A stretch of DNA of 64,000 bases from NCBI RefSeq assembly GCF_019656075.1, contig NZ_BPKZ01000002.1:62001-126000 (forward strand), in the 5' to 3' direction. Numbering within the stretch: the first letter of the stretch is position 1; the number at the start of each line of letters is the position of its first letter. Positions 1 to 64,000 of this stretch are shown in pieces. This DNA is from Leuconostoc palmae. GTDB lineage: Bacteria; Bacillota; Bacilli; Lactobacillales; Lactobacillaceae. Below the pieces are notes generated by a model, which made no database searches, was not told the origin of the DNA, and saw only the letters and a list, made by a program, of their open reading frames with translations. The translations under genes were made by a program, and so were the position numbers.

Positions 1-1
1 T

Positions 2-328
2 GTAGGTGGATTAAGTGGTTTGTTATTAGATTTGTTTGCAGGATATCCACAATGGATGTTTTTTTCTCTTGTTATCCATGGATTTGAAGGCTGGGTAGTT
101 GGTTATTTTGCCTATCAGAAAAAAAATATCAGTGTTGTTATTGGCTTGATTTTAGGCTCAATAATCATGATTATAGGTTATTTTTTTGCAGGAGTCATAC
201 TATATAACTGGGCTGCTGGTTGGGCTTCCATCTTAGGCAATATAGCACAATCTATTATGGGTTTGATTCTTGCTTTAGTAATGGTGCCTGTTATTAACAA
301 AATACCACAGATTAATTTTAAAAATTAA
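2..328 (+). CDS. ECF transporter S component, 3' part
   Basis: The gene enters from the left edge: the frame is open from base 2, so the N-terminus lies outside the window. The visible roughly 109 residues are very hydrophobic with three or four membrane segments and contain GGLSGLLLDLFAGYPQWM and the GFEGWVVGY stretch, a pattern typical of substrate-binding S subunits of energy-coupling factor (ECF) vitamin transporters. Such proteins bind a vitamin or precursor in the membrane and share the EcfAA'T module encoded elsewhere. A terminator follows at once, so it is transcriptionally separated from menF. The substrate cannot be told; proximity to men genes is only suggestive. Confidence 0.7.
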   Translation, partial: VGGLSGLLLDLFAGYPQWMFFSLVIHGFEGWVVGYFAYQKKNISVVIGLILGSIIMIIGYFFAGVILYNWAAGWASILGNIAQSIMGLILALVMVPVINKIPQINFKN

Positions 329-356
329 AAAGTGATGGGTTATCCTATCACTTTTT
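327..356 (+). terminator. Rho-independent terminator after ECF S component
   Basis: Ten-base perfect arms (AAAAAGTGAT and ATCACTTTTT) around a ten-base loop, ending in a T run. The hairpin starts on the last base of the preceding stop codon. Confidence 0.8.
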
Positions 357-372
357 AATATGTGAGGAAAAA

Positions 373-1569
373 ATGAAGTACACTTTTTCTCGTGAATTAC
401 GAGACAACGATCAACAAAAACTACTTTTAGCACTGGATCATTATAACTCTAGTGCGATGTTTCAAGCACCTAATTCAGACAGCATAAAATTTGGGTTTGG
501 TGCAAAAAAAGTAGCGAATAAGGCAAGTTTAATTAATGACACAATTGTTTTTGGGGGTAGACCATTTGATGATCAATTTTTTGAACAATCAGATATTATG
601 AATGGCTATTGGTTTTCTCCTGAGATATTTGTCGAAATTAAAAATCATATGATATATGTTTTTTCAGGAATAGATTTTGATTTTGATGAATGGCTTAATC
701 GATTTAAACAAACTACTAGAAAATCGTTAGTCATTAACAAGATAGATAAAGATTCAGATTGGGTACATCGCGTTCAGCAATTGATAAAGATATTGAATGC
801 TGATGATAATTTTAAAAAAGTAGTTTTTGGGCGACAGAAAACCATCGAATTTAATGAAAAGGTGCAAATTTATCGTTTGATGGAAGTTTTAAAAAATCAA
901 CATAATAGCTATCGTGTTGTCTTAAAAAAAGGAGACGAGATATTTTTTTCTGCTACACCTGAACGCCTAGTTAAACTTTCTAAGTTTAATCAAGTTGAAA
1001 CGGCTGCAATTGCTGGTACAATTACTCGCGGAAAAACTAGTTTTGAAGATTTATTGCTGGAAGAAAAGTTGCTATCAAGTCGTAAAAACCTACGTGAGCA
1101 TCAATATGTGGTAAGCCAATTGTCTAAACAACTCAAAAAGATAGCTACAACACTTACAGTACCTAGTAAACCAGTTATTCTGAAAAATCAGCAAGTTCAA
1201 CATTTATATACACCGATCAAAGCACAATTAAACTCAATTAGTCATGTGGTGGACCTTGTCAATTTATTACATCCCACACCAGCCTTAGGCGGACTACCTA
1301 AAATATTAGCATTGGATTATATTAAAAAAAATGAGCAGTATCCGCGTGGATTATTTGCCTCACCTGTGGGTTACAGTATAGAAAAAGAATCAGGAGAATT
1401 CGTAGTAGGTATTCGATCCATGCTCATTAACCAAAAAAGGCATATTGCGACCGTTTTTGCAGGAGCAGGTATTGTGAAAGACTCAATAGCTTTAGAGGAG
1501 TACAATGAGACTGAACTAAAGTTTAAAGCAATGATTCAAGCATTGGAAGATTATAATTATGACAATTGA
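373..1569 (+). CDS. menF: Isochorismate synthase
   Basis: Converts chorismate to isochorismate, the entry step to menaquinone. The 398-residue protein has the chorismate-binding fold in its C-terminal two thirds: SATPERL near residue 195, AGTITRG near 215, HPTPALGGLPK near 308, GIRSML and GAGIV near 345-370 and the terminal EYNETELKFKAM. Length fits the family. The start is the ATG behind a GAGG site. It is the first gene of menF-menD-menH-menC and its last 11 bases overlap menD, implying coupled translation. An anthranilate or salicylate synthase is less likely because of the men neighbours. Confidence 0.92.
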   Translation: MKYTFSRELRDNDQQKLLLALDHYNSSAMFQAPNSDSIKFGFGAKKVANKASLINDTIVFGGRPFDDQFFEQSDIMNGYWFSPEIFVEIKNHMIYVFSGIDFDFDEWLNRFKQTTRKSLVINKIDKDSDWVHRVQQLIKILNADDNFKKVVFGRQKTIEFNEKVQIYRLMEVLKNQHNSYRVVLKKGDEIFFSATPERLVKLSKFNQVETAAIAGTITRGKTSFEDLLLEEKLLSSRKNLREHQYVVSQLSKQLKKIATTLTVPSKPVILKNQQVQHLYTPIKAQLNSISHVVDLVNLLHPTPALGGLPKILALDYIKKNEQYPRGLFASPVGYSIEKESGEFVVGIRSMLINQKRHIATVFAGAGIVKDSIALEEYNETELKFKAMIQALEDYNYDN

Positions 1570-3175
1570 TACTTTAACATTCAATACAAAGCATTTACTC
1601 CATGCATTGTTTCAAAGCGGTGTACATTACTTTGTTATTTCACCAGGTTCTCGTACAACACCCATTGCATTATTATTAGCAGAGTATGAAGCACAAAATC
1701 AAGAAATACATGTTTATATTGATGTTGATGAACGATCAGCTAGTTTTTTTGCTCTTGGAATAGCAAAAACATTACAACAACCGGTTGTGTTGATTGGGAC
1801 TTCTGGGACTGCAATTACGGAATACTTTTCTGCTGTTACTGAAGCTAAAATTTCACATGTTCCTTTGATTGTATTGTCAACAGATCGACCTATTGAATTA
1901 CAAGACAATGGCGCGCCACAGACTATACCGCAACATAATATCTACGGCAAGCTAATAAAAAAAGCGATAACTTTTACCCTTCAAGATTCAAATCCTGATA
2001 TGACAGACTATATAGATTTTATGACTCAGCGTTTGGTTCATGAATCAAACGTATATCCCTCGGGACCTATACAAATTAATCTGCCATTGAGAAAACCGTT
2101 GATGCCTGTCATGGGTGATACATCCATTATTCAAATAAAACAACTTACTTTTAAATCAATTGAAATGAATATCCCTCGGCAAATTTTATCTCAAAAGAAA
2201 GTATTGTTTTTGGTAGGACCAAATGAATATGAAAATTATCGTGATATGTTAATATCATTTTCAAAAAAGTATCACATTCCTATTGTTGCTGATGTGTTAA
2301 GTCGCGCAAGGACGACAGATACAGTCTATGGTATTGATTCTTTACTTAAAAAAGGAATGATTGGCAGCGAATATGTTCCAGAATTGGTTATTAGGATGGG
2401 CGCTACACCAGTTTCAGCCAATGTTTTAAAATGGTTGAGTAAGGAGCATATTCCAGTATGGTATGTTGATGCACAGGCTAGTCAAGATCATACAAGGCAT
2501 ATTAGTCAAGTTATTAATGTAAGTCCGAAAACGTTTTTGGCATCTGCCGAGATATCCAATAGTATGGCATTTTATGGCTTATGGTTATCGCTAAATCAAT
2601 TGCCTAGAAACATTACTGGTGAAATGGGTATTTCACAAGCCATTGATAAATTTGCCACCAAAGACACCCCAATTTTTGTTGCAAATAGTATGGCAATTAG
2701 AGATATGGACGACATTTTTACGGGATTACACACTCAAAATATTTATGCTAATCGCGGTGTGAATGGGATAGATGGTACAATTTCCAGTGCATTAGGAATG
2801 ACCGCTTCTTTCAAAAAACGTGGTATTCTATTGACTGGTGATTTGTCTTTATTTCATGATATGAATGGATTAATGATGGCAAAGCAATATCATATCAACC
2901 TTGATATGATTGTTATTAATAATAATGGTGGGTCTATTTTTTCATTTTTACCACAGTCTGAAGCTAAAGATTACTTTGAAAAAATGTTTGCAACGCCACT
3001 CAATTTAAATATTGCTAAAGTTGCTGATTTGTATGATATACCTTATTATAAAATTAACAAATCAGAGGAGTTAGATAAAATCTTAAAACAGTCTATTACA
3101 GGGCCACGTATTATTGAGTATAAAAGTGATCGTGTAGTTAATGTCAAAAATCATAATAATTTAATGGGAGTCTAA
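1559..3175 (+). CDS. menD: SEPHCHC synthase (thiamine-diphosphate enzyme)
   Basis: 2-Succinyl-5-enolpyruvyl-6-hydroxy-3-cyclohexene-1-carboxylate synthase, which joins isochorismate with the succinic semialdehyde-ThDP adduct from 2-oxoglutarate. Visible: the N-terminal SPGSRTTP at about residues 29-36, the catalytic-glutamate region VDERSASF near 55, GTSGTA near 80, and the ThDP/Mg motif GDLSLFHDMNGL about residue 428 with its partner NNNGG some 25 residues on. The 538 residues are of normal length. The start overlaps menF; menH begins six bases after the stop. Confidence 0.95.
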   Translation: MTIDTLTFNTKHLLHALFQSGVHYFVISPGSRTTPIALLLAEYEAQNQEIHVYIDVDERSASFFALGIAKTLQQPVVLIGTSGTAITEYFSAVTEAKISHVPLIVLSTDRPIELQDNGAPQTIPQHNIYGKLIKKAITFTLQDSNPDMTDYIDFMTQRLVHESNVYPSGPIQINLPLRKPLMPVMGDTSIIQIKQLTFKSIEMNIPRQILSQKKVLFLVGPNEYENYRDMLISFSKKYHIPIVADVLSRARTTDTVYGIDSLLKKGMIGSEYVPELVIRMGATPVSANVLKWLSKEHIPVWYVDAQASQDHTRHISQVINVSPKTFLASAEISNSMAFYGLWLSLNQLPRNITGEMGISQAIDKFATKDTPIFVANSMAIRDMDDIFTGLHTQNIYANRGVNGIDGTISSALGMTASFKKRGILLTGDLSLFHDMNGLMMAKQYHINLDMIVINNNGGSIFSFLPQSEAKDYFEKMFATPLNLNIAKVADLYDIPYYKINKSEELDKILKQSITGPRIIEYKSDRVVNVKNHNNLMGV

Positions 3176-3181
3176 GATATA

Positions 3182-3994
3182 ATGCATAAAATCATTTCAA
3201 TCAACCAATATCCTTACGAAGTAATGTTTCAGAGAAATACTAATTCTAAACAAAAGTGGTTATTGCTTCATGGTTTTATGGGATCAATGAATGATTTTGA
3301 TACTATTAAAGACAAACTACCTGGTCAAGTCATGTTGATTAATTTATTAGGTTTCGGGAGAAATGTGCCAACAGTTAATGATCCTGAAAAGTTTAAAATG
3401 AAGAATCAAATTAATGATATTACTATGCTTCTAGACGATGTCAATTGGCAAACATTTAATTTGTTAGGATACTCAATGGGCGGGCGTTTAGCTTTAGGAT
3501 TAGCATTAGAAATACCAGATCGCATTACTTACCTATTTTTAGAAAGTGCCACTGCAGGTATTAGTGAAAACATTGATAGAGAAATTAGACGGAAACAAGA
3601 TAATATACGTGCGAATGATATAATTGAAAATTTTGAAAATTTTGTTTTGCAATGGGAAAAATTACCATTATTTAAATCACAATTATTATTACCAGCAGAT
3701 CAACAGCAAAAGATGCGTTCACAACGTTTAAACCAAAATAAATATAATGTTGCCAATTCATTGGTTTACATGGGAACAGGGAGTCAACCTAATTTTTGGA
3801 ATCAAATTTCGGATTTAAATGTACGTGTCAAAATAATTGTTGGGGAATATGACAAGAAATTTCAACGTATTGCACTTAAAATGACTAATATGATGCGTAA
3901 AGCTAGTTTCGTTATTATCGACAATGCTGGTCATAATATCCATTTTGAACAACCTGATGAGATGATAAAGGAGATGATAAATGTATGTGATTGA
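3182..3994 (+). CDS. menH: SHCHC synthase, alpha/beta hydrolase
   Basis: 2-Succinyl-6-hydroxy-2,4-cyclohexadiene-1-carboxylate synthase, which eliminates pyruvate from the MenD product. The 270-residue alpha/beta-hydrolase has LLHGFMGS (oxyanion region) near residue 30, the nucleophile elbow GYSMGG near 100 and the catalytic histidine in AGHNIHFEQP near 250. On its own the fold would be generic; the assignment rests on its place between menD and menC, with a 14-base overlap with menC. Confidence 0.88.
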   Translation: MHKIISINQYPYEVMFQRNTNSKQKWLLLHGFMGSMNDFDTIKDKLPGQVMLINLLGFGRNVPTVNDPEKFKMKNQINDITMLLDDVNWQTFNLLGYSMGGRLALGLALEIPDRITYLFLESATAGISENIDREIRRKQDNIRANDIIENFENFVLQWEKLPLFKSQLLLPADQQQKMRSQRLNQNKYNVANSLVYMGTGSQPNFWNQISDLNVRVKIIVGEYDKKFQRIALKMTNMMRKASFVIIDNAGHNIHFEQPDEMIKEMINVCD

Positions 3995-5081
3995 ACATCT
4001 TTATTTAACACCCGTCTCATTAAAATTAAAAACATCTTTTGATACAGCACATCAACATATGAGTACTAGAAAATTAGCAATAATTAACTTAATTGTTAAA
4101 AATGTTGCTACCGATGAAACTAAAACCGGTTTAGGAGAATTACAATCTTTTGATGATTATCGTTACACTCTTGAAGCACAAGCAACTAGTTTGGATATAA
4201 TTCGCAATGTTATATCCAAACATTTAAAAAAGCTATATTTTTCATCTCCAAGAGATTTTGCTAAAAAATTAGGCGAAGTTATGTTTTTTGGATCATTTGC
4301 GAAATCAGCTATTGAGATGGCTGTTTGGGATGCATATGGTAAATTTATAGGGAAATCGCTTAAAACAATGATAGGCGGATTACACGATGATGTACCAGTG
4401 AGTATTGCTTTAAATATTAATGCTGGTGTCCCATTAATTATTGATGCAATTAAAAAAGGCTACCAAAGAATTAAATTAAAAGTTGATGCGGAGAGAACGG
4501 ATTTTAAATTTCTTTTGAAAATATTATGTCAATTTCCGAATCAGCAATTTTCTATTGATGCTAATAGCAGTTTTAATTATCATAATGCAAAAATACTTAA
4601 TGAATTGCCTAAAAATATAGCTTTTATTGAACAACCATTTGCTGAAAACGATTTTGTAGATCATGGATTATTTCAAGCAAAATCTTCACAATTATTAAGT
4701 TTGGACGAAAGTATCAATAATATTCATGATGTTAAAACAATGATTGCATTAAAATCTGCAAAAGCATTAACCATTAAGCAAGGTAAAATTGGCGGCATTA
4801 CGGCTGCACTGGATGCAATTGAATTATGTAATCAATACAATATTCAGCCTTGGATTGGTGGTATGTTTTCTAGTAATATTGGTCGTTCAGTAGATCTTGC
4901 ATTAGCCAGCCTTTCAAACATCACTTTTTCTAGTGATATTTCTGATTCTAGAAGATATTTTGAAAAGGATGTTACTCAGGAAAATTTCTATGTTGAATCA
5001 GGATATATTACTGTTCCGAGTAGACCTGGGTTGGGTATTAATTTAAATGAAAGTTTTACTATTTCTGAAATAATCTTTTAA
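3981..5081 (+). CDS. menC: o-Succinylbenzoate synthase
   Basis: Enolase-superfamily dehydratase making o-succinylbenzoate from SHCHC. The 366 residues carry the superfamily signature: the first catalytic lysine pair in RIKLKVD, metal ligands in DANSSF, IEQPF and LDES, and the second catalytic lysine in KQGKIGG, in the expected order across the C-terminal barrel. Last gene of the men cluster; menB, menE and menA are absent from this window, so the end of the pathway must be encoded elsewhere or be missing. Confidence 0.92.
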   Translation: MYVIEHLYLTPVSLKLKTSFDTAHQHMSTRKLAIINLIVKNVATDETKTGLGELQSFDDYRYTLEAQATSLDIIRNVISKHLKKLYFSSPRDFAKKLGEVMFFGSFAKSAIEMAVWDAYGKFIGKSLKTMIGGLHDDVPVSIALNINAGVPLIIDAIKKGYQRIKLKVDAERTDFKFLLKILCQFPNQQFSIDANSSFNYHNAKILNELPKNIAFIEQPFAENDFVDHGLFQAKSSQLLSLDESINNIHDVKTMIALKSAKALTIKQGKIGGITAALDAIELCNQYNIQPWIGGMFSSNIGRSVDLALASLSNITFSSDISDSRRYFEKDVTQENFYVESGYITVPSRPGLGINLNESFTISEIIF

Positions 5082-5113
5082 CACGGCTAAAAATATTAAC
5101 GTTTTATGAAATA

Positions 5114-5122
5114 TGATATACT
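5114..5122 (+). promoter_or_regulatory. Extended -10 promoter for trmK operon
   Basis: TGATATACT is an extended -10 (TGn plus TATACT) 22 bases before the trmK start; an AAGGA ribosome-binding site follows. No good -35 is seen, as is usual for extended -10 promoters. Confidence 0.45.
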
Positions 5123-5143
5123 AAAAATTAAGGAAATTTAATT

Positions 5144-5833
5144 ATGGATAGTTTACATTTATCGCCCCGTTTGTCTGCTGTAGCAAGTTATGTACCTGAA
5201 AATGCTAGATTAGCGGACATTGGTTCGGATCACGGTTACTTACCAGCAAACCTACTAATTAACAACAAAATTAACTTTGCTGTCATTGGTGAAGTGGCAT
5301 CTGGACCATTGGCAAATGCCAGACATGAATTATCAAGAAGGGGATTATTAGTAAAAACTATATTAAGATTAGCTGATGGTTTGTCAGCAATTAAGCCCCA
5401 GGATGCTATAGATACAGTTGTTATTGCTGGAATGGGCGGAATGTTAATCACAACTATTTTAAATGCTAGCTTGGCAAAGCATAATCAGTATAAAACATTA
5501 ATTTTACAACCTAATACAGATGAAGATGCTGTTAGAAAGTGGTTAATTGAACATAATTATAAGATAGAAAATGAATCAATTGTGCAAGAGGATAAACATT
5601 TTTACGAAGTTATAGTAGCTACTCCTGGGGAAAGTCAGTTGACAGATGACGATGTATTTTTCGGTCCTTTTCTGAGATTAGAGAAGTCTTCGGCCTTTGT
5701 TTTGAAATGGCAAAAAGAACTATCAAGGATACACCTAATTTTGGATAAATTAAACCAAGCAGATAAAAATAAGACACCCATATTTTCTGAATGGGAAAAT
5801 AAGTATGCTAAGATTCAGGAGGAAATATCATGA
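5144..5833 (+). CDS. trmK: tRNA (adenine(22)-N1)-methyltransferase
   Basis: SAM-dependent enzyme methylating N1 of A22 in bacterial tRNAs. The 229 residues show the SAM-binding motif LADIGSDHGYLP at 22-33, GMGGML near 95 and the catalytic-region LQPN near 122, then a C-terminal coiled-coil-like helix pair typical of TrmK. The stop overlaps the next start as ATGA, and the trmK/nif3-like pair is conserved in Firmicutes. Confidence 0.92.
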   Translation: MDSLHLSPRLSAVASYVPENARLADIGSDHGYLPANLLINNKINFAVIGEVASGPLANARHELSRRGLLVKTILRLADGLSAIKPQDAIDTVVIAGMGGMLITTILNASLAKHNQYKTLILQPNTDEDAVRKWLIEHNYKIENESIVQEDKHFYEVIVATPGESQLTDDDVFFGPFLRLEKSSAFVLKWQKELSRIHLILDKLNQADKNKTPIFSEWENKYAKIQEEIS

Positions 5834-6618
5834 TTGTTGCTCAGGATGTAATTGATGCCATTGAAAACTTTGCACCAATAAAGCTTGCTGAAAAGGGTGA
5901 CCCGACCGGATTGCAGATAGGAAATCCAAAGCAACCAATTAAACGGATTATGACCACATTAGATGTCCGTCCAGAAGTTGTACAAGAGGCCATTGATAAA
6001 AAAATTGATTTTATCTGGTCTCACCATGAACCTTTGTTTTTCCCTGCAAAGAACTTAGATTTGAGTGACCCACAAAATAAAATGTACGCTGACTTAATTA
6101 AGCATGATATTTTAGTTTATGCGTCCCATACTAATTTAGACAGTGCCAAAAATGGATTGAATGATTGGCTCGCAGAGACGCTAAGTATTAAAAATGTTGT
6201 CCCTTTAATACCTAATGATGACGGTGTAACAGGGCTTGGTAGAATAGGAACCTTAGATGACGAATTGACAATTAGATCATTTGCTGAGAAAATGCATGAA
6301 TTGTTTAAAGTTACTCAAGTTCGTGTCATCTCAAAAAATCTCAATCAAAAAATAAAGAAAATTGCAGTCTTGGGTGGAGATGGTGGCAAGTTTTGGCCAA
6401 TAGCTCAGCAGTCTGGTGCTGATTTATTCGTTACCGCAGATGTTTACTATCATGTAGGACATGATATCTTAGCCTCTGATTTTTCAGTCATTGATCCAGA
6501 TCACCATATGGAAGCAATTGCAAATAAATATATGGTTGCGCGTATAGTTGATTGGTTTGGTGATTCAGTTTCAGTTGTTGAAACGTCAATTAACACTGAT
6601 CCCTATAATTATGTATAG
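5830..6618 (+). CDS. Nif3-like dinuclear metal centre protein
   Basis: Member of the Nif3/YqfO/YbgI family, sometimes named GTP cyclohydrolase I type 2. The 262 residues show GDPTGLQIGN near 23, the metal-binding SHHEPLFF near 64, ASHTNLDS near 97 and the C-terminal DPDHHMEA. This is the short form, without the central PII-like insertion seen in B. subtilis YqfO. It is translationally coupled to trmK. The true function of the family is unsettled. Confidence 0.88.
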   Translation: MIVAQDVIDAIENFAPIKLAEKGDPTGLQIGNPKQPIKRIMTTLDVRPEVVQEAIDKKIDFIWSHHEPLFFPAKNLDLSDPQNKMYADLIKHDILVYASHTNLDSAKNGLNDWLAETLSIKNVVPLIPNDDGVTGLGRIGTLDDELTIRSFAEKMHELFKVTQVRVISKNLNQKIKKIAVLGGDGGKFWPIAQQSGADLFVTADVYYHVGHDILASDFSVIDPDHHMEAIANKYMVARIVDWFGDSVSVVETSINTDPYNYV

Positions 6619-6705
6619 GTTTTTTAGGGTACGTCCTAGTTTTTGAAAGCTGACCAAAATTTCTAAGAAAGGTTTTTAATTAATAATTAGAAAATAGTGT
6701 GTAAA

Positions 6706-7947
6706 ATGAGTAACGATAACTATCCAAATCTTATAAACCGTTTTTTGAAATATGTTGCAGTTGATACACAATCAGATGAATACTCAAAAACTATTCCGTC
6801 ATCACCAAAAGAGGTTGCGTTTCTTAATGACTTATCGCTTGAATTAAAACGCATTGGTTTACAAAAAGTGCGAACAATGGCAGATGGTTACATATTTGCT
6901 GAATTAGATAGTAATTCGGAAAATAAAAACATCCCAACAATTGGCTTCATTGCTCATGTTGATACAGCAGATTTTACTGCGGAAAATGTTAAACCGCAGA
7001 TTGTCAAAGACTATGATGGTATTTCAGCTATTAAGTTAGGCAATAGTGGTTATGAATTAAATCCTATAGATTTTCCTAATTTAAAAGCATACAAACAGCA
7101 TACATTAATTACTACCGATGGAACCACATTATTAGGTGCCGATGATAAAGCAGGAGTTGCCGAAATTATTTCTGCGGCAGAATATCTTATTGAGCATCCT
7201 GAAGTAAAGCATGGTAAATTAAAATTTGCTTTTGGGCCTGACGAAGAAATTGGAATTGGCGCTGATAATTTTGATACCAAAGATTTTGATGCTGATTTTG
7301 CCTACACCATTGACGGTGGCCCACTAGGCGAGCTGGAATGGGAAACTTTTTCTGCTGCGGGAGCAACCGTAACAATTCAAGGTAGAAACGTTCATCCAGG
7401 AACAGCAAAAGGGACAATGATTAATGCTTTACAATTAGCATTTGATTTTCACGACAGATTGCCTAGTAATGATCGACCAGAAAAAACTTCAGGACGAGAA
7501 GGTTTTTGGCACTTAATGGAGATCACAGGAAACCCAGAAAAAGCAGTGATGCGATATATTGTTAGAGATCATAGTCGTGAAAAATTTGAAGAACGAAAAA
7601 GACTTATGGATCGTATTGCTGAAGATATGAATAAACTTTTGGGTACAAATCGTATTTTAGTCGAGATAAAAGATCAATACTATAACATGGGTGAAATCTT
7701 AAAAGATAATATGATGCCTGTTGATTTAGCTGAACGTGCAATGCGTGAATTAGGTATTAATCCGATAATTGAACCAGTTAGAGGGGGAACTGATGGTTCA
7801 AAAATCACATTTTTGGGATTACCAACACCTAATTTATTTGCTGGTGGTGAAAATATGCATGGTCGTTTCGAATACATTTCAACTCAAGTAATGTATCAGG
7901 CAACTGATACCATTTTAAAAATTGTGTTGTTAGCAGCAAAAAATTAG
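6706..7947 (+). CDS. pepT: Peptidase T (tripeptidase)
   Basis: Zinc M20B aminopeptidase releasing the N-terminal residue of tripeptides in the cytoplasm, part of casein-peptide use in LAB. Metal and catalytic motifs appear in order: AHVDTADF, GADDKAG, PDEEIG, and the dimerisation-domain histidine of GRNVHPG, then GGTDGSKI. I place the start at ATG 6706 (MSNDNYPN, 413 residues); a GTG nine bases upstream is in frame. No strong Shine-Dalgarno is seen near either. Confidence 0.93.
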   Translation: MSNDNYPNLINRFLKYVAVDTQSDEYSKTIPSSPKEVAFLNDLSLELKRIGLQKVRTMADGYIFAELDSNSENKNIPTIGFIAHVDTADFTAENVKPQIVKDYDGISAIKLGNSGYELNPIDFPNLKAYKQHTLITTDGTTLLGADDKAGVAEIISAAEYLIEHPEVKHGKLKFAFGPDEEIGIGADNFDTKDFDADFAYTIDGGPLGELEWETFSAAGATVTIQGRNVHPGTAKGTMINALQLAFDFHDRLPSNDRPEKTSGREGFWHLMEITGNPEKAVMRYIVRDHSREKFEERKRLMDRIAEDMNKLLGTNRILVEIKDQYYNMGEILKDNMMPVDLAERAMRELGINPIIEPVRGGTDGSKITFLGLPTPNLFAGGENMHGRFEYISTQVMYQATDTILKIVLLAAKN

Positions 7948-8030
7948 ATAGTATAATTGATTGAATTATTGCTAGATGTCGCAATAGTTCTTTTTTGTTA
8001 CAATAGAATGTAACCAATTAAGGATTAAGC

Positions 8031-8942
8031 ATGAAGAAAAAAATTATCGTAGTCGTTATCGTTGCTATCTTGTTTATCATCACTGCAATATGTATTATGA
8101 ACTATAGGCGGTTAATAATTAGAACAGCGCTTCCGTCAGAAACTCAAAAAATCACTCGAACCCAAAAAATCAGTTTTGTAGCTTTGGGAGATTCATTAAC
8201 TCAAGGAATAGGTGATGATGCTTTAAAAAAAGGTTATTCAGAACGTTTATCTAGTGAATTAGCGATAAATTATGGTAGAGATGTGTTAAATTATAATTTT
8301 GGCAAAGCGGGATATACGGCTCAACAAGTTAGTGATCGTATAGAGAGTTCATCTGAAATAAAAGATAGATTAAAACATGCGAATTTTGTTGTTGTATCAG
8401 TTGGCGGAAACGATTTGCAGCAACAAGTTTTGCAAAATTTCTTTACTAAATCACCCGACGAGCTATCGCAAGCTATTAAAAATAGTCAGAAAAATTATAA
8501 GAAAAGCCTTTTAGGACTGTTTACTACTATTCGCCATTATAATAGTGACGCTCCAATTTTTCTTTTTGGAAACTATAATCCGATTTTTGTTTACTTTCCT
8601 AATCGCTTAGATTTGAATGACGATGTCAGATTATATAACACTATTAGTAAACAAGTTGTGGATCAAAACAAAGAGAGTTACTATGTTGATATTTTTAATT
8701 TAACGTTTGGTCAATATAAAACCAAAGAGGAGCAATCTGCATTGCAGGAGGAAGATAAAAGAATAAGTATGAAATATCCGAATAATCAAGATTTCTTTAA
8801 TCAGGAAAAAAAGTATATAAAAAATAACCTCATAAGCACCGAGGATAATTATCACCCTAACAGTAAAGGTTATGATTATATGACGTCACAATTAATTAAA
8901 AGAGTAAAGGCGGTGCAGTATAAGTGGTTAATAGCCAATTAA
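8031..8942 (+). CDS. SGNH/GDSL-family lipase/esterase, membrane-anchored
   Basis: 303 residues with an N-terminal hydrophobic segment (about 5-27) after a KKK start, so the enzyme probably faces outside. SGNH blocks: GDSLTQG at 54-60 (nucleophile Ser), GKAGYTAQQ, GGND near 128 and the catalytic DNYHPN near 275. It resembles B. subtilis YpmR and, as there, precedes a ypmS-like gene with which it overlaps. AAGGA ribosome-binding site seven bases from the ATG. Substrate unknown. Confidence 0.85.
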   Translation: MKKKIIVVVIVAILFIITAICIMNYRRLIIRTALPSETQKITRTQKISFVALGDSLTQGIGDDALKKGYSERLSSELAINYGRDVLNYNFGKAGYTAQQVSDRIESSSEIKDRLKHANFVVVSVGGNDLQQQVLQNFFTKSPDELSQAIKNSQKNYKKSLLGLFTTIRHYNSDAPIFLFGNYNPIFVYFPNRLDLNDDVRLYNTISKQVVDQNKESYYVDIFNLTFGQYKTKEEQSALQEEDKRISMKYPNNQDFFNQEKKYIKNNLISTEDNYHPNSKGYDYMTSQLIKRVKAVQYKWLIAN

Positions 8943-9535
8943 AAACTAAAGATTTAGTTAAAGGAAAAAAATCACCTTGGTTTTGGGCTTTTTGGGTGCT
9001 ATTTGTAATGCTAATTCTAAGTGCATTATTTGTCACTTTTTTAGCCAGTCAAAATGTTGAAGTAATTGATCAAAAATCGAAAATAGCTCAAACAGATGCG
9101 ACATTTGATGTGTCTCTAAATAAAAAGCAAGTTAACGCTTTGGTAGCCCATTATTTAAGTGATCAACATACAGATAACTATCAGTTTCGTGTTGATCAAA
9201 ATGTTATGATGTACGGAAATATGCAAGCCTTGGGGCAAAATTTCCGTTTTGGTGTGATTTTAATTCCTGAGGTAACAGAGAATGGAAATGTGATCTTGAC
9301 CGCTAAAAAAATGTCTGTAGGAAATATGTCATTACCCATTAGCACAGTAATGACATATGTAAAATTTCATTATCATGCGCCTGATTTTGTTACAATAAAT
9401 CCTAAAAAGAAACAATTTTTTGTCAATATGTCTAAGCTTCCAGTTACAAAGGGAATGTCTTTTAAAGCTAAGAAGATAAATTTAGTTACTGATCAATTTA
9501 TTTTTGAAGGAGGACTATCTGATGATCAAAAATGA
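8924..9535 (+). CDS. YpmS-like DUF2140 membrane protein
   Basis: 203 residues, starting with GTG inside the end of the SGNH gene. One N-terminal membrane segment (about 18-42) follows a lysine-rich stretch, and the rest is an extracytoplasmic domain with the DUF2140 pattern FRFGVILIPEV and LPVTKGMSFKAKKI. Function unknown; constant association with the GDSL esterase and YozE suggests an envelope role. Its 3' end overlaps the yozE start by 14 bases. Confidence 0.75.
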   Translation: MVNSQLKTKDLVKGKKSPWFWAFWVLFVMLILSALFVTFLASQNVEVIDQKSKIAQTDATFDVSLNKKQVNALVAHYLSDQHTDNYQFRVDQNVMMYGNMQALGQNFRFGVILIPEVTENGNVILTAKKMSVGNMSLPISTVMTYVKFHYHAPDFVTINPKKKQFFVNMSKLPVTKGMSFKAKKINLVTDQFIFEGGLSDDQK

Positions 9536-9749
9536 CAGATCTTTTTATGACTGGTTAATGACAAATCGTAATACCATTGCTACTGATGATATACAACAAT
9601 TTGCTAACAATGCATTTTTAGATTCTGGCTTTCCAAAACAAAGCCATGATTTTGAGGAGTTGTCGGTTTATCTTGAAGAGAACAGTGCTTATCTGATTAG
9701 CATGACAACTTTTGATAATGCTTGGGAGCAGTATTTAAATCAAAAATAA
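9522..9749 (+). CDS. YozE-family SAM-like protein
   Basis: 75-residue acidic protein, MIKNDRSFYDWLMTNRN to the end, matching the small YozE/UPF0346 family with a sterile-alpha-motif-like fold (SFYDWL, FANNAFLDSGFPKQS, YLEENSAYL). An upstream TTG is in frame but AAGGAGGA at 9507-9514 selects the ATG at 9522. Cytosolic, function unknown. Confidence 0.85.
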   Translation: MIKNDRSFYDWLMTNRNTIATDDIQQFANNAFLDSGFPKQSHDFEELSVYLEENSAYLISMTTFDNAWEQYLNQK

Positions 9750-9750
9750 A

Positions 9751-9797
9751 GAGGAAGGGATATGTTGCTTAGAATAGCAACAAAGTAATTTAAATAA
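9751..9797 (+). promoter_or_regulatory. Mini-ORF plus hairpin leader of rbgA
   Basis: GAGGAAGG (9751-9758) is placed for ATG 9762, opening an eight-codon frame (MLLRIATK, stop 9786-9788). The same bases form a seven-pair hairpin TGTTGCT/AGCAACA (9763-9769 with 9776-9782). The downstream rbgA ATG at 9798 has no Shine-Dalgarno of its own. Folding the hairpin would bring the purine-rich site nearer to 9798, and reading the mini-ORF would couple to it. Seen: sequence and pairing. Inferred: regulation. Confidence 0.4.
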
Positions 9798-10655
9798 ATG
9801 GCTCAAATTATTCAATGGTTTCCTGGTCACATGGCAAAAGCTTTTCGTTTAATGCGTGAAAACCTAAAGTTGGTGGACGTTGTTTTCGAATTGGTTGATT
9901 CGAGAATTCCAGAAAGTTCGCGCAATCCCGAAGTAGATAAATTAATCGGAGACCATCCAAGATTATTAATTATGACAAAGGCTGATTTAGCTGATCCAGA
10001 TCAAACTCGATATTGGAAAAAAAAGTTTGAATCAGAAGGTTTTACAGTTTTGGTTTTAGATACAAGAGATCCTAAAACACCGCAACTCGTTACAAAAGCA
10101 GCTCGAAAAGCTGTGGAATCCAAGACGGTAGCTAATTTGGCAAGAGGTATTCAAGATCAACCCATTCGAGCGATGATAACTGGCATACCAAATGTTGGGA
10201 AATCAACTTTATTGAACCATTTAGTTATGAAAAATGTTGCCCCAACGGCTGACAGACCTGGTGTTACTAAGAAAATAGCATGGTTAAAAACACCTACAAA
10301 ATTAGAACTATTGGATTCCCCTGGTGTATTATGGCCAAAATTTGAAGATCAAACGATTGGTATGAAACTTGCTTTGACAGGAGCTGTTAAAGATACGATT
10401 TTTTCAAAAGATGATGCGGCATTATATCTGATTGATTTTTTTAAAATAAATAATCCTGCTGCCATTATAGATAGATACCACTTAACCAAATCGGATTTTT
10501 TAAAACAATCAAATGTTGATATCTTACTTGAAATTACGCAAAAATTAGGATTTAAAGATGATTATGATAAAGCTAGTGAACGATTGTTAAATGATCTGCG
10601 TAAGGGTAAGTTAGGGAAATTCACACTAGATTTGGTATCTGAAAACGATGACTAA
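9798..10655 (+). CDS. rbgA: Ribosome biogenesis GTPase RbgA (YlqF)
   Basis: Circularly permuted GTPase needed for late 50S assembly (uL16 incorporation). The motif order is permuted as expected: G4 TKADL near 58, then G1 GIPNVGKST near 130, G2/G3 region DRPGVTKK and DSPG near 177, then the C-terminal ANTAR-like helical domain. 285 residues, normal length. The start (MAQIIQWFPGHMAKA) is the conserved one. Eight-base overlap with rnhB. Confidence 0.95.
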   Translation: MAQIIQWFPGHMAKAFRLMRENLKLVDVVFELVDSRIPESSRNPEVDKLIGDHPRLLIMTKADLADPDQTRYWKKKFESEGFTVLVLDTRDPKTPQLVTKAARKAVESKTVANLARGIQDQPIRAMITGIPNVGKSTLLNHLVMKNVAPTADRPGVTKKIAWLKTPTKLELLDSPGVLWPKFEDQTIGMKLALTGAVKDTIFSKDDAALYLIDFFKINNPAAIIDRYHLTKSDFLKQSNVDILLEITQKLGFKDDYDKASERLLNDLRKGKLGKFTLDLVSENDD

Positions 10656-11448
10656 AACAATTCAAGAAATTAAGCAAATGTTAGCCAATATTTCAAATCA
10701 GGATGATCCTCAAATAGCTTTGTTATATGCTGATCCTCGTAAAGGTGTGCATCAATTGTTAAATAGCTGGGAAAAAAAGATGACCAGCCAGATAAATAAA
10801 AAAAATAATTTTTTAAAAAGATTCAGTTACGAACGTGAACTTTGGTCAAAAAATTATCAGTTCATAGCTGGCGTTGATGAAGTTGGCCGTGGGCCGTTAG
10901 CTGGCCCAGTTTTGGCAGCTGCCGTTATTTTACCTAAAACTTTTGATGCTATTGATGTCATTGATTCAAAACAATTATCTGTAAAAAAAAGAAACGAATT
11001 ATATCAAACAATTATAGAACAAGCTATTTCGATTGGTATTGGCGAGGTGGATGCTGAAATGATTGATGAAGTTAATATTTATCAAGCTACCAAAATTGCC
11101 ATGACCAAAGCAATTAATAATTTAGCCCCACAGCCCGACACTTTGTTGATTGACGCTATGACGTTATCCCTAGATATTCCGCAACAATCTCTGATTAAAG
11201 GTGATGCATTGAGTAATTCAATTGGTGCAGCTAGTATTATTGCAAAAGTAACCCGTGACAAAATAATGGCAGATTATGACATCGTGTATCCAGGATATGA
11301 TTTTAAGCAAAATTCAGGTTATGGCACATCAAAGCATTTGGCTGGATTAAAAAAGAAAGGATTAACTCCTATACATCGTCGATCATTCAAACCAGTTCAA
11401 GATATCTTGCAGCACCATAATACTATAAAAAGAGAGACTAACGATTAG
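10648..11448 (+). CDS. rnhB: Ribonuclease HII
   Basis: Removes ribonucleotides and RNA primers from DNA:RNA hybrids. The catalytic block GVDEVGRGPLAG (Asp-Glu) lies near residue 73 after the N-terminal extension usual in Lactobacillaceae; IDSKQLS, IDAM and the basic SGYGTSKH follow. 266 residues. Overlaps rbgA, so both are read together. Its stop codon lies inside the shared terminator stem with the convergent regulator gene. Confidence 0.95.
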   Translation: MTKTIQEIKQMLANISNQDDPQIALLYADPRKGVHQLLNSWEKKMTSQINKKNNFLKRFSYERELWSKNYQFIAGVDEVGRGPLAGPVLAAAVILPKTFDAIDVIDSKQLSVKKRNELYQTIIEQAISIGIGEVDAEMIDEVNIYQATKIAMTKAINNLAPQPDTLLIDAMTLSLDIPQQSLIKGDALSNSIGAASIIAKVTRDKIMADYDIVYPGYDFKQNSGYGTSKHLAGLKKKGLTPIHRRSFKPVQDILQHHNTIKRETND

Positions 11449-11467
11449 TCTCTCTTTTTATAGTATT
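11419..11467. terminator. Bidirectional terminator, 23-bp perfect stem
   Basis: Arms 11419-11441 and 11445-11467 are exact reverse complements with a three-base loop. The stem contains an A/T run on each side, so it works for rnhB (+) and the regulator (-), and it covers the final codons of both genes. Confidence 0.9.
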
Positions 11468-12102
11468 GTTATTTCACGATTGTGAACTAAGATAATATTT
11501 GTTAAGATCAATTTGTTAAATATTCGACTCAGTGTCTCTGGAGTCATGTGAAGTGATTTTGCTAATTCTTTTTTTGTCATATGTAATTTGATTTTTTTAC
11601 TCTTTGTTTTTTCAGATTGTTGTTTAAAATAATCAATCAAACGTTCTTCAGCTGTTTTTAAGGATAAATTAATTTGTTTTTGTTCCAGCTCTGTTAATCT
11701 TTTGCCATAACTATTTAACATTTGAATAGCTAGGGTTGGGTGATTTTTAAGTAATGTTTGAAAATCATGACGCCGAATAAAACAAATTTTTGAATTAGAT
11801 TTGGCACGTGCAAAATGATGATGTTTTTCATCTGTGAATAGTGCAGCTTCAACATCCATTTGATTTTGAATTAGAGAATACAGAAGTAATTCTTGTCCAT
11901 CTTCATTGCTACTGAAAATATCAACCTGTCCAGAGTCAACAACAAATAATGCTGATAATTCATCATTAGGGCGATAAATATAGCTTCCTGCAGGATAAAA
12001 TTTTTGATGCGTAGAAATATTAGCTAGTTGTGAAATGATATCATCAGGCAAATAAGAAAATATAGGGGCAGCTTTAACACAAGCAAAAGAATTATGTGAC
12101 AT
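11458..12102 (-). CDS. Crp/Fnr-family transcription regulator
   Basis: 214 residues: an N-terminal cyclic-nucleotide-binding-type beta roll (about 15-125, with YPAGSYIYRPND and ALFVVDSGQVDIF) and a C-terminal winged helix with recognition region KKELAKSLHMTPETLSRIF near 175-195. Only two cysteines (positions 8 and about 108) are present, so a classical four-Cys [4Fe-4S] FNR is excluded; an FLP-like or ArcR-like member is possible. A perfect FNR-type box lies just upstream, shared with the divergent NADH oxidase gene, suggesting autoregulation and control of oxygen metabolism. Confidence 0.85.
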   Translation of the reverse strand: MSHNSFACVKAAPIFSYLPDDIISQLANISTHQKFYPAGSYIYRPNDELSALFVVDSGQVDIFSSNEDGQELLLYSLIQNQMDVEAALFTDEKHHHFARAKSNSKICFIRRHDFQTLLKNHPTLAIQMLNSYGKRLTELEQKQINLSLKTAEERLIDYFKQQSEKTKSKKIKLHMTKKELAKSLHMTPETLSRIFNKLILTNIILVHNREITIL

Positions 12103-12115
12103 TTTTCACTCTTTC

Positions 12116-12129
12116 TTGATATAGATCAA
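12116..12129. promoter_or_regulatory. FNR/CRP-type operator TTGAT-N4-ATCAA
   Basis: TTGATATAGATCAA is a perfect inverted repeat of the FNR half site. Its centre (12122.5) is 41.5 bases before a TSS predicted about 12164 from the -10-like TACAAT at 12152-12157, the spacing of class II activation for the NADH oxidase gene. It also lies 14 bases before the regulator's own start on the other strand. Confidence 0.7.
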
Positions 12130-12196
12130 TTTTTAATGATTAATTTAATTATACAATAAAGCCACATATAAAGTTAGCTCAATGTTGGAGGACAAA

Positions 12197-13549
12197 ATGA
12201 AAGTTATTGTAATAGGATCTACACATGCAGGGACAGCCGCTATAAAAACTATAACAAAGCGTCATCCTAAAGTAAAAATCGATGTATATGAGAAAAATGA
12301 TAATGTTTCTTTCCTTTCTTGTGGTATCGCTTTAACAGTACAAGGGGAAGTAAAAAACATCGATGATCTATTCTACGCCTCTCCAGAAATACTTGAAAAA
12401 TCAGGTGCGAATGTTCACATGAACCATGAAGTAACTGCTGTAGATGTTACAAAAAAAACGATAAACGTCACTAATTTGGTAACGGGGGAACACTTTGTTG
12501 AAACTTATGATAAATTAGTTGCTACTACGGGATCATGGCCGATCATGCCACCGATCCCTGGTATTGATGATGAGAGGATTGTTTTATCAAAAAATTATGC
12601 ACATGCCAAAGCATTAATTAACTATGCTAATGACGAAACAATCAAGCGTGTTGTGATTATTGGGGGTGGATATATTGGAACTGAACTTGTTGAAGCGTTT
12701 AATGTAAAAGGATGCCAAGTGACACTCATTGATAATCAGCCAACAGTACTGAATAGATATTTTGATGATGCTTTTACTAAAAACGTTGCCGAATTATTTG
12801 TTAGTCATGGCGTTTCAGTTGAAACTGGAAAGTTAGTAAACAGTTTTGAAACACGACCTGAAAGTGTCATTGTTAAGACAACGGACGGTGATTATCCAGC
12901 TGATTTGGTAATTATGTCTGTTGGATTCAAACCAAATACGGAGTTATTTAAGGGACAATTAGACACAACGGTTAACGGTGCATTATTGGTAAATAAATAT
13001 ATGCAAACAAGTCATCCAGATGTATTTGCTGCTGGTGATTCAGTTGCCGTACATTACAACCCAACTGGAGATAATGCGTATATTCCATTGGCGACTAATG
13101 CTGTTCGACAAGGTACCTTGGTGGGATATAATCTGTTAAATCCAATAGTTCAGTACATGGGTACACAATCCACATCAGGTTTGAAACTATATGATTTAAA
13201 TATGGCGTCTTCAGGTTTAACTGCTAATCATGCTAGAGAACTTGGATTAAATGTTGATAGCCTGACAATGACAGATAATTTCAGACCAGAATTTATGTCT
13301 TCGACAGAACCAGTCCTTATGTCAATTACTTGGGAAAAAGAAACGCAAAGAATACTTGGTGTTCAACTTCAAAGCCGATATGATATTTCTCAATCTGCTA
13401 ATACTGCTTCAGTAGCTATTCAAAATAATATGACATTAACAGATTTGGCATTTGTAGATATGTTATTTCAACCGTGGTTTGATCGCCCACTAAACTATCT
13501 TAATATTTTGGCACAAGAGGCACTTTCAAAAGTTGAGTTTAATAAATAA
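12197..13549 (+). CDS. nox: Flavin NADH oxidase / peroxidase family (Nox)
   Basis: 450-residue class of FAD disulfide-reductase relatives that reduce O2 to water (Nox) or H2O2 (Npr) with NADH. FAD motif VIGSTHAGT at 5-13 with His10, the single redox cysteine Cys42 in FLSCGIA, NAD motif VVIIGGGYIGTEL near 150 and the second FAD block VFAAGDS near 275. Start chosen at 12197 because GGAGG (12186-12190) precedes it; the ATG 15 bases upstream has none. CoA-disulfide reductase is an alternative. Probably activated through the FNR-type box. In heterofermenters it regenerates NAD+. Confidence 0.85.
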   Translation: MKVIVIGSTHAGTAAIKTITKRHPKVKIDVYEKNDNVSFLSCGIALTVQGEVKNIDDLFYASPEILEKSGANVHMNHEVTAVDVTKKTINVTNLVTGEHFVETYDKLVATTGSWPIMPPIPGIDDERIVLSKNYAHAKALINYANDETIKRVVIIGGGYIGTELVEAFNVKGCQVTLIDNQPTVLNRYFDDAFTKNVAELFVSHGVSVETGKLVNSFETRPESVIVKTTDGDYPADLVIMSVGFKPNTELFKGQLDTTVNGALLVNKYMQTSHPDVFAAGDSVAVHYNPTGDNAYIPLATNAVRQGTLVGYNLLNPIVQYMGTQSTSGLKLYDLNMASSGLTANHARELGLNVDSLTMTDNFRPEFMSSTEPVLMSITWEKETQRILGVQLQSRYDISQSANTASVAIQNNMTLTDLAFVDMLFQPWFDRPLNYLNILAQEALSKVEFNK

Positions 13550-13570
13550 AAAGCACCAAAGGTGCTTTTT
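13548..13570 (+). terminator. Terminator after nox
   Basis: AAAAAGCACC/GGTGCTTTTT with an AAA loop, beginning at the nox stop codon. Confidence 0.85.
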
Positions 13571-13659
13571 ATTTTATCTGAACGATGTGTGCTAATAACT
13601 TCTTTATTTTGCGCTATACTTTTAAGTGAAGTTAACTATGTTTAATAGGAAAATATTTG

Positions 13660-14559
13660 ATGTTGTATGTTTTAGGATTAATAGCGGGATTTACTTTGGC
13701 AAATCAAAGCCCTATCAATGCAAAATTGGGTTCATTATTGCGCTCACCATTTCGGTCCAGTTTGCTGTCTTTTACTGTTGGCACAATTTTTTTAATTATT
13801 TGCTATGTTTTTTCGGATCAAAAAATGAATCCTATTACCAATGTTGCTGTTTCTAATCCGTGGTGGATATGGTCAGGAGGATTTTTGGGTGTCATTTTTT
13901 TGACTTCTAATATTTTGATGTTCCCTAAACTCGGTGCGATACAGACTATCATTTTACCGATTATTGGTCAGGTTATGATGAGTCTTTTGATTGATACTTT
14001 TGGTTGGTTCAGTATTAAACCAATACCACTAACAATGAGTAGGCTGATTGCTGTCGTGTTAACAAATAGGAGCAGCCTCGATAATAAGTTAGTACATAAT
14101 CAAATTAACAGTCATATCAATTCTTGGCGTGTTTGGGGTGTTATAGTCGGTGCAATTTCTGCCTTGCAACAAGCAATTAATGGTAGGGTGGGACATTTAA
14201 TTAATTCACCTATAGCGAGTGCGGGTATGTCTTTTCTTATTGGTACGATCTTCATTTTTTTCATTGTTTTAATTAAGGAACATAGCATATTGCCTCCAAA
14301 TATACATATTTTAAGTAAACCAAAGTGGCTATTTACAGGTGGCATTTTGGGCGCATTTTTTGTGTTTTCAACAACATTTTTAGTCCCTATATTAGGTGCT
14401 GGTATGACAGTGACGTTAGGATTAAGTGGATCAATTATTGGGTCTATTGTTGTTTCGCAATTTGGTCTTTGGCAATCACCAAAACAAGTAGTTAGTCGTT
14501 TTCAAATCATTGGTATTTTAGTTATGTTAGGCAGCATAACTTTGATTAAATTTAGTTAA
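13660..14559 (+). CDS. DMT-superfamily YdcZ-type (DUF606) transporter
   Basis: 299 residues, about ten membrane segments, in two homologous halves: GFTLANQSPINAKLG near 10 and ISALQQAINGRVGHL near 160 mark the start of each repeat, as in fused double-DUF606 proteins. The ATG at 13660 follows AGGA (13647-13650). Substrate unknown. Monocistronic between the nox terminator and a non-coding stretch; a TATACT -10 candidate is at 13615-13620. Confidence 0.8.
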   Translation: MLYVLGLIAGFTLANQSPINAKLGSLLRSPFRSSLLSFTVGTIFLIICYVFSDQKMNPITNVAVSNPWWIWSGGFLGVIFLTSNILMFPKLGAIQTIILPIIGQVMMSLLIDTFGWFSIKPIPLTMSRLIAVVLTNRSSLDNKLVHNQINSHINSWRVWGVIVGAISALQQAINGRVGHLINSPIASAGMSFLIGTIFIFFIVLIKEHSILPPNIHILSKPKWLFTGGILGAFFVFSTTFLVPILGAGMTVTLGLSGSIIGSIVVSQFGLWQSPKQVVSRFQIIGILVMLGSITLIKFS

Positions 14560-14872
14560 ATAAATCTGCATTCGTAGAGCAGCTCAAACCATTTTAAATT
14601 TTCAGCTAGAACTCTTGGTAATGCGATTAAGAGATTTTCAAGAGCTTTCAAAAACTAGTATATTGGATACTAGAAGAATCACAAAATTGTTGATCAAAAT
14701 TTTGCCTTATGTATTTTAATTATCGGTAATTTTTAAACGATATTAACAATATTGGGTGTGTGATTAAAATATTCCTCGAGCAATTTTTTGAATAATTTAA
14801 CTCTCTATTTCTAATTCATGGTTATCTATAAGTGAATATAGTCTACGTAAGTGTAAACAAATTTTCAGAATT
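14560..14872. other. Non-coding stretch before cfa
   Basis: About 310 bases, AT-rich. A 32-codon plus-strand frame (MRLRDFQELSKTSILD) lies around 14622-14720, without a ribosome-binding site or recognised family; it may be a remnant. No RNA gene or repeat seen. Confidence 0.4.
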
Positions 14873-14908
14873 AACATTAATTTGTTTAACGTTTAACAAA
14901 TTAATGTT
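14873..14908. promoter_or_regulatory. 36-bp palindromic operator of cfa
   Basis: Fourteen-base exact arms (14873-14886 and 14895-14908) plus an inner AAC/GTT, with one mismatched pair; GTTTAAC occurs twice in tandem at its centre. The right arm runs into the first two bases of the cfa -35 hexamer, so a bound dimer or tetramer would block RNA polymerase. The regulator is unknown. Confidence 0.6.
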
Positions 14909-14935
14909 GACAATTGTCTATTTTTTTTCTAAAAT
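14907..14935 (+). promoter_or_regulatory. Sigma-70 promoter of cfa
   Basis: TTGACA (14907-14912), 17-base spacer, TAAAAT (14930-14935); expected start about 14942, giving a leader of about 19 bases ahead of the ATG. Confidence 0.8.
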
Positions 14936-14960
14936 GCTGTATATAAGTAAAGGGGAAATC

Positions 14961-16157
14961 ATGTTAGATAAAACGATTTATAAGCAAATATTTAAAGCAA
15001 GTTTTAACGCCCCAATCGACGTTGAATTTTGGGATGGAGAACAGGTAAGTTACGGCGAAGGTAGTCCTATTGCTAAAGTAATTTTACATGAAATTATACC
15101 AATTAAAGATATTATGTCTAATGCATCTTTGACTTTTGGCGAAGCATATATGGATGGCAAGATAGATATCATTGGTGATGTTCAAAAAGTGATTAAGATT
15201 ATTTATGAATCAAAAGATAGCTTTTTGAATAATTCAAAGTTTGCCAAGTTCATTCCAAAGCATTCTCACAGTGAAAAAGATAGCAAAGTAGATGTTCAAA
15301 GTCACTATGACATTGGAAATGATTTTTATGAGATGTGGCTTGATCAAACTTTAACATACTCATGTGCATATTTTGTTAGTGAAAAAGACTCACTAGAAGA
15401 TGCACAATGGAATAAAGTGCGTCATATTCTTAATAAGCTAAATGCTAAGAAAGGTGAAACGCTTTTAGATATCGGTTGTGGATGGGGAACACTGATTATT
15501 ACAGCAGCAAAAGAGTATGGTCTTAATGCAACTGGTGTGACGTTAAGCCAAGAACAATTTGATTTTGTATCACAACGTATTATTGACGAAGGCTTACAAA
15601 ACCAAGTGAAAGTTTATTTAAAAGATTATCGTGAACTTAAACAAGTTTATGATCACGTGACTTCAGTTGGTATGTTTGAACATGTAGGGAAAGAAAATCT
15701 TGCGACTTACTTTGCTCAAATAAATAATAGGTTAACCAAAAATGGCACCGCATTGATTCATGGTATAACAGGACAGCACTTTGGTAATGGTGTTGATGCT
15801 TGGATTAATAAATATATTTTCCCAGGAGGATATATTCCTAACCTAGCAGAAAATATTGAACACATCATGAATGCAAATATGCAACTTGCTGATATTGAGC
15901 CATTACGACGCCACTATCAAAAAACTTTAGAAATTTGGAGTGATAATTTCCATAAGGTTGATGAAGAAGTTATTTCAAAATATGGAGAACGCTTCTATCG
16001 TATGTGGGACTTATATCTGCAAGCTTGCGCTGCTTCATTTGAATCAGGCAATATTGATGTTATTCAGTATTTGATGACTAAGGGACCATCAGGGGAAAAC
16101 CTTCCAATGACACGTTCATACATTTATGAAGCTGATAAAGCACATAGTGTTAAATAA
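14961..16157 (+). CDS. cfa: Cyclopropane-fatty-acyl-phospholipid synthase
   Basis: SAM-dependent enzyme that cyclopropanates unsaturated membrane acyl chains; lactobacillic acid formation and acid/stress tolerance in LAB. 398 residues from the ATG at 14961 (AAAGGGG five to nine bases upstream). SAM motif [10 protein letters not shown] near 168, [11 protein letters not shown] near 112, TYSCAYF near 132 and GMFEHVG near 236. The longer upstream frame to 14832 spans the promoter and is not coding. Own terminator downstream. Confidence 0.95.
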
Positions 16158-16163
16158 GTATTA

Positions 16164-16196
16164 AAAAGCATGATTCATCTAAGGAATCATGCTTTT
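16164..16196 (+). terminator. Terminator after cfa
   Basis: Thirteen-base stem (AAAAGCATGATTC/GAATCATGCTTTT) with a seven-base loop. Confidence 0.85.
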
Positions 16197-16262
16197 ATAG
16201 TGCTTTTTTAATATAGAATATAAGAACGTTATTATTAAGTACAAAAGATGAAGAGGACTGTG

Positions 16263-17702
16263 TTGAAAAAAACAAGTGTAGTTTGGTTCCGTAGAGATTT
16301 ACGATTAGAAGACAATTTAGCACTGACACATGCTTTGGAAAACAGTGATCAGGTTATGATGGTTTTCAATGTTGATAGCCAACAGATAAGAGACAAACCA
16401 ACGGTTAGTCAAAGTGCTTTTTTTGCAAGTGTAAATCATTTTAAAAATGAATTACAAAATAAGCAGATTAAGATTCACATTTTTCGAGAGGAGTTAAACT
16501 CAGTATTTCAAAAAATTAAAACCCATTTACCTGAATGGCATGATTTATATTTTAATTTTGATGAAAGAGGTTATGGTAGGAAAAGGGATCAAGACGTAGT
16601 TTCTTATTGCGAACAATTAGGTGTTGATGCCCATCCTTTTATGGACTTTAATTTGCATGGTTCAAAAGAAATAAAAAAACAAGACGGTTCAGGTTATCAA
16701 GTTTTTACACCATATTACAAAAGATGGATACAAATGCCTAAACAAAATCCAATCCATAAAGTAACCTATGATGATTTAATGGAAAAAGCCATCTTTGATA
16801 GTGAATTAGGAAATGAGCGAATGGATGATCTGATTGATAATGAACATGAATTTGCTTTTAAGAACAGAGTTGGTTCACAACATGCGCAAATTAGGCTTCG
16901 ACAATTCATTCAAGATGATTTGGAGCATTATGATACTGACCGTGATTTCCCTCATAAAAATAATACTAGCCATTTATCACGATATTTAAGAACTGGTGAA
17001 ATTTCTATCAGAACAGTTTTCGAAGCTGTTAGACAAGCACCTGATTCTAATGGACAACATACATTCATTCAAGAATTATGTTGGCGAGATTATTACAATA
17101 TGATTTATACAATGAATCCAAAGCAAAGAAATGAACCAATTCGAAGTGAGTTTACTCATGTAGCATGGCTTAACAATCAGGATGATTTTAAAAAATGGCA
17201 ATTAGGTGAAACAGGCTTTCCAATTATAGATGCAGCCATGAGACAGCTTAACCTTACAGGATGGATGCATAATAGGTTAAGAATGATTGTTGCGTCTTTT
17301 TTAACTAAAGATTTATTAATTGATTGGCGATGGGGAGAAAAATATTTTCAAGAAAAATTAATTGACTATGATCCAGCTAGTAATATCGGAGGTTGGCAAT
17401 GGGCAGCTTCTACAGGGACAGATAGTGTACCTTATTTTAGGGTTTTTAATCCGACAATTCAATCCAAAAAATTTGATAAAAATGGAAACTTCATTAAAAA
17501 ATATGTCCCAGAATTAAAAAAAGTAGATGCTCAAAATATTCATGAACCAAATAAATTAAAACAATCTGATCAAGAAAAACTTGACATTATTATTGGTGAT
17601 ACGTATCCAAAGCCTATAGTTAACCATGCATCTGCGAGAATCCGAGCGATTGAAGCCTATAAAAAAAGTAAAAGTATTAAAAAAAGCGATGTTTTATCTT
17701 AG
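16263..17702 (+). CDS. phr: Deoxyribodipyrimidine photolyase
   Basis: Class I CPD photolyase; light-driven repair of UV dimers with FAD and an antenna cofactor. N-terminal SVVWFRRDLRLEDN antenna domain; C-terminal FAD-binding block with GETGFPIIDAAMRQL, TGWMHNRLRM, DPASNIGGWQWAAS and the terminal VPELKKV. About 479 residues from TTG 16263, chosen because AAGAGGA (16251-16257) precedes it; ATG 16248 is in frame but has no ribosome-binding site. The 3' end overlaps the convergent dipeptidase gene by four bases. Confidence 0.93.
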   Translation: MKKTSVVWFRRDLRLEDNLALTHALENSDQVMMVFNVDSQQIRDKPTVSQSAFFASVNHFKNELQNKQIKIHIFREELNSVFQKIKTHLPEWHDLYFNFDERGYGRKRDQDVVSYCEQLGVDAHPFMDFNLHGSKEIKKQDGSGYQVFTPYYKRWIQMPKQNPIHKVTYDDLMEKAIFDSELGNERMDDLIDNEHEFAFKNRVGSQHAQIRLRQFIQDDLEHYDTDRDFPHKNNTSHLSRYLRTGEISIRTVFEAVRQAPDSNGQHTFIQELCWRDYYNMIYTMNPKQRNEPIRSEFTHVAWLNNQDDFKKWQLGETGFPIIDAAMRQLNLTGWMHNRLRMIVASFLTKDLLIDWRWGEKYFQEKLIDYDPASNIGGWQWAASTGTDSVPYFRVFNPTIQSKKFDKNGNFIKKYVPELKKVDAQNIHEPNKLKQSDQEKLDIIIGDTYPKPIVNHASARIRAIEAYKKSKSIKKSDVLS

Positions 17703-17716
17703 TCATCGCTTTTTTT
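17679..17716. terminator. Bidirectional terminator in overlapping 3' ends
   Basis: Thirteen-base exact arms, AAAAAAAGCGATG (17679-17691) and CATCGCTTTTTTT (17704-17716), enclosing both stop codons of photolyase and dipeptidase. Confidence 0.88.
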
Positions 17717-18418
17717 AAATGGTGATTGCCAAGCAAAACTAGGCATTGTAAAACTATAAATGGCATGTTGCTTATCTAAAACCCAGGCCCAATTCTGGTT
17801 GCCATAGTCAAAGTGCCACCATTCTTCACTATAATTGGTAAATCCTTGTTCGGTCATGACATGATATAAAAGTCGGCGATTCTCTGTAATAATATCGTCA
17901 ACTTTTTCAAAATAGGCTGTTGATGAAGCAATACTAGAGTCATCAAATTTAGTACCCATATCTAAGGGAATACCAGATTCATCTAGTATTGTTACGTCAA
18001 CACTTCCACCGGTACTGTGTGGTGAAGGTTTTTTGGGATCTGAAGAAGGCAGTGCCACAATTTTTAAAGTTTGGTCTGTGAGTTCATCAGTTGTTTTTTT
18101 AGGGTTTGACAGTGCATTTTGATTAAAAAAAATATCAAAAATAGCTTGCTGTGTTTCTATAGAACGCCATCCGTCATAGATCAAGAATTTATAGCCAGTT
18201 GGTAAATTATTAGCTGCTAATAAAATTTTTTTAAATACACTTCGTCTTAAGTATAATTCTGGGAGAGCGCCGGGTAATCCTTGCAAAAAATATTGTGGGC
18301 TAACGGCAATTTTATTGGGACAGAAGTTTACAGATACCATTTCTTCTGAAGATGGCACAATGTCTATCCGCTTTACATCTTTCCAAGACCATTCAGTTGT
18401 TAATGTAATCGCTCTCAT
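17699..18418 (-). CDS. D-alanyl-D-alanine dipeptidase (VanX/DdpX, M15D)
   Basis: Zinc dipeptidase that would cleave D-Ala-D-Ala, in cell-wall turnover or nutrition. 239 residues from MRAITLTTEW; motifs YDGWRS near 110, the zinc/Asp block HSTGGSVDV near 150 and EEWWHFDYG near 211 with the catalytic Glu and third zinc ligand. No signal peptide, so cytosolic. No Shine-Dalgarno precedes the ATG at 18418; instead an extended -10 ends eight bases upstream, which suggests a leaderless mRNA. Leuconostoc uses D-Ala-D-Lac in its wall, so D-Ala-D-Ala removal fits intrinsic vancomycin resistance, though this is inference. Confidence 0.82.
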   Translation of the reverse strand: MRAITLTTEWSWKDVKRIDIVPSSEEMVSVNFCPNKIAVSPQYFLQGLPGALPELYLRRSVFKKILLAANNLPTGYKFLIYDGWRSIETQQAIFDIFFNQNALSNPKKTTDELTDQTLKIVALPSSDPKKPSPHSTGGSVDVTILDESGIPLDMGTKFDDSSIASSTAYFEKVDDIITENRRLLYHVMTEQGFTNYSEEWWHFDYGNQNWAWVLDKQHAIYSFTMPSFAWQSPFKKSDD

Positions 18419-18425
18419 AATTTTG

Positions 18426-18434
18426 ATTATAGCA
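18426..18434 (-). promoter_or_regulatory. Extended -10 giving a leaderless dipeptidase mRNA
   Basis: TGCTATAAT on the minus strand; seven bases separate its end from the A of the ATG at 18418, so transcription should begin at or next to the start codon. The -35 region is poor. Confidence 0.55.
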
Positions 18435-18480
18435 TTATTAAAAATTAAAAGAGTAAAAATTTTCAAAATGTTATTAAAAT

Positions 18481-18534
18481 TTGAGAAAGATAATATTTTG
18501 TGATATATTTGTGATAATAAGTAGCGCTACTTAT
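18481..18534 (+). promoter_or_regulatory. Promoter and palindromic operator of glsB-like gene
   Basis: TTGAGA (18481-18486), 17-base spacer, TATATT (18504-18509). At the predicted start lies a perfect 18-base palindrome, ATAAGTAGCGCTACTTAT (18517-18534), an apt place for a repressor. Confidence 0.65.
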
Positions 18535-18563
18535 ATGGATTAAAGAATATGGAGGTTTTAATT

Positions 18564-18809
18564 ATGATTTGGTCATTAATTGTAGGAGCTATTATTGGGG
18601 CAATCGCTGGAGCCATTACAAATCGTGGTGAATCAATGGGATGGATTAGCAATATTATTGCCGGATTAGTTGGGTCTTCATTTGGTCAGTGGGTATTTGG
18701 AAGCTGGGGCCCAAGTCTGGCTGGTATGGCTTTGATTCCGTCAATAATTGGTGCTGTCATTCTTGTTTTGATTATCTCATATGTTTTGGGTATTAGGGGA
18801 AAGCGTTAA
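18564..18809 (+). CDS. GlsB/YeaQ/YmgE-family stress membrane protein
   Basis: 81 residues, three membrane segments, glycine-rich (GAIIGAIAGAIT, GLVGSSFGQWVFGSWGP, GAVILVLII) as in the transglycosylase-associated-protein family, members of which are induced by general stress. Start at 18564 behind GGAGG (18551-18555); an ATG at 18549 overlaps that site. Single gene with its own promoter and terminator. Confidence 0.85.
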   Translation: MIWSLIVGAIIGAIAGAITNRGESMGWISNIIAGLVGSSFGQWVFGSWGPSLAGMALIPSIIGAVILVLIISYVLGIRGKR

Positions 18810-18950
18810 TCCAAAATCCAAGTCCAAGACATTTGAGTGAACCTGAAAAATCAATTTAATCATGATAATGTAACATCAGAGCATTATCAGAAGGTATGTT
18901 TCCTTTCAAAAAATAATTAAAAAAACTGTTGATATGTATATCAGATAAAT

Positions 18951-18982
18951 AAAACTTGTTTGTTAAGTAACAGACAGGTTTT
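18951..18982 (+). terminator. Terminator after glsB-like gene
   Basis: Fourteen-base arms 18951-18964 and 18969-18982 with two G-U pairs, T run following. A second, smaller hairpin (TGATAATG/CATTATCA) lies at 18863-18889. Confidence 0.6.
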
Positions 18983-19133
18983 TATTTTGCAACAATGAAT
19001 CCAAAAAAAGATATAATGATTGTGGATTTAAATGAGGATAAAAAAGATGTGATAATAGTTTGTTCGACATTTGAATCTGTAAATTACAATAGTAGTTGTC
19101 AAAATAAGCTGCAAGGACATATGGAGAATGATT

Positions 19134-19256
19134 ATGAAGAAAAAAGAAAACATGGGTTTTGGGGGAAAACTATCTCTGATTTTTGCTATTGGGCAATTCC
19201 TATTTAGCGTTTATCAAGTAATTGACAGAAAAATAAAAGAGAAGCGTCAAAAATAA
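19134..19256 (+). CDS. Small single-pass membrane protein (40 aa)
   Basis: ATG 19134 behind GGAG (19123-19126). The product begins MKKKENMGFGGKLSLIFAIG, has one hydrophobic segment (about 12-30) and ends in a basic tail (DRKIKEKRQK). No family recognised. A longer overlapping frame from 18995 lacks a ribosome-binding site and is probably a shadow. Positive residues at both ends make topology uncertain; possible membrane regulator or toxin-like peptide, without evidence for either. Confidence 0.5.
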   Translation: MKKKENMGFGGKLSLIFAIGQFLFSVYQVIDRKIKEKRQK

Positions 19257-19283
19257 CCTATCTTTGAAAAAGAGAACTTGAAA

Positions 19284-20164
19284 ATGAATAAACTTATCAA
19301 ACGAGTATTCTTAAGGGTTGCTTTACTGTTATTTTTTAGTTCAGTTCTCATATCAATTGCATTTATAGTATCACCTTGGCCAAGTGCATTAATTATTAAA
19401 AAACAATTTAGTGGCACTGTGCATATCAAGGACCAAAAGTATTTTGATAAAGCTAAAAAAATGTTAATGTTCATACTAACTTAACTTATAACTCGACTGC
19501 TAAAAATAATTTTTTGGATGTATATACTCCAAAAAAGTTAACGCAACAAACACCAATTTTAATATGGGTTCATGGTGGTGGATATGTTGGTGGTGATAAA
19601 TCAGGGATGAAAGAATTTGCCACGCGATTAGTGAGCGATACAAATGTTGTTTTTGTCAGTATGAATTATGAAACAGCACCATCAGCAATTTATCCCATCC
19701 AACTCAAGCAAGTTAATGAAGTTGTTGAATATTTAAAAGCAAGTCAAGAGGTACATTTCAATACTGAAAAAATTATATTTGGTGGTGACTCCGCAGGAGC
19801 ACAAATTGCTTTACAGTATGCCTTGGTTCAAACAAATAAACAATATGCTCATCAGCTTCAGTTTAAACAATTGCTTAATGAAAATCAGATCATTGGTGCA
19901 ATATCTTATTGTGGACCTGTTGATTTAGAACAAGTTACTCATAAAAAATCAGATTCATTCATAATGAAGTGGTTTGTTAATACAGTTGCATGGAGCGAAT
20001 TAGGACAAAAAAATTGGCAGCAATCGCACCAATTAAAAGCGGCTTCCTTAGTTAATCATTTGACCAATCAATTTCCACCAACTTATATTACAGATGGAAA
20101 TGCTTATTCGTTCCAAGAACAAGGATGGTTATTCAAACAACGTTTAGAAAAGTTGACTGAATAG
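19284..20164 (+). pseudogene. Alpha/beta-hydrolase (esterase) with frameshift, 3' truncated
   Basis: The first segment (ATG 19284) encodes a signal-anchor and start of a carboxylesterase; the frame breaks at a run of seven A near 19456-19462. One more A would restore DKAKKNVNVHTNLTYNS and lead into LDVYTP, IWVHGGGYVGGDKSG (oxyanion HGGG) and FGGDSAGAQIAL (nucleophile). The C-terminal catalytic His region is missing: the frame ends at TAG 20162-20164, exactly where scrB homology begins. A deletion therefore fused two unrelated genes. Confidence 0.8.
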
Positions 20165-20519
20165 TTCACAAATTCTGTCCGGTGAATTCAAAATTCAAAT
20201 GAAAACAGAATCATTTACAATAAATTTCCTAGATAATCAAAAAGATACAATTATAAAACTTGACTTTGATATTAATACTAATCGGCTGGCGTTAGAGCAT
20301 ATTGATCATCCTAAGGACAGACGTTATTGTCATATTCAGTCTAGTGACCAACTAAAGCTAGATATTTTTATTGATAAAAGTATCATGGAAATCTTTGTTC
20401 AAGACGGAGAGGGTGTATTTACTGAGAGATATTATGTGGATAGTCCACTAAATATTTATATGAGTGGTAATAAAAAACCAATTTGTTTTGAAGCGTATGA
20501 CTTTTTATTAGAAGGATAA
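20163..20519 (+). pseudogene. scrB: 3' remnant of sucrose-6-phosphate hydrolase (scrB)
   Basis: Only the C-terminal beta-sandwich of a GH32 enzyme remains: SGEFKIQMKTESFTINF at the start and the diagnostic DIFIDKSIMEIFVQDGEGVF near the end. The catalytic five-bladed propeller, with its Asp nucleophile, is gone. The reading frame is open upstream to the esterase junction. Followed by scrR, so this was a scr locus. Confidence 0.85.
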
Positions 20520-20609
20520 AAGGAAATAATAATTTATAGTATAATAAAGCATATCATATCAAACTTATTAGTTAAACCTAATCGGTTTTTTATTTTTGGG
20601 GAGAAATCG

Positions 20610-21587
20610 ATGACTAAATATAAATTAGAAGATGTTGCCAAACTAGCCGAAGTTTCCAAAACAACAGTTTCACGAGTTATTAATAAACGAGGATACTTGA
20701 GCAATAAAACTGTTGAAAAAGTTTACAAAGCAATGGCCGATTTAAATTATCAGCCAAATGCAGCAGCACAACAGTTGCAACGCCAACATACAAAAATAAT
20801 TGGATTAATTTTTCCAACAGCATCAAACCCTTTTTTTGGTGAGCTAATTGAACACCTAGAAACCATTCTGTATCAAAAAGGATATAAAGTGATTTTAGGT
20901 AATTCAATGCAAAATCCTGAGAAAGAGGAAGATTATTTAAGCCAATTATTGTCTCATCAGGTAGATGGTTTAATTATCGGCACGCATAATTTTAATATAT
21001 CAACATATAAAAAATATAGTGGCTTACCTATTGTTTCAATTGAAAGAACTCTAACTGATGAAATACCAACTATATCGGTTAATAACTATAAAGGGGGTGT
21101 TTTAGCCACAGAATTTTTAATCAATCAAGGATATCGTCATATTTTACACATAGTAGGTGATATATCTGAAAGTATGCCAAGTAGTTATAGACATCAAGGC
21201 TATTTAGATGCAATGGCAAATCATGGTCTAAAACCATTGCAATGGCAAATTTCTTTTGAAAAAACTTTTGATGAAAAACGATCATCAATAAAAAAGATGT
21301 TATCAAAAAATTCTCAGATTGAGGCTGTTTTTGCTGGTAATGATACAGATGCTGCTCAACTAATGGCCACTTTAAATTCTGAACAGACTGATAACATAGC
21401 AGTTATTGGTTTTGATGGTACCAGATTAATGCGAGCTATACTGCCAGGAATGGCATCAATTGTGCAACCAATTGAACAGATGGCAAGTATGGCCGTACAA
21501 GTTTTAGAAACTAGAATTAAAGGTGAAAAGACTGAGCCTATTTATATGTTAGATGTTTCGCTTTATAAGGGTAATAGGCAAGTATAA
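20610..21587 (+). CDS. scrR: LacI-family repressor, probably ScrR
   Basis: 325 residues. Helix-turn-helix KLEDVAKLAEVSKTTVSRVIN at the N-terminus, hinge PNAAAQQLQ, then a periplasmic-binding-type sugar domain (GLIFPTASNPFF, VFAGNDTDAAQLMA, IGFDGTRL). The scrB remnant just upstream points to the sucrose repressor. TATAAT at 20540-20545 is a candidate own -10. Intact although its target enzyme is destroyed, so it may now be an orphan. Confidence 0.85.
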   Translation: MTKYKLEDVAKLAEVSKTTVSRVINKRGYLSNKTVEKVYKAMADLNYQPNAAAQQLQRQHTKIIGLIFPTASNPFFGELIEHLETILYQKGYKVILGNSMQNPEKEEDYLSQLLSHQVDGLIIGTHNFNISTYKKYSGLPIVSIERTLTDEIPTISVNNYKGGVLATEFLINQGYRHILHIVGDISESMPSSYRHQGYLDAMANHGLKPLQWQISFEKTFDEKRSSIKKMLSKNSQIEAVFAGNDTDAAQLMATLNSEQTDNIAVIGFDGTRLMRAILPGMASIVQPIEQMASMAVQVLETRIKGEKTEPIYMLDVSLYKGNRQV

Positions 21588-21644
21588 TCCTGAATTATAA
21601 TGATACTATCCAAAGAATAAAATTTCTAAAGAAAGAGAAAAATT

Positions 21645-22118
21645 ATGTTATTTAAGTTATTAGCAGTTGGGTTTGGTGCTGGTATGATTTCAGGTATGGT
21701 TAAAATTGGATGGGAAGTTATCTTGCCTCCAAGAACCCAGTCAAGAAATGAAGTCAATCCACCACAAAAATTATTGCAACAATTAGGATTTTCAAGACAA
21801 TTTACGCATGCTTATTTTTATTTTTCACAAGATCAAAAAGTGTATTATGTGGCATTATTTCTCCACTTTGGCTTTTCAATATTTTTTGCTGAATGTTTTG
21901 CTCTTTTTTACAAAATATGGCCGCTTATTTCATTGTGGCAGGGAACATTATATGGCATAATTATCTGGTTTGTTTTTCACATTGTGTTATTACCAGTGAT
22001 TAAAACTATCCCAAGTCCTATGAACCAACCTTTGTCAGAGCATATATCTGAAATTTTAGGGCATGCAGTATGGTCTTGGTCAATTTATTTAGTAGTTGTC
22101 GCCTTAATGATAAGTTAG
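21645..22118 (+). CDS. YagU-family (DUF1440) membrane protein
   Basis: 157 residues with four membrane segments; MVKIGWEVILPPRTQSRNEVNPPQ near 20-40 and the late HAVWSWSIYLV fit the YagU family, implicated in acid resistance in E. coli. AGAAAGAG lies upstream of the ATG. Stands alone. Confidence 0.8.
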   Translation: MLFKLLAVGFGAGMISGMVKIGWEVILPPRTQSRNEVNPPQKLLQQLGFSRQFTHAYFYFSQDQKVYYVALFLHFGFSIFFAECFALFYKIWPLISLWQGTLYGIIIWFVFHIVLLPVIKTIPSPMNQPLSEHISEILGHAVWSWSIYLVVVALMIS

Positions 22119-22131
22119 TTCACATAAAAAC

Positions 22132-22160
22132 TTGTTATTTGAAGTTTTTAAAGTTATACT
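22132..22160 (+). promoter_or_regulatory. Promoter of small gene at 22209
   Basis: TTGTTA (22132-22137), 17-base spacer, TATACT (22155-22160). Confidence 0.6.
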
Positions 22161-22208
22161 TTAGTCAGAAATCCAACACAATAGATAATTGTATAAAGGA
22201 GGTCACAT

Positions 22209-22343
22209 ATGTTAAAAGGTATTTTTAAATTTATGATCGCATCAACTTTAATTATTAGCGGTGTCATTATTGGCGGTACAATTTTTACAGCCAAAGGGAT
22301 TGATAATTTAGGCGACAAACTGCAAGATAAAATTCATGGCTAA
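22209..22343 (+). CDS. Small membrane protein (44 aa)
   Basis: Begins MLKGIFKFMIASTLIISG; one hydrophobic segment (about 8-29) rich in Ile/Gly, then an amphipathic charged tail (DNLGDKLQDKIHG). A near-perfect AAAGGAGGT six bases before the ATG, its own promoter and a terminator show that it is a real, probably well expressed gene. Family not recognised. Confidence 0.7.
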   Translation: MLKGIFKFMIASTLIISGVIIGGTIFTAKGIDNLGDKLQDKIHG

Positions 22344-22383
22344 CTAATACTAATTAAAAGATAGGCTTGTTAGCTTTTTTTTT
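22338..22383 (+). terminator. Terminator after 44-aa gene
   Basis: GCTAAC (22339-22344) pairs with GTTAGC (22369-22374) followed by nine T. Confidence 0.65.
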
Positions 22384-22408
22384 ATCTAAAAATCATAAGG
22401 GGTGAAGC

Positions 22409-22648
22409 ATGCTTTTAGCAATTAAAGAAATAAAACATGAAAAATTAAGATATCGTTTAGTTATGGTACTAATTTTTTTGGTCAGTTATTTATTAATCAT
22501 TTTGAGTGGCTTATCCAGCGGATTAGCTAACCTCAACAAATCTGCAGTAATAGAGTGGGGAGCAAAAACTATTATTTTAAATAAAGATGCCGAAGGGAGA
22601 TTAGCGCAATCCTTTTTGACACCTAATATGATTGTACGGATTCGCTAA
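22409..22648 (+). pseudogene. 5' remnant of FtsX-type ABC permease
   Basis: The first 75 or so residues (MLLAIKEIKHEKLRYRLVMV, one membrane segment, then AKTIILNKDAEGRL) match the N-terminus of the HrtB-like permeases of heme or peptide efflux ABC systems. The frame then runs out at VRIR within PTS sequence read in another frame. GGGGTG ribosome-binding site before the ATG. More than 250 residues are missing. Confidence 0.75.
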
Positions 22649-23528
22649 TTTGGGTGTCGCTTTAGCAATGTTTTTCAGAACAAAATCAAAAAAATCTAAG
22701 GCGACATTTATCAGTGCATTCTCATCTCAACTATTTGGTGTCTCAGAACAAACACTATTTGGTATATTAATCAGGTATAATTTTAAACCTTTGATTGTAA
22801 CTGTTTTGACAAGCGGACGTGGAGCAGCGGTGTTAGGTATGCTAAATGTTGCGGCTAACACATATGGTTTAGCTGTTATACTATCATATTTGATGTACAT
22901 TTATAACGGTCGTTTCCTGATTATTTATGCATTAGTTTCAATAGCATCCGTTCTAGTTGCTTTTGTGGCAACAAATATGTTTGCCATTCCAAAAGAAATA
23001 TTGGTTGAAGATAAACCACATGAATCAACAATTAGTGTAATTGAAGATGACAAGATATATTCTCCAGTTTCTGGAACTACTGTCGCGTTAAGTGATGTTC
23101 AAGATCCTGTATTTTCTTCAGGGATAATGGGCGAAGGAGTCGCAATTAAACCTGAAAATGGTGTGGTTAATATTTATGCACCTCAGAGTGGGAAACTGAC
23201 AGTAGTTGCTGATACTGGACATGCATTTGGTTTAGAAACAGCTAACAATTTAGAAATGCTGGTTCATATCGGCATTGATACTGTTTCTCTAAATGGGAAG
23301 GGTTTTACAGAAAATGTTAAAGTTGGACAAGAAGTAATTGCTGGTGATTTACTAGGAAATTTTGATACTAAAATTATTCAACAAGCTAATTTAGACGATA
23401 CAGTTATGTTGATTGTAACCAATAGTAAGTCAATGCTATTTGAAACATTTGCCGCTAATCAATTGATTAGTCATGGGGATGATATAGTTACTGTACAAAG
23501 AGAACTACAGCAGATTGTTACTGGTTAA
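22632..23528 (+). pseudogene. 3' remnant of sugar PTS (EIIC end plus EIIA)
   Basis: 298 residues open: the last third of an EIIC membrane domain (FANLGVALAMFFRTKSKKSK, GVSEQTLFGILI) followed by a complete glucose-family EIIA domain (SPVSGTTVALSDVQDPVF, active-site histidine in LVHIGID near residue 215). EIIB and most of EIIC are absent; a stop lies directly upstream in this frame. Given scrB/scrR nearby it may be from the sucrose or a beta-glucoside PTS. The EIIA part could in principle still fold if expressed. Confidence 0.8.
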
Positions 23529-23529
23529 A

Positions 23530-23574
23530 GATAAACAAAAAGAGAACAAATTATTTGTTCTCTTTTTGTTTATC
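23530..23574. terminator. Bidirectional terminator, 21-bp perfect stem
   Basis: Arms 23530-23550 and 23554-23574 are exact complements with a three-base loop; the right arm lies inside the 3' end of the convergent MscL-like gene. Confidence 0.88.
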
Positions 23575-24042
23575 ACTGTTCATGATTTCGAGTTGTTTAA
23601 GTATTTTTCGTTGTAAATCAATTGTTTCTTCCTGTTGTTTATGCAGTTTAAGTGCATCATCATGTGCTTGATTATAGCCCCATTTTTCTTCGGATTTAAC
23701 AATTAATTTATCGTTTATAAATTTAATGGTATAAAACACAATGAATGCGATAAAAATCATAGTAATTAAACTATTAAAAAATTGTCCAAATGGTTTGGAA
23801 ATCAATGCATAATTAAGAAGATGATTTTTACTAAAAATCCAAACATGTATAAAATCAAGTGTCCCTGAAATTGTATTAACGAGTTCTTTGATAGTTGAGC
23901 CAAAACTATTACCAACAACAACTGATATCACAAATGTTAGTAGATTTGGAGCAAATAAAAATTGCCTGAATTGTGTAATTGAGCGACTAGATTGATTAAT
24001 AACTTGGTTGGTTTGTTTTTTTAAAAATTGACGGGGTGTCAT
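23551..24042 (-). CDS. MscL-family mechanosensitive channel-like protein
   Basis: 163 residues, with two membrane segments and a charged C-terminal helix (KLHKQQEETIDLQRKIL). FLFAPNLLTFVISVVVGNSF matches the first helix of MscL, where an N/G-containing pore constriction follows FxxRGNxxDLAxGV in canonical forms; here that motif is divergent. Probably a divergent paralogue rather than the main MscL. GAAATAACAATG context gives AAGGAAAT upstream on the minus strand. Confidence 0.65.
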   Translation of the reverse strand: MTPRQFLKKQTNQVINQSSRSITQFRQFLFAPNLLTFVISVVVGNSFGSTIKELVNTISGTLDFIHVWIFSKNHLLNYALISKPFGQFFNSLITMIFIAFIVFYTIKFINDKLIVKSEEKWGYNQAHDDALKLHKQQEETIDLQRKILKQLEIMNSDKQKENK

Positions 24043-24222
24043 TGTTATTTCCTTTATCTTAAAAGAGCATAATCATAATTTGAGATATTGTTAGTTTATA
24101 GGATTACAACTTATCAATCAAGTTTATTTGTAAATAAAAAAACAAGTATAATAATCTTAACTTATCCATTTCAAACTAAATTTTGTTGTATTGATCTGAA
24201 ATTACGAGAGGAAAAATGTCTT

Positions 24223-25277
24223 ATGCCTAAAAAATTGTTTCGAATGACTGCTGTAACAGCGGGACTATGTTTGGTTATCCTATTAGTTTTTAGTCAGTCA
24301 ATCCTGATAAAACAAATATTAATGCAACACTGTACTCTTTAAAAGAACAGCAAAAAATTCTTGAAAAAATGCCTAGTTTTTATAATAATATCCTTAAAGA
24401 TAATGGCTTTTATGTTGTTCCTGGTTTGAAAAAAACTGAGACATCGCGTAAAATATCATCTAATAAGTATGAACCGGGCGTGTCTGCATCAATGGATCCT
24501 CAGGGTGTGACATCAACGGATAATTATATTTTAATTTCTGCATACAGTCACGACAAAAAATATAATTCTGTCATCTATGTATTTAATAAACAAACAGGGA
24601 ATTATATTAAAACAATTGTGTTGGATGGCATACCACATATAGGGGGAATTGCTTACGACGACAAAAATAAAAAAATATGGTTTTGTGATAATCAAGAGAA
24701 CGCAAAAAATGGTCGAGTATCTTCTATTAGCTTATCAGCAATAAATAATTATAATTTCAGACAAAATTTTAAACCAATAAAGTACACAGAATCAGTTAAT
24801 TTACTAGAAACTCGTAAAGCATCGTTTATTGCTATAAACAAAAATACCCTTGTAGTTGGCGATTTTTTCAAAAAGAGTGAAGGCCAGTTATATGGTTACG
24901 CTATCAATCATAAATCTTCAATCAGCCAAAAATCAAATCATCATGTAATGGTTCGAGATGATGCTGATGTTTTTGATGACCAGATTGAACCTGAGATACA
25001 AGGGGTTACTTTTTATAACAATCAAATTATTTTTTCTCAATCTTACGGTAGTAAAAATTCGAAAATTCTAGTCTACAATGATTACGATAAAGATAAATTA
25101 TTCTTGAATGCTGATTTAAAAAAAGAAATAACCGTACCACCATACCTTGAACAAATATCATTTGATGGTACAAGTTGTTTAATGGTTTTTGAGTCTGCTA
25201 CGCAAAAATTTAGAAACAATGAACGTATTATAAAAATTGATCATATTCTTAGGTTGAACCATAAGGCATTTGAGTGA
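24223..25277 (+). pseudogene. Secreted beta-propeller-like protein, frameshifted
   Basis: The start (MPKKLFRMTAVTAGLCLVIL) is a signal peptide behind GAGAGG, ending out of frame at 24342. From about 24300 another frame continues without interruption (NPDKTNINATLYSLKEQQK to the end at 25277): VTSTDNYILISAY, VIYVFNKQTGNYIKTI, GGIAYDDKNKKIWF are blade-like repeats of an extracellular propeller. One inserted base near 24295-24300 would restore about 350 residues. Function unknown. Confidence 0.65.
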
Positions 25278-25305
25278 CAAAATTTTCTAATATTTGGATA
25301 AAATC

Positions 25306-25348
25306 AAAAAAGACGTTAATAACAAAAAAATATGGTTAACGTCTTTTT
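25306..25348. terminator. Bidirectional terminator
   Basis: AAAAAGACGTTAA (25307-25319) with TTAACGTCTTTTT (25336-25348); serves the propeller remnant and the minus-strand membrane gene. Confidence 0.8.
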
Positions 25349-26338
25349 AACAAAGCCAGTTGAAATTGATTTTTGTCGGTTTCAACTGGATAGTAAGAAT
25401 AGTCACGTGCTATTAACTTATAATTGCGTAAGACTTCTTGTGGGATATGTGATTCCACAATTTTATCATCTTTTAAATTAATAGCTTGTTGAGCACCCCA
25501 GTTCAAACCAACAACATATGTCGATTCGGAATTTTTAATGACATGTTCTAAATATTTTTGCTGTTGCGGATATAATTTGTCGGGTACATTGGTACGTTCG
25601 AAATACTTAAAACGTTTTGCGACTTGCACATTTGTATATCTTTCAACTCCTGCATCAATTATGTTGTAGTAAATTAAACTTTTATCTCTTGTGCCTGTAT
25701 CTTTTGTGATTACTGTGCCAAATGATTGTGGAGCGATTGTTTCTTTTTTCCAAAAGTAGGGCATCTTAGCAAAAAACGGATTTTGTATAATCGAAAAAAA
25801 TAAAAACAAATATACGAGTAAAACGTAGGAATACTTATATTGTATAGTTAATGTTATTGATCCAATAATAACTATCAACACGAGAACTGCATACAAATGT
25901 AAAAAAGAGTATAATCTTGCCTGACCAACACCATACGTAATAACAAATGTTGTTACAGATACCAAGATGAGTAAGACAGCTAATTTTTTTTGCCATACCC
26001 ATAAGATTAAGATACTAGTTAAGGCTAAACTAAATATCCAACTATTACTAATAATTGTGTCAAACGATACATGTTTAAATGCTATTAGTCTTTCGAAAAT
26101 AGATGATTTACCGCCATATGCTGTAATATTCATTTTAAAATAGACATCGATTAGACTTTTGAAAGCATGATTAGCAAAAAAATAAGCACTGATCAGTAAT
26201 AATATCGTCAGAAAGGAACTTACTGCAGACATTATAAATGTAAGCTAGATAGGGAATACGTCCAACTGACCATCCTCTACCAATTTCCAGCATAGCATTC
26301 GTGTCTACCCATATATTACCTTGATCAATCAGTTGATG
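25336..26338 (-). pseudogene. GT-C-type multi-pass membrane protein, broken
   Basis: 298 residues remain open from 26232: several membrane segments and an extracytoplasmic tail (YFERTNVPDKLYPQQQKYLEH, STYVVGLNWG). Upstream, in another frame up to 26338, the sequence reads GNIWVDTNAMLEIGRGWSVG, the N-terminal signature of the DTNAML/GRG family of glycosyltransferase-like membrane proteins. A frameshift around 26233-26244 and loss of the true N-terminus and much of the first half inactivate it. Confidence 0.6.
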
Positions 26339-26390
26339 CTATATAAAATCAGTATACACAAATATTAATGAACTACTAATTCTTTTTATT

Positions 26391-26437
26391 TTGACAAAAG
26401 CACCCTAATACAGTTAACATGTTAACTGTATTAGGGT
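26391..26437. promoter_or_regulatory. -35 and 36-bp perfect palindrome (MarR operator)
   Basis: TTGACA (26391-26396) is followed by a 36-base exact palindrome (26402-26437; each half begins ACCCTAATACAGTTAACA). The -10 must lie inside it, about TAACAT 26415-26420. Core GTTAACATGTTAAC is typical of MarR-type sites; the MarR gene is second in the operon. Confidence 0.75.
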
Positions 26438-26449
26438 AGAGGAGAAAGT

Positions 26450-26848
26450 ATGTTAAAAAAAGATATGGCTAATGTTATTAATGCAGTTTACGATGAAGTG
26501 TTGAATAAATTTAATATTGAGAGTGTACCAAAATATTTTGATAGTCAATACAATCAAATAACTGATAATACAAGGTCAAATTATAACGAATTTATTTGCC
26601 ATTTAAAGATGCTAAAAAAAGTTGTGAAACATGTTTTCATCAAAGAATTTAAAGAAAAAATGTTTGATGAAACGAATAGCAAGGTATTTTTACATTATAT
26701 TGTAGATATTACTAAGTTAGATGGAAAAGTTAGCCACGTAGAAGTATTCGCTGTTTTTACTTTTAACAATAGCAAAATTGTGAAATGTGAAGAACTAACC
26801 CAGTCGTTGGATGATGACGAATTACATGATATAGGACGTATTAAATGA
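26450..26848 (+). CDS. NTF2/SnoaL-like domain protein
   Basis: 132 residues with the cone-like NTF2 pattern: N-terminal helices (IESVPKYFDSQYNQITDN), then strands FLHYIVDITKLDGKVSHVEVFA and NSKIVKCEELTQ. GGAG ribosome-binding site. Overlaps the MarR start as ATGA. Unknown ligand; may bind the small molecule that the MarR regulator responds to. Confidence 0.65.
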   Translation: MLKKDMANVINAVYDEVLNKFNIESVPKYFDSQYNQITDNTRSNYNEFICHLKMLKKVVKHVFIKEFKEKMFDETNSKVFLHYIVDITKLDGKVSHVEVFAVFTFNNSKIVKCEELTQSLDDDELHDIGRIK

Positions 26849-27309
26849 CACCAAAATTGCAAAATGAACTTATATCATCACTGATTGATATGTTTGATTT
26901 ACAGGCGTCCCTAAGAAATAGGAAAGATCATTTCAGTAAGAATTTGAATGCCAAGCAAACAACTTTAAGACAATTAGAATGTCTTTCTTTTATAGCTAAA
27001 CATCATGTCAATACCGTTGGTGCAATGTCTCAAAATTTTGGTATTAGCAAACCAGCAGTGTCTAGAATAGTCAGTAAACTTATAGATAGCGATTATATAG
27101 TTATCAGAGAATCACAAAATAAACGTACTAAAAATTTTAAACTGACTAAGGCAGGACAGAATTTAGTATCCAGGCATAATGAGTTACATCAAAAAGCCAT
27201 TTCAGGTTATCAAATGGTATTTAATCAGTTTAAAGACGAGGAGTTAGAGGTAGTTCTTCGTTTTATCATGACTATGCGTGTTCATTTAACATCAGAAAAC
27301 GAATTTTGA
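26845..27309 (+). CDS. MarR-family regulator
   Basis: 154 residues with a winged helix at about 50-115: LRQLECLSFIAKHHVNTVGA, recognition helix NFGISKPAVSRIVSKLIDS, wing ESQNKRTKNFKLT. No cysteine in the sensing position, so a ligand rather than redox control is likely. Translationally coupled to the NTF2-like gene and expected to repress its own operon through the palindrome at 26402-26437. Confidence 0.85.
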   Translation: MTPKLQNELISSLIDMFDLQASLRNRKDHFSKNLNAKQTTLRQLECLSFIAKHHVNTVGAMSQNFGISKPAVSRIVSKLIDSDYIVIRESQNKRTKNFKLTKAGQNLVSRHNELHQKAISGYQMVFNQFKDEELEVVLRFIMTMRVHLTSENEF

Positions 27310-27456
27310 TTAAAATTAAGATATTCAAGTGATATTTGGTTTATTTAGTTGTATTGTCAACTGGTAAATTAATGAATATAAACTTTTTAACGCAAAAATG
27401 TCTGAAAAATTAGCTTAATGATCAAGTATCAACTTCCAGTAGATAGATAAAAAATT

Positions 27457-28341
27457 ATGAAAAAAATTAATAAAATTTATAGTAATAAGTTAACCCCCGT
27501 CATATCATTTGAAATATTTCCACCAAAAAATCAAGTTAAAATGAATGAGTTGTACAATAATATAGCTACGCTAAAACAGATTACTGTTGATTTGGATTAC
27601 ATCAGTATTACCTATAATGCTGGTGGAGGAGTTAATAATGAGCAAACAACGAACATTGCCCATTATATCCAAAACACTTATAACGTACCTAGTTTGCATC
27701 ATATTACTGCTATCAATCAAACACCTCAAGAGTTGGCAAAAATATTAGATAATCTTGAATTAAATCATATTCAAAATTTGCTCGTGTTACGTGGTGATAC
27801 ATCTGTAAAAAATCTTAACAATAGTGCTTACCCTTATGCAAAAGATCTTATTTCTGCTATTCAGACTGATCATGATTTTACAATTGGCGCAGCAATTGAT
27901 CCGGAAAATTTCTTACAGGAATCAATGCATTCATGTAATGTGCTCAGTATAAGAGATAAGATTACCGCGGGTACTGATTTTTTAATTTCACAGCTTTTTT
28001 TTGATAACACAAAATATTATCATATGCTACAAATATTAAATCAATACAACATCAAAGTTCCTATTTCTGCAGGAATTATGCCATTAATTAATGAAAAGCA
28101 AATTTATAACTTAATTCATAAAATGAACTTTTCCATCCCTGAAAAATTTTTAGTCAACATTGACCATCCTGAACTATTGAAGCAGGTAGGCATAGAGTTT
28201 GCTTATAATCAAGTTTGTGATTTAATTAATCATGGTGTTGATGGTATTCATATATATACTATGAACGATACAGATATACTAACCTCATTAATTCCTAGAA
28301 TTAGTCAATTTATCCAAGAAAAACAAAATGACAATCAATAA
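27457..28341 (+). CDS. metF: Methylenetetrahydrofolate reductase
   Basis: FAD enzyme reducing 5,10-methylene-THF to 5-methyl-THF for methionine synthesis. 294 residues: SFEIFPPKN near 18, YISITYNAGGG near 48, NLLVLRGD near 110, the DFTIGAAIDPE block and FLISQLFFDN near 178. Length of the short bacterial form. The 147 bases upstream show no clear T-box or SAM riboswitch, and no strong Shine-Dalgarno. No other methionine gene is adjacent. Confidence 0.92.
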   Translation: MKKINKIYSNKLTPVISFEIFPPKNQVKMNELYNNIATLKQITVDLDYISITYNAGGGVNNEQTTNIAHYIQNTYNVPSLHHITAINQTPQELAKILDNLELNHIQNLLVLRGDTSVKNLNNSAYPYAKDLISAIQTDHDFTIGAAIDPENFLQESMHSCNVLSIRDKITAGTDFLISQLFFDNTKYYHMLQILNQYNIKVPISAGIMPLINEKQIYNLIHKMNFSIPEKFLVNIDHPELLKQVGIEFAYNQVCDLINHGVDGIHIYTMNDTDILTSLIPRISQFIQEKQNDNQ

Positions 28342-28904
28342 AAAAGATTTACGTTATAAGAAAACAGATACAAAAATTAGAGAAACTTTTCTAGCTCTTT
28401 TAAAGTCTGAAGGTTATCAGAAAATAACGATTAGTAAAATTATTAAAGTAGCGCATATTAACCGTTCAACATTTTATGATCATTATATTGATAAGGAGGA
28501 TTTGATTGAGAAAATAGAAGTCCATTTAATATTACAATTGATAGATAATTTGCCTGAACTAAATATGCACGCACTGAACAATGTTGAGGTTATTAATTTA
28601 CGTATTAGAATGTTAATTGAGAGGATTTATGCTAATAAGCAAATTATTTATTTGTTTTTCAGTGATCAATCTGATGCGTTATTCATGAATCGTCTCATGA
28701 AATTTTCGAAAAACTTCTTACTGGAGACCGATATTATACAAAAATCTTAAAATTCCAACTATTTACGCTTATTCAATTATAGAAAGCGTCTTTATGAATT
28801 TAGTTAAAAATTGGGTATTAAATGATTTTAAAGAAAGTCCTGATGAATTTGCTGAAATTGTCAGTAAAATCATACCAAAATTGTATCTTGATTTAATAAA
28901 TTGA
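28328..28904 (+). pseudogene. TetR-family regulator with 3' frameshift
   Basis: 140 residues stay in frame: TetR helix-turn-helix ITISKIIKVAHINRSTFYDHY near 37-57 and the first ligand-domain helices. The frame closes after DIIQKS at 28750, but the next frame continues as LKIPTIYAYSIIESVF to KIIPKLYLDLIN (stop 28902-28904), the expected C-terminal dimer helices. A one-base shift around 28720-28745 explains this. Start overlaps metF by 14 bases. Confidence 0.75.
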
Positions 28905-28995
28905 TTTTATCCAACAATTATCGTATATTGATGGTTTTTTTGATTTAATGGCTTTGTTACGATTTAACTATCAACGGAAAGCGAGCACATTATAC

Positions 28996-30030
28996 ATGAA
29001 ATCATCATCGAAATTTATTTTGCTGTTAGTAATTGTATTAACAGCTGTACTAGGTATTATGATGGCGGCTTTTTCATTGCCAGCTGTCAATTCAGGCATT
29101 CACAACGTACCAATAGGGATAGTATCAAATAGTGAACAAATGAATCAGAAAGTAACAAATACCTTAAAAGACAAAGGTTTTAAGGTAACGGAATACCATG
29201 ATACACAGACAATGAAAGACGACATTAATCACAGAAAAATTTATGGAGCTATAAAACTAGATAGTTCTGGAGAAGTCATTGTTTATAAAGCAACCGCAGC
29301 TTCAACAGCTGTTGCACAAGCTATAACGCAAGTAGGAAATACGATTGTTGATCAACAAAAACTTCTTGGCACACAGCAGATTCAAAAATTATTAAATCAA
29401 ACTACTGACCTTACTACAATTAAAGTCCTAAACCAAAAATTAACTATGCTCAATCATCAAACAGTTAAAATTATTGAGTTAAAATCATTTCCAAAAGCTG
29501 ATCCAAATGGAACAGGATTAGCAGCAGGTGCATTACCAATTGCATTAGGGGGATGGATTGGCACAGTAGCCATTGCAAATTTTGTAAAAGGTAAGCGTCA
29601 AAAATTATATGCCCTTATAGCATTTGCTGTTGTCGGTGGATTAGGTCTTGTCGCAGTAATCCAATTTGGTATAGGTACATTTGATGGTAACTATCTGTTA
29701 ACATCATTAGGAGCAATGCTTGGTATTGCTGCTACAGGATTCTTAGTGCTCGGTATTTTAGAAATATTGGGAAATGCCGGACTAGCTATGGCTGCTGTAC
29801 TACTTATTTTATTAGGAAATCCCTTGTCAGGATTAACATCTGCTCCTGAAATGCTGCCTTCTGGTTGGGGAACAGTTGGGCAACTTTTGCCACCTGGAGC
29901 AACTGGAACATTACTCAGAAACATTGCCTTTTTTGATGGTTATGCCATTACCTATCCAATTATTATTTTGAGTAGCTATATTATTTTTGGTTTACTCTTG
30001 TTTAAGATTGGTAAAAAATCGATATTATAA
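28996..30030 (+). CDS. ABC-2/YhgE-type membrane permease (DUF3533-like)
   Basis: 344 residues: one N-terminal membrane helix, an extracytoplasmic domain (PIGIVSNSEQMNQKV, YGAIKLDSSGEVIVYKAT), then five C-terminal membrane helices with MLPSGWGTVGQLLPPGATGTLLRN. This architecture is that of export permeases often paired with a TetR repressor. The ATG at 28996 is preferred over 28948 because GAAAGCGAG lies upstream. With the neighbouring TetR broken it may be constitutive. Confidence 0.75.
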   Translation: MKSSSKFILLLVIVLTAVLGIMMAAFSLPAVNSGIHNVPIGIVSNSEQMNQKVTNTLKDKGFKVTEYHDTQTMKDDINHRKIYGAIKLDSSGEVIVYKATAASTAVAQAITQVGNTIVDQQKLLGTQQIQKLLNQTTDLTTIKVLNQKLTMLNHQTVKIIELKSFPKADPNGTGLAAGALPIALGGWIGTVAIANFVKGKRQKLYALIAFAVVGGLGLVAVIQFGIGTFDGNYLLTSLGAMLGIAATGFLVLGILEILGNAGLAMAAVLLILLGNPLSGLTSAPEMLPSGWGTVGQLLPPGATGTLLRNIAFFDGYAITYPIIILSSYIIFGLLLFKIGKKSIL

Positions 30031-30052
30031 TAAATTGATAACTAAATATTTT

Positions 30053-30092
30053 AAAGCACACGTTCAAACGCTACTTTTGGACGTGTGCTTTT
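30053..30092 (+). terminator. Terminator after permease
   Basis: AAAGCACACGTTCAAA pairs with TTTGGACGTGTGCTTT (one G-U), then T run. Confidence 0.8.
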
Positions 30093-30255
30093 TTATCGAA
30101 CATAATTTGATTTAAATTTTTAGCTCTTTCTTTATGGGCAAAGGTAATTTATTAAAGATTAACTGATAGGACGCTAAGATCATGTTTTTAATCTCTTTAT
30201 TTGAAAGTTCCGTAAATATTTGTATTGCCGCCAAATTTTGTTGTACACTGTTGCT

Positions 30256-31791
30256 ATGTTAAAAAAAAGATTGCAATTGAACACTTCTAAATTATCCGTA
30301 GTAATATATGGTGCTGTTATTGGTTTTTTTACAGGTATAGTTGTTAGTCTCTTCCGATGGTCAATTGAAAAATTGTTAGTCTACTTTCAAACTATGTATA
30401 TTGCAATTGGTCATGGCAGTATAAAAAAGTTAATCATCGTCATATTGCTCAATTTAGTATGTTTCTTAATTGCTGCATGGATGCTACAGAAGGAAGAAAA
30501 TATATCTGGTTCTGGTATTCCACAGGTTGAAGGCTTGTTAATGGGTGAAATAGACGTTAACTGGTGGTCAACACTATGGCGGAAGTTTGTTGCAGGTATC
30601 CTTTCTATTGGTAGCGGTTTAATGTTAGGACGTGAAGGTCCATCTATACAATTAGGTGCATCAATTGGACAAGGTGTAGCTACTTATCGTAATTTAAGTC
30701 ACAATCAATCAAAAGGTTTAATAGCTAGCGGTGCTGCTGCGGGACTATCTGCTGCTTTTAATGCACCATTAGCTGGTGTTATGTTTGTTTTAGAAGAAGT
30801 CTATCATAGTATCTCGCCTTTTGTTTGGGTAGGAGCGCTGACTGGTGCAACGGTTGCTGACTTTGTGTCAACGGTTATGTTCGGGCAAACGCCGGTCTTG
30901 TCTGTTGGCCATTTAGATGTGTTTCCTGTAAAATCATATGGTTTACTATTAATATTCGGGGTAGTATTAGGCTTATTTGGCTTCGCATATCAGAAAATAT
31001 TACTTTTTAGTTTGACTATGTATAGTAAATTGACAATACCAAAGTATCTCTATGGCATTGTGCCATTTATTTTAGTCATACCAATTGGGATTATCTGGCC
31101 AAACTTTTTAGGTGGTGGTAACAGTTTGATTTTGTCTCTAAAAGATACCTCTATAAGCATTAAGTTGCTCGTAATAGTGTTAATAGTTCGATTTGTTTTT
31201 TCCTTGATTAGCTATGGTTCTGGTTTGCCAGGAGGCATATTTTTGCCCATCTTAACTTTGGGTGCCTTGAGTGGTGCCATAATTGCTAAGATCTTTGTAT
31301 CTTTAAATCTGATGTCTGGAAATTATATTTTGAATTTCGTTGTCATTGGCATGGCAGGTTATTTTGCTTGTATTGGGAAAGCACCGTTTACAGCAATTGT
31401 TCTCATTTTTGAAATGGTTGGTAGTGTAACACACATCTTACCGCTAGCACTAGTTAGTTTAGTGGCGTATTTAGTTGTGGACTTAATGAATGGGGCACCA
31501 ATATATGAATCTTTATTAGAACGATTGCTAAAAAGAAACACCAAAAATACAGTGGTATCTGGCATGACAACAATAGAAGTGCCAATACTAGCGGGTAGTA
31601 ACCTTGAAGATCAATATATTAGAGACTTAAAGTTAATCTCCAATAGTTTGATTACGTTAGTTAAAAGATCTGATTATCTATTGATACCAAAGGGGGATTT
31701 AGTTTTGCGAGCTGGAGACATTGTTTATATTAGGATGAATAAGAAAAACGCACAAGTCGTTAGACATCAATTAATGACTGATATTAATTAG
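30256..31791 (+). CDS. ClC-family chloride/proton transporter with TrkA-C domain
   Basis: 511 residues from ATG 30256. ClC signatures: GSGIPQVEG (Cl-binding Ser), GREGPSIQLGA (gating Glu) and GKAPFTAIVLIFE; the FVLEEV glutamate corresponds to the internal proton glutamate, so this should be an exchanger, not a channel. Residues about 430-511 form an RCK/TrkA-C domain (VPILAGSNLEDQYIRDL, LRAGDIVYIRM). No Shine-Dalgarno precedes the ATG; a TACACT -10-like element ends six bases upstream, so a leaderless message is possible. Confidence 0.9.
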   Translation: MLKKRLQLNTSKLSVVIYGAVIGFFTGIVVSLFRWSIEKLLVYFQTMYIAIGHGSIKKLIIVILLNLVCFLIAAWMLQKEENISGSGIPQVEGLLMGEIDVNWWSTLWRKFVAGILSIGSGLMLGREGPSIQLGASIGQGVATYRNLSHNQSKGLIASGAAAGLSAAFNAPLAGVMFVLEEVYHSISPFVWVGALTGATVADFVSTVMFGQTPVLSVGHLDVFPVKSYGLLLIFGVVLGLFGFAYQKILLFSLTMYSKLTIPKYLYGIVPFILVIPIGIIWPNFLGGGNSLILSLKDTSISIKLLVIVLIVRFVFSLISYGSGLPGGIFLPILTLGALSGAIIAKIFVSLNLMSGNYILNFVVIGMAGYFACIGKAPFTAIVLIFEMVGSVTHILPLALVSLVAYLVVDLMNGAPIYESLLERLLKRNTKNTVVSGMTTIEVPILAGSNLEDQYIRDLKLISNSLITLVKRSDYLLIPKGDLVLRAGDIVYIRMNKKNAQVVRHQLMTDIN

Positions 31792-31816
31792 GTAAGTAAG
31801 TATTTAACTTTAGATT

Positions 31817-32046
31817 TTATCTTGGTCTAATATTTACATCATTTTCCAACGTATTGAGTTTCAAAAGTAGCGGTAATAACTCCTTAGCTGTATCGGTCAA
31901 ATAGTATTTTGAATGGAATGGCTCTTTATTGTCAGACATTGATTTGGAAATAAAATTTTCAGACAACAAAGTATCAAGTGAGCGAACTAACATCATATTA
32001 GTAATTTCAGGTATTTGATTTCTGACCTGATCGACTAATAAACATT
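31817..32046 (-). pseudogene. HxlR-family regulator, 3' fragment
   Basis: A minus-strand frame without start reads IPEITNMMLVRSLDTLLSEN, SKYYLTDTAKELLPLLLKL and ends at 31817-31819. This is the recognition-helix and wing part of HxlR regulators; the N-terminal half, including the usual sensing cysteine, is gone. It occupies the otherwise empty 31792-32283 interval; the rest of that interval shows nothing recognisable. Confidence 0.6.
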
Positions 32047-32283
32047 AATACTTAAAAACTTTTGGTAACAGTTTTTTGAGTGTAGAAGACAAGAAGAGTA
32101 GAAAAAATATATACTTTCCAATCAAAGTGTGTACATCACTTTTAATTTTGCTCGGCAAATTTGATTAGAGTAATCAAATAGCTTTGCTATAAGACGGTTT
32201 AAATTTTGGTAATAGCGTGTCTGATTTTTCTAAACCTAATCATCTGATAATGAGTGGGTATTAAAATAAGAGGTATTGATAGG

Positions 32284-32622
32284 ATGAATTCAGAGAAAAA
32301 ATTAAAAATTTTAGATATTATTTTAGTTAGCTTAATGGCTCTCATGTTGCTTGTTGTAATGAGCTTAGTAATCTTTCATCCTACGGCTCAAAAACTTGCT
32401 CTGGTTATTATCGGCCTACTAGTATTAATTTTGATTGCGTTATCGACTTATCGCTGCTGGCTTACTTATCCTGAACTAACAGGGATGAAAGCGCCATTAT
32501 TTGTTCCCAAAGTTATTGGTTTTGGTTGGGCAGTTAACCCACGAAATCCAATCGGTATGGCCCTGACGATAGTAGTATCGATTGTGTTGGTTGTGGTATT
32601 TGGTGTCGCTTTATTCAATTGA
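32284..32622 (+). CDS. DUF5808-like membrane protein
   Basis: 112 residues from ATG 32284 behind AAGAGG. Three membrane segments; the central APLFVPKVIGFGWAVNPRNP resembles the DUF5808 signature (FVPK..G.GW..N..NP) found at the end of larger DUF1648-type sensors. Function unknown. Confidence 0.6.
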   Translation: MNSEKKLKILDIILVSLMALMLLVVMSLVIFHPTAQKLALVIIGLLVLILIALSTYRCWLTYPELTGMKAPLFVPKVIGFGWAVNPRNPIGMALTIVVSIVLVVVFGVALFN

Positions 32623-32929
32623 TGAGCCGTCTATCTGAGGATTGCATAGCCAATACTTATAGGTTGTACGCGTAAAAAGCATTATCAACTAGCGTTCGTC
32701 TGAAAGCACATTGCGAAGTAAATACGATGTGAAGTCAGCATAAAATATGGATTAACATGATTTTGTAATGAATCAAGACTATATCTGGGGCGTTTAACTA
32801 GATTAGATAGTGTAATAAATAATAAGTGGGGTCTGCTAGATAATATTAAATAAATAGTTAATAAAGTGTATCTTTAAGTTGAAGATACACTTTATTGTTA
32901 AAACAGCTTTTGGAAGGTAATTGTTTATA
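32623..32929. other. Intergenic region with 15-bp hairpin
   Basis: About 300 bases without a credible gene. The only structure is a perfect 15-base stem (32860-32874 with 32882-32896) with a seven-base loop, not followed by a T run; it could be an operator or a weak terminator. Confidence 0.5.
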
Positions 32930-33664
32930 ATGAAGAATGTTGTGATTAGTGGTGGTAGTTCGGGTGTAGGTCTAGCCATAGCAAGAGACTTGTCTAAAGA
33001 TAACCGAGTAATTTTAATTGGTCGTAATCAACATAAATTACAGTTGGCGAAAAAAGAACTTGGAAGAAATGTTGACTATATAGTTGGTGACCTTTCAACG
33101 ACTTTAGGCCGTAAAGTCGTTGCTGAGTTTATTTTAAAAAAAACAGTTCAAGTAGATATTTTAATTCATAGTGCTGGAATATATCCAACAAATGCTCAAG
33201 ATAATATTGATAACAATTTGTTATCTCATTATTATTTAACAATGGCGCTTTTGAATGTCTTACATCGCAGTCGTGTCTTAATTGTAACCGGTAATCCACA
33301 AGCCATTCAAATAGCACCTATTTGCGAACAGCAATTAAATGATATGATGCGTGCTGCATGGACTGTTACTCACAAAACACTGCTAGTTCAGCTCTTAATA
33401 GATAAACTAGCAACACAGCAATCAACTGTTAATAGTTTTTTTCCAGGAGATGTAAGAAGTGATCTAATGCCGTATACACATTCTTTAGGTAATACATCAG
33501 TGCCAGTGGGTGAGTATCTTGCTCTGGATGAAAATTTGAGTGATGTGACAGGCAGATTTTTTGATGAAAAAGGTAATATTGTCAGCTTAAATCAGGGAAA
33601 ATATAATCAAGAAGCAGCAATCAACATACTATCCAAATATATACCCGAAATAAATCAATCATAG
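32930..33664 (+). CDS. SDR-family protein lacking catalytic Tyr/Ser
   Basis: 244 residues with the Rossmann nucleotide motif SGGSSGVGLAIA at the N-terminus and the NNAG-like IHSAGIYP near 80. The active site is not canonical: where YxxxK is expected the sequence is WTVTHK, and the strand-5 serine region is VTGNPQ. NAD(P) binding is likely but ordinary dehydrogenase chemistry is doubtful; a regulatory NmrA-like role is possible. ATG 32930 chosen over TTG 32921; GGAAGG lies at 32912-32917. Confidence 0.7.
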   Translation: MKNVVISGGSSGVGLAIARDLSKDNRVILIGRNQHKLQLAKKELGRNVDYIVGDLSTTLGRKVVAEFILKKTVQVDILIHSAGIYPTNAQDNIDNNLLSHYYLTMALLNVLHRSRVLIVTGNPQAIQIAPICEQQLNDMMRAAWTVTHKTLLVQLLIDKLATQQSTVNSFFPGDVRSDLMPYTHSLGNTSVPVGEYLALDENLSDVTGRFFDEKGNIVSLNQGKYNQEAAINILSKYIPEINQS

Positions 33665-33713
33665 TATTTTGAGTGAAATTCTTTATACTAATAACAATAA
33701 TATTAATTATTAG

Positions 33714-33743
33714 GCTAGTGCTTACAGAAGTACTAGCTTTTTT
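33714..33743 (+). terminator. Terminator after SDR gene
   Basis: GCTAGTGCTT/AAGTACTAGC stem with one G-U pair, four-base loop, six T. Confidence 0.8.
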
Positions 33744-33762
33744 CTGTACTGAAACTTGAAAG

Positions 33763-33885
33763 GGAAAATGGTTACAGCCAGAACAGTTAGAACTGTATAT
33801 TAAATAGTTAGAAAGCGATAGACAAGACTTCCAATTCAAAGATGGTACGCCAAACTTCTCAAAATACGGAGATGTGATTTTTTAA
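33763..33885 (+). pseudogene. Unidentified coding remnant
   Basis: A frame with one internal TAG reads KWLQPEQLELYIK then LESDRQDFQFKDGTPNFSKY and stops at 33883-33885. Composition is protein-like but no family is recognised and no start exists; possibly the end of a plasmid or phage gene. Confidence 0.3.
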
Positions 33886-33960
33886 GCGTTTGTTGGCTGA
33901 AAAAGTAAATAGTTATATAATTAAGTAACGCTATTGTTTGAGTAAGAAGAGGGAAATAAA

Positions 33961-35577
33961 TTGACGAATTATAAACTATATAAAGCTGGCAAGGTTTTAG
34001 TTACTGGCCTTGTATTGGCTGCTGGTATCATATTAACTTCATGTTTAACTGAGGTAAATGCCGATACCATTAAAAATAATAATACACAAATATCTACTGT
34101 TTCTGATAATAAAACTTTAAACAACAGTGCAATAACTGATACAAATCAACTTGTAACTAATGTCATTGATAATCAGAATTCAAACAGTGATATGACATCT
34201 GGGACAACTCAACCAGCAACTGATAATACTAGTGATAAAGCAACGATTGGCTCAAACCAGCCTACAACTAATGTGACTAATGATAAGATTTCAAACAATA
34301 GTGCCACAACTAGTACAAATCAGCCTGCAACTGACGTTACTACTGATAGAGCTTCAAACAATATTGCAACAACTGATACAAATCAACCTGTAACTAATAA
34401 TACTAATGGTGGTGCTTCAAATGAAAAAACACCTGATACAGAACCAGTAAAAAATGGTTGGGTTCTAAACAATGGTAACAATTATTATTATGAAAACGGC
34501 AATCTCGTGACAGGCGAAAAAAAGATTGATAATTATTGGTATAATTTTGACAAGTCAGGTCTGTATTCTACAGGTCTAACAAATTTAACCTACAAAACAG
34601 TTTTTTATGATAACAAAGGTCATATGTATTATGGTTACCTAAAGACTGATAACACTTACATGTATTTTGATACTAGAGATGGTCATGCTGTGACTGGCGA
34701 ACGCTATTACGGCAATCATCAGATGGAATACTACGGTCAGGACTTTAAGCAGGTACGTAACAATTATGTTCGTACTGGCAACACCTATTATTTTATTGGA
34801 CAATATGGTGATGCGTTAACAGGCGAACGCTATTACGGCAATCACCAAATGGAATACTACGATCAAGACTTTAAACAAGTACGTAACAATTATGTTCGTA
34901 CGGGTAATACGTATTATTTCATAGGACAATATGGTGATGCTTTAACAGGTTTTCGATATTATGGGAATCAACCAAATCAAGTAGAATACTACGGCACAAA
35001 TTTCAAACAATTAAGAAATATGTCTATAGCGATTAATGGACGTAATTATCGTTTTGGTAGTAATGGCGATTTAATTATTGCAAATCAGCCAACTTATTTT
35101 TCACAATTAGACGGTCGTTGGTCTAGTCATCGATTTAATGATTATACAATGGGGCAAGCAGGTTGTGTCCCTACAAGTATTGCTATGGTGTTAAATGGTT
35201 CTTATGGGGTACGCGTTAGCCCTGATGATGTTAGAAACGTCATGAACAATATTAGCGTATCTTCATTCGGTGCAACTGGTGTTGACTTAATCAATACAGT
35301 TAAATATTATGGACACCAAGTTGAACAGATCAATACTTTGGGACGAACAGTACAACTATTGCAACAAGGTGTGCCAGTAATATTCTATGTCAATGTTGCG
35401 GGAAATATCGGACATGCCATAGCTACTTATGGTTATAATAATGGAGCAACACAAGTATACGACCCATACAGTAAGTATTATTATAATGGTTGGTATGGTG
35501 TGAGCACTCTATCTAATAATTTGAGTCACGACAGGAACGATTGGAACGCTGGTAGACCAGTATTTGCCATTATGTAA
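33961..35577 (+). CDS. Secreted C39-like peptidase with glucan-binding repeats
   Basis: 538 residues from TTG 33961 (GAGGG upstream). Domains: signal peptide with YKLYKAGKVLVTG and cleavage after NADT; Asn/Thr-rich tandem repeats of about 20 residues (about 60-155; units like TNQPATDVTTD); glucan-binding/choline-binding-like YG repeats (about 160-365, two near-identical copies around TGERYYGNHQMEYY); a C-terminal papain-like C39 domain with Cys402 in AGCVPTS, His485 in GHAIATYG and Asp501 in YDPYSK. The repeats are those of Leuconostoc dextransucrases, so the enzyme may be held on alpha-glucan or the wall. Substrate unknown. Confidence 0.85.
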   Translation: MTNYKLYKAGKVLVTGLVLAAGIILTSCLTEVNADTIKNNNTQISTVSDNKTLNNSAITDTNQLVTNVIDNQNSNSDMTSGTTQPATDNTSDKATIGSNQPTTNVTNDKISNNSATTSTNQPATDVTTDRASNNIATTDTNQPVTNNTNGGASNEKTPDTEPVKNGWVLNNGNNYYYENGNLVTGEKKIDNYWYNFDKSGLYSTGLTNLTYKTVFYDNKGHMYYGYLKTDNTYMYFDTRDGHAVTGERYYGNHQMEYYGQDFKQVRNNYVRTGNTYYFIGQYGDALTGERYYGNHQMEYYDQDFKQVRNNYVRTGNTYYFIGQYGDALTGFRYYGNQPNQVEYYGTNFKQLRNMSIAINGRNYRFGSNGDLIIANQPTYFSQLDGRWSSHRFNDYTMGQAGCVPTSIAMVLNGSYGVRVSPDDVRNVMNNISVSSFGATGVDLINTVKYYGHQVEQINTLGRTVQLLQQGVPVIFYVNVAGNIGHAIATYGYNNGATQVYDPYSKYYYNGWYGVSTLSNNLSHDRNDWNAGRPVFAIM

Positions 35578-35601
35578 TTTTTATAACTCAATATAACTAA
35601 T

Positions 35602-35630
35602 CACTCATGGTTTTCATGAGTGTTTTTTTT
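35602..35630 (+). terminator. Terminator after C39 gene
   Basis: CACTCATG/CATGAGTG, five-base loop, eight T. Confidence 0.88.
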
Positions 35631-35675
35631 GCTCTCTAAGGGAACTAATGTATGACAAGTGTCTTATAAATAAAA

Positions 35676-35790
35676 AAACAACCAGTAAAATTACAAAAAG
35701 ATTTCCGGAATTTTACCAATTGATTAAGCATCTGGTAAATGACTTGCAATCCGCCACAAACGTTTTAGTGTACCGTGCATAATCTAACGT
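35676..35790 (+). repeat. Plasmid module A, copy 1
   Basis: The core 35702-35749 (starts TTTCCGGAATTTTACC) recurs at 41157-41200 and 44932-44976. Read in one frame it encodes FPEFYQLIKHLVNDLQ, then stops at about 35786. No start codon or ribosome-binding site here, so a decayed small plasmid gene. Confidence 0.7.
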
Positions 35791-35905
35791 AACAGAGGCT
35801 TGTTGATACGTTGGCGCACAAAGGATTACACGTTTTCAAAAAAATCCGAAGTCAATAGATTGAAATAAAGTAACGTATTTGTAACATTCGTTGTTTTAAA
35901 AGCTC

Positions 35906-35989
35906 ATAAGTCCTGTGTGGGCTTATTTTTTTTGCTTAAAAACAGCCTAAATATTAAGAAGTTGTTAAGAAACCGTCTTCATGACGGTT
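35906..35989 (+). promoter_or_regulatory. rep leader: terminator and hairpin
   Basis: ATAAGTCC/GGGCTTAT stem followed by eight T (35906-35933), then an exact seven-base hairpin AACCGTC/GACGGTT (35971-35989) about 60 bases before the XRE start. Similar flanking sequence (TGTAACATTC, TATTAAGAA) occurs at 41250-41325. The arrangement resembles the antisense-controlled leader of RepA_N plasmids. Confidence 0.5.
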
Positions 35990-36048
35990 AATTATTTGTA
36001 ATAAAATCAATGGAAATTGACAACTAAAACAAGGGAGAACGAGACAAC

Positions 36049-36282
36049 ATGAAACATTCTTTTGGGTCAATTGTAAAAGCTTATCGGGAACGAAAAAGAC
36101 TCACACAATTGGAATTAGCTGTGAAATCAAAAGGGGAGTTATCAACGGAGACGATTTCAAAAGCTGAAACCGATCCAAGTTATAATCCGAAACTGACGAC
36201 GTTCATCAAATTTTACAAAATTATGGATGTGCCATTTGAAGAGATTGTTGCGACATTAGAGGGGACTGCTAATGATAAGTGA
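36049..36282 (+). CDS. XRE-family helix-turn-helix regulator
   Basis: 77 residues, almost entirely HTH_3: SIVKAYRERKRLTQLELAVK then TETISKAETDPSYNP. GGGAG ribosome-binding site and TTGACA upstream. Overlaps repA by 11 bases, as small regulators do in plasmid rep operons; probably controlled copy number or rep expression. Confidence 0.75.
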   Translation: MKHSFGSIVKAYRERKRLTQLELAVKSKGELSTETISKAETDPSYNPKLTTFIKFYKIMDVPFEEIVATLEGTANDK

Positions 36283-36676
36283 TCAAGATACACCCATGAA
36301 AATGGAGCGTGTTAGTAGAAATCAAGTAGAAACTAATGAACGATTCTATAAAATTCCAAAAGCACTGTTTGAAAATGAATTCTATGCCGACATGAAACTT
36401 GAAACAAAAATGGCTTATGCAATTCTGCGTGATCGTTTCTTGTTGTCAATTAAGAATAATTGGATTGATAAAAATGGTGATGTTTACTTGATTTACAAAA
36501 ACAGTGACCTGCAAACAATCCTTAGTGTTGGCGAGAAAAAAGTCATTAATTTGAAAAAAGATATGGCAGCTTACAGGGCGAGAACACAGAGTGTTAATGA
36601 ACTGAAAAACAGATATAAGAAAGCTAGTCCTGATGAAAAAGTTAAAATTCTGGATATTTTATATAATGCTAATTAA
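36272..36676 (+). pseudogene. repA: Internally deleted plasmid replication initiator (RepA_N)
   Basis: 134 residues behind GAGGGG. The N-terminal RepA_N domain is plain (ERFYKIPKALFENEFYADMK, KMAYAILRDRF, KNSDLQTILSVGEKKV), but about residue 97 it jumps from KKDMAA into a C-terminal-like tail (KNRYKKASPDEKVKILDIL). Normal initiators exceed 300 residues, so a central in-frame deletion is inferred. It signals an integrated or dead plasmid. Confidence 0.7.
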
Positions 36677-36812
36677 TTTGATGGGACACTCAAACCAGCC
36701 TTTTTTGTGTCTGACGTGATATCAAGTGCTGTTTAAAAGCTGAATTAGACTATTGATTTGATAGAACGCAATCTTGTTCAATTAGTATGGTCAATTTACG
36801 TTGGTTAGTGGC

Positions 36813-36832
36813 ATTTACAACGCGCTTAACCA
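36813..36832 (+). repeat. Plasmid module B, copy 1
   Basis: ATTTACAACGCGCTTAACCA recurs exactly at 40772-40791. In one frame both read IYNALNH; here the next codon is TGG, in copy 2 it is TGA. Confidence 0.65.
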
Positions 36833-36858
36833 TTGGATACCGACTATTATAGTTTGGT

Positions 36859-36886
36859 AAAAGCTCTGATTATCAGGGCTTTTTTT
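36859..36886. terminator. Terminator
   Basis: AAAAGCTCTGA/TCAGGGCTTTT with three-base loop and T run, next to the end of the minus-strand membrane gene. Confidence 0.65.
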
Positions 36887-36887
36887 G

Positions 36888-37151
36888 TTATGAATTGTGA
36901 TGACGCGGCCAATATATCATTAGTGTTAATACAAGTGAAAGAATGAGAATAATTAGCACCAGCATCGCTAAAACACTTTTGATGCCAAAAGCAATAGCTA
37001 GACTTATCAAAATAATAAGTGGTAAATAAAAGTACCAATATGAAATCCAGTGATCAACAAATAAGATTCCTAAATACAGGAAGGTGTCAAGGATGTTTCC
37101 AGGCAATCAGAACAAGAACATCGCCAATAAACATGCACAAAAGATTAACAT
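36888..37151 (-). pseudogene. Small membrane protein with in-frame TGA
   Basis: ATG 37151 has an AGGAGG site eight bases upstream (37160-37165 on the plus strand). It reads MLIFCACLLAMFLF, then TGA (37107-37109), then without frame change LPGNILDTFLYLG and two more membrane segments to WPRHHNS: an 87-codon, three-helix protein interrupted once. A TTG right after the stop could restart. Family not recognised. Confidence 0.5.
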
Positions 37152-37410
37152 GATTGTATCCTCCTAATCATACAGTTGTGTGAGACAAAGTGAAAAAGGA
37201 TTCTTCATCACTGAGGGATAATTCAATAGATTCTTAATACCAAAATGCGATTGCTTGTGGAAAGTGCAGACATGACAATCAACTGTGGTTGGATAACCAT
37301 TAATAAAACAATAATCTGAAAACATCTGTGGCAAGATCCGTAATAGATTTAGTAATTCGATTCATAATTGTTTTCCCTCTTGTAAAAAATTTCTGTAAAT
37401 AAAATTTATA

Positions 37411-37439
37411 TTGAGTAAATATGTCGCGTACGATATAAT
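37411..37439 (+). promoter_or_regulatory. Promoter of redox operon
   Basis: TTGAGT (37411-37416), 17-base spacer, consensus TATAAT (37434-37439). An AT-rich near-palindrome AATAAAATTTATATT (37398-37412) abuts the -35 and is a candidate site for the MarR product. Confidence 0.7.
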
Positions 37440-37459
37440 TATTTCCAGAGGAGTTAGTC

Positions 37460-37942
37460 ATGATTAAAAAAGGACAATTATATGACGAACTGTGTTTATC
37501 GATATATAATACAAATCGTTATTTTCATCGCTTGTATGCAGAACTGTTAGGGGGTTATGAGTTATCTTATTTACAATATATGTCATTGCTCATTATCTAC
37601 AAGAAAGAAAAAGCGAAGTTGATGGATATTGGCGAGGCGTTAGAGTTGTCCAGTAATACATTAACACCCGTTATTGATAGATTAGTTAATAAAGAGTGGC
37701 TCATAAAAGTACCTAGTGAATTGGACAAACGTGTAAAATATCTAAAAATATCTGAATCGAAACGCCCAGTTTTTGAGCACATACTGTCAGATGTTGCAGT
37801 TGTCCGAGATGAACTAGTGGTGGCTAGCGAAAAATCTGTAATTTCAATGATTACCGAAAATGAGTCTTTAAACAAGACATTACGGGCAATGATTTTATCG
37901 CACAATAATAAAATAGAGGAGAAAATTAATGACGAATTATGA
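37460..37942 (+). CDS. 1-Cys MarR/OhrR-type redox regulator
   Basis: 160 residues. The N-terminal YDELCLSIYNTNRYFHRLY places a lone cysteine (Cys12) and following tyrosines as in OhrR, where that cysteine senses peroxides or hypochlorite. Winged helix: LMDIGEALELSSNTLTPVID and the DKRVKYLKIS wing. GGAG ribosome-binding site. First gene of an operon with a flavin disulfide reductase and a quinone reductase, so oxidative derepression is likely. Confidence 0.82.
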   Translation: MIKKGQLYDELCLSIYNTNRYFHRLYAELLGGYELSYLQYMSLLIIYKKEKAKLMDIGEALELSSNTLTPVIDRLVNKEWLIKVPSELDKRVKYLKISESKRPVFEHILSDVAVVRDELVVASEKSVISMITENESLNKTLRAMILSHNNKIEEKINDEL

Positions 37943-39272
37943 TGTGATTTTTATTGGTAGCGGACATGCAGCATGGCACGGTGCACAAACCTTAGCACGT
38001 GAAGGAAAAAAAGTTGCCTTGATAGAAGAAAATAAACTGGCTGGGACTTGCACAAACTTTGGGTGTAACGCTAAAATTTTATTGGATGGACCAGCAGAAC
38101 TAATTCATCATTTGCATCACTATCATGGTATAGGTATTAACGATACACCAAATATTATTTGGCCAGAATTGATGGCATATAAGCACCAAGTGATTGACCC
38201 ATTGTCTGACGGCTTGGCGCGCATGCTTTCGGTAGATGGTATTGACATTATTGCAGGTCACGCTGAGTTTACTGGTCAACAAACATTAATAGTTAATCAT
38301 GTAGTATATCAAGCAGATAAGTTCGTGATTGCTACAGGTCAAAAGCCCGCAAAATTAGCAATTCCAGGAGCTGAATTGCTACATAATAGCACCGAATTTT
38401 TAGAATTGCCTGAAATGCCAAATTCAATTGTGTTTATTGGTGGAGGCTATATCGCAATGGAATTTGCTTCAATTGCTCGTGCTGCTGGCAGTCAAGTAAC
38501 CGTTATTGAATATGGTGATCATGCATTATCTGGTTTTGATAGAGAATATTCTCAAGAAGTGGTAGAAGATATGATTGATAGGGGCATACATTTTGATTTT
38601 GGACAACGTGTATCTCATGTTGCACTTGATGAAAAGCAAAAATATTTGGTCGAGACAGCTCAAGGTAAAAGATATAATGCTGACTATGTGATGGACACAA
38701 CAGGACGCGTTCCTAACATTGATAATTTAGGTTTGAAGGCAGCGGGTGTTGAATATAATAAGGGTGGTGTTGTTGTTGATGACTATCTTAGAACTTCTAA
38801 TCCTAATATTTATGCAAGTGGCGATGTCATTGCGAAAGCTATACCACGTCTCACACCCACTGCTACCTTTGAATCACAGTATATTGCAAAAAAATTATCG
38901 GGTGATTCAGATCCCATTAAATACCCCGTAGTACCGTCTATTGCGTTTACACTTCCACGACTGGCTCAAGTGGGGATTTCAGTTGATGATGCGAAAAATG
39001 ATAAAAGATTACGGATTCAGGAAATTCCTTATGGTCAACTCATGCGCTTTCAAACATTGAATGACGTTAAAGCAAAAATTAAGCTTGTAATTGACCAAGA
39101 CAAAAAATTAGTGGGCGCGTCTCTAATTGGTGATTTCGCGCCAGAGGTTGTTAATGCACTGGTTCCAGTTATTAATAATGAGTATACTTCCCGTGACATA
39201 CATAGCCAAATTTTTGCCTTTCCAACTCATTCTGGAATTATATTGCCCCTGATTGCCAATTATTTAGCCTAG
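37929..39272 (+). CDS. Pyridine nucleotide-disulfide oxidoreductase (RclA/MerA-like)
   Basis: 447 residues. FAD motif IGSGHAAWHGA at the N-terminus, redox disulfide Cys41/Cys46 in GTCTNFGC, NAD(P) motif IVFIGGGYIAMEFAS near 172, second FAD block IYASGDV near 293 and the C-terminal AFPTHSGIILP at the interface. It is neither lipoamide dehydrogenase nor glutathione reductase by motif; the combination with a thiol MarR suggests a RclA or MerA-type reactive-chlorine/electrophile defence enzyme. Overlaps marR by 14 bases. Confidence 0.8.
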   Translation: MTNYDVIFIGSGHAAWHGAQTLAREGKKVALIEENKLAGTCTNFGCNAKILLDGPAELIHHLHHYHGIGINDTPNIIWPELMAYKHQVIDPLSDGLARMLSVDGIDIIAGHAEFTGQQTLIVNHVVYQADKFVIATGQKPAKLAIPGAELLHNSTEFLELPEMPNSIVFIGGGYIAMEFASIARAAGSQVTVIEYGDHALSGFDREYSQEVVEDMIDRGIHFDFGQRVSHVALDEKQKYLVETAQGKRYNADYVMDTTGRVPNIDNLGLKAAGVEYNKGGVVVDDYLRTSNPNIYASGDVIAKAIPRLTPTATFESQYIAKKLSGDSDPIKYPVVPSIAFTLPRLAQVGISVDDAKNDKRLRIQEIPYGQLMRFQTLNDVKAKIKLVIDQDKKLVGASLIGDFAPEVVNALVPVINNEYTSRDIHSQIFAFPTHSGIILPLIANYLA

Positions 39273-39282
39273 GAGAGAATTA

Positions 39283-40227
39283 ATGAAAGCAGCGATTATA
39301 AAAGAATATGGTGATGTTACACAACTTGAAATTACGAATACCAATAAACCTGTTGTCAATAATGATGAAGTTTTAGTTGAAAACGTGGCTACGAGTATCA
39401 ATCCCATTGATTACAAAGCACGTCAAGGTCTACTTCAATCAATGTTTAACTGGCAATTTCCAGTAATTTTGGGATGGGATGTAGCTGGTAAAATTGTTGC
39501 CATTGGAGATCAAGTAACAGATTTTAATATAGGAGATGAAGTTTTTGCTCGTCCAGATATTGATCCTATTGGTTTAAACGGGTCCTACGCAGAATATACT
39601 GCTGTTAAAGCTGACAAGTTAGCTTTAAAACCTAGCAATATTAATTTTGAACAGGCCGCTGCGGTCCCTTTGGCAGGCTTAACAGCTTTGCAAATGTTGA
39701 GGCAACTTAATTTGCAAGCAGGACAAAAAATATTGATTCAAGGTGGTGCAGGAGGAGTCGGAATTTTTGCGATTCAATTAGCCAAACAAATGGGTGCTTT
39801 CGTTGCTACTACTGCGAGTGCTAATAACAGTGAATTTGTTGAATCATTAGGCGCTGATTTAGTGATTGACTATCACAGAAATAACATTGATGAAGTACTG
39901 TCTAATTATGATGCTGTGCTTGATACCGTAGGCGATATTGAACGTGGGGTTAGCATACTGAGGAGCGGCGGACATTTTGTGACAATCTCAAGTTCATTAA
40001 CTGATGATCAAAAAGCAATATCGGATAAGCACGTCATGGCAGGTTGGTTACAGCCTAATGGTGAGGATTTAGCGTTATTAGCTAATGAAATTGAGAGTAA
40101 TCATTTGAAAGTCGTACTAGACAGTACTTATCCGTTTACTACCGACGGAATTCAATCTGCCCAAAAGCGTATTGAAACACATCATGCCCGTGGGAAAGTA
40201 GTTGTTAAAATAAAAGATAAAGCTTAA
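39283..40227 (+). CDS. NADPH:quinone oxidoreductase-type MDR enzyme
   Basis: 314 residues, zinc-less medium-chain reductase: SINPIDYKARQG near 38, GWDVAGKIVAIGDQV near 63, nucleotide motif GGAGGVGIFAIQLAK near 157. Members reduce quinones and enones, limiting electrophile stress. AGGAGAG ribosome-binding site; 10 bases after the flavin reductase gene. Confidence 0.85.
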   Translation: MKAAIIKEYGDVTQLEITNTNKPVVNNDEVLVENVATSINPIDYKARQGLLQSMFNWQFPVILGWDVAGKIVAIGDQVTDFNIGDEVFARPDIDPIGLNGSYAEYTAVKADKLALKPSNINFEQAAAVPLAGLTALQMLRQLNLQAGQKILIQGGAGGVGIFAIQLAKQMGAFVATTASANNSEFVESLGADLVIDYHRNNIDEVLSNYDAVLDTVGDIERGVSILRSGGHFVTISSSLTDDQKAISDKHVMAGWLQPNGEDLALLANEIESNHLKVVLDSTYPFTTDGIQSAQKRIETHHARGKVVVKIKDKA

Positions 40228-40253
40228 ATTTTTAAATCACTAAGGAGAAATGT

Positions 40254-40610
40254 ATGATTGGAACTATTTTAGTTATTTTCGTGGCTATCGAGGCCATTGG
40301 TATCATGATTTTAGAAATGTTTGGCTCATCGGGCCAGCAGGCTAAAGCATTTGAATTGGAAGAAGCTTTTGTGAAATTACCAGGAGTCAAAACTTTATTA
40401 GCAAATCAAGGTATATATAATGGACTTTTTGGCGCCTTGATTATTGGAACAGTTTTGCTTTTGACAGGATCACAACAATTAGTAATGCTAAGGTTAGAAA
40501 TGCTTTTTGTTCTGCTAGCGGCAGTCTATGGTAGTCTCACTGCAGCCAGAAAAATTATTATTATGCAAGGACTTCCTGCTGTTCTTGCGCTTCTTTTGCT
40601 ATTTTTTTAA
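40254..40610 (+). CDS. DUF1304 membrane protein
   Basis: 118 residues, four membrane segments. AIEAIGIMILEMFG near 10 and LLANQGIYNGLFGALI near 50 match the DUF1304 pattern (hExYhEMF, NQGhYNGhhA). AAGGAG upstream. Last gene of the redox operon; unknown function, often beside oxidoreductases. Confidence 0.8.
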   Translation: MIGTILVIFVAIEAIGIMILEMFGSSGQQAKAFELEEAFVKLPGVKTLLANQGIYNGLFGALIIGTVLLLTGSQQLVMLRLEMLFVLLAAVYGSLTAARKIIIMQGLPAVLALLLLFF

Positions 40611-40765
40611 TATTTGTGTGTTGTTGTTTATTTCTTTGTTTAGCTCATTTAGCGCCCTAAAAAAATAATTTTAAAGGGCATAGGCATACATTATTAGGTC
40701 AAAAACTCGGATCACTGCTGTCTAAATAAATTTGTCCATGACATAATCTTCACGTAAATTACAGC

Positions 40766-40900
40766 AATGGTATTTACAACGCGCTTAACCACTGAATACT
40801 TTATGGTGAAGCGCCAAAGGGTTGGTTATATGGTGATATTTCATTAGTAGGCGCCGCATTTGGGTTCCGCAAGCCAATCAAGAAGTGGTTCCATAAGTAA
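40766..40900 (+). pseudogene. Module B copy 2: unidentified plasmid gene tail
   Basis: Reads NGIYNALNH, TGA (40793-40795), ILYGEAPKGWLYGDISLVG and ends KPIKKWFHK. The start is missing and the internal TGA replaces a TGG present in copy 1. Aromatic and basic C-terminus suggests a membrane-associated protein; family not recognised. Confidence 0.45.
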
Positions 40901-40953
40901 CAACAAGGACAAAAAAACAATGCCCTAAGGCCACTGTTTAATCTTGGTACTTT

Positions 40954-41005
40954 AATACAGATACTTAGCAAATCGAATTTGCATAATGAGTATCTGTATT
41001 TTTTT
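40954..41005 (+). terminator. Module C copy 1: nested hairpin terminator
   Basis: Outer arms AATACAGATACT/AGTATCTGTATT (40954-40965 and 40989-41000) enclose an inner hairpin GCAAAT/ATTTGC; T run follows. The left arm and inner hairpin recur at 44899-44931. Confidence 0.7.
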
Positions 41006-41074
41006 AGCAACTTAGTTGAGGAATCAAGATGTTAAACAGCCTTAAAATAAGCTTTAGAAAGCGTGGACAGTGAT

Positions 41075-41103
41075 TTAACATTGGTGTATGACATTGGTAT
41101 AAT
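41075..41103 (+). promoter_or_regulatory. Strong promoter in front of module A copy 2
   Basis: TTAACA (41075-41080), 17 bases, TATAAT (41098-41103), then AAGGAG (41109-41114), but no ATG or GTG follows at a proper distance; only ATA. A promoter and ribosome-binding site left without an intact gene, unless the transcript itself is the product. Confidence 0.6.
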
Positions 41104-41120
41104 AGAATAAGGAGTGTCTT

Positions 41121-41200
41121 ACAAATAAAAAAAGAATCAGGGAAATTACAGAAACATTTCCGGAATTTTACCAATTGATTAAACATCTGGTAAATGACTT
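41121..41200 (+). repeat. Plasmid module A, copy 2
   Basis: Reads NKKRIREITETFPEFYQLIK and on to VNDFT before a stop. Near-identical core to copies at 35702 and 44932. It lies after the promoter at 41075 and ahead of a leader like that upstream of the XRE/repA pair. Confidence 0.65.
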
Positions 41201-41759
41201 CACTTAAAGTATAAACTTATAAGCATAAGGTGTGAAACAGTAGTTTAAATACTTCTGTAACATTCCTTGTGCTTATTCTTTTTGTTAAATACGAATATTT
41301 ATTAAGAAAGTATTAACATTAAAATCAGCACAAAAAAACACAACTAGATTTACTAGCTGTGTTTCAGTACATTGAAAACTAAATATACTCTTGATTGATA
41401 AAATAATGCCTTCGACAACGTTATTAATGAGAATCAAAATTTAAAGTTATTTTCAATAACCTAATTTTATATGATTATCAGCCAACAATCAAGCGCAGGT
41501 ACAGAGAGAAAAGTCTGGTACTGTGTTGAAGAAAATCATAAGACCAATGAGATGAGCACTTATAGTGGCATATAAGTTGCGCCTAAGGCTTATGTCGTGA
41601 AATATCATTAGTGAGTGAAAAACTAAAGAAAGTGATTTAGTCAATAAAAAGAATGATATGACACGTGCTACAGTATATAAAACATATACTATATTAAATA
41701 TAAATCACATTGAATAATGTTATAATTAGTACTGAAACTAATGAAATTAGGAATTTATT
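41201..41759. other. Plasmid-leader-like non-coding region
   Basis: Contains a 12-base stem with long loop and T run (ATAAGCATAAGG 41219-41230 with CCTTGTGCTTAT 41265-41276), and a minus-strand terminator (41336-41364, T7 on the minus strand). The rest to the DUF3990 gene, about 390 bases, has no gene; TATAAT about 41720 may serve that gene. Confidence 0.5.
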
Positions 41760-42191
41760 TTGACCACAATTGACGAGTTTAATAATCTGTCTAAAAAATA
41801 CCAAAATCGAATAAAAAAAGCATTACAAGCTACTGAGTGGTATCATGCAACGACACAAAGTCAGCTTACATCCTTACAAAAAGGCATTGATGTCAATTAT
41901 AATTTAAATAATGCCTTAGATTTTGGAGCCGGATTCTACTTAACATCGGATTTAGAAAAAGCCAAAGAATATATTGGTAATAATCGTAAGTATGAAAATG
42001 TTGATAGTATCTTTTTGAACAATGAATTTTACTTATGTAGATTCAGAAAATCCACCCGAAGATTTGTGGAATTAAATATTATTGCAAAGAATGTCTTTTT
42101 TAGGCGTTCTTTTATTTTGTATAAAAATATCAAAGGAGAAAAATTATGGTTAACAAATTTAATAAATTATCACTACAAGGCAAGAGCCTAG
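41760..42191 (+). CDS. DUF3990-type (ADP-ribosyltransferase-like) protein, C-terminally altered
   Basis: 143 residues from TTG 41760. EWYHATTQSQLTSL near 25 and LDFGAGFYLTSDLEKAKEYI near 53-72 are the H and Y/GxGFYLT blocks of DUF3990, a family related to ADP-ribosyltransferase toxins. After about residue 105 the sequence (FFRRSFILYKNIKGEK) runs through a hairpin and the ribosome-binding site of the next gene, so the natural end has been lost. Activity doubtful; a conserved glutamate is not evident. Confidence 0.6.
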   Translation: MTTIDEFNNLSKKYQNRIKKALQATEWYHATTQSQLTSLQKGIDVNYNLNNALDFGAGFYLTSDLEKAKEYIGNNRKYENVDSIFLNNEFYLCRFRKSTRRFVELNIIAKNVFFRRSFILYKNIKGEKLWLTNLINYHYKARA

Positions 42192-42649
42192 GAAAATTGA
42201 CCTATGTAGGTCGTAATAAAGTTGGGACACATGGCGATATTTCAGTCGCTGTGTTAAATATCAATGACACTCTAAATACCGAGAATATTACACCGCAAGC
42301 CGGATTTGATTTTGCTAAACCTTTTGATAATCAAAATAATCCAGTTCGTGATGATAATGGTGAACCAATCATTTCAAATTACCAATTTAATTTCATGCAA
42401 CAAAGCAAGTCAGGAGAAATTAACGATGATGATACATTCATTCGTATCTTAATTGATCCAACCGAAAGTGAAAGATTACAAGTTGATTTGAAACCTGGTA
42501 CAAAATTAGTGCCACAAGGATTAAAGTTTGCTTTTGTTGGTAATAACGCGACTGATTGGACAGTGTATGCTGATACACTAGTACCATTAACACCAAAAGA
42601 ACCAAAATCTACGGAGAAAGTAAACACAGGTAAACCTGAGACTAAATAA
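42146..42649 (+). CDS. Unknown plasmid-type protein, copy 1
   Basis: 167 residues behind AAGGAG: starts MVNKFNKLSLQGKSLGK, mostly beta-strand-like, acidic middle (INDDDTFIRILIDPTES) and a Pro/Thr/Lys tail. A deleted second copy is at 46604-46903 on the other strand. No family recognised. The gene ends next to the IS30 junction, and the tail (KSTEKVNTGKPETK) may be cut by it. Confidence 0.6.
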   Translation: MVNKFNKLSLQGKSLGKLTYVGRNKVGTHGDISVAVLNINDTLNTENITPQAGFDFAKPFDNQNNPVRDDNGEPIISNYQFNFMQQSKSGEINDDDTFIRILIDPTESERLQVDLKPGTKLVPQGLKFAFVGNNATDWTVYADTLVPLTPKEPKSTEKVNTGKPETK

Positions 42650-42650
42650 T

Positions 42651-43691
42651 GAACAACTCTCACAAACTGATATTGGGCGTCAATTAGGTTATGACCCATC
42701 AGTGATTAGTCGTGAATTAGACCGTGGCAATGTACTAGATTTCTCAAATCTAGACCGTCACACCTTATTGAGAATGAACATTCATGCACGCATTAAGTAC
42801 TCAGCGCAACGTGGTCAATATATTGCGACTAAAAAGCGTTTTCGTATGGGACAAGGACTTTTATTAACACCAGAACTAAAAGATCTAATTGAACACTGGA
42901 TTAATGTGGAACACTGGACGCCTGAACAAATTGCCGGCAACGTGCAAGACGTAGAAGTATCGTCCTCAACCATTCGAGACTGGTCAAAAAGAGGGTTGAT
43001 TAATATTCGTACCCACAAATATCATCGTCAAGATGGTTCACCTAAGCAACGAGAATTAGCCAAGAATCAAAGAGCAAGACAACGAGAAATTGCCAGATTA
43101 CGAGAAAACTTACAAAAAAGTGGTGAATTAGTCCGTCATTCCATCTATGATCGTTCGCCAGTCGTGGCCAAGCGTAAACAATTTGGTCACTGGGAAATTG
43201 ATTTAGTGTTACCAATGAAACAAAATAACAATCAATACCAAGACCATTCAGCCATTATGACGGTTGTTGAACGAAAAACACGCTTTTATGCCTTAATCAA
43301 AGTTAAAAGTAAACAATCTAAAGATATGATTGAAGCGTTTAAATTATTTTATGAACGTTATGGTAAAGCAGTAAGAACGATTACCGCTGACAACGGTTCT
43401 GAATTCATCTCTTGGGATTTTTTGGAGTACGTTCAAAAAGAGCTTAAAATCAAGCTCTATTACTGCACACCATCATCACCACATCAACGAGGTTCTAACG
43501 AAAACCGCAACGGTAAACTGCGTGATTGGTTTCCCAAAGGCACAAGTTTTAAGCCAGTGAAGCAACGACAACTAGATGAAGTGGCAGATAAAATGAACGC
43601 AATGCCTATGAGAATAGCAATGCAAGGTAAGAGTCCGATTGAGTTGTTTGATAAGGAATATAACCCAATGCAGAGATATCGTATAAATTAA
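42651..43691 (+). mobile_element. IS30-family transposase, 5' truncated
   Basis: The frame opens at 42651 (NEQLSQTDIGRQLGYDPSVI) and runs to 43691. Seen: HTH region, WTPEQIAG, and the DDE core DRSPVVAKRKQFGHWEIDL, TADNGSEF and the Glu in GSNENRNGKLRDWFPKG. The first codons of a full IS30 transposase and the left inverted repeat are missing: copy joins directly to the preceding gene's stop. An internal ATG at 42702 is not a natural start. Probably inactive but the catalytic triad is present. Confidence 0.85.
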
Positions 43692-43738
43692 AACAACGAT
43701 TAAAATAAAAATATATTGAATAAATTATCAATTTTGTA

Positions 43739-43780
43739 TGCTAAAATTTGTTTGTCCTCTATTCTAATATGAATTAGAAT
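43739..43780 (+). promoter_or_regulatory. Extended -10 and inverted repeat before EVE-like gene
   Basis: TGCTAAAAT (43739-43747) followed by an exact ATTCTAAT/ATTAGAAT repeat (43761-43768, 43773-43780), then AGGAG before ATG 43805. Confidence 0.5.
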
Positions 43781-43804
43781 TACACAACACTTTAGGAGCT
43801 GAAA

Positions 43805-44137
43805 ATGTCTAAGTCAAAAGTAATGATTATCAAGTTAAATAAAAATTTTAGTACTGAAAAAGAATTGAGACAGCGTGTTTCAGGTGCATGGAAAATAAAA
43901 ATCGATACAATTATCAATAATAAGATTAATCATATTGTTGTCATGTATCATCAAGTGGTCATAGCAGACTATTGTTTAGGAGCTCGGATTGGTTATCATT
44001 TAACTGGTTTAGATAAAGGCAGGGTCTGGTTTGATTTGGAGCCTTATGAAGGGAAAACACCGTTAAAAGGAAAAAATTTAATTATAAAACAGCCAATCCT
44101 GCTACTACAAAATCACTTACAGATTTACTTGATTTAG
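43805..44137 (+). CDS. EVE/PUA-like domain protein
   Basis: 110 residues behind TTTAGGAG. RQRVSGAWKIKIDTIINNK, INHIVVMYHQVVIADYCL and GRVWFDLEPYEGKTPLKGK follow the pattern of small EVE/PUA-like domains found beside or fused to nucleases and defence proteins (..AWKh..., hAVY.G.V...Y, GRW.F.G). Such domains read modified bases. The last 15 residues look frame-shifted: A_AAA_AAT at 44071-44077 permits a -1 shift into the next gene's frame, giving one continuous fusion. Confidence 0.55.
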   Translation: MSKSKVMIIKLNKNFSTEKELRQRVSGAWKIKIDTIINNKINHIVVMYHQVVIADYCLGARIGYHLTGLDKGRVWFDLEPYEGKTPLKGKNLIIKQPILLLQNHLQIYLI

Positions 44138-44139
44138 AA

Positions 44140-44883
44140 GTGAAAGGGGCACCAATATCAACAACGTCATTACAAACCAAAATTATAAATTTTATTAGGC
44201 AACCAATTCCTGATAACATTGGTGTAATCAGACAATCTGTGCCTGTATTATTTTTTGGCAATATTGAAACAGCGCGTTCGGCAACCATCAGCTTGAATCC
44301 ATCTGATTTAGAATTTCGTGATAATAAACAACAACTTTTAACTGCTAATAAAAAGAGATTAGTCGATCGTGATATATTGCACAAAAAGGATACTGATTAT
44401 TTGAGTTTAGAAGAAGCTGAAAAAGTTTATAATTCTTGTATCAATTATTTTAACAAATTTCCTTATAAACAGTGGTTTAATCAGCTAAATCGAATATTAT
44501 CTCCGTTAGGATTTTCTTATTTTGAAAATTCGTTAATTCATCTCGACATTACACCTTGGGCTACTTATCCAAAATGGGCAAATTTAGTAACAAAGCAAGA
44601 AGTACTCAAAGCTAGTCAACACATTTCAGACTACATTATTCAGCAAGGAAAATTAAAATACCTGTTTATCAATGGTAATGGTGCTTTTGAACATGTAAAG
44701 TCCTATTATAGTGACATTAACGTGCAAACCACAGAAATTATATGGTTAGATAGTAGAAAATGTACTGTTTATACTGGTAAAATTGGAAACTGTCGTTTTA
44801 TTGCTTGGAGTTTGTATGTTCAAGCTGCACTAACAATAAATGATAGAAATGCGCTCACAATGGCAATCAGTGAAAGATTATAA
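44140..44883 (+). CDS. Uracil-DNA-glycosylase-like protein
   Basis: 247 residues as read from GTG 44140, though the frame is open back to about 44047. PVLFFGNIETARSATISLNP (35-54) with NPSDLEF, the mid YKQWFNQLNRILSPLGFSY and HLDITPWATYPKW near 148 match a conserved family of UDG-fold-like proteins whose members show FGD...A.VGLNPS and HLD...AT.P.W. Enzymatic activity is unproven. No ribosome-binding site before GTG, which supports expression by frameshift from, or damage of, an EVE-UDG fusion. Confidence 0.55.
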   Translation: MKGAPISTTSLQTKIINFIRQPIPDNIGVIRQSVPVLFFGNIETARSATISLNPSDLEFRDNKQQLLTANKKRLVDRDILHKKDTDYLSLEEAEKVYNSCINYFNKFPYKQWFNQLNRILSPLGFSYFENSLIHLDITPWATYPKWANLVTKQEVLKASQHISDYIIQQGKLKYLFINGNGAFEHVKSYYSDINVQTTEIIWLDSRKCTVYTGKIGNCRFIAWSLYVQAALTINDRNALTMAISERL

Positions 44884-44898
44884 TTATAGCATATAAAA

Positions 44899-44976
44899 AA
44901 TACAGATACTAAGCAAATCGAATTTGCATAACCGGAATTTTACCAATTGATTAAACATCTGGTAAATGACTTGCAA
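44899..44976 (+). repeat. Modules C (copy 2) and A (copy 3) fused
   Basis: AATACAGATACT with the inner GCAAAT/ATTTGC hairpin (44899-44931) is joined directly to the module A core (44932-44976). In the 40.9-41.2 kb copy these are 150 bases apart, so this is a deletion derivative. Confidence 0.7.
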
Positions 44977-45367
44977 CTTTAAGACAGTTCAAAGTCAATA
45001 GCTTTGAGCTGCATTTTTGCGATAATAATAACCAGATAAACACGAATTAAGTGCTTGATTGGCTTAAAAAAAGTCAAAATGGCAATGCAAAAACTAAATA
45101 TGCGACCAAAATCAAAAATAAATTATGGTAGCTAAAATTTAGAAATGCAAAACCATAAATAGCACAAAAACAGTCTTTGTAATCAGATTGTAAACAAATT
45201 CGCTATCACAACAGCGACAACGGATTAGCCAAAATAAAATCAATTTTTTTAGTTTATTTTTTACTTTTTGGGTTGACAAATACCGTAATTTATTAAGTTT
45301 ACATAATATATATTATCGAAAGTAAAAGGTTTTGATGATCTGTATTTTTTGAGATTCCGTGATATTT
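44977..45367. other. Non-coding, degenerate region
   Basis: Contains CAGTTCAAAG/CTTTGAGCTG-type hairpin near 44986-45012 and a CGCT/AGCG hairpin near 45200. A minus-strand hydrophobic frame with several stops (FFKPIKHLIRVYLVIIIIA) hints at a dead membrane gene. Nothing else recognised. Confidence 0.35.
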
Positions 45368-45749
45368 TTAATCTGCTTTAATTCGTACATGTTCTAAATC
45401 TTTAAAGCTCGTGCTGTCTACATACGCATTTTCGTTCATTATTGGTTGTTTTCATAAATGTCGGTGTGGCTTGATAGCAAAGTCAGCTACGTAGTGCTTG
45501 TTATTGGTATTTTGTACATTGATTGTCTGAATTTGTTTCGATTCATTTTTAAAGTTCAAGATATTATGCCAAAATATTTTGGGATAGATCTTTTGACAAT
45601 GTGAACTTTTGAAAGTACATTGATCCGTACGGAACCAATAAAAAACCAGCCACTAGTAATGCAATGACTGGTAATACTTTGATGATTATTATTTTTGTTA
45701 GCGATTTTGATGGTTTATTTTTATCAATTCACTTAATACGCTGCTTCAT
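45368..45749 (-). pseudogene. Degenerate single-pass membrane/secreted protein
   Basis: ATG 45749 with AGGAG six bases upstream. Reads MKQRIK, TGA, IDKNKPSKSLTK, a membrane helix (VLPVIALLVAGFLLVPYG), SKDLSQNI; then frameshifts lead to TINVQNTNNKHYVADFAIK and NENAYVDSTSFKDLEHVRIK. At least one nonsense codon and two shifts. Resembles short anchored proteins of conjugative plasmids; not identified. Confidence 0.45.
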
Positions 45750-45815
45750 GATGCGCTCCTTTTTTTAATTATGATACTCACTTTACTCAAATTGGTTATT
45801 CACTTGACTATTAAT

Positions 45816-46334
45816 TTACTGTACTTTCTTTAAATTCATTCTTTGAAATAAGTACATCATTGAGCCAAACATGGCACCTGCAAAACATACTCCAAACATT
45901 GCACGCACAGAAAAGAAATCACTAAATCCACGAGACATGAATGTATTTAAAATATGAGTGAACACTCCGAAGAAAATTCCTTGACGTATGGCTAAGTATT
46001 TAAGATGTTTCTTTTGAGTTTCAATATCTTGAACTTCATTCTCTAATAAATGACGACGGCGTGTTGTAATCAGTACATACCCACAAATACCCCATATTAG
46101 GAAAATCATGTTCGCTATAATGTACCACATTAAGATATCTTCAGTATGCCGATGGTTATCGAGACTAAAAACTAATAAAACAATAAAGTTACTAATTAAG
46201 GCATAATAAAACATGACGATGAAGCCGATATTTCCTATTTTATAAATTTCATTACGTCTATACTCGTCTAATACCCCCTGAACGCCATAAAAGCGTTTGA
46301 GTAGTTTTATTGCTAAAGTTTCTTTAGTCTTCAT
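45816..46334 (-). CDS. DUF3278 membrane protein
   Basis: 172 residues. The N-terminal LLKRFYGVQGVLDEYRRNEIYKIG is the DUF3278 signature, followed by four membrane segments. It overlaps the upstream XRE gene; this regulator/DUF3278 pair is common in LAB, sometimes near bacteriocin loci. Function unknown. Confidence 0.8.
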   Translation of the reverse strand: MKTKETLAIKLLKRFYGVQGVLDEYRRNEIYKIGNIGFIVMFYYALISNFIVLLVFSLDNHRHTEDILMWYIIANMIFLIWGICGYVLITTRRRHLLENEVQDIETQKKHLKYLAIRQGIFFGVFTHILNTFMSRGFSDFFSVRAMFGVCFAGAMFGSMMYLFQRMNLKKVQ

Positions 46335-46524
46335 TGTCTTCCTCCCAGAAAAGTGCGTTTAAATCAGTTCCAAGCACATGAGCTAATTTCAAACAAAGCG
46401 ATAATGATGGATTATACTTATCATTTTCAATCAAATTAATGGTCTGTCTCGCTACCCCAATTGCTTGTGATAATTCGTATTGTGACATCTTTTTTGCTTT
46501 GCGATACTCTTTGATATGATTCAT
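46324..46524 (-). CDS. XRE-family small regulator
   Basis: 66 residues from ATG 46524 (GGAG upstream). Begins MNHIKEYRKAKKMSQYELSQ, with recognition helix GVARQTINLIENDKYNPS, the compact Cro/CI type. Partner of the DUF3278 gene; probable autorepressor acting at the inverted repeats upstream. Confidence 0.82.
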   Translation of the reverse strand: MNHIKEYRKAKKMSQYELSQAIGVARQTINLIENDKYNPSLSLCLKLAHVLGTDLNALFWEEDNED

Positions 46525-46539
46525 ACTGAACTCCAATGT

Positions 46540-46609
46540 CATTTATATATGACTAATACTAGTCTAAAAGATTTTAACTAATGTGTCAAGTATATATGAC
46601 ACATTAGTT
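46540..46609 (-). promoter_or_regulatory. Promoter and paired operators of XRE/DUF3278
   Basis: Minus strand TTGACA (46584-46589), 17 bases, TAGACT (46561-46566). Thirteen-base exact arms AACTAATGTGTCA/TGACACATTAGTT (46576-46588, 46597-46609) enclose the -35. A second GTCAT-N6-ATGAC element lies at 46540-46555, overlapping the leader. Both share the GTCA...TGAC core. Confidence 0.65.
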
Positions 46610-46903
46610 GGTGGTATTTATTTTGATAGAAACTAATTTCTGGGTCTTAGTATCAAACCAGCCCTGTAATAAAACGGAACGTATCATCATCGTTAGTCTC
46701 TCCTGACATGCTTTGTTGCATGAAAAAGGTTTAGCAAAATTAAATCCAGCTTGTGGTGTAATGTTTTCAGTATTTAAAGTGTCATTGATATTCAACACAG
46801 CAACCGAAATGTCACCATTTATCCCAACTTTGTTACGACCTACATAGGTTAATTTGCCTAGGCTTTTGCCTTGTAGTGATAATTTATTAAATTTGTTAAC
46901 CAT
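46604..46903 (-). pseudogene. Unknown plasmid-type protein, deleted copy 2
   Basis: The first 58 residues (MVNKFNKLSLQGKSLGKLTY to FNFAKPF) match the gene at 42146 with scattered synonymous changes. About 95 bases are then missing and the frame changes; remnants of INDDDTF coding DNA remain out of frame. Good AAGGAG site retained. An AACAGCT/AGCTGTT hairpin with T run lies upstream (46936-46959). Confidence 0.7.
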
Positions 46904-47024
46904 TATTATATTCTCCTTATGATGTTTATCAAAAAAACAGCTATTAAGCTGTTCTTTTTTGTTACTTATTAGGTTAATTATTCCTATTTTGACATTTTTT
47001 CAATTATTTGTTGAAATTTTCCTT

Positions 47025-47303
47025 CTAAAATAAATTGTAAGTTTTCTTGCTTTTTATTAGTCGAGCAGTTAGCTGACATTGCTGTTCAGCGTTATAAATT
47101 GTAAAAACCGTTGAATGGCAGACAAGTATTTTGTCTTCATTCATAATATCAATTATTAGCTCATTTAACGATTGATTAAATTGAAAATTAGCTTGGTTAA
47201 AATATACCTCTGATACAAAATTAGATATTTATTTCTGAAACATACCTTTTGTCACAACAAGTTTATGACCTTTACTTAAATTGAGACTATTTGGATCAAT
47301 CAT
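47025..47303 (-). pseudogene. Small unknown protein with in-frame TAA
   Basis: ATG 47303 overlaps the stop of the preceding nucleotidyltransferase remnant and has GGAGG upstream. MIDPNSLNLSKGHKLVVTKG, then TAA after MFQK, and the same frame continues ISNFVSEVYFNQANFQF to SKKTYNLF. About 92 codons in all. Not recognised. Confidence 0.4.
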
Positions 47304-48537
47304 CGACAACCTCCAAACGGTTATTTATAATATTTACTTTCTTGCCCAGTAATATGCCACTGTGTCCGTCTTTGAAAGTAGTCAAAAAGTTTAATACTTC
47401 GGTTACTTTTGGCATCGTCATACCTTGCGCTCCTTTTCTTATGGCGGTACCCGAGATATTGTCTCGCCTTAAAACGATGTATGGTTTGACACCTGTTTCA
47501 TCGTAAATGTCATGAAGCAACATTCATCCCTCGTCTGTACCGAGAAGACCGTGCAGTCTCATATGTGGATGTTTCTGCCGAATAGTTTTGATAATAGCAT
47601 AAAAGCCATCATCTTGATAAAGTTGTGGTTCAAACAAGATTTCTACTTTTTTCGCTAGACCAGCCTCTTCAATCGCTGTTTTTAGCATATATACGCGATT
47701 TTCAGCTTCGTAAAAAACTTTGCCAGTGGGAAAAAAATTAACTAATGGGTCAGCTGATGCAGACTTTTCATAATAGCGCTTACCCGCTTCCTCTTTAACA
47801 ATTTCAATCATACCTTTATCTAAAAGATATTGATGCATTTTTGGAATAACGGTCGGATGAATGTATACCTTATCTAACTGACGTTCATTTATAAATTGTT
47901 TTAATATGGCAATATGTGATTTGTGCACAGGATTAAATGTACCAAGAAATAAACCGACACCACCTTTAGAAGGTATGAGGCCCCAAATATCTGTTATTAA
48001 ACTTATAAATATACCAATAATACCAAGTAATAGTCCCAATACGATAAAAATTATCTGAATTTTTTTATAACCTATTGCAGCTAACGCACTAATAATCACA
48101 TTAAAACTCAAAGCAAAAAAAATATTAGCAAATCGATTACCTTTAGCATGGTTGCTCATCATGATGGCAAGATATTGTAACCCTTGTGAAGCCAAAGAAG
48201 TTAAACACACTGCGCCTACTAAACCACCAACCATTCGTAAATTAGTCTCATCGATGACATGCCCTTTGATAAGTAGTCCAAGAGCAAAAAGATTATAAAG
48301 GCTTTGCCATACAAATTTAGCAAACTTGCTAGCAAACATCGAGGCAGTAAGTCTGAACGTTTGTTTTTCCAAATAGGTACTAACAAATGTAAATATAGGT
48401 AAAAATAGTGCTGTAAATATGCTAATGCCGATTAAATAACGATTGGTGTACTGACTCGTTGGAATCGCATAAGCCAAATACATGATAACTCCCATACTAA
48501 GAGCAATTTTCAAAAGAATACTGTGTAATAATTTCAT
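47296..48537 (-). pseudogene. Six-helix membrane protein fused to NadD-like nucleotidyltransferase, in-frame TGA
   Basis: ATG 48537 behind GGAGA. Residues 1-200 hold six membrane segments (start MKLLHSILLKIALSMGVIMY); from about 205 a cytidylyltransferase/NadD-type domain begins: LFLGTFNPVHKSHIAIL (the HxGH motif reads HKSH) and, near the end, the ISGTAIRKG block equal to ISxTxIR. An in-frame TGA (47524-47526) falls between LLGTDEG and MLLHDIYDETG, with no other damage. Membrane-tethered NMN/nucleotide adenylyltransferases of this layout are not known to me. Confidence 0.65.
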
Positions 48538-48555
48538 AAAAAGTCTCCAATTGCG

Positions 48556-48974
48556 AGCAATCTCTCGTTGGCGTGCACGTTGGTTTTTAGCTAACTCACG
48601 TTGTTTAGGAGAACCATCTTGACGATGATATTTGTGGGTACGAATATTAATCAACCCTCTTTTTGACCAGTCTCGAATGGTTGAGGACGATACTTCTACG
48701 TCTTGCACGTTGCCGGCAATTTGTTCAGGCGTCCAGTGTTCCACATTAATCCAGTGTTCAATTAGTTCTTTTATTTCTGGTGTTAATAAAAGTCCTTGTC
48801 CCATACGAAAACGCTTTTTAGTAGCAATATATTGACCGCGTTGCGCCGAATACTTAATACGAGCATGAATGTTCATTCTTAATAAAGAGTGACGGTCTAG
48901 ATTAGAGAAGTCTAGCACATTGCCACGGTCTAATTCACGACTAATCACTGATGGGTCATAACCTAATTGACTGA
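48556..48974 (-). mobile_element. IS30-family transposase fragment, copy 2
   Basis: About 139 codons matching the N-terminal part of the 42651 copy (QLGYDPSVISRELDRG to KNQRARQREIAR), ending abruptly at 48556 where the next gene's leader begins. The DDE domain is gone. A frame into the membrane gene is open, but that gene has its own ribosome-binding site and ATG. Confidence 0.85.
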
Positions 48975-49241
48975 ATAAAAATAGTCCAATTTATTGACTT
49001 CTGAGCATTCTAACTTGCTAACACTAATTTAATTGCAAGTAACTTACAATAATCATTGTAACACTGCATATCATTGATTCATGCCATTGAAGTCTCTTCA
49101 ATAGGCAATTTCATCAATTAAGTTATGTATGTTTGATCACTGTTTCAATATCATAGTATTCATGAAGAAATCTAAAAAGTATGGTACGATTATGTTATAT
49201 TTGTGAAATGAATTAATATAATACATTATAGGAGTTTCAGA
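48975..49241. other. Intergenic region before LysR gene
   Basis: AT-rich; TATAAT at 49217-49222 and GGAG at 49231-49234 serve the LysR gene. No other structure seen. Confidence 0.4.
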
Positions 49242-50108
49242 GTGAATACATTTATATATGAAACGATTGTATCAATTGTTGAAGAAAAATCGTTTCAACG
49301 TGCATCAGAGAAACTAAATGTCACTGCTAGTGCTGTAAGCCACGCTATTAATCAAATAGAAAAGACATATGGATTTCCTATCTTTATTAGAAATAAATCT
49401 GAAATTAAATTAACATCAAGTGGCGAAAAAATTTATCCTGTACTCAGAAAAATAATTGCCGAAGAAAAAGAACTTGAAAAAAATGTGCAAGCTATTCGTG
49501 GTTTAGAATCAGGGATTATTAAGATTGGTGCTTTTAGTAGTGTTTGTATCAATTGGTTACCTGATATCTTGAGAAATTTTTCAAAAAAACACCCTAATAT
49601 TGAAATTGCGTTAACACAAAGTAATTTTTCGGATATTAGTCAACTTGTTGAATATGAAGAGTTAGATCTCGGATTTACATTGTTGCCTGTGACGAATAAC
49701 GTCAATGTAACTAATTTGTTGGAAGATGAAATCAAATGTGTTACCCCTTCTAATTTTCATCCACACAATGGTCAATCAATTACTAAGCAGGATTTACAAG
49801 GCTTTCAATTTATGCTTCAAAAAGCAGATTATGACCGTGACACCAAAAAGACATTAGATTACTATGATGTACAGCCTAATACTATTAATTTTTCTATAGA
49901 TGATCAATCTATTGTATCGATGGTTGAAGCCGGCTTAGGATTTGGTATCTTACCTGATTTAGCCCTCAGAAAATTAAGTGGTGATGTCAGTATTTATCCC
50001 TTTGACGAGCCGTTTTATCGCACTATCTCACTAGTTCAAAGCAAAAATAACATTGTTTCACCGGCAGTATCGAGTCTTGTATCAGAAATAAAATCTCATT
50101 TAAAATAA
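49242..50108 (+). CDS. LysR-family regulator
   Basis: 288 residues from GTG 49242 (ATAGGAG upstream). N-terminal helix-turn-helix SFQRASEKLNVTASAVSHAI, then the periplasmic-binding-type effector domain (GIIKIGAFSSVCINWLPDIL, ELDLGFTLLPV, MVEAGLGFGILPDLAL). Convergent with an aminotransferase gene. Effector unknown; family members often govern amino-acid or stress genes. Confidence 0.88.
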   Translation: MNTFIYETIVSIVEEKSFQRASEKLNVTASAVSHAINQIEKTYGFPIFIRNKSEIKLTSSGEKIYPVLRKIIAEEKELEKNVQAIRGLESGIIKIGAFSSVCINWLPDILRNFSKKHPNIEIALTQSNFSDISQLVEYEELDLGFTLLPVTNNVNVTNLLEDEIKCVTPSNFHPHNGQSITKQDLQGFQFMLQKADYDRDTKKTLDYYDVQPNTINFSIDDQSIVSMVEAGLGFGILPDLALRKLSGDVSIYPFDEPFYRTISLVQSKNNIVSPAVSSLVSEIKSHLK

Positions 50109-50139
50109 AAGCAACTACTAAAAAGTAGTTGCTTTTATT
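50105..50139. terminator. Bidirectional terminator
   Basis: Fifteen-base arms ATAAAAGCAACTACT/AGTAGTTGCTTTTAT between the LysR and aminotransferase genes, touching both stops. Confidence 0.85.
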
Positions 50140-51341
50140 TATGATAATTGTAAAACAGCTTCTAATGCTTCAGATAATTTTTTAATTCCTGTCTCGATTT
50201 GTTCATAAGAAGAGTTCGTAAAATTCAATCTGAATTTGTTTTTAATACTTCTTGATGCGTACTGTAACTCTGATGGTACATAAACAACATTCGCGTCTTG
50301 AAGAATACTGTCCAACAATAAATTTGTTGTATCAAAACTTTCCGGTAAAGTAACCCAGACAAAAAAACCGCCTTCAGGCCTTATATAAGTCGCCTTTTCT
50401 GGTAAATATTTATCAAGATTATCACACATTGCTAGACATTTTTCACGATACAACGTATTAATTTTTGCGATATGCCTATCAATATTATGATGCTCTAAAA
50501 AATCATCAATTGCCATCAAATTAATATGTGATGGTTGAACATCTAAAGCCGCTTTGACGGATAGGAAAATACTAGTTAATTCATCATTGGCAATAAGCCA
50601 TCCCGTTCGCAATGCAGGAGAAAGAATTTTTGAAAAACTCGATATCAAAATTACTCTACCATTTGTATCTAAGTCAGCTAAAGACGGCTCTTCTTGACCA
50701 GAATATCTCAAATAACGATACGGACTATCTTCCACGATATAGAAATCATATTTTTCAGCTAATTGAATTAAAGTTTTTCGCTTAGCTAAACTCATGGTTG
50801 CCCCAGTAGGATTTTGAAAATCAGGTATCGTGTAAACAAATTTAATATTCGGTGTTTCCGACAAAATTTGTTCCAAAACCGTCATATCCATACCATCATG
50901 TTCAACGTTAACTTCATGATAGATTGGTTCATACCCATCAAAAGCCTCTAAAGCACCCATATATGTTGGCCCTTCAACAACAATATGATCATTTTTGTTT
51001 AAAAAAGTACGACCAACAATATCAATAGCTTGTTGCCCACCTTGAGTTAAAATAATATTACTACCATTAACATCGATGTGATAATATTTTTTTACGAGCG
51101 ACACAATTTTATTTCTAAGTGCTACAGGTCCTTGAGTTGAATGATATTGAAAAATATCAGGTCCTTGATTATTAAAGGTATTCATGAATGAAGTTTTTAA
51201 AGCTTGATCTGGAAAAATAGTTTTATCAGGTAATCCCATGCCAAAAGATATATTTTTAGGGTCAGCTGTTTCTGCAAATATTTTGTCCATATTTAATGAT
51301 GCTGTCATTTTATTTCGTGTAGCAATTTTAGAAATTGTCAT
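50139..51341 (-). CDS. PLP-dependent class I/II aminotransferase
   Basis: 400 residues, GGAGG upstream. Fold-type I markers: ILTQGGQQAIDIVGR near 98, PDFQNPTG near 178 (Asn), VEDSPYRYLRYSG near 211 (Asp), and PLP-lysine in SSFSKILSPALRTGW near 240. Closest in style to the LysN/2-aminoadipate or aromatic aminotransferases (the catalytic half of MocR proteins), without an N-terminal DNA-binding domain. Substrate uncertain; aromatic or branched-chain amino acids are plausible in LAB. Confidence 0.85.
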   Translation of the reverse strand: MTISKIATRNKMTASLNMDKIFAETADPKNISFGMGLPDKTIFPDQALKTSFMNTFNNQGPDIFQYHSTQGPVALRNKIVSLVKKYYHIDVNGSNIILTQGGQQAIDIVGRTFLNKNDHIVVEGPTYMGALEAFDGYEPIYHEVNVEHDGMDMTVLEQILSETPNIKFVYTIPDFQNPTGATMSLAKRKTLIQLAEKYDFYIVEDSPYRYLRYSGQEEPSLADLDTNGRVILISSFSKILSPALRTGWLIANDELTSIFLSVKAALDVQPSHINLMAIDDFLEHHNIDRHIAKINTLYREKCLAMCDNLDKYLPEKATYIRPEGGFFVWVTLPESFDTTNLLLDSILQDANVVYVPSELQYASRSIKNKFRLNFTNSSYEQIETGIKKLSEALEAVLQLS

Positions 51342-51453
51342 TTCAATGTATCCTCCTTGGCTCTTGAAAATAATAGTAACCTAAATCCATAAGCTCTGTG
51401 AGGAGACGTTTTCTTTAAAAGATGAATTTTTTTCATGTTTTAAAATTTAAATT

Positions 51454-51481
51454 AAAAAAGTGTGCATTAACACACTTTTTT
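51454..51481 (-). terminator. Terminator after serine hydrolase
   Basis: AAAAAAGTGTG/CACACTTTTTT with six-base loop, next to the stop codon. Confidence 0.82.
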
Positions 51482-52613
51482 ATTCTGCCAAATGAGTGTA
51501 AATATAACCATTCATTTCACTAAGAGAAGTTCTTGATGTCTTAATATTTGAAAACAATACGATATAGATACGACCGTCGTGGCTGAAACCATTTGAAATA
51601 CTCCATCCAGCCAAAAAACCACGATTAACCATAAGCGCTGGGTCATTATACAATCCCATACCGTAATGTGATGCACTACCAGGTTTAAACATCTCGTCTC
51701 TACTCTGTTGACTAATTAATGTACCATCATAGAGCGCTTTATCAAAATGATACATATCATTTGCAGTCATATACATATCTCCGACACCATATAACTGTGA
51801 AAAATTAGGAAATACGCCTTTTACCAATTGAGTGCCATTATTTTGATACCCAATTGATGCATTAGGTATTTTTAAATAATTATCAGACATAAATCCAGTT
51901 GACAATAGTTTACTAGGTTTGAAAATATTTTTCTTTAAATAACTTCTATAATCTGTATTTGATACTTTTTCAAGTATTTTCGTTAAAACAACATAATTCG
52001 CATCTAAATAATGCCAGTTTCCCGGTTGTTCACTTATACCATTATCAATAATTTGTTTAAGCATCTCATCACTAGTTACATTAGCATTTGATTGATCACG
52101 ACCAACAATACCTGAAGTATGATGTAATAAATTACTAATTTTGATATTATTGCCGTTTGGAAAATTTCCAATATATTTGGCCACAGGATCATTAACATTT
52201 AATAATTTTTTTTCTTGCAACTGTAAAATACTCGTTGCTATCATTAGTTTTTCAGTTGAGCCAATTGGAGAAACACTATTAGGTGTATTAACGTTATTGT
52301 TAGATAGATTAGCCAAACCATAACCCTTGCTTATAACAACTTTATTATCTTTAACAATCATAATAGTGCCCGAAAAATCTTTATTTTTAATGTAATCATC
52401 GATTTCTTGATTGTTCACAATTGTATCAAGTTTCTTAGTATTTGATTTTTCTCCTATAGTTTCCTTTTTAATAGATTTTGTAGCAGATTGCTTGTTCTGT
52501 ATTTTTGATTCTTTATGATTCAAAGTATCATTTTGTTTCAGAAAATAACCACCACATATTAATATTATTATCATTGTTAAAGTCAAAAAAAAAGCCACAA
52601 TCTTACTAGTCAT
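51480..52613 (-). CDS. Beta-lactamase-family (class C-like) serine hydrolase
   Basis: 377 residues from ATG 52613 (GAGGG upstream). Signal anchor VAFFLTLTMIIILICGGYFL, a lysine/serine-rich linker, then the penicillin-binding fold: SxxK in GSTEKLMIAT, a Tyr-containing HYLDANYVVLTKIL and the late HYGMGLY. Such LAB proteins are usually wall or esterase enzymes (PbpX/EstB-like) rather than true beta-lactamases. Extracytoplasmic. Confidence 0.82.
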   Translation of the reverse strand: MTSKIVAFFLTLTMIIILICGGYFLKQNDTLNHKESKIQNKQSATKSIKKETIGEKSNTKKLDTIVNNQEIDDYIKNKDFSGTIMIVKDNKVVISKGYGLANLSNNNVNTPNSVSPIGSTEKLMIATSILQLQEKKLLNVNDPVAKYIGNFPNGNNIKISNLLHHTSGIVGRDQSNANVTSDEMLKQIIDNGISEQPGNWHYLDANYVVLTKILEKVSNTDYRSYLKKNIFKPSKLLSTGFMSDNYLKIPNASIGYQNNGTQLVKGVFPNFSQLYGVGDMYMTANDMYHFDKALYDGTLISQQSRDEMFKPGSASHYGMGLYNDPALMVNRGFLAGWSISNGFSHDGRIYIVLFSNIKTSRTSLSEMNGYIYTHLAE

Positions 52614-52711
52614 GGTTACCCTCAAATATTTTTTATATAATAGATATTCTACACTAATTCGGAAATAAATAATATAATTTTAAACTACAGTTTAATTGAA
52701 CAATAAAACTA

Positions 52712-53143
52712 CTAGATTAAATGTAGGTATTTCGCATACCCTTCTTTTTCCATATCTTTTTTCGGTACAAACTTTAAGGCAGCTGAGTTGATGCAATATC
52801 TTAAACCACCCTCTTGAATAGGTCCATCGGTAAAAACGTGACCTAAGTGTGAGTCCGCTTCTTTTGACCTCACTTCAATTCTTTCCATACCATGAGTCTG
52901 ATCCCTTTTTTCTTTGATATTGTTATCTAGAGTTGAAAAAAAAGATGGCCATCCACAACCAGCATCATACTTTTGACGTGATGTGAATAGCGGTTCCCCA
53001 CTCACAATATCGACATAAATACCGTCTTCGTAAAAATTATCATACTTACCACTAAAAGGTCTTTCAGTAGCAGAATTTTGCGTGACATTATACGCATTGG
53101 CATTCAAATTTTGCAGGCGCTTGTTTTTTTCTTCTTGATTCAT
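52712..53143 (-). CDS. msrB: Peptide-methionine (R)-S-oxide reductase
   Basis: 143 residues from ATG 53143 (GAGG upstream). [18 protein letters not shown] and the catalytic-cysteine RYCINSAAL are present in order; the four zinc-binding cysteines of some MsrBs are absent (VSGEPLF form). Repairs oxidised methionine. The upstream-extended frame is not supported by a ribosome-binding site. Confidence 0.95.
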
Positions 53144-53308
53144 TGCTATTAACCTCACGCTAAAACAATTCTTTTTAGTAGGACAAATATAACATATTAT
53201 AAAAGCTGTCACAATATTTATACATTAAATTAAGAAAAGTCCGTCTTATGATCTCAATGACTGACTTGCCAATAATGCCAGTCATTACTGTAACTAATAA
53301 ATGTTCGT

Positions 53309-53389
53309 TTAATTTAATAGGCCTTCCATTTCTAATGAGATTACTTGTCCATTTTGTGTAAGAATATGGCTGTTATTAATTTTATTCAT
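53309..53389 (-). CDS. Possible 26-residue peptide
   Basis: ATG 53389 seven bases after GAGGGGG (53397-53403 on the plus strand); starts MNKINNSHILTQNGQVISLE and ends GLLN. An AATGACTG/CAGTCATT hairpin lies just downstream. Hydrophilic, no family. Candidate only. Confidence 0.3.
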   Translation of the reverse strand: MNKINNSHILTQNGQVISLEMEGLLN

Positions 53390-53424
53390 ACATACTGCCC
53401 CCTCGTCTCTAAATAATTTATAAT

Positions 53425-53454
53425 AAAAAAACGACCCAACATGGGACGTTTTTT
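53425..53454. terminator. Terminator after AI-2E-type permease
   Basis: AAAAAACG and CCC pair with GGG and CGTTTTTT around one A-A mismatch; T run on both strands. Confidence 0.75.
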
Positions 53455-53457
53455 ATA

Positions 53458-54453
53458 CTAACCTTTGAACTTTTGGATTTTGAAAAAATCTAATATAAAT
53501 GTCAAAATTGGTAATCCAATAATTAATCCCCATACACCAAATATTTTTTCCATGATAATCAAGTTAAGCAAGATAACTAACATCGGCATATGTGTTCTTT
53601 GAGACATAAAATGCGGATGTAAAAAGTAAGATTCTAAGAAATGGATTAACGCCACAGCTATTAAAATAACAATTACCGTGTTCCAATTACCGATGATAAA
53701 AGCAGTAATTGTTAATGGAATCAGCGATAAAATAACTCCAACTACCGGAATAAGGCCTAGAAGGAAAATTAAAATAGTAAATCCAATAATATATGGGAAA
53801 TGGAGAAACATCAATACCAATACCATTACAATAGTATTGATGAATCCTATCATTAATTGAACCTCAAATAGTCTGCCTAATATAATAATAAACCTATGAA
53901 CAATAATATAAAATTCACCAAAAAACTTCTTATATGGACTTTTAATAAATGTCATTGACCAAGTTTTTAATTGTGGATATGTCATGCTGAATATAAAACT
54001 AAACAATAAAGATAATATTAACTCATATAAAACATGCCCGACTTGGTTGATTTGAGAGAAACCTTTAGAAATTAACTGTTCTGTGTTAAGTGAGTGCCTG
54101 TATTGCTCAACATTCTTGTAGATCTCTTTGAAAACACCGGTTGTATGCCAACTTGATTCTGTTGCTAGTTTAATCATGCTGTTAACTTGATGTATGACAG
54201 TATTGGCACCATGCTCAATAGCGATGATTAAAAATCCAATAAATAAAATGTAAACAATAGCAATTGATAACGGTCTCGATATTTTAGTGAAACGCTGTAT
54301 GCGTTTACCAGCATTCATTGCTAAATAAGAAAAAATAGTAGTTAAAAGCAGTAATGACATGAATTGTCTCAGAAATATGATCAATAGAATGATAACTGAT
54401 AACACAAAATAACGGTAATATTTTTGATTTTGTAAGGGTGATAAAAAATTCAT
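53458..54453 (-). CDS. AI-2E/PerM-family membrane transporter
   Basis: 331 residues with about eight membrane segments. LLLLTTIFSYLAMNAGKRIQ near 35, LLGLIPVVGVILSLIPLTI near 235 and the C-terminal IFGVWGLIIGLPILTF match the AI-2E transporter family (pfam01594), which includes Na+/H+ antiporter-like members. Substrate unknown. Next to the LCP gene, same strand. Confidence 0.87.
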   Translation of the reverse strand: MNFLSPLQNQKYYRYFVLSVIILLIIFLRQFMSLLLLTTIFSYLAMNAGKRIQRFTKISRPLSIAIVYILFIGFLIIAIEHGANTVIHQVNSMIKLATESSWHTTGVFKEIYKNVEQYRHSLNTEQLISKGFSQINQVGHVLYELILSLLFSFIFSMTYPQLKTWSMTFIKSPYKKFFGEFYIIVHRFIIILGRLFEVQLMIGFINTIVMVLVLMFLHFPYIIGFTILIFLLGLIPVVGVILSLIPLTITAFIIGNWNTVIVILIAVALIHFLESYFLHPHFMSQRTHMPMLVILLNLIIMEKIFGVWGLIIGLPILTFILDFFKIQKFKG

Positions 54454-54494
54454 TCCTAATACCTTTCTGAAATATTTAGTAGTACTGATAAAAA

Positions 54495-55745
54495 TTAATT
54501 CGCAGCCAACTTCTCATTATTTTCAGTATTTGAGTCTGGGAAAAGCGTATCTGCTGAGCCAACTAATGCTTGCTGTTCAGCAGTAATATCACTACCAAAT
54601 TCTTGTCCTGTTTCTTCAGCTTTCAAGCCTAATGCATCTCGAACTTTGTTTGTGATTGCTTGTCTTTGCGCAGTGGTAACACGTTGGTAAGAAACACCTT
54701 CATACATTTCGCCCACACCTTGAACCGTGTAAGATTCAACATGTTTAGTTGCATTCATATAATTAGCGCCAAGGGCAAGCATATCAGAAGCTTTCATATT
54801 CGAAGCAATATTTTTTGTCGAAGCATTGATAAACTTTGTGTCTAAGATTGTTGAGGGATTATCCTTAATCTTATTCATGATAGCTTCTAAAAGAATGCGT
54901 TGTCGTTGTGTTCGCCCATAGTCTCCTTTGGGATCTTGGTATCGCATACGTGAAAATGCTAAGGCTGCTTTCCCATCCATCTTGGTGTGTTTTTTAAATG
55001 TTACGCCATCTTTAGCATATTTAAAAGTTGTTTGCCCCTTTGTAAAATCATAAAGATCCTTACCCTCTTCATGAGCTGTTTCTTGGCTAAATTTAAAACT
55101 TAAAGGTGACTTTACTTTAACGCCACCAAGTTGATCAACAACATCGCCTAAACCGCTCATATTAACCATAGCGAAATAGTTAACAGGTATATTAAACATC
55201 TTTTGAATAGCAGAAATGGTTGTCCCAACACCATCCCCAAGTGAGGCTTTATCATCAGCAGCTTCTCTGAAAGCATAGGCTGCATTTAATTTTTGCGGAA
55301 AACTATTTTCAAAATCAGGTATGGAAGTCATAATGTCTCTTGGAATAGAAATCAGTGTTGTTGATTCTTTTTCCGGATTAACGGTGACAAGCATTAATGA
55401 ATCTGTTAATCCAACACGGTCTCTACCAGATCCAAAACCACCATCTGTCCCAGTATCTGTGCCAAGCACTAAAAATGAAATCGGCTTTTTATTTTTAATT
55501 AAAGCGCTAGCATTTTTCTCTGATTTTAACCCTGTTGAATAATAGGCTTTGTCCAGTGAGCTTTTAATATTATTAGCATAAAAGATCCCAAGTCCTCCTA
55601 ATACTAAAACAATTAGAGCAACTATCAATAAGACTACTTTTAATTTTCCCTTCTTCTTAACATGGGTTTTATTTCGAGATGTACGACTTAATAGTTGTTT
55701 AGATTGCAATTGCTCAGCATCTGAGCGTTTATTTTTGGTAGACAT
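54495..55745 (-). CDS. LytR-CpsA-Psr (LCP) family cell-wall ligase
   Basis: 416 residues from ATG 55745 behind GGGGG. Basic cytoplasmic N-terminus, one membrane helix (VVLLIVALIVLVLGGLGIFY, about 38-60), then the LCP catalytic domain: LVLGTDTG, GRDRVGLTDSLMLVTVNP, SIPRDI, KLNAAY and RMRYQDPKGDYGRTQRQR. LCP enzymes transfer teichoic acids or polysaccharides to peptidoglycan. A short C-terminal tail follows. Confidence 0.93.
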   Translation of the reverse strand: MSTKNKRSDAEQLQSKQLLSRTSRNKTHVKKKGKLKVVLLIVALIVLVLGGLGIFYANNIKSSLDKAYYSTGLKSEKNASALIKNKKPISFLVLGTDTGTDGGFGSGRDRVGLTDSLMLVTVNPEKESTTLISIPRDIMTSIPDFENSFPQKLNAAYAFREAADDKASLGDGVGTTISAIQKMFNIPVNYFAMVNMSGLGDVVDQLGGVKVKSPLSFKFSQETAHEEGKDLYDFTKGQTTFKYAKDGVTFKKHTKMDGKAALAFSRMRYQDPKGDYGRTQRQRILLEAIMNKIKDNPSTILDTKFINASTKNIASNMKASDMLALGANYMNATKHVESYTVQGVGEMYEGVSYQRVTTAQRQAITNKVRDALGLKAEETGQEFGSDITAEQQALVGSADTLFPDSNTENNEKLAAN

Positions 55746-55809
55746 TAAAGTCATCCCCCGGGGATTATTTTATTTTATATAGTTACTAATTTAACATAAA
55801 TCAATCAAA

Positions 55810-55844
55810 AACAAAAATTACGAGATTATCCCGTAATTTTTGTT
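55810..55844. terminator. Bidirectional terminator
   Basis: Thirteen-base arms AACAAAAATTACG/CGTAATTTTTGTT; the right arm overlaps the end of the kup remnant. Confidence 0.8.
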
Positions 55845-56270
55845 TAGTTCGCTAATTAGTTTTTTATTATCTGGTTTCATCGCATTTTTTATTGCTACCT
55901 GAGTTAATTTCTTACGATTAGGGTTTTCAATAAATAATGGTACGATTTCTTCTACAACATCGCTTAATTCTAAACCATAAAAGCTACTTACTGAAGTCGT
56001 ATGTGATTGTAACCAAACACGACTACCTATCAAGAGCCGATCCCAAGCATGAATATCAGGTAAATTTAATAAATCAGCATAATACTGAGTCGCAATAACA
56101 TACTTGAAATCACCAACGTTGCCGTGCTTGTCCATAGCATATTTTTGAAATCGCGGTTTTAAAATTCCTTGTTTGATGAGGGTTGCTGCAATTTGTTTCA
56201 TATAAACATGTATTCGCGGTTCAACCTTAAATCCTAAATAAAAAGTAACATGAGTATGGCGCTTATTATC
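55818..56270 (-). pseudogene. kup: 3' remnant of Kup potassium transporter
   Basis: The minus-strand frame is open from 56270 and reads DNKRHTHVTFYLGFKVEPRI, VGDFKYVIATQYYAD, WLQSHTTSVSSFYGLELSDV and EEIVPLF. These are the cytosolic C-terminal domain of Kup (LGFK.., GDFRFV, WLQNHTTS..FGLEYSDVV). All twelve membrane helices are missing. An ATG at 56201 would give only 127 residues without a ribosome-binding site. Confidence 0.75.
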
Positions 56271-56323
56271 TCACAAATAACAACAAAGTTAAACAAATTT
56301 GACTTAAAATATCGCTTAAATAA

Positions 56324-56350
56324 AAAAGTAACGTACTGACGTTGCTTTTA
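56324..56350. terminator. Terminator after gpx remnant
   Basis: AAAAGTAACGT/ACGTTGCTTTT with one G-U pair and a four-base loop. Confidence 0.65.
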
Positions 56351-56352
56351 TC

Positions 56353-56812
56353 TTAAATTAATTGTTCAATATCAGGTATTATTTTTATAGGATCTGTCTT
56401 TGGGGAATAACGGCTAACAGGTCGCCCTTCTCGATCAATCAAAAATTTAGTAAAGTTCCATTTGATTGTACTTCCCATTGCACTGGGCGTCCCTTTATGG
56501 ACTTGTTTCCTTACCATTGACTGAAATTATTTCATGCATAGGAAATGAAACACCATATCTTAATTGACAAGCTTCTGCCGCTTCGTGACTCGAATTCAAT
56601 TCTTGTTTAAATTGATTTGATGGAAATCCAAGAACAACGAGTCCCACATCTTTATATTTTTGATATAACTTTTCCAATGATTTGAACTGCTGTGCAAAAC
56701 CGCATTTCGTTGCTGTATTAACAACAATAATAATATTCCCATGATATTTACTAAGAGAATAAAGTTCCCCATTTTCGGCTACCACACCAAAATCATATAT
56801 ATTAGCTACCAT
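56353..56812 (-). pseudogene. gpx: Glutathione-peroxidase-family gene, frameshifted
   Basis: The first 105 residues are intact: NTATKCGFAQQF (peroxidatic Cys), LGFPSNQFKQE, and GVSFPMHEIISVNGK. The frame closes after KETSP at 56495, but the expected C-terminal IKWNFTKFLIDREGRPVSRY follows in another frame, ending at 56353-56355. About 15-20 codons between appear lost. The thiol peroxidase is unlikely to be functional. Confidence 0.8.
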
Positions 56813-56829
56813 AATATCTCCTTATATAG

Positions 56830-56860
56830 AAAAACGGCCATTTTAAAATTAAAATAGCCG
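56830..56860 (-). terminator. Terminator of former bdh gene
   Basis: CGGC.ATTTTAA paired with TTAAAAT.GCCG and T run on the minus strand. Confidence 0.6.
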
Positions 56861-56880
56861 CTGTCTAAACGTATATAGTA

Positions 56881-57257
56881 TTATTTGCTAAAATCAACTA
56901 AAATTTTAGCTTGAGACTTGTCGTGAGTTAGAGACTCAAATCCATCGGTTACAATATTATCTAATTCAATAATATCTGTAATGACAGGCTTAACGTCAAT
57001 TTGTCCACCACTAACCAAATCAACCGTTTGTTTGAATGTTTCTTTAGAATATGCAATCGTTGTTGTAATCTTAATACCAGCATTCATCAATTGCATTGGA
57101 TTGAAACTAATTGGTCTTGCAAAAATTGACACAATAACAACTGTTCCACGTGGCTTAGTTGCATCGATACTTTGTTCAAAAGTCTTTTGCACACCAGCAA
57201 CTTCAAATGTTACATCAGCTCCGCCAGGAATAATTTCATTAATTGCTGCAATAGTCG
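56881..57257 (-). pseudogene. bdhA: 3' remnant of butanediol/alcohol dehydrogenase
   Basis: Open from the junction near 57257: INEIIPGGADVTFEVAGVQK, GTVVIVSIFARPISFNP, ITTTIAYSKETFKQTVDLVS and the terminal KSQAKILVDFSK. This is the C-terminal third of a zinc MDR of the (R,R)-butanediol dehydrogenase type. The zinc-binding N-terminal half is absent; it is joined to mleA sequence upstream. Confidence 0.75.
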
Positions 57258-57443
57258 TTTTTCCAATGGTGTTTGTTTACTCTTGAATTGCTTATAAGCT
57301 TGCTTTGTTTGTTGTTCTAGTGTTTGCACCTGACTAGGAAGTAACCCTATTAAATTATACTGTTCACGTTCTTTCTCCGTAAACGCTGTTCCTTTGTTTA
57401 AAAAAGGATTATTTAGTAATTGGTATCCCGTTGTAGTCATCAT
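57258..57443 (-). pseudogene. mleA: 5' remnant of malolactic enzyme
   Basis: ATG 57443 behind GGAGG. TTTGYQLLNNPFLNKGTAFT, EKEREQYNLIGLLPSQVQTL and KQTPLEKR are the N-terminus of malolactic/malic enzymes. After about 62 residues the frame enters bdh DNA and stops at 57210. Divergent from the mleR remnant, as in intact mle loci. Confidence 0.8.
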
Positions 57444-57580
57444 TTTTTTCCTCCAAATTTTATCGTTATTAAACCACAAGTTGACTATAACGCTGTATTT
57501 AGTTTATAGTCAAAACAGCAAAACATCATAAATGAAATTTATACTATGTGTCCTAAACGTTGATATGGAGGTTAAAGAGC

Positions 57581-58295
57581 GTGAATTTTAATGATTTAAA
57601 TTACTATAAAAAATTATATGAAGAAAAAAATTTACAAAAGTGGCTAATTTTTTCAATATAACGCAGCCTTCAGTATCTACTGCGATTAAACGATTAGAAT
57701 CATTTTTTAATACGACATTGGTCATACGTGGTACAACACACTCGATAATTAGCTTCACTGATGCAGGGAAACAACTATATCAACATACACAATCTATTTT
57801 GAATGAAATAAACAGCACAAAAATGGAATTAACTCGTTTAAAGCAACACACAACCATAATTGGTCTTCCACCCATTATTAAAAATGCTTTTTTGGTAAAA
57901 TAGCAACTGCAACTAAAGAGTTCGATCGTCAGTTCAATATTCAACACATGACATTATATGAAGCCGGATCAAACACTTTAAAAAAATCACTTATCAATGG
58001 TAATATTGATATTGCACTCTTAGGATCCTTAAACCAAGATGATGATGATGATAGATTAAAAACTTTTCAACTAGCTTCAACACCATTTTACGTATTTCTA
58101 TCCTCTAAACACCCTTTGGCCAACAAAAAAGGGATTGTCACAATTCCACTATTAGATAGTGTACAACCTATATTCAATATTAATATTGCTTTCAGAAAAA
58201 ACCATGTTTTAACAGTCGAAGAAGAAATGCTGGTATCGGTACTATCTCAAAAAGATAATAATCACCAATATTCTATTATCGGATATAATAAATAA
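57581..58295 (+). pseudogene. mleR: MleR-like LysR regulator, multiple frameshifts
   Basis: GTG 57581 behind GGAGG reads MNFNDLNYYKKLYEEKNLQ, then loses one base near 57637; the next frame gives VANFFNITQPSVSTAIKRLE, the helix-turn-helix. A second one-base loss in a T6 run near 57890 closes it at LVK; the following frame reads FGKIATATKEFDRQFNIQHM and on to NNHQYSIIGYNK at 58295. Effector domain looks shortened. Confidence 0.82.
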
Positions 58296-58340
58296 GATTC
58301 AATTGACAAACTTTTCAACAGAAAGTGACAAACAATAATT

Positions 58341-59444
58341 ATGGTTAATGTCTCCAAAAAAATTTTCTCAGATAAGACTTTTTTAATGACACTTATCTTA
58401 GCTATATTCGCCGTATATTTTGGTAAAGTATTACCCTCTGACATAGACCAAAAAACAATCATTGCTTTGTTATCATTGATTGTCATTGTTACTGTGTATG
58501 AAAAATTAAATATTTTAAAATTTATTGCTAATACTATTGTTGATCGATGCCGTTCCACGCGAAGTATTTTAACCGTTATGCTACTTTTTTCGTTCTTTGG
58601 TTCAATGTTGTTTACTAATGACGTTGCCATTCTGACATTAGTCCCAATCTTCTTTAAAATAAGTCAAAAAGTTGATCTTAAAAGAATCATTCCAATTAGT
58701 CTTTTAACTATTTATGCTAATTTAGGCAGTGCTATAATGCCGTTTGGTAACCCCCAAAACCTCTACCTCGCCTCCTTTTACCACTTAAGCTTATATCAGT
58801 TTATGGGGATGTCTTTACCAATCGGCATTATCGCCCTCATCAGTTTACTAATTGTCAGTTTTGTCTTCCCTAAAAAGGATATTTCTGATTTAAGTTTAGA
58901 ATCGATTGCAATTAATAAACAAAAAACTATCATACTAGTTGGGGCAACAATTATTGTTATACTAGGTATTTTGTCTTTCATTCCTATATGGTGCTCATTG
59001 ATCGCTAGTATTTTAAGTGCCTTTTTGTTAGATAAGAAAGTCTTTAAAGACGTTGACTACGGTATTATTTTAACTTTTATTAACTTTTTCTTAATAGTTG
59101 GCGCAATTAGTAGAGTAGACATGGTACATAAACTTTTAGTATCAACAACTCACACAACGATTAATACCCTATTTTCAGGAATCCTATCTAGTCAGTTTAT
59201 TAGTAATGTACCTGCAGCTATATTATTATCTAAATTCACCAGTGAGTATTACGGATTATACCTTGGTGTAACAATAGGTGGGCTAGGGACAATAATCGCT
59301 TCTTTAGCAAATCTATTAGCTTTGCGTCAGTACAATATTTATGATACGAGAAAATCAAGTTTTAATTTCTTTGTGAAATTTACAGGGTTAAATATAGTGT
59401 ACTTAGCTATCTTTATAATTATTGGTATAATCATCATTTTGTAA
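58341..59444 (+). CDS. SLC13/ArsB-NhaD-type anion permease
   Basis: 367 residues, about ten membrane segments. FFGSMLFTNDVAILTLVPIF near 85 and NLGSAIMPFGNPQNLYLASF near 130 are ion-transporter superfamily motifs (TNDVA, GNPQN); a second half repeats with SSQFISNVPAAILL near 285 (NVPAA). Substrate could be di/tricarboxylates or another anion; beside the dead mle locus malate is tempting but unproven. Weak ribosome-binding site. Confidence 0.8.
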   Translation: MVNVSKKIFSDKTFLMTLILAIFAVYFGKVLPSDIDQKTIIALLSLIVIVTVYEKLNILKFIANTIVDRCRSTRSILTVMLLFSFFGSMLFTNDVAILTLVPIFFKISQKVDLKRIIPISLLTIYANLGSAIMPFGNPQNLYLASFYHLSLYQFMGMSLPIGIIALISLLIVSFVFPKKDISDLSLESIAINKQKTIILVGATIIVILGILSFIPIWCSLIASILSAFLLDKKVFKDVDYGIILTFINFFLIVGAISRVDMVHKLLVSTTHTTINTLFSGILSSQFISNVPAAILLSKFTSEYYGLYLGVTIGGLGTIIASLANLLALRQYNIYDTRKSSFNFFVKFTGLNIVYLAIFIIIGIIIIL

Positions 59445-59445
59445 T

Positions 59446-59487
59446 AAAAAGAACATCTGATACGATAAACGTCAGATGTTCTTTTTT
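59446..59487. terminator. Bidirectional terminator
   Basis: AAAAGAACATCTGA/TCAGATGTTCTTTT, eleven-base loop, between permease and pnuC; overlaps the pnuC stop. Confidence 0.85.
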
Positions 59488-60277
59488 AATTATTGGTTTT
59501 CGCTGATTGTTTAAACCACATATATTGTCCATAGAACGAATTGATTAGCATAATAACCTGTAAAGCAAGCATTGAAGTAGCTCCTGCTGAAGCATCAGCC
59601 TGAAGTGCTCTAGACCATATAATTACATTAATGAGATTCAATGCAATCCATGCAATCCACTGTGATCGATACCCATATGTCATTAATATTTGACCAACAA
59701 TACCCAATGGTAATAGTGTTGCATCTAAATATATTTGCGAACCATTTAAGGAATGACTGACAAAAAGCACAATGGCATAAATTACTATTGTCATAGCGAC
59801 ATATAAAATACCTGATTGAACAGAAATACGTCTTGATTTAACAGTATTATCAGATAACTGATTTTTATGCCAAACTGATATACCAATAAACTGCATAACA
59901 AAATAAAAAAGTTGTGAGGCAATGTCCCCAATTAAATTATTATTGATAGCGACAATTAACCAGACTGCGGCACTTAAAATACCCCAACTATAGTTAGTCA
60001 TTCGACCTTGATCGATTAAAACTAAGTTCATTACTGTGGAAATGCCAGTGATTAAACTAATCCAACCGATTAAAGCAAAATTTTTACCAAATATAAATGC
60101 AATTATTGTTGCTAATAACATCAAAGACATAATTATTTTTGATGCTTTGTTTAAAGTCATTAAATCATCTAGGTTTTCTCTTATACTAAACGTTTTCATG
60201 ACTTGTTTTGGTAGCTTTATAAGGTTTTCACGAAATTGCTGCCAATATTTTTTTGCTGTAATACTGTACGATCGCAT
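59486..60277 (-). CDS. pnuC: Nicotinamide riboside transporter PnuC
   Basis: 263 residues with about seven membrane segments. GWISLITGISTVMNLVLIDQG near 90, NYSWGILSAAVWLIVAINN near 105 and the late WIALNLINVIIWSRAL / INSFYGQYMWFK fit PnuC (Trp-rich, N-NxxxxxYG). AGGAG upstream. Facilitates uptake of nicotinamide riboside for NAD salvage. A possible riboswitch-like pseudoknot covers its ribosome-binding site. Confidence 0.92.
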   Translation of the reverse strand: MRSYSITAKKYWQQFRENLIKLPKQVMKTFSIRENLDDLMTLNKASKIIMSLMLLATIIAFIFGKNFALIGWISLITGISTVMNLVLIDQGRMTNYSWGILSAAVWLIVAINNNLIGDIASQLFYFVMQFIGISVWHKNQLSDNTVKSRRISVQSGILYVAMTIVIYAIVLFVSHSLNGSQIYLDATLLPLGIVGQILMTYGYRSQWIAWIALNLINVIIWSRALQADASAGATSMLALQVIMLINSFYGQYMWFKQSAKTNN

Positions 60278-60285
60278 AATTTTAA

Positions 60286-60330
60286 TTCTCCTATTGTTTT
60301 TGAGTAGCCGTGTTCGGAAGCAACGCTACA
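60286..60330 (-). promoter_or_regulatory. Candidate SD-sequestering pseudoknot upstream of pnuC
   Basis: On the minus strand GTAGC/GCTAC closes a hairpin (60303-60328) whose 16-base loop contains CTTCC, able to pair with the GGAG of the ribosome-binding site (60288-60291). This H-type layout is that of the NAD+-II (pnuC-motif) riboswitch of Lactobacillales; I have not matched the consensus base by base. Confidence 0.45.
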
Positions 60331-60419
60331 TATTAATTTTATTTTAGGCTATAACAACAAGTAAAACAAGATGTTTTTGTTACACTATTCACTACCATTA
60401 GTTTAAAAAATCACAATTA

Positions 60420-61157
60420 CTAATGGCCTAGCGTCCAGCCGCCATCAATCGGTATTACCGCACCGTTAATATAATCAGCTTGTTTACTCGTCAAAAATAG
60501 TGTTAAATCAGCAACTTCTTTAGGTTGTGCCCAGCGTTTTGCCGGTGTTTGTTCAGCAACTTCCTTAGCCATAACACCATCACCAGCGAAGTCAGCAGCA
60601 TTCATAGGTGTTGCAATGGCTCCTGGAGCAATAGCATTGGTATGAATACCTTGAGCAGCATAATCAAATGCTAATTGTTTCGTATAGCCAATTATAGCAT
60701 GCTTACTGCTCGTATAGGCCGCTCCACCACCTCCAGCAGTGAATCCAGCGATAGATGCCATATTAATAATATGTCCATAACCATTTTTTAACATTTTTGG
60801 TAGCACAGCATTTGTCAGAATAAACATTGGTGTCAAATTGGTATTCAAAATATTTTGCCATGTAACCAAACTTGTGTCTAACGATGCCTTATAATTATCT
60901 AAAATTCCTGCCGTATTAATTAAGATATGAAATGATACATCAGCTACTAAACTTTCAGCAAACTCTTGTAATTTTTCATGATCACTTAGATCTTGCTGAA
61001 AGCATAATAAATTTTCATGCTTGTAGTTAATCTTATTTTTATCAATAGCGTAAACAGTTGCACCTTCAGATAAATACGCAATCACTTGAGAAAAACCGAT
61101 GCCTGAAGCAGCACCGGTGATTAAAATATTTTTATTGTAGTAGTTTTGATTCGACAT
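60420..61157 (-). CDS. SDR-family oxidoreductase (FabG-like)
   Basis: 245 residues with the complete classical SDR set: ITGAASGIG near 11, INTAG near 84, serine in MASIAGFTAGG near 135 and YTSSK near 150, ending in the DGGWTLGH cap. Typical of 3-oxoacyl-ACP reductase-like or sugar/polyol dehydrogenases; substrate cannot be told. The start overlaps the queT stop by one base, so both may be read together from the riboswitch-controlled transcript. Confidence 0.85.
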   Translation of the reverse strand: MSNQNYYNKNILITGAASGIGFSQVIAYLSEGATVYAIDKNKINYKHENLLCFQQDLSDHEKLQEFAESLVADVSFHILINTAGILDNYKASLDTSLVTWQNILNTNLTPMFILTNAVLPKMLKNGYGHIINMASIAGFTAGGGGAAYTSSKHAIIGYTKQLAFDYAAQGIHTNAIAPGAIATPMNAADFAGDGVMAKEVAEQTPAKRWAQPKEVADLTLFLTSKQADYINGAVIPIDGGWTLGH

Positions 61158-61717
61158 TACTTTTCTAATTTCACCATTTTGCTCAATGTGTATATAACAA
61201 TACCACCAATAACAAGTGATACAAATTCACCTGGTAAAACACTAATATAATAAGCAAACCATTGTGCTAAAATACCGCCTTTTGCATTTGATGGAAATGA
61301 CCCATTGGCACCAATATTAAATGCAAAAGTAAATTCAGCAGCTAATATTGCCATACCCAATGTTGATACAACCAGTGTACTAATGACTATTTTTAAAATA
61401 GCATTAGTAACTTTTCGTGTTAGCAGATACGTTATTCCAGTCATGATAACTGTACCTAATGTGCCAAATACCCAATCAATCCAACCTAATGGTGACACTA
61501 AATTTGCAATAAAAACACCTATAGCTAAAGAAAGTACATAACGTTTATTCCATGCTGCTAAGTGGTTTAATCCTTCTGAGGTTCTGAATTGTATAGGCCC
61601 AAATGCTATAGGCTGAATGACAAAAGTAATTGCTGCATAGATGGCTGCAACAACTGCCACTAAAGTAATATTATGTGCCTTACTTGAAATTGCTGATTTA
61701 TTTTGTTCATTAATCAT
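61157..61717 (-). CDS. queT: QueT-family ECF S component (queuosine precursor)
   Basis: 186 residues, five or six membrane segments. FGPIQFRTSEGLNHLAAWNK near 38 and ANLVSPLGWIDWVFGTLGT near 70 are the QueT signature. Together with the ECF energy module it imports a queuosine precursor such as preQ1 or queuine. GGAG upstream, embedded in a preQ1-I riboswitch candidate, which strongly supports the assignment. Confidence 0.92.
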   Translation of the reverse strand: MINEQNKSAISSKAHNITLVAVVAAIYAAITFVIQPIAFGPIQFRTSEGLNHLAAWNKRYVLSLAIGVFIANLVSPLGWIDWVFGTLGTVIMTGITYLLTRKVTNAILKIVISTLVVSTLGMAILAAEFTFAFNIGANGSFPSNAKGGILAQWFAYYISVLPGEFVSLVIGGIVIYTLSKMVKLEK

Positions 61718-61724
61718 TAAAAAT

Positions 61725-61762
61725 CTCCTAGTTTTTTTAAGCGGGATGGTTGATGAACCGCT
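61725..61762 (-). promoter_or_regulatory. preQ1-I riboswitch candidate
   Basis: Minus strand: AGCGG/CCGCT stem (61758-61762 with 61740-61744), loop TTCATCAACCATC, then the A-rich tail AAAAAAACTAGGAG running into the ribosome-binding site (GGAG, 61725-61728). Stem length, C-rich loop end and A-rich tail match the preQ1-I class; translational control by sequestering AGGAG is expected. Confidence 0.75.
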
Positions 61763-61787
61763 AATAAAAAGCTTATCACAGGACAGT

Positions 61788-61810
61788 AAAAAAAGCCACG
61801 CAATGTGACT
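61788..61810 (-). terminator. Terminator after rpoD
   Basis: Minus strand AGTCAC/GTGGCT (one G-U) followed by T7; separates rpoD from queT. Confidence 0.75.
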
Positions 61811-61825
61811 TTAGATTAAACTTGT

Positions 61826-63124
61826 TTAGTTATTTCCATCATCCATAAAATCTTTAAGCTGTTTTGAACGGCTAGGATGACGAAGCTTACGTAAAGCTTT
61901 TGCTTCAATTTGACGAATACGCTCTCTAGTAACTCCAAAGACGCGCCCCACTTCTTCCAATGTTCGTGTGCGCCCATCTTCAAGTCCAAATCGAAGGCGC
62001 AAAACATTTTCTTCACGATCAGTAAGTGTCTCTAAGACTGATTCAAGTTGATCACGCAACATTTCATAGGCTGCAGAATCAGCTGGAGAAATCGCTTCGT
62101 TATCTTCAATGAAGTCTCCAAGATGAGAATCATCTTCCTCACCAATGGGTGTTTCTAACGATACAGGTTCTTGAGCTATCTTTAAAATTTCACGCACCTT
62201 ATCTGGTGTTAAGTCTATCTCGGCACCAATTTCCTCAGGTAATGGTTCACGACCTAAGTCCTGAAGTAATTGGCGTTGAATACGAATTAACTTATTGATA
62301 GTCTCAACCATATGGACTGGAATACGAATTGTACGTGCCTGATCAGCGATGGCACGTGTAATTGCTTGACGAATCCACCATGTTGCATAAGTCGAAAATT
62401 TGAATCCCTTAGTATAATCAAACTTATCCACGGCTTTCATCAAGCCCATGTTACCCTCTTGTATTAAATCCAAGAACTGCATACCTCGGCCAACATAACG
62501 CTTAGCAATAGAAACAACCAGTCTGAGGTTAGCTTCCGCAAGTTCTTGTTTAGCTTCAACATCTCCGTCTTCAATACGTTTGGCAATATTTATTTCTTCA
62601 TCACCTTTAAGCAAATTAACTCGGCCAATTTCTTTTAAGTACATTCTAACCGGATCGTTTATTTTAATACCAGCAGGTGTTTCCTCTGCTTGATCTAACT
62701 CCTCTTTAGATGGCTTATTTTGCTTAGCTTGTAACACTTCTGGTGCAGGTTCGCCTTTTTCGTCAACAATTGCCACACCAGCATCTTCAACTTTTTCCAT
62801 CAAACGTTCAATATTCTCACCATCAAGATTAAATGGTTCAGCTAGACGGTTAGACAAAATGGCATAAGTTACCTGTTTAGCTGGTTTGAATTCAGCAATC
62901 AAACTTTTAACTGCTTTATCATACTCAGGGCTTTTGATGATCCCTGATTTCTTAGTTGACTTTGGCTTTGAAGCCTTACCTGCAGCTGCTGCTTCTTCAG
63001 GTGTCTTTCCTTGAGCTAAGGCCAATAATTCAGCTTTTTTTGCACGACTGTTATAAACTATATGTTGTTCGTCAAGATATATCTTGATATCTGAAATCTT
63101 GCTCGAAGATGAAATATTTGTCAT
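61826..63124 (-). CDS. rpoD: Primary RNA polymerase sigma factor
   Basis: 432 residues from ATG 63124 (AAGGAG upstream). Region 1.1, an acidic-basic linker ([10 protein letters not shown]), region 1.2 [11 protein letters not shown], region 2 with [20 protein letters not shown] and the -10-binding [15 protein letters not shown], region 3, and region 4 with the -35-binding [18 protein letters not shown]. Lies directly downstream of dnaG, the conserved macromolecular-synthesis order. Confidence 0.97.
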
Positions 63125-63172
63125 TAAGTATTCTCCTTGTTGAGCCATTAAAATTAGAGTTTTAAGCAGGCC

Positions 63173-64000
63173 TTATATCGAGTTTTGTTTTTTTAAATTA
63201 ATTAGTTCCGTTGTTAATTGTAACAGTTTTTCATTATCATGTTGTTGCTTAGCAATGTTAATTGACTGCTTCAATTGTGTTATTTTATTATCAATGGGTC
63301 CATCATGAGCAATAATTTTTATGTAGTCATCAATAGCACTATTTTCTACAGACAACTCACCATATGCTCGTTCAATGGCCATTATTTTTTGATTTAACTC
63401 AGGTTTTTGGATAAAATCCATAAAAGCAGCTAGATCAAAAGGTTCTCGATGCTGTTGGTGATAAATATTAATCAACATCATCAGAAGTTGATAGTCAGAA
63501 TGCACAAATGCAAAACCAACTTTTTCCTCAACTTGTTGAATCACTTGTGGCTTTTTAATCATCGCCATAATCAAGGCACGTTCAGCACGTTCTACTTGTG
63601 TAACCGTTGGTACACTATTAAAACGACGATAGTCAAGTTCACTATTGGATACTAAGTTATTGTCATTGTTAGAAAAATTTCTTGTCTGATTTTTAACTGG
63701 CTGAATATTAGCTTTTGGTGTTTGTTGCAACTGCTCAATTAAGGCTTGTTTGGAAGTACCAAATTCGTTAGCTATATTAGTAAGTTGAATGTCTTGTTCT
63801 ACAGGTGTTGCATTCTTCAATATCGGCATGACTTCTTGCAAAAAGTTTAAATACTGTGTTTGATTGCTTAAATTCTTGTTACCTTTTGCCGCATCAATCA
63901 AAAAAGTCACAGGTGTCAGAACGTTTTGTTCTAGCACTTGCTTTAAAAATTGTTCACCGCGTTGAACGCGCACTTCATCGGGGTCTAATTGATCTGGCAA
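63173..64000 (-). CDS. dnaG: DNA primase, 3' part
   Basis: The gene runs off the right edge; the last 275 residues are visible. LPDQLDPDEVRVQRGEQFL belongs to the end of the TOPRIM/catalytic region, followed by a Gln/Asn-rich linker and the C-terminal DnaB-helicase-binding domain (QVERAERALIMAMIKKPQVI). Makes RNA primers for replication. Confidence 0.95.
   Translation of the reverse strand: MPDQLDPDEVRVQRGEQFLKQVLEQNVLTPVTFLIDAAKGNKNLSNQTQYLNFLQEVMPILKNATPVEQDIQLTNIANEFGTSKQALIEQLQQTPKANIQPVKNQTRNFSNNDNNLVSNSELDYRRFNSVPTVTQVERAERALIMAMIKKPQVIQQVEEKVGFAFVHSDYQLLMMLINIYHQQHREPFDLAAFMDFIQKPELNQKIMAIERAYGELSVENSAIDDYIKIIAHDGPIDNKITQLKQSINIAKQQHDNEKLLQLTTELINLKKQNSI

What the first reader, a model, noticed from the sequence alone, without database searches (positions are those of the whole stretch)
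43739..44883. EVE/PUA-like and UDG-like cassette with a possible -1 frameshift: best candidate for an undescribed system
A small EVE-like base-reader domain and a UDG-fold-like protein are joined by overlapping open frames; A_AAA_AAT at 44071-44077 permits a -1 shift that yields one fused protein, and the second frame has no ribosome-binding site. An inverted repeat sits in the promoter. In a mobile island, a base-reader plus glycosylase-like module suggests a modified-DNA-targeting defence or repair function.
Basis: partly seen in the sequence, partly recalled or inferred. Interest (0 to 1): 0.65.

Follow-up and report, generated by a model that had tools for sequence, protein, structure and literature searches.

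The report
Broken modified-DNA reader–glycosylase gene
A bacterium carries, in a patch of mobile-DNA debris, what looks like the remains of one gene joining a sensor for chemically modified DNA bases to an enzyme that cuts bases out of DNA, a plausible weapon against viruses with disguised DNA, but this copy is split by a shift in the reading frame and is probably no longer working.

Summary
In detail: ORF1 (43805-44137) and an overlapping -1 frame (to 44883), with A_AAA_AAT at 44071-44077. The break falls inside the first domain: a profile of nine relatives matches positions 2-90 in frame 0 and 79-109 in the -1 frame; all nine keep the T[AS]NP motif in frame.

The first domain shows no EVE or ASCH match; its first half matches the 5hmC-sensing domain of the defence nuclease CMoRE. 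The second is a UDG-fold glycosylase (pLDDT 94, Z 12) with the catalytic motifs of the anti-phage glycosylase Brig3, though motif-to-motif distances differ and Brig3's DNA-inserting asparagine is a tyrosine.

No other sensor–glycosylase fusion or pair turned up. The heptamer is common here, absent at this site in two Leuconostoc relatives, and without a notable stimulator. By eye, two other genes in the window are frame-broken.

Best reading: a one-off sensor–glycosylase fusion, now decayed or mis-assembled, rather than programmed frameshifting; a new combination of two known anti-modified-phage modules, known from a single broken copy.

The parts
43761..43780 (+). 8-nt perfect inverted repeat with 4-nt loop upstream of ORF1, overlapping a promoter-like -10 (TAGAAT 43775-43780)
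   Evidence: promoter-like matches here are only moderately above shuffles (14 against 8.2, sd 2.8); function not tested
43805..44137 (+). ORF1: CMoRE-sensor-like N domain, in frame for its first ~90 residues; last ~20 residues are out of frame relative to the relatives
44071..44077 (+). A_AAA_AAT, the place of the frame break
44077..44145 (+). C-terminal end of the N domain (FNYKTANPATTKSLTDLLDLEVK) in the -1 frame; two Leuconostoc relatives stop right after EVK, here there is no stop
44143..44154 (+). AAAGGGG plus spacer in front of an in-frame ATA: possible relic of the glycosylase gene's own start region
   Evidence: sequence; inference
44155..44883 (+). UDG-superfamily glycosylase domain with Brig3-type catalytic motifs N48, E53, W107, F108, H129, D131 (numbered from 44155)
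42702..43691 (+). IS30-type transposase ORF directly upstream
44899..44972 (+). copy of a repeat whose two halves also lie at 40954-40986 and 41155-41200; downstream edge of the cassette

Best explanation
The cassette is a translational fusion of two modules that otherwise occur apart: an N-terminal domain homologous to the modified-cytosine sensor of the CMoRE restriction enzyme, and a UDG-superfamily DNA glycosylase with Brig3-type catalytic motifs. In working order it would have found modified bases (5-hydroxymethyl-type pyrimidines are the first guess) in incoming phage DNA with the sensor, flipped a modified base into the glycosylase pocket and cut it out, leaving abasic sites that block replication. 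In this copy an indel at the A run splits the protein, so the locus is most likely a recent pseudogene (or the frame break is an assembly error); basal slippage would give at most traces of full-length protein. Shown: glycosylase fold, homology of both halves (for the sensor, over its first half), catalytic motifs, frame break. Inferred: original fusion, modified-base target, anti-phage role, loss of function.
For: Glycosylase: 53 relatives in genome contigs and 3 in viral contigs; AF2 pLDDT 94.4, pTM 0.91; best VIA-align Z 12.2, rmsd 3.4 over 173 residues, T. maritima UDG 1vk2; PF03167 in 4 of 55 family rows. 49 of 55 rows, the window included, carry N-P-S-x-x-E / Y-x-x-W-F / H-x-D, the pattern of Brig3 pocket residues N50, P51, S52, E55 / Y97, W100, F101 / H125, D127, of which N50, E55, W100 and D127 are needed for Brig3 defence (PMC13160076 section 8). 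Sensor: N-domain profile against CMoRE-type sensor profile Probab 91.8, E 7.5e-7 (95.5, 1.4e-8 with bridge L108); controls EVE 1.2 and 0.2, ASCH 0.25, UDG 0.1, reversed CMoRE 0.16. A CMoRE-only profile has the Leuconostoc relative as its single hit below E 1 among 4257 ORFs (E 0.019; 0.0011 with L108). Fusion: the stop that closes the N-domain gene in two Leuconostoc relatives is gone, the codon at the glycosylase's expected start is ATA, and both share one frame. Lesion: domain split over two frames; by three-frame reading a gpx-like and a lysR-like gene are also frame-broken and an adh-like gene truncated; truncated RepA_N and IS30 sequence around.
Against: A single copy: no fusion or gene pair in 55 glycosylase loci (none of 692 neighbour ORFs below E 0.28); glycosylase search gave one weak, unfused relative in 300 other genomes of the family and none in 344 others of the order (the samples overlap). 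Distances between motifs differ from Brig3: F-N 14 against 19, N-Y 56 against 47; no row of 55 has Brig3's values for these two, and no Brig sequence was aligned. The window glycosylase sits on a long branch (2.48, place unsure) and departs from near-invariant positions: Y221 where 47 of 55 have N (place of Brig3's inserting N225), L127 and I128 where 51 have A and 51 have C. Sensor match covers 57 of 113 columns; the -1-frame tail alone does not match CMoRE (E 180), and ORF1 alone scores E 0.004 at Z=1000; hhalign E-values are pairwise, from small profiles. No named defence gene among eight neighbours scanned with Pfam. Nothing shows activity on any base.
Confidence: 0.55

Rival explanations
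1. Programmed -1 frameshifting (or transcript slippage) at A_AAA_AAT makes two products: a short reader protein and, at a set ratio, the reader-glycosylase fusion.
For: A heptamer of the X_XXY_YYZ form stands exactly where the frame changes; downstream RNA folds at -12.4 kcal/mol, z -1.5; the -1 frame stays open for 277 codons.
Against: The heptamer is common: 17 in frame in 50 long open ORFs, 126 in the window. Neither Leuconostoc relative has it at the site. The short product would lack the conserved end of its domain. 17 of 200 shuffles fold as well. Other genes in the window look frame-broken by eye.
Confidence: 0.12
2. Two separate genes, never a working fusion: the reader gene lost its end by frameshift and stop loss, while the glycosylase is still made by re-initiation at GTG 44140 (2 nt after the ORF1 stop) or at ATA 44155 behind AAAGGGG.
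For: Relatives of both halves are found apart; AAAGGGG stands at start-site spacing before ATA; sharing a frame has a chance of about one in three.
Confidence: 0.25
3. The gene is intact and the frame break is a sequencing or assembly error in an A run.
For: Homopolymer position; draft genome of 28 contigs; the rest of both domains is open.
Against: 68 runs of 7 or more A or T lie inside 50 long open ORFs of the window, so such runs are generally read well; frame-broken genes elsewhere in the window suggest real decay (or, if they too are errors, a poor assembly, which cannot be told here).
Confidence: 0.15
4. The glycosylase is a host repair enzyme (uracil, hydroxymethyluracil or mismatch repair) or a helper of DNA base hypermodification rather than an antiviral effector.
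For: UDG fold; a sister clade sits in a conserved operon with thymidylate synthase, an aGPT-Pplase3/ADDT protein and an M78 peptidase (22 of 55 loci; Pfam counts 19, 20, 20 of 130 neighbours).
Against: Scattered presence (1 of 300 other genomes of the family; 31 of 397 others of the class) and the mobile setting fit housekeeping repair poorly; Brig3 pocket motifs are kept; aGPT-Pplase and UDG both appear among domains of predicted defence systems in DefensePredictor (PMC13092281, passages and figure legend).
Confidence: 0.2

Closest known systems
Brig3 / Brig1 anti-phage DNA glycosylases (PMC13160076 preprint; PMC11078745)
   Same: UDG-superfamily glycosylase; N-P-S-x-x-E, Y-x-x-W-F and H-x-D patterns of the Brig3 pocket with the same spacing inside each motif; Brig1's best structural match, S. 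tokodaii UDG 4ZBY (PMC11078745 passage), is also Foldseek's best here
   Different: Distances between motifs differ from Brig3; Y instead of the inserting N225; fused to a sensor domain; frame-broken; no Brig sequence was at hand for direct alignment, so kinship to Brig itself is by motif pattern only
CMoRE, a GIY-YIG type IV restriction enzyme with a 5hmC/5ghmC sensor domain (PMC12923530; PDB 9U75, 9U7U)
   Same: N domain homologous to its C-terminal sensor domain by profile comparison over the first 57 columns
   Different: Domain is N-terminal here and joined to a glycosylase instead of a nuclease; shorter; relatives in Bacilli mostly stand alone, mostly on plasmids
Brig3-BapA operon (PMC13160076, passages)
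   Same: A Brig glycosylase working with a nucleic-acid-binding beta-barrel partner encoded by overlapping ORFs
   Different: BapA is a two-barrel ASCH-type glucosyl hydrolase; the N domain here shows no profile match to ASCH
EVE-nuclease modification-dependent restriction enzymes (PMC7641849, passages; PMC7897488, listing only)
   Same: Same design: modified-base reader plus DNA-attacking domain
   Different: Reader is not EVE by profile; effector removes bases instead of cutting the backbone; 'glycosylase' occurs 0 times in the EVE survey PMC7641849

Membership tests
UDG superfamily | UDG fold | tested here: met
   AF2 pLDDT 94.4; VIA-align Z 12.2 to 1vk2, Foldseek best 4zby E 1.3e-4
UDG superfamily | Sequence match to PF03167 | tested here: inconclusive
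   Window protein: no Pfam family at E 0.01; 4 of 55 family rows match, best 5e-5
Brig-type anti-phage glycosylase | Catalytic/pocket residues N50, E55, W100, D127 of Brig3 | tested here: met
   N48, E53, W107, D131 of the window domain; motif set in 49 of 55 rows; matched by motif pattern, not by alignment to Brig3
Brig-type anti-phage glycosylase | Spacing between the Brig3 motifs | tested here: not met
   F-N 14 against 19, N-Y 56 against 47, W-H 22 against 25
Brig-type anti-phage glycosylase | DNA-inserting asparagine (Brig3 N225) | tested here: not met
   Y221 in the window; N in 47 of 55 rows; position assigned by motif context only
Brig-type anti-phage glycosylase | Excision of modified bases and phage restriction | not testable with these tools
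   needs bench work
Brig-type anti-phage glycosylase | Defence-island context | tested here: inconclusive
   Eight neighbouring window proteins scanned with Pfam: HTH, RepA_N, IS30 integrase core, DUF3990, DUF3278, cytidylyltransferase-like, one without match; no named defence system. PADLOC was run only on the two proteins themselves (no hit), not on neighbours
CMoRE sensor domain | Profile homology to the CMoRE C-terminal domain | tested here: met
   hhalign Probab 91.8, E 7.5e-7 over 57 columns, controls at or below 1.3; hmmsearch E 0.019 and 0.0011 for the Leuconostoc relative
CMoRE restriction enzyme | GIY-YIG nuclease domain in the same protein | tested here: not met
   No such Pfam match in either protein; the partner domain is UDG-fold
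EVE domain (PF01878) | Pfam or profile match | tested here: not met
   No EVE match; hhalign Probab 1.2, 0.2 and 0.24 against small EVE profiles of 2, 3 and 8 rows. Fold not tested: single-sequence model pLDDT 40
ASCH domain (PF04266) | Pfam or profile match | tested here: not met
   No ASCH match; hhalign Probab 0.25 and 0.08
Programmed -1 frameshift gene | Slippery heptamer at the junction | tested here: met
   A_AAA_AAT 44071-44077, but common in the window
Programmed -1 frameshift gene | Site conserved in relatives | tested here: not met
   0 of 2 Leuconostoc relatives; both read straight through
Programmed -1 frameshift gene | Stimulatory structure | tested here: inconclusive
   z -1.51, 17 of 200 shuffles fold as well

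The most novel reading that the evidence does not exclude
A single-polypeptide sensor-glycosylase defence system: a CMoRE-type modified-cytosine reader delivers a Brig-type glycosylase to phage DNA, and in this strain the full-length form is made only by -1 slippage at A_AAA_AAT (or switched by changes in the A run), keeping a dangerous base-excising enzyme at a low, tunable level.
Probability: 0.12. Interest if true: 0.75.

Novelty: new variant of a known kind. Interest (0 to 1): 0.5.

Why it matters
Brig glycosylases (2024, 2026) and the CMoRE reader (2026) were described separately. This locus suggests that nature joins a modified-base reader to a base-excising effector, as it does with nucleases. 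It also gives a testable function to a small plasmid protein family annotated as hypothetical in lactic acid bacteria and staphylococci (about 100-114 aa, T[AS]NP motif near the end): stand-alone modified-base readers. And it ties a wide glycosylase family, 22 of whose 55 loci examined carry a thymidylate-synthase / aGPT-Pplase operon, to the Brig3 catalytic pattern. The value is limited by there being one, broken, copy.

Tried and rejected
EVE and ASCH labels: Pfam scans and hhalign against genomic PF01878 and PF04266 members (one ASCH locus, L128, was dropped because its frame could not be placed) gave nothing. NCBIfam, PADLOC and PHROGs scans of both halves: no match; on 55 glycosylase rows NCBIfam gave none and PADLOC two stray single matches. 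PDB by sequence for the glycosylase: no credible hit. Structure of the N domain: single-sequence AF2 failed (pLDDT 40) and was not used. A first genome-contig scan and a viral-contig scan with the glycosylase alone found nothing. Viral-contig scans for the N domain found no relatives (one search stopped for lack of conserved stretches); a motif pattern gave 5 stretches of which only L110 had a short motif match (E 0.0015). A phylum-wide search with ORF1 gave 12 other genomes of 397 at E up to 0.1, best 0.0016, none borne out by the N-domain profile at E 0.05. The N-domain profile found 1 other genome (G481) in 397 of the class. L108-like proteins in viral contigs: none. Phage records: no glycosylase or N-domain match. 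Near-identical DNA in plasmids: 183 records, the 20 listed each covering 1% of the query, IS3 fragments where annotated. Programmed frameshifting was considered and rated low. Absence of Brig or CMoRE chains from fold lists was not used as evidence.

Full report
WHAT IS THERE. The window lies in a 1.39-Mb draft genome of 28 contigs. Its genus is taken to be Leuconostoc, by inference only, from the named plasmid hits. ORF1 (43805-44137, 110 aa) is followed by a -1 frame open from about 44050 to 44883. The locus stands between an IS30-type transposase ORF and one copy of a repeat, in a stretch with a truncated RepA_N gene and a second, truncated IS30 copy: a patch of mobile-DNA debris.

THE FRAME BREAK CUTS A DOMAIN. 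One genome of the same genus (1 of 18 others) holds a stand-alone 114-residue gene, 56% identical over residues 1-95, that reads on without a break to ...KTANPATTKDLQELLEIEVK and stops. A L. carnosum plasmid holds a 5'-truncated copy with the same kind of ending. A plasmid search with the 114-residue protein found 10 records at E up to 1. Eight were used; a duplicate L. plantarum record and a partial Streptomyces hit were dropped. With the genus relative this gives nine relatives, from Leuconostoc, Lactiplantibacillus, Levilactobacillus, Macrococcus, Staphylococcus and Paraclostridium, all with T[AS]NP in frame (T96, N98, P99 invariant). A profile of these nine hits the window genome twice: positions 2-90 in frame 0 (E 2.7e-21) and 79-109 in the -1 frame (E 4.7e-6). 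ORF1 is thus a broken gene relative to them, and its last 20 residues are out of frame.

NOT A CONVINCING PROGRAMMED SHIFT. The two Leuconostoc relatives do not have the heptamer at that place. It is common here: 126 occurrences against 107.5 expected, 17 in frame in 50 open ORFs of at least 150 aa. The RNA downstream is only slightly more stable than shuffles (z -1.51). By three-frame reading, a glutathione-peroxidase-like gene (56.2-56.8 kb) and a LysR-type gene (57.6-58.3 kb) are also frame-broken, and an alcohol-dehydrogenase-like gene is truncated (names from the look of the sequence, no family scan). An assembly error remains possible, although 68 A or T runs of 7 or more lie inside those 50 open ORFs.

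A FUSION BEFORE THE BREAK. The -1 frame runs from the end of the first domain (EVK, where both Leuconostoc relatives stop) through GAP into the glycosylase without a stop. The codon where glycosylase relatives start is ATA, behind AAAGGGG. Loss of both the stop of gene 1 and a usual start codon of gene 2 is what a translational fusion leaves; this is inference, and two decayed adjacent genes remain a rival.

THE SECOND DOMAIN. Relatives are scattered: 1 of 300 other genomes of the family (weak), 31 of 397 others of the class, 0 of 344 others of the order (samples overlap), one plasmid record, in Leptospira, no phage record. A four-row alignment then found 53 loci in genome contigs and 3 in viral contigs. 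54 of these 56 entered the family alignment; L098 (same match as L097) and L095 (below threshold) were left out. Of the 54, 49 lie in ORFs of at most 323 aa; the five longer ones are a tandem double glycosylase (L057), three with other C-terminal parts (L046, L091, L096) and one that looks over-extended upstream (L045). AlphaFold2 gives pLDDT 94.4 and pTM 0.91; the closest solved folds are thermophile UDGs and UdgX (VIA-align Z 12.2 to 10.4). 49 of 55 rows, the window included, carry N-P-S-x-x-E / Y-x-x-W-F / H-x-D. In Brig3 (PMC13160076, section 8, read) N50, P51, S52, E55, Y97, W100, F101, H125 and D127 make or line the pocket, and N50, E55, W100 and D127 are required for defence. This match is by motif pattern; no Brig sequence was available. 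Against it: the distances between motifs differ (F-N 14 against 19, N-Y 56 against 47; no row of 55 has Brig3's values for these two). The window also differs at the place of Brig3's inserting N225 (Y221; N in 47 of 55) and at L127 and I128 (A and C in 51 of 55 each), and lies on a long branch whose place is unsure (2.48): changed specificity or loss of constraint.

A SISTER CLADE IN A BASE-MODIFICATION OPERON. In 22 of 55 loci the glycosylase lies near thymidylate synthase, aGPT-Pplase3/ADDT and an M78-peptidase gene (Pfam counts 19, 20 and 20 of 130 neighbours). With the Leptospira plasmid row, 23 such rows and three rows without the full label (two of them on short contigs that keep the thymidylate synthase gene) form one starred clade of 26 rows (99/99). 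DefensePredictor names aGPT-Pplase and UDG among domains of predicted defence systems (PMC13092281, passages). The window falls outside this clade in the tree.

THE FIRST DOMAIN. It is not EVE or ASCH by Pfam or by comparison with small profiles of those families (Probab below 2). A weak PDB hit pointed to CMoRE (9u75, E 0.23; 9u7u, E 0.63), a restriction enzyme whose C-terminal domain binds 5hmC (PMC12923530: abstract, section 11 and passages). An E. coli plasmid protein 97.9% identical to the 9u75 piece, taken as CMoRE, and four relatives were fetched. Their sensor profile matches the N-domain profile at Probab 91.8, E 7.5e-7, over 57 columns of its first half; with the bridging protein L108 95.5, E 1.4e-8, over 84 columns; controls (EVE, ASCH, UDG, reversed CMoRE) are all at or below 1.3. 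As a one-way test, a CMoRE-only profile run over 4257 ORFs has the Leuconostoc relative as its single hit below E 1 (0.019; 0.0011 with L108), and the Paraclostridium relative scores 3.4e-6 at Z=1000. The window's own ORF1 scores 0.004 at Z=1000 and its -1-frame tail does not match, so for the window protein the link runs largely through its relatives.

NO OTHER FUSION OR PAIR. The N-domain and CMoRE profiles find nothing below E 0.28 among 692 neighbour ORFs of the 55 glycosylase loci, and no glycosylase ORF among 4257 ORFs. One library search for papers holding at least three of CMoRE, Brig1, Brig3, DNA glycosylase and GIY-YIG gave only the Brig3 preprint, so I found no print mention of such a fusion; that is one search of open papers.

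HOW IT PROBABLY WORKED. Reader binds modified cytosine in phage DNA; glycosylase flips out and removes a modified base; abasic sites stop replication, as reported for Brig1 and Brig3 (PMC11078745, passages; PMC13160076, abstract, section 8 and passages). Steps shown here: homology, fold, motifs. Steps inferred: substrate, antiviral role, cooperation. In this strain the locus is most likely dead or nearly so.

VERDICT. The modules are better named CMoRE-sensor-like and Brig-like; the 'possible frameshift' is most likely decay. Interest 0.5: the combination would surprise specialists, but it rests on one broken copy.

Noticed in passing
22 of the loci L059-L097: Conserved operon thymidylate synthase - Brig-like glycosylase - aGPT-Pplase3/ADDT - M78 peptidase across many phyla, also on a Leptospira plasmid (L022); a stronger defence candidate than the window locus.
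   Followed up: partly
L037, L039, L099-L104: Small, mostly plasmid-borne protein family (about 100-114 aa) in Bacilli and one Clostridia plasmid, homologous to the CMoRE 5hmC sensor but standing alone; in Lpb. plantarum (L099 4995-5633) it carries an extra C-terminal part of about 90 residues.
   Followed up: partly
L108 34-2470: CMoRE-sensor-like 112-aa protein between a helicase-HNH gene and a gene with a GIY-YIG look (by eye; no Pfam match at 0.01): possible restriction cassette.
   Followed up: partly
phage hits H53-H69: Large Serratia, Pseudomonas, Klebsiella and other phages carry CMoRE-sensor-like stretches, some annotated as GIY-YIG or homing nucleases.
   Followed up: no
window 56200-58300: Glutathione-peroxidase-like and LysR-type genes look frame-broken, an alcohol-dehydrogenase-like gene is truncated: signs of gene decay.
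   Followed up: partly
window 47524-48948 and 42702-43691: Two inverted IS30-type copies, one truncated and running into a cytidylyltransferase-like gene fragment (PF01467).
   Followed up: no
window 40954-41200 and 44899-44972: The same repeat occurs split in two at one place and whole at the other, suggesting an insertion or a mobile end.
   Followed up: no
L057 7815-9470: Tandem fusion of two Brig-like glycosylase domains in one 552-aa ORF (by eye; no Pfam match).
   Followed up: no
window 36272-36676: Truncated plasmid replication protein (RepA_N) behind an HTH gene: plasmid remains in the contig.
   Followed up: no
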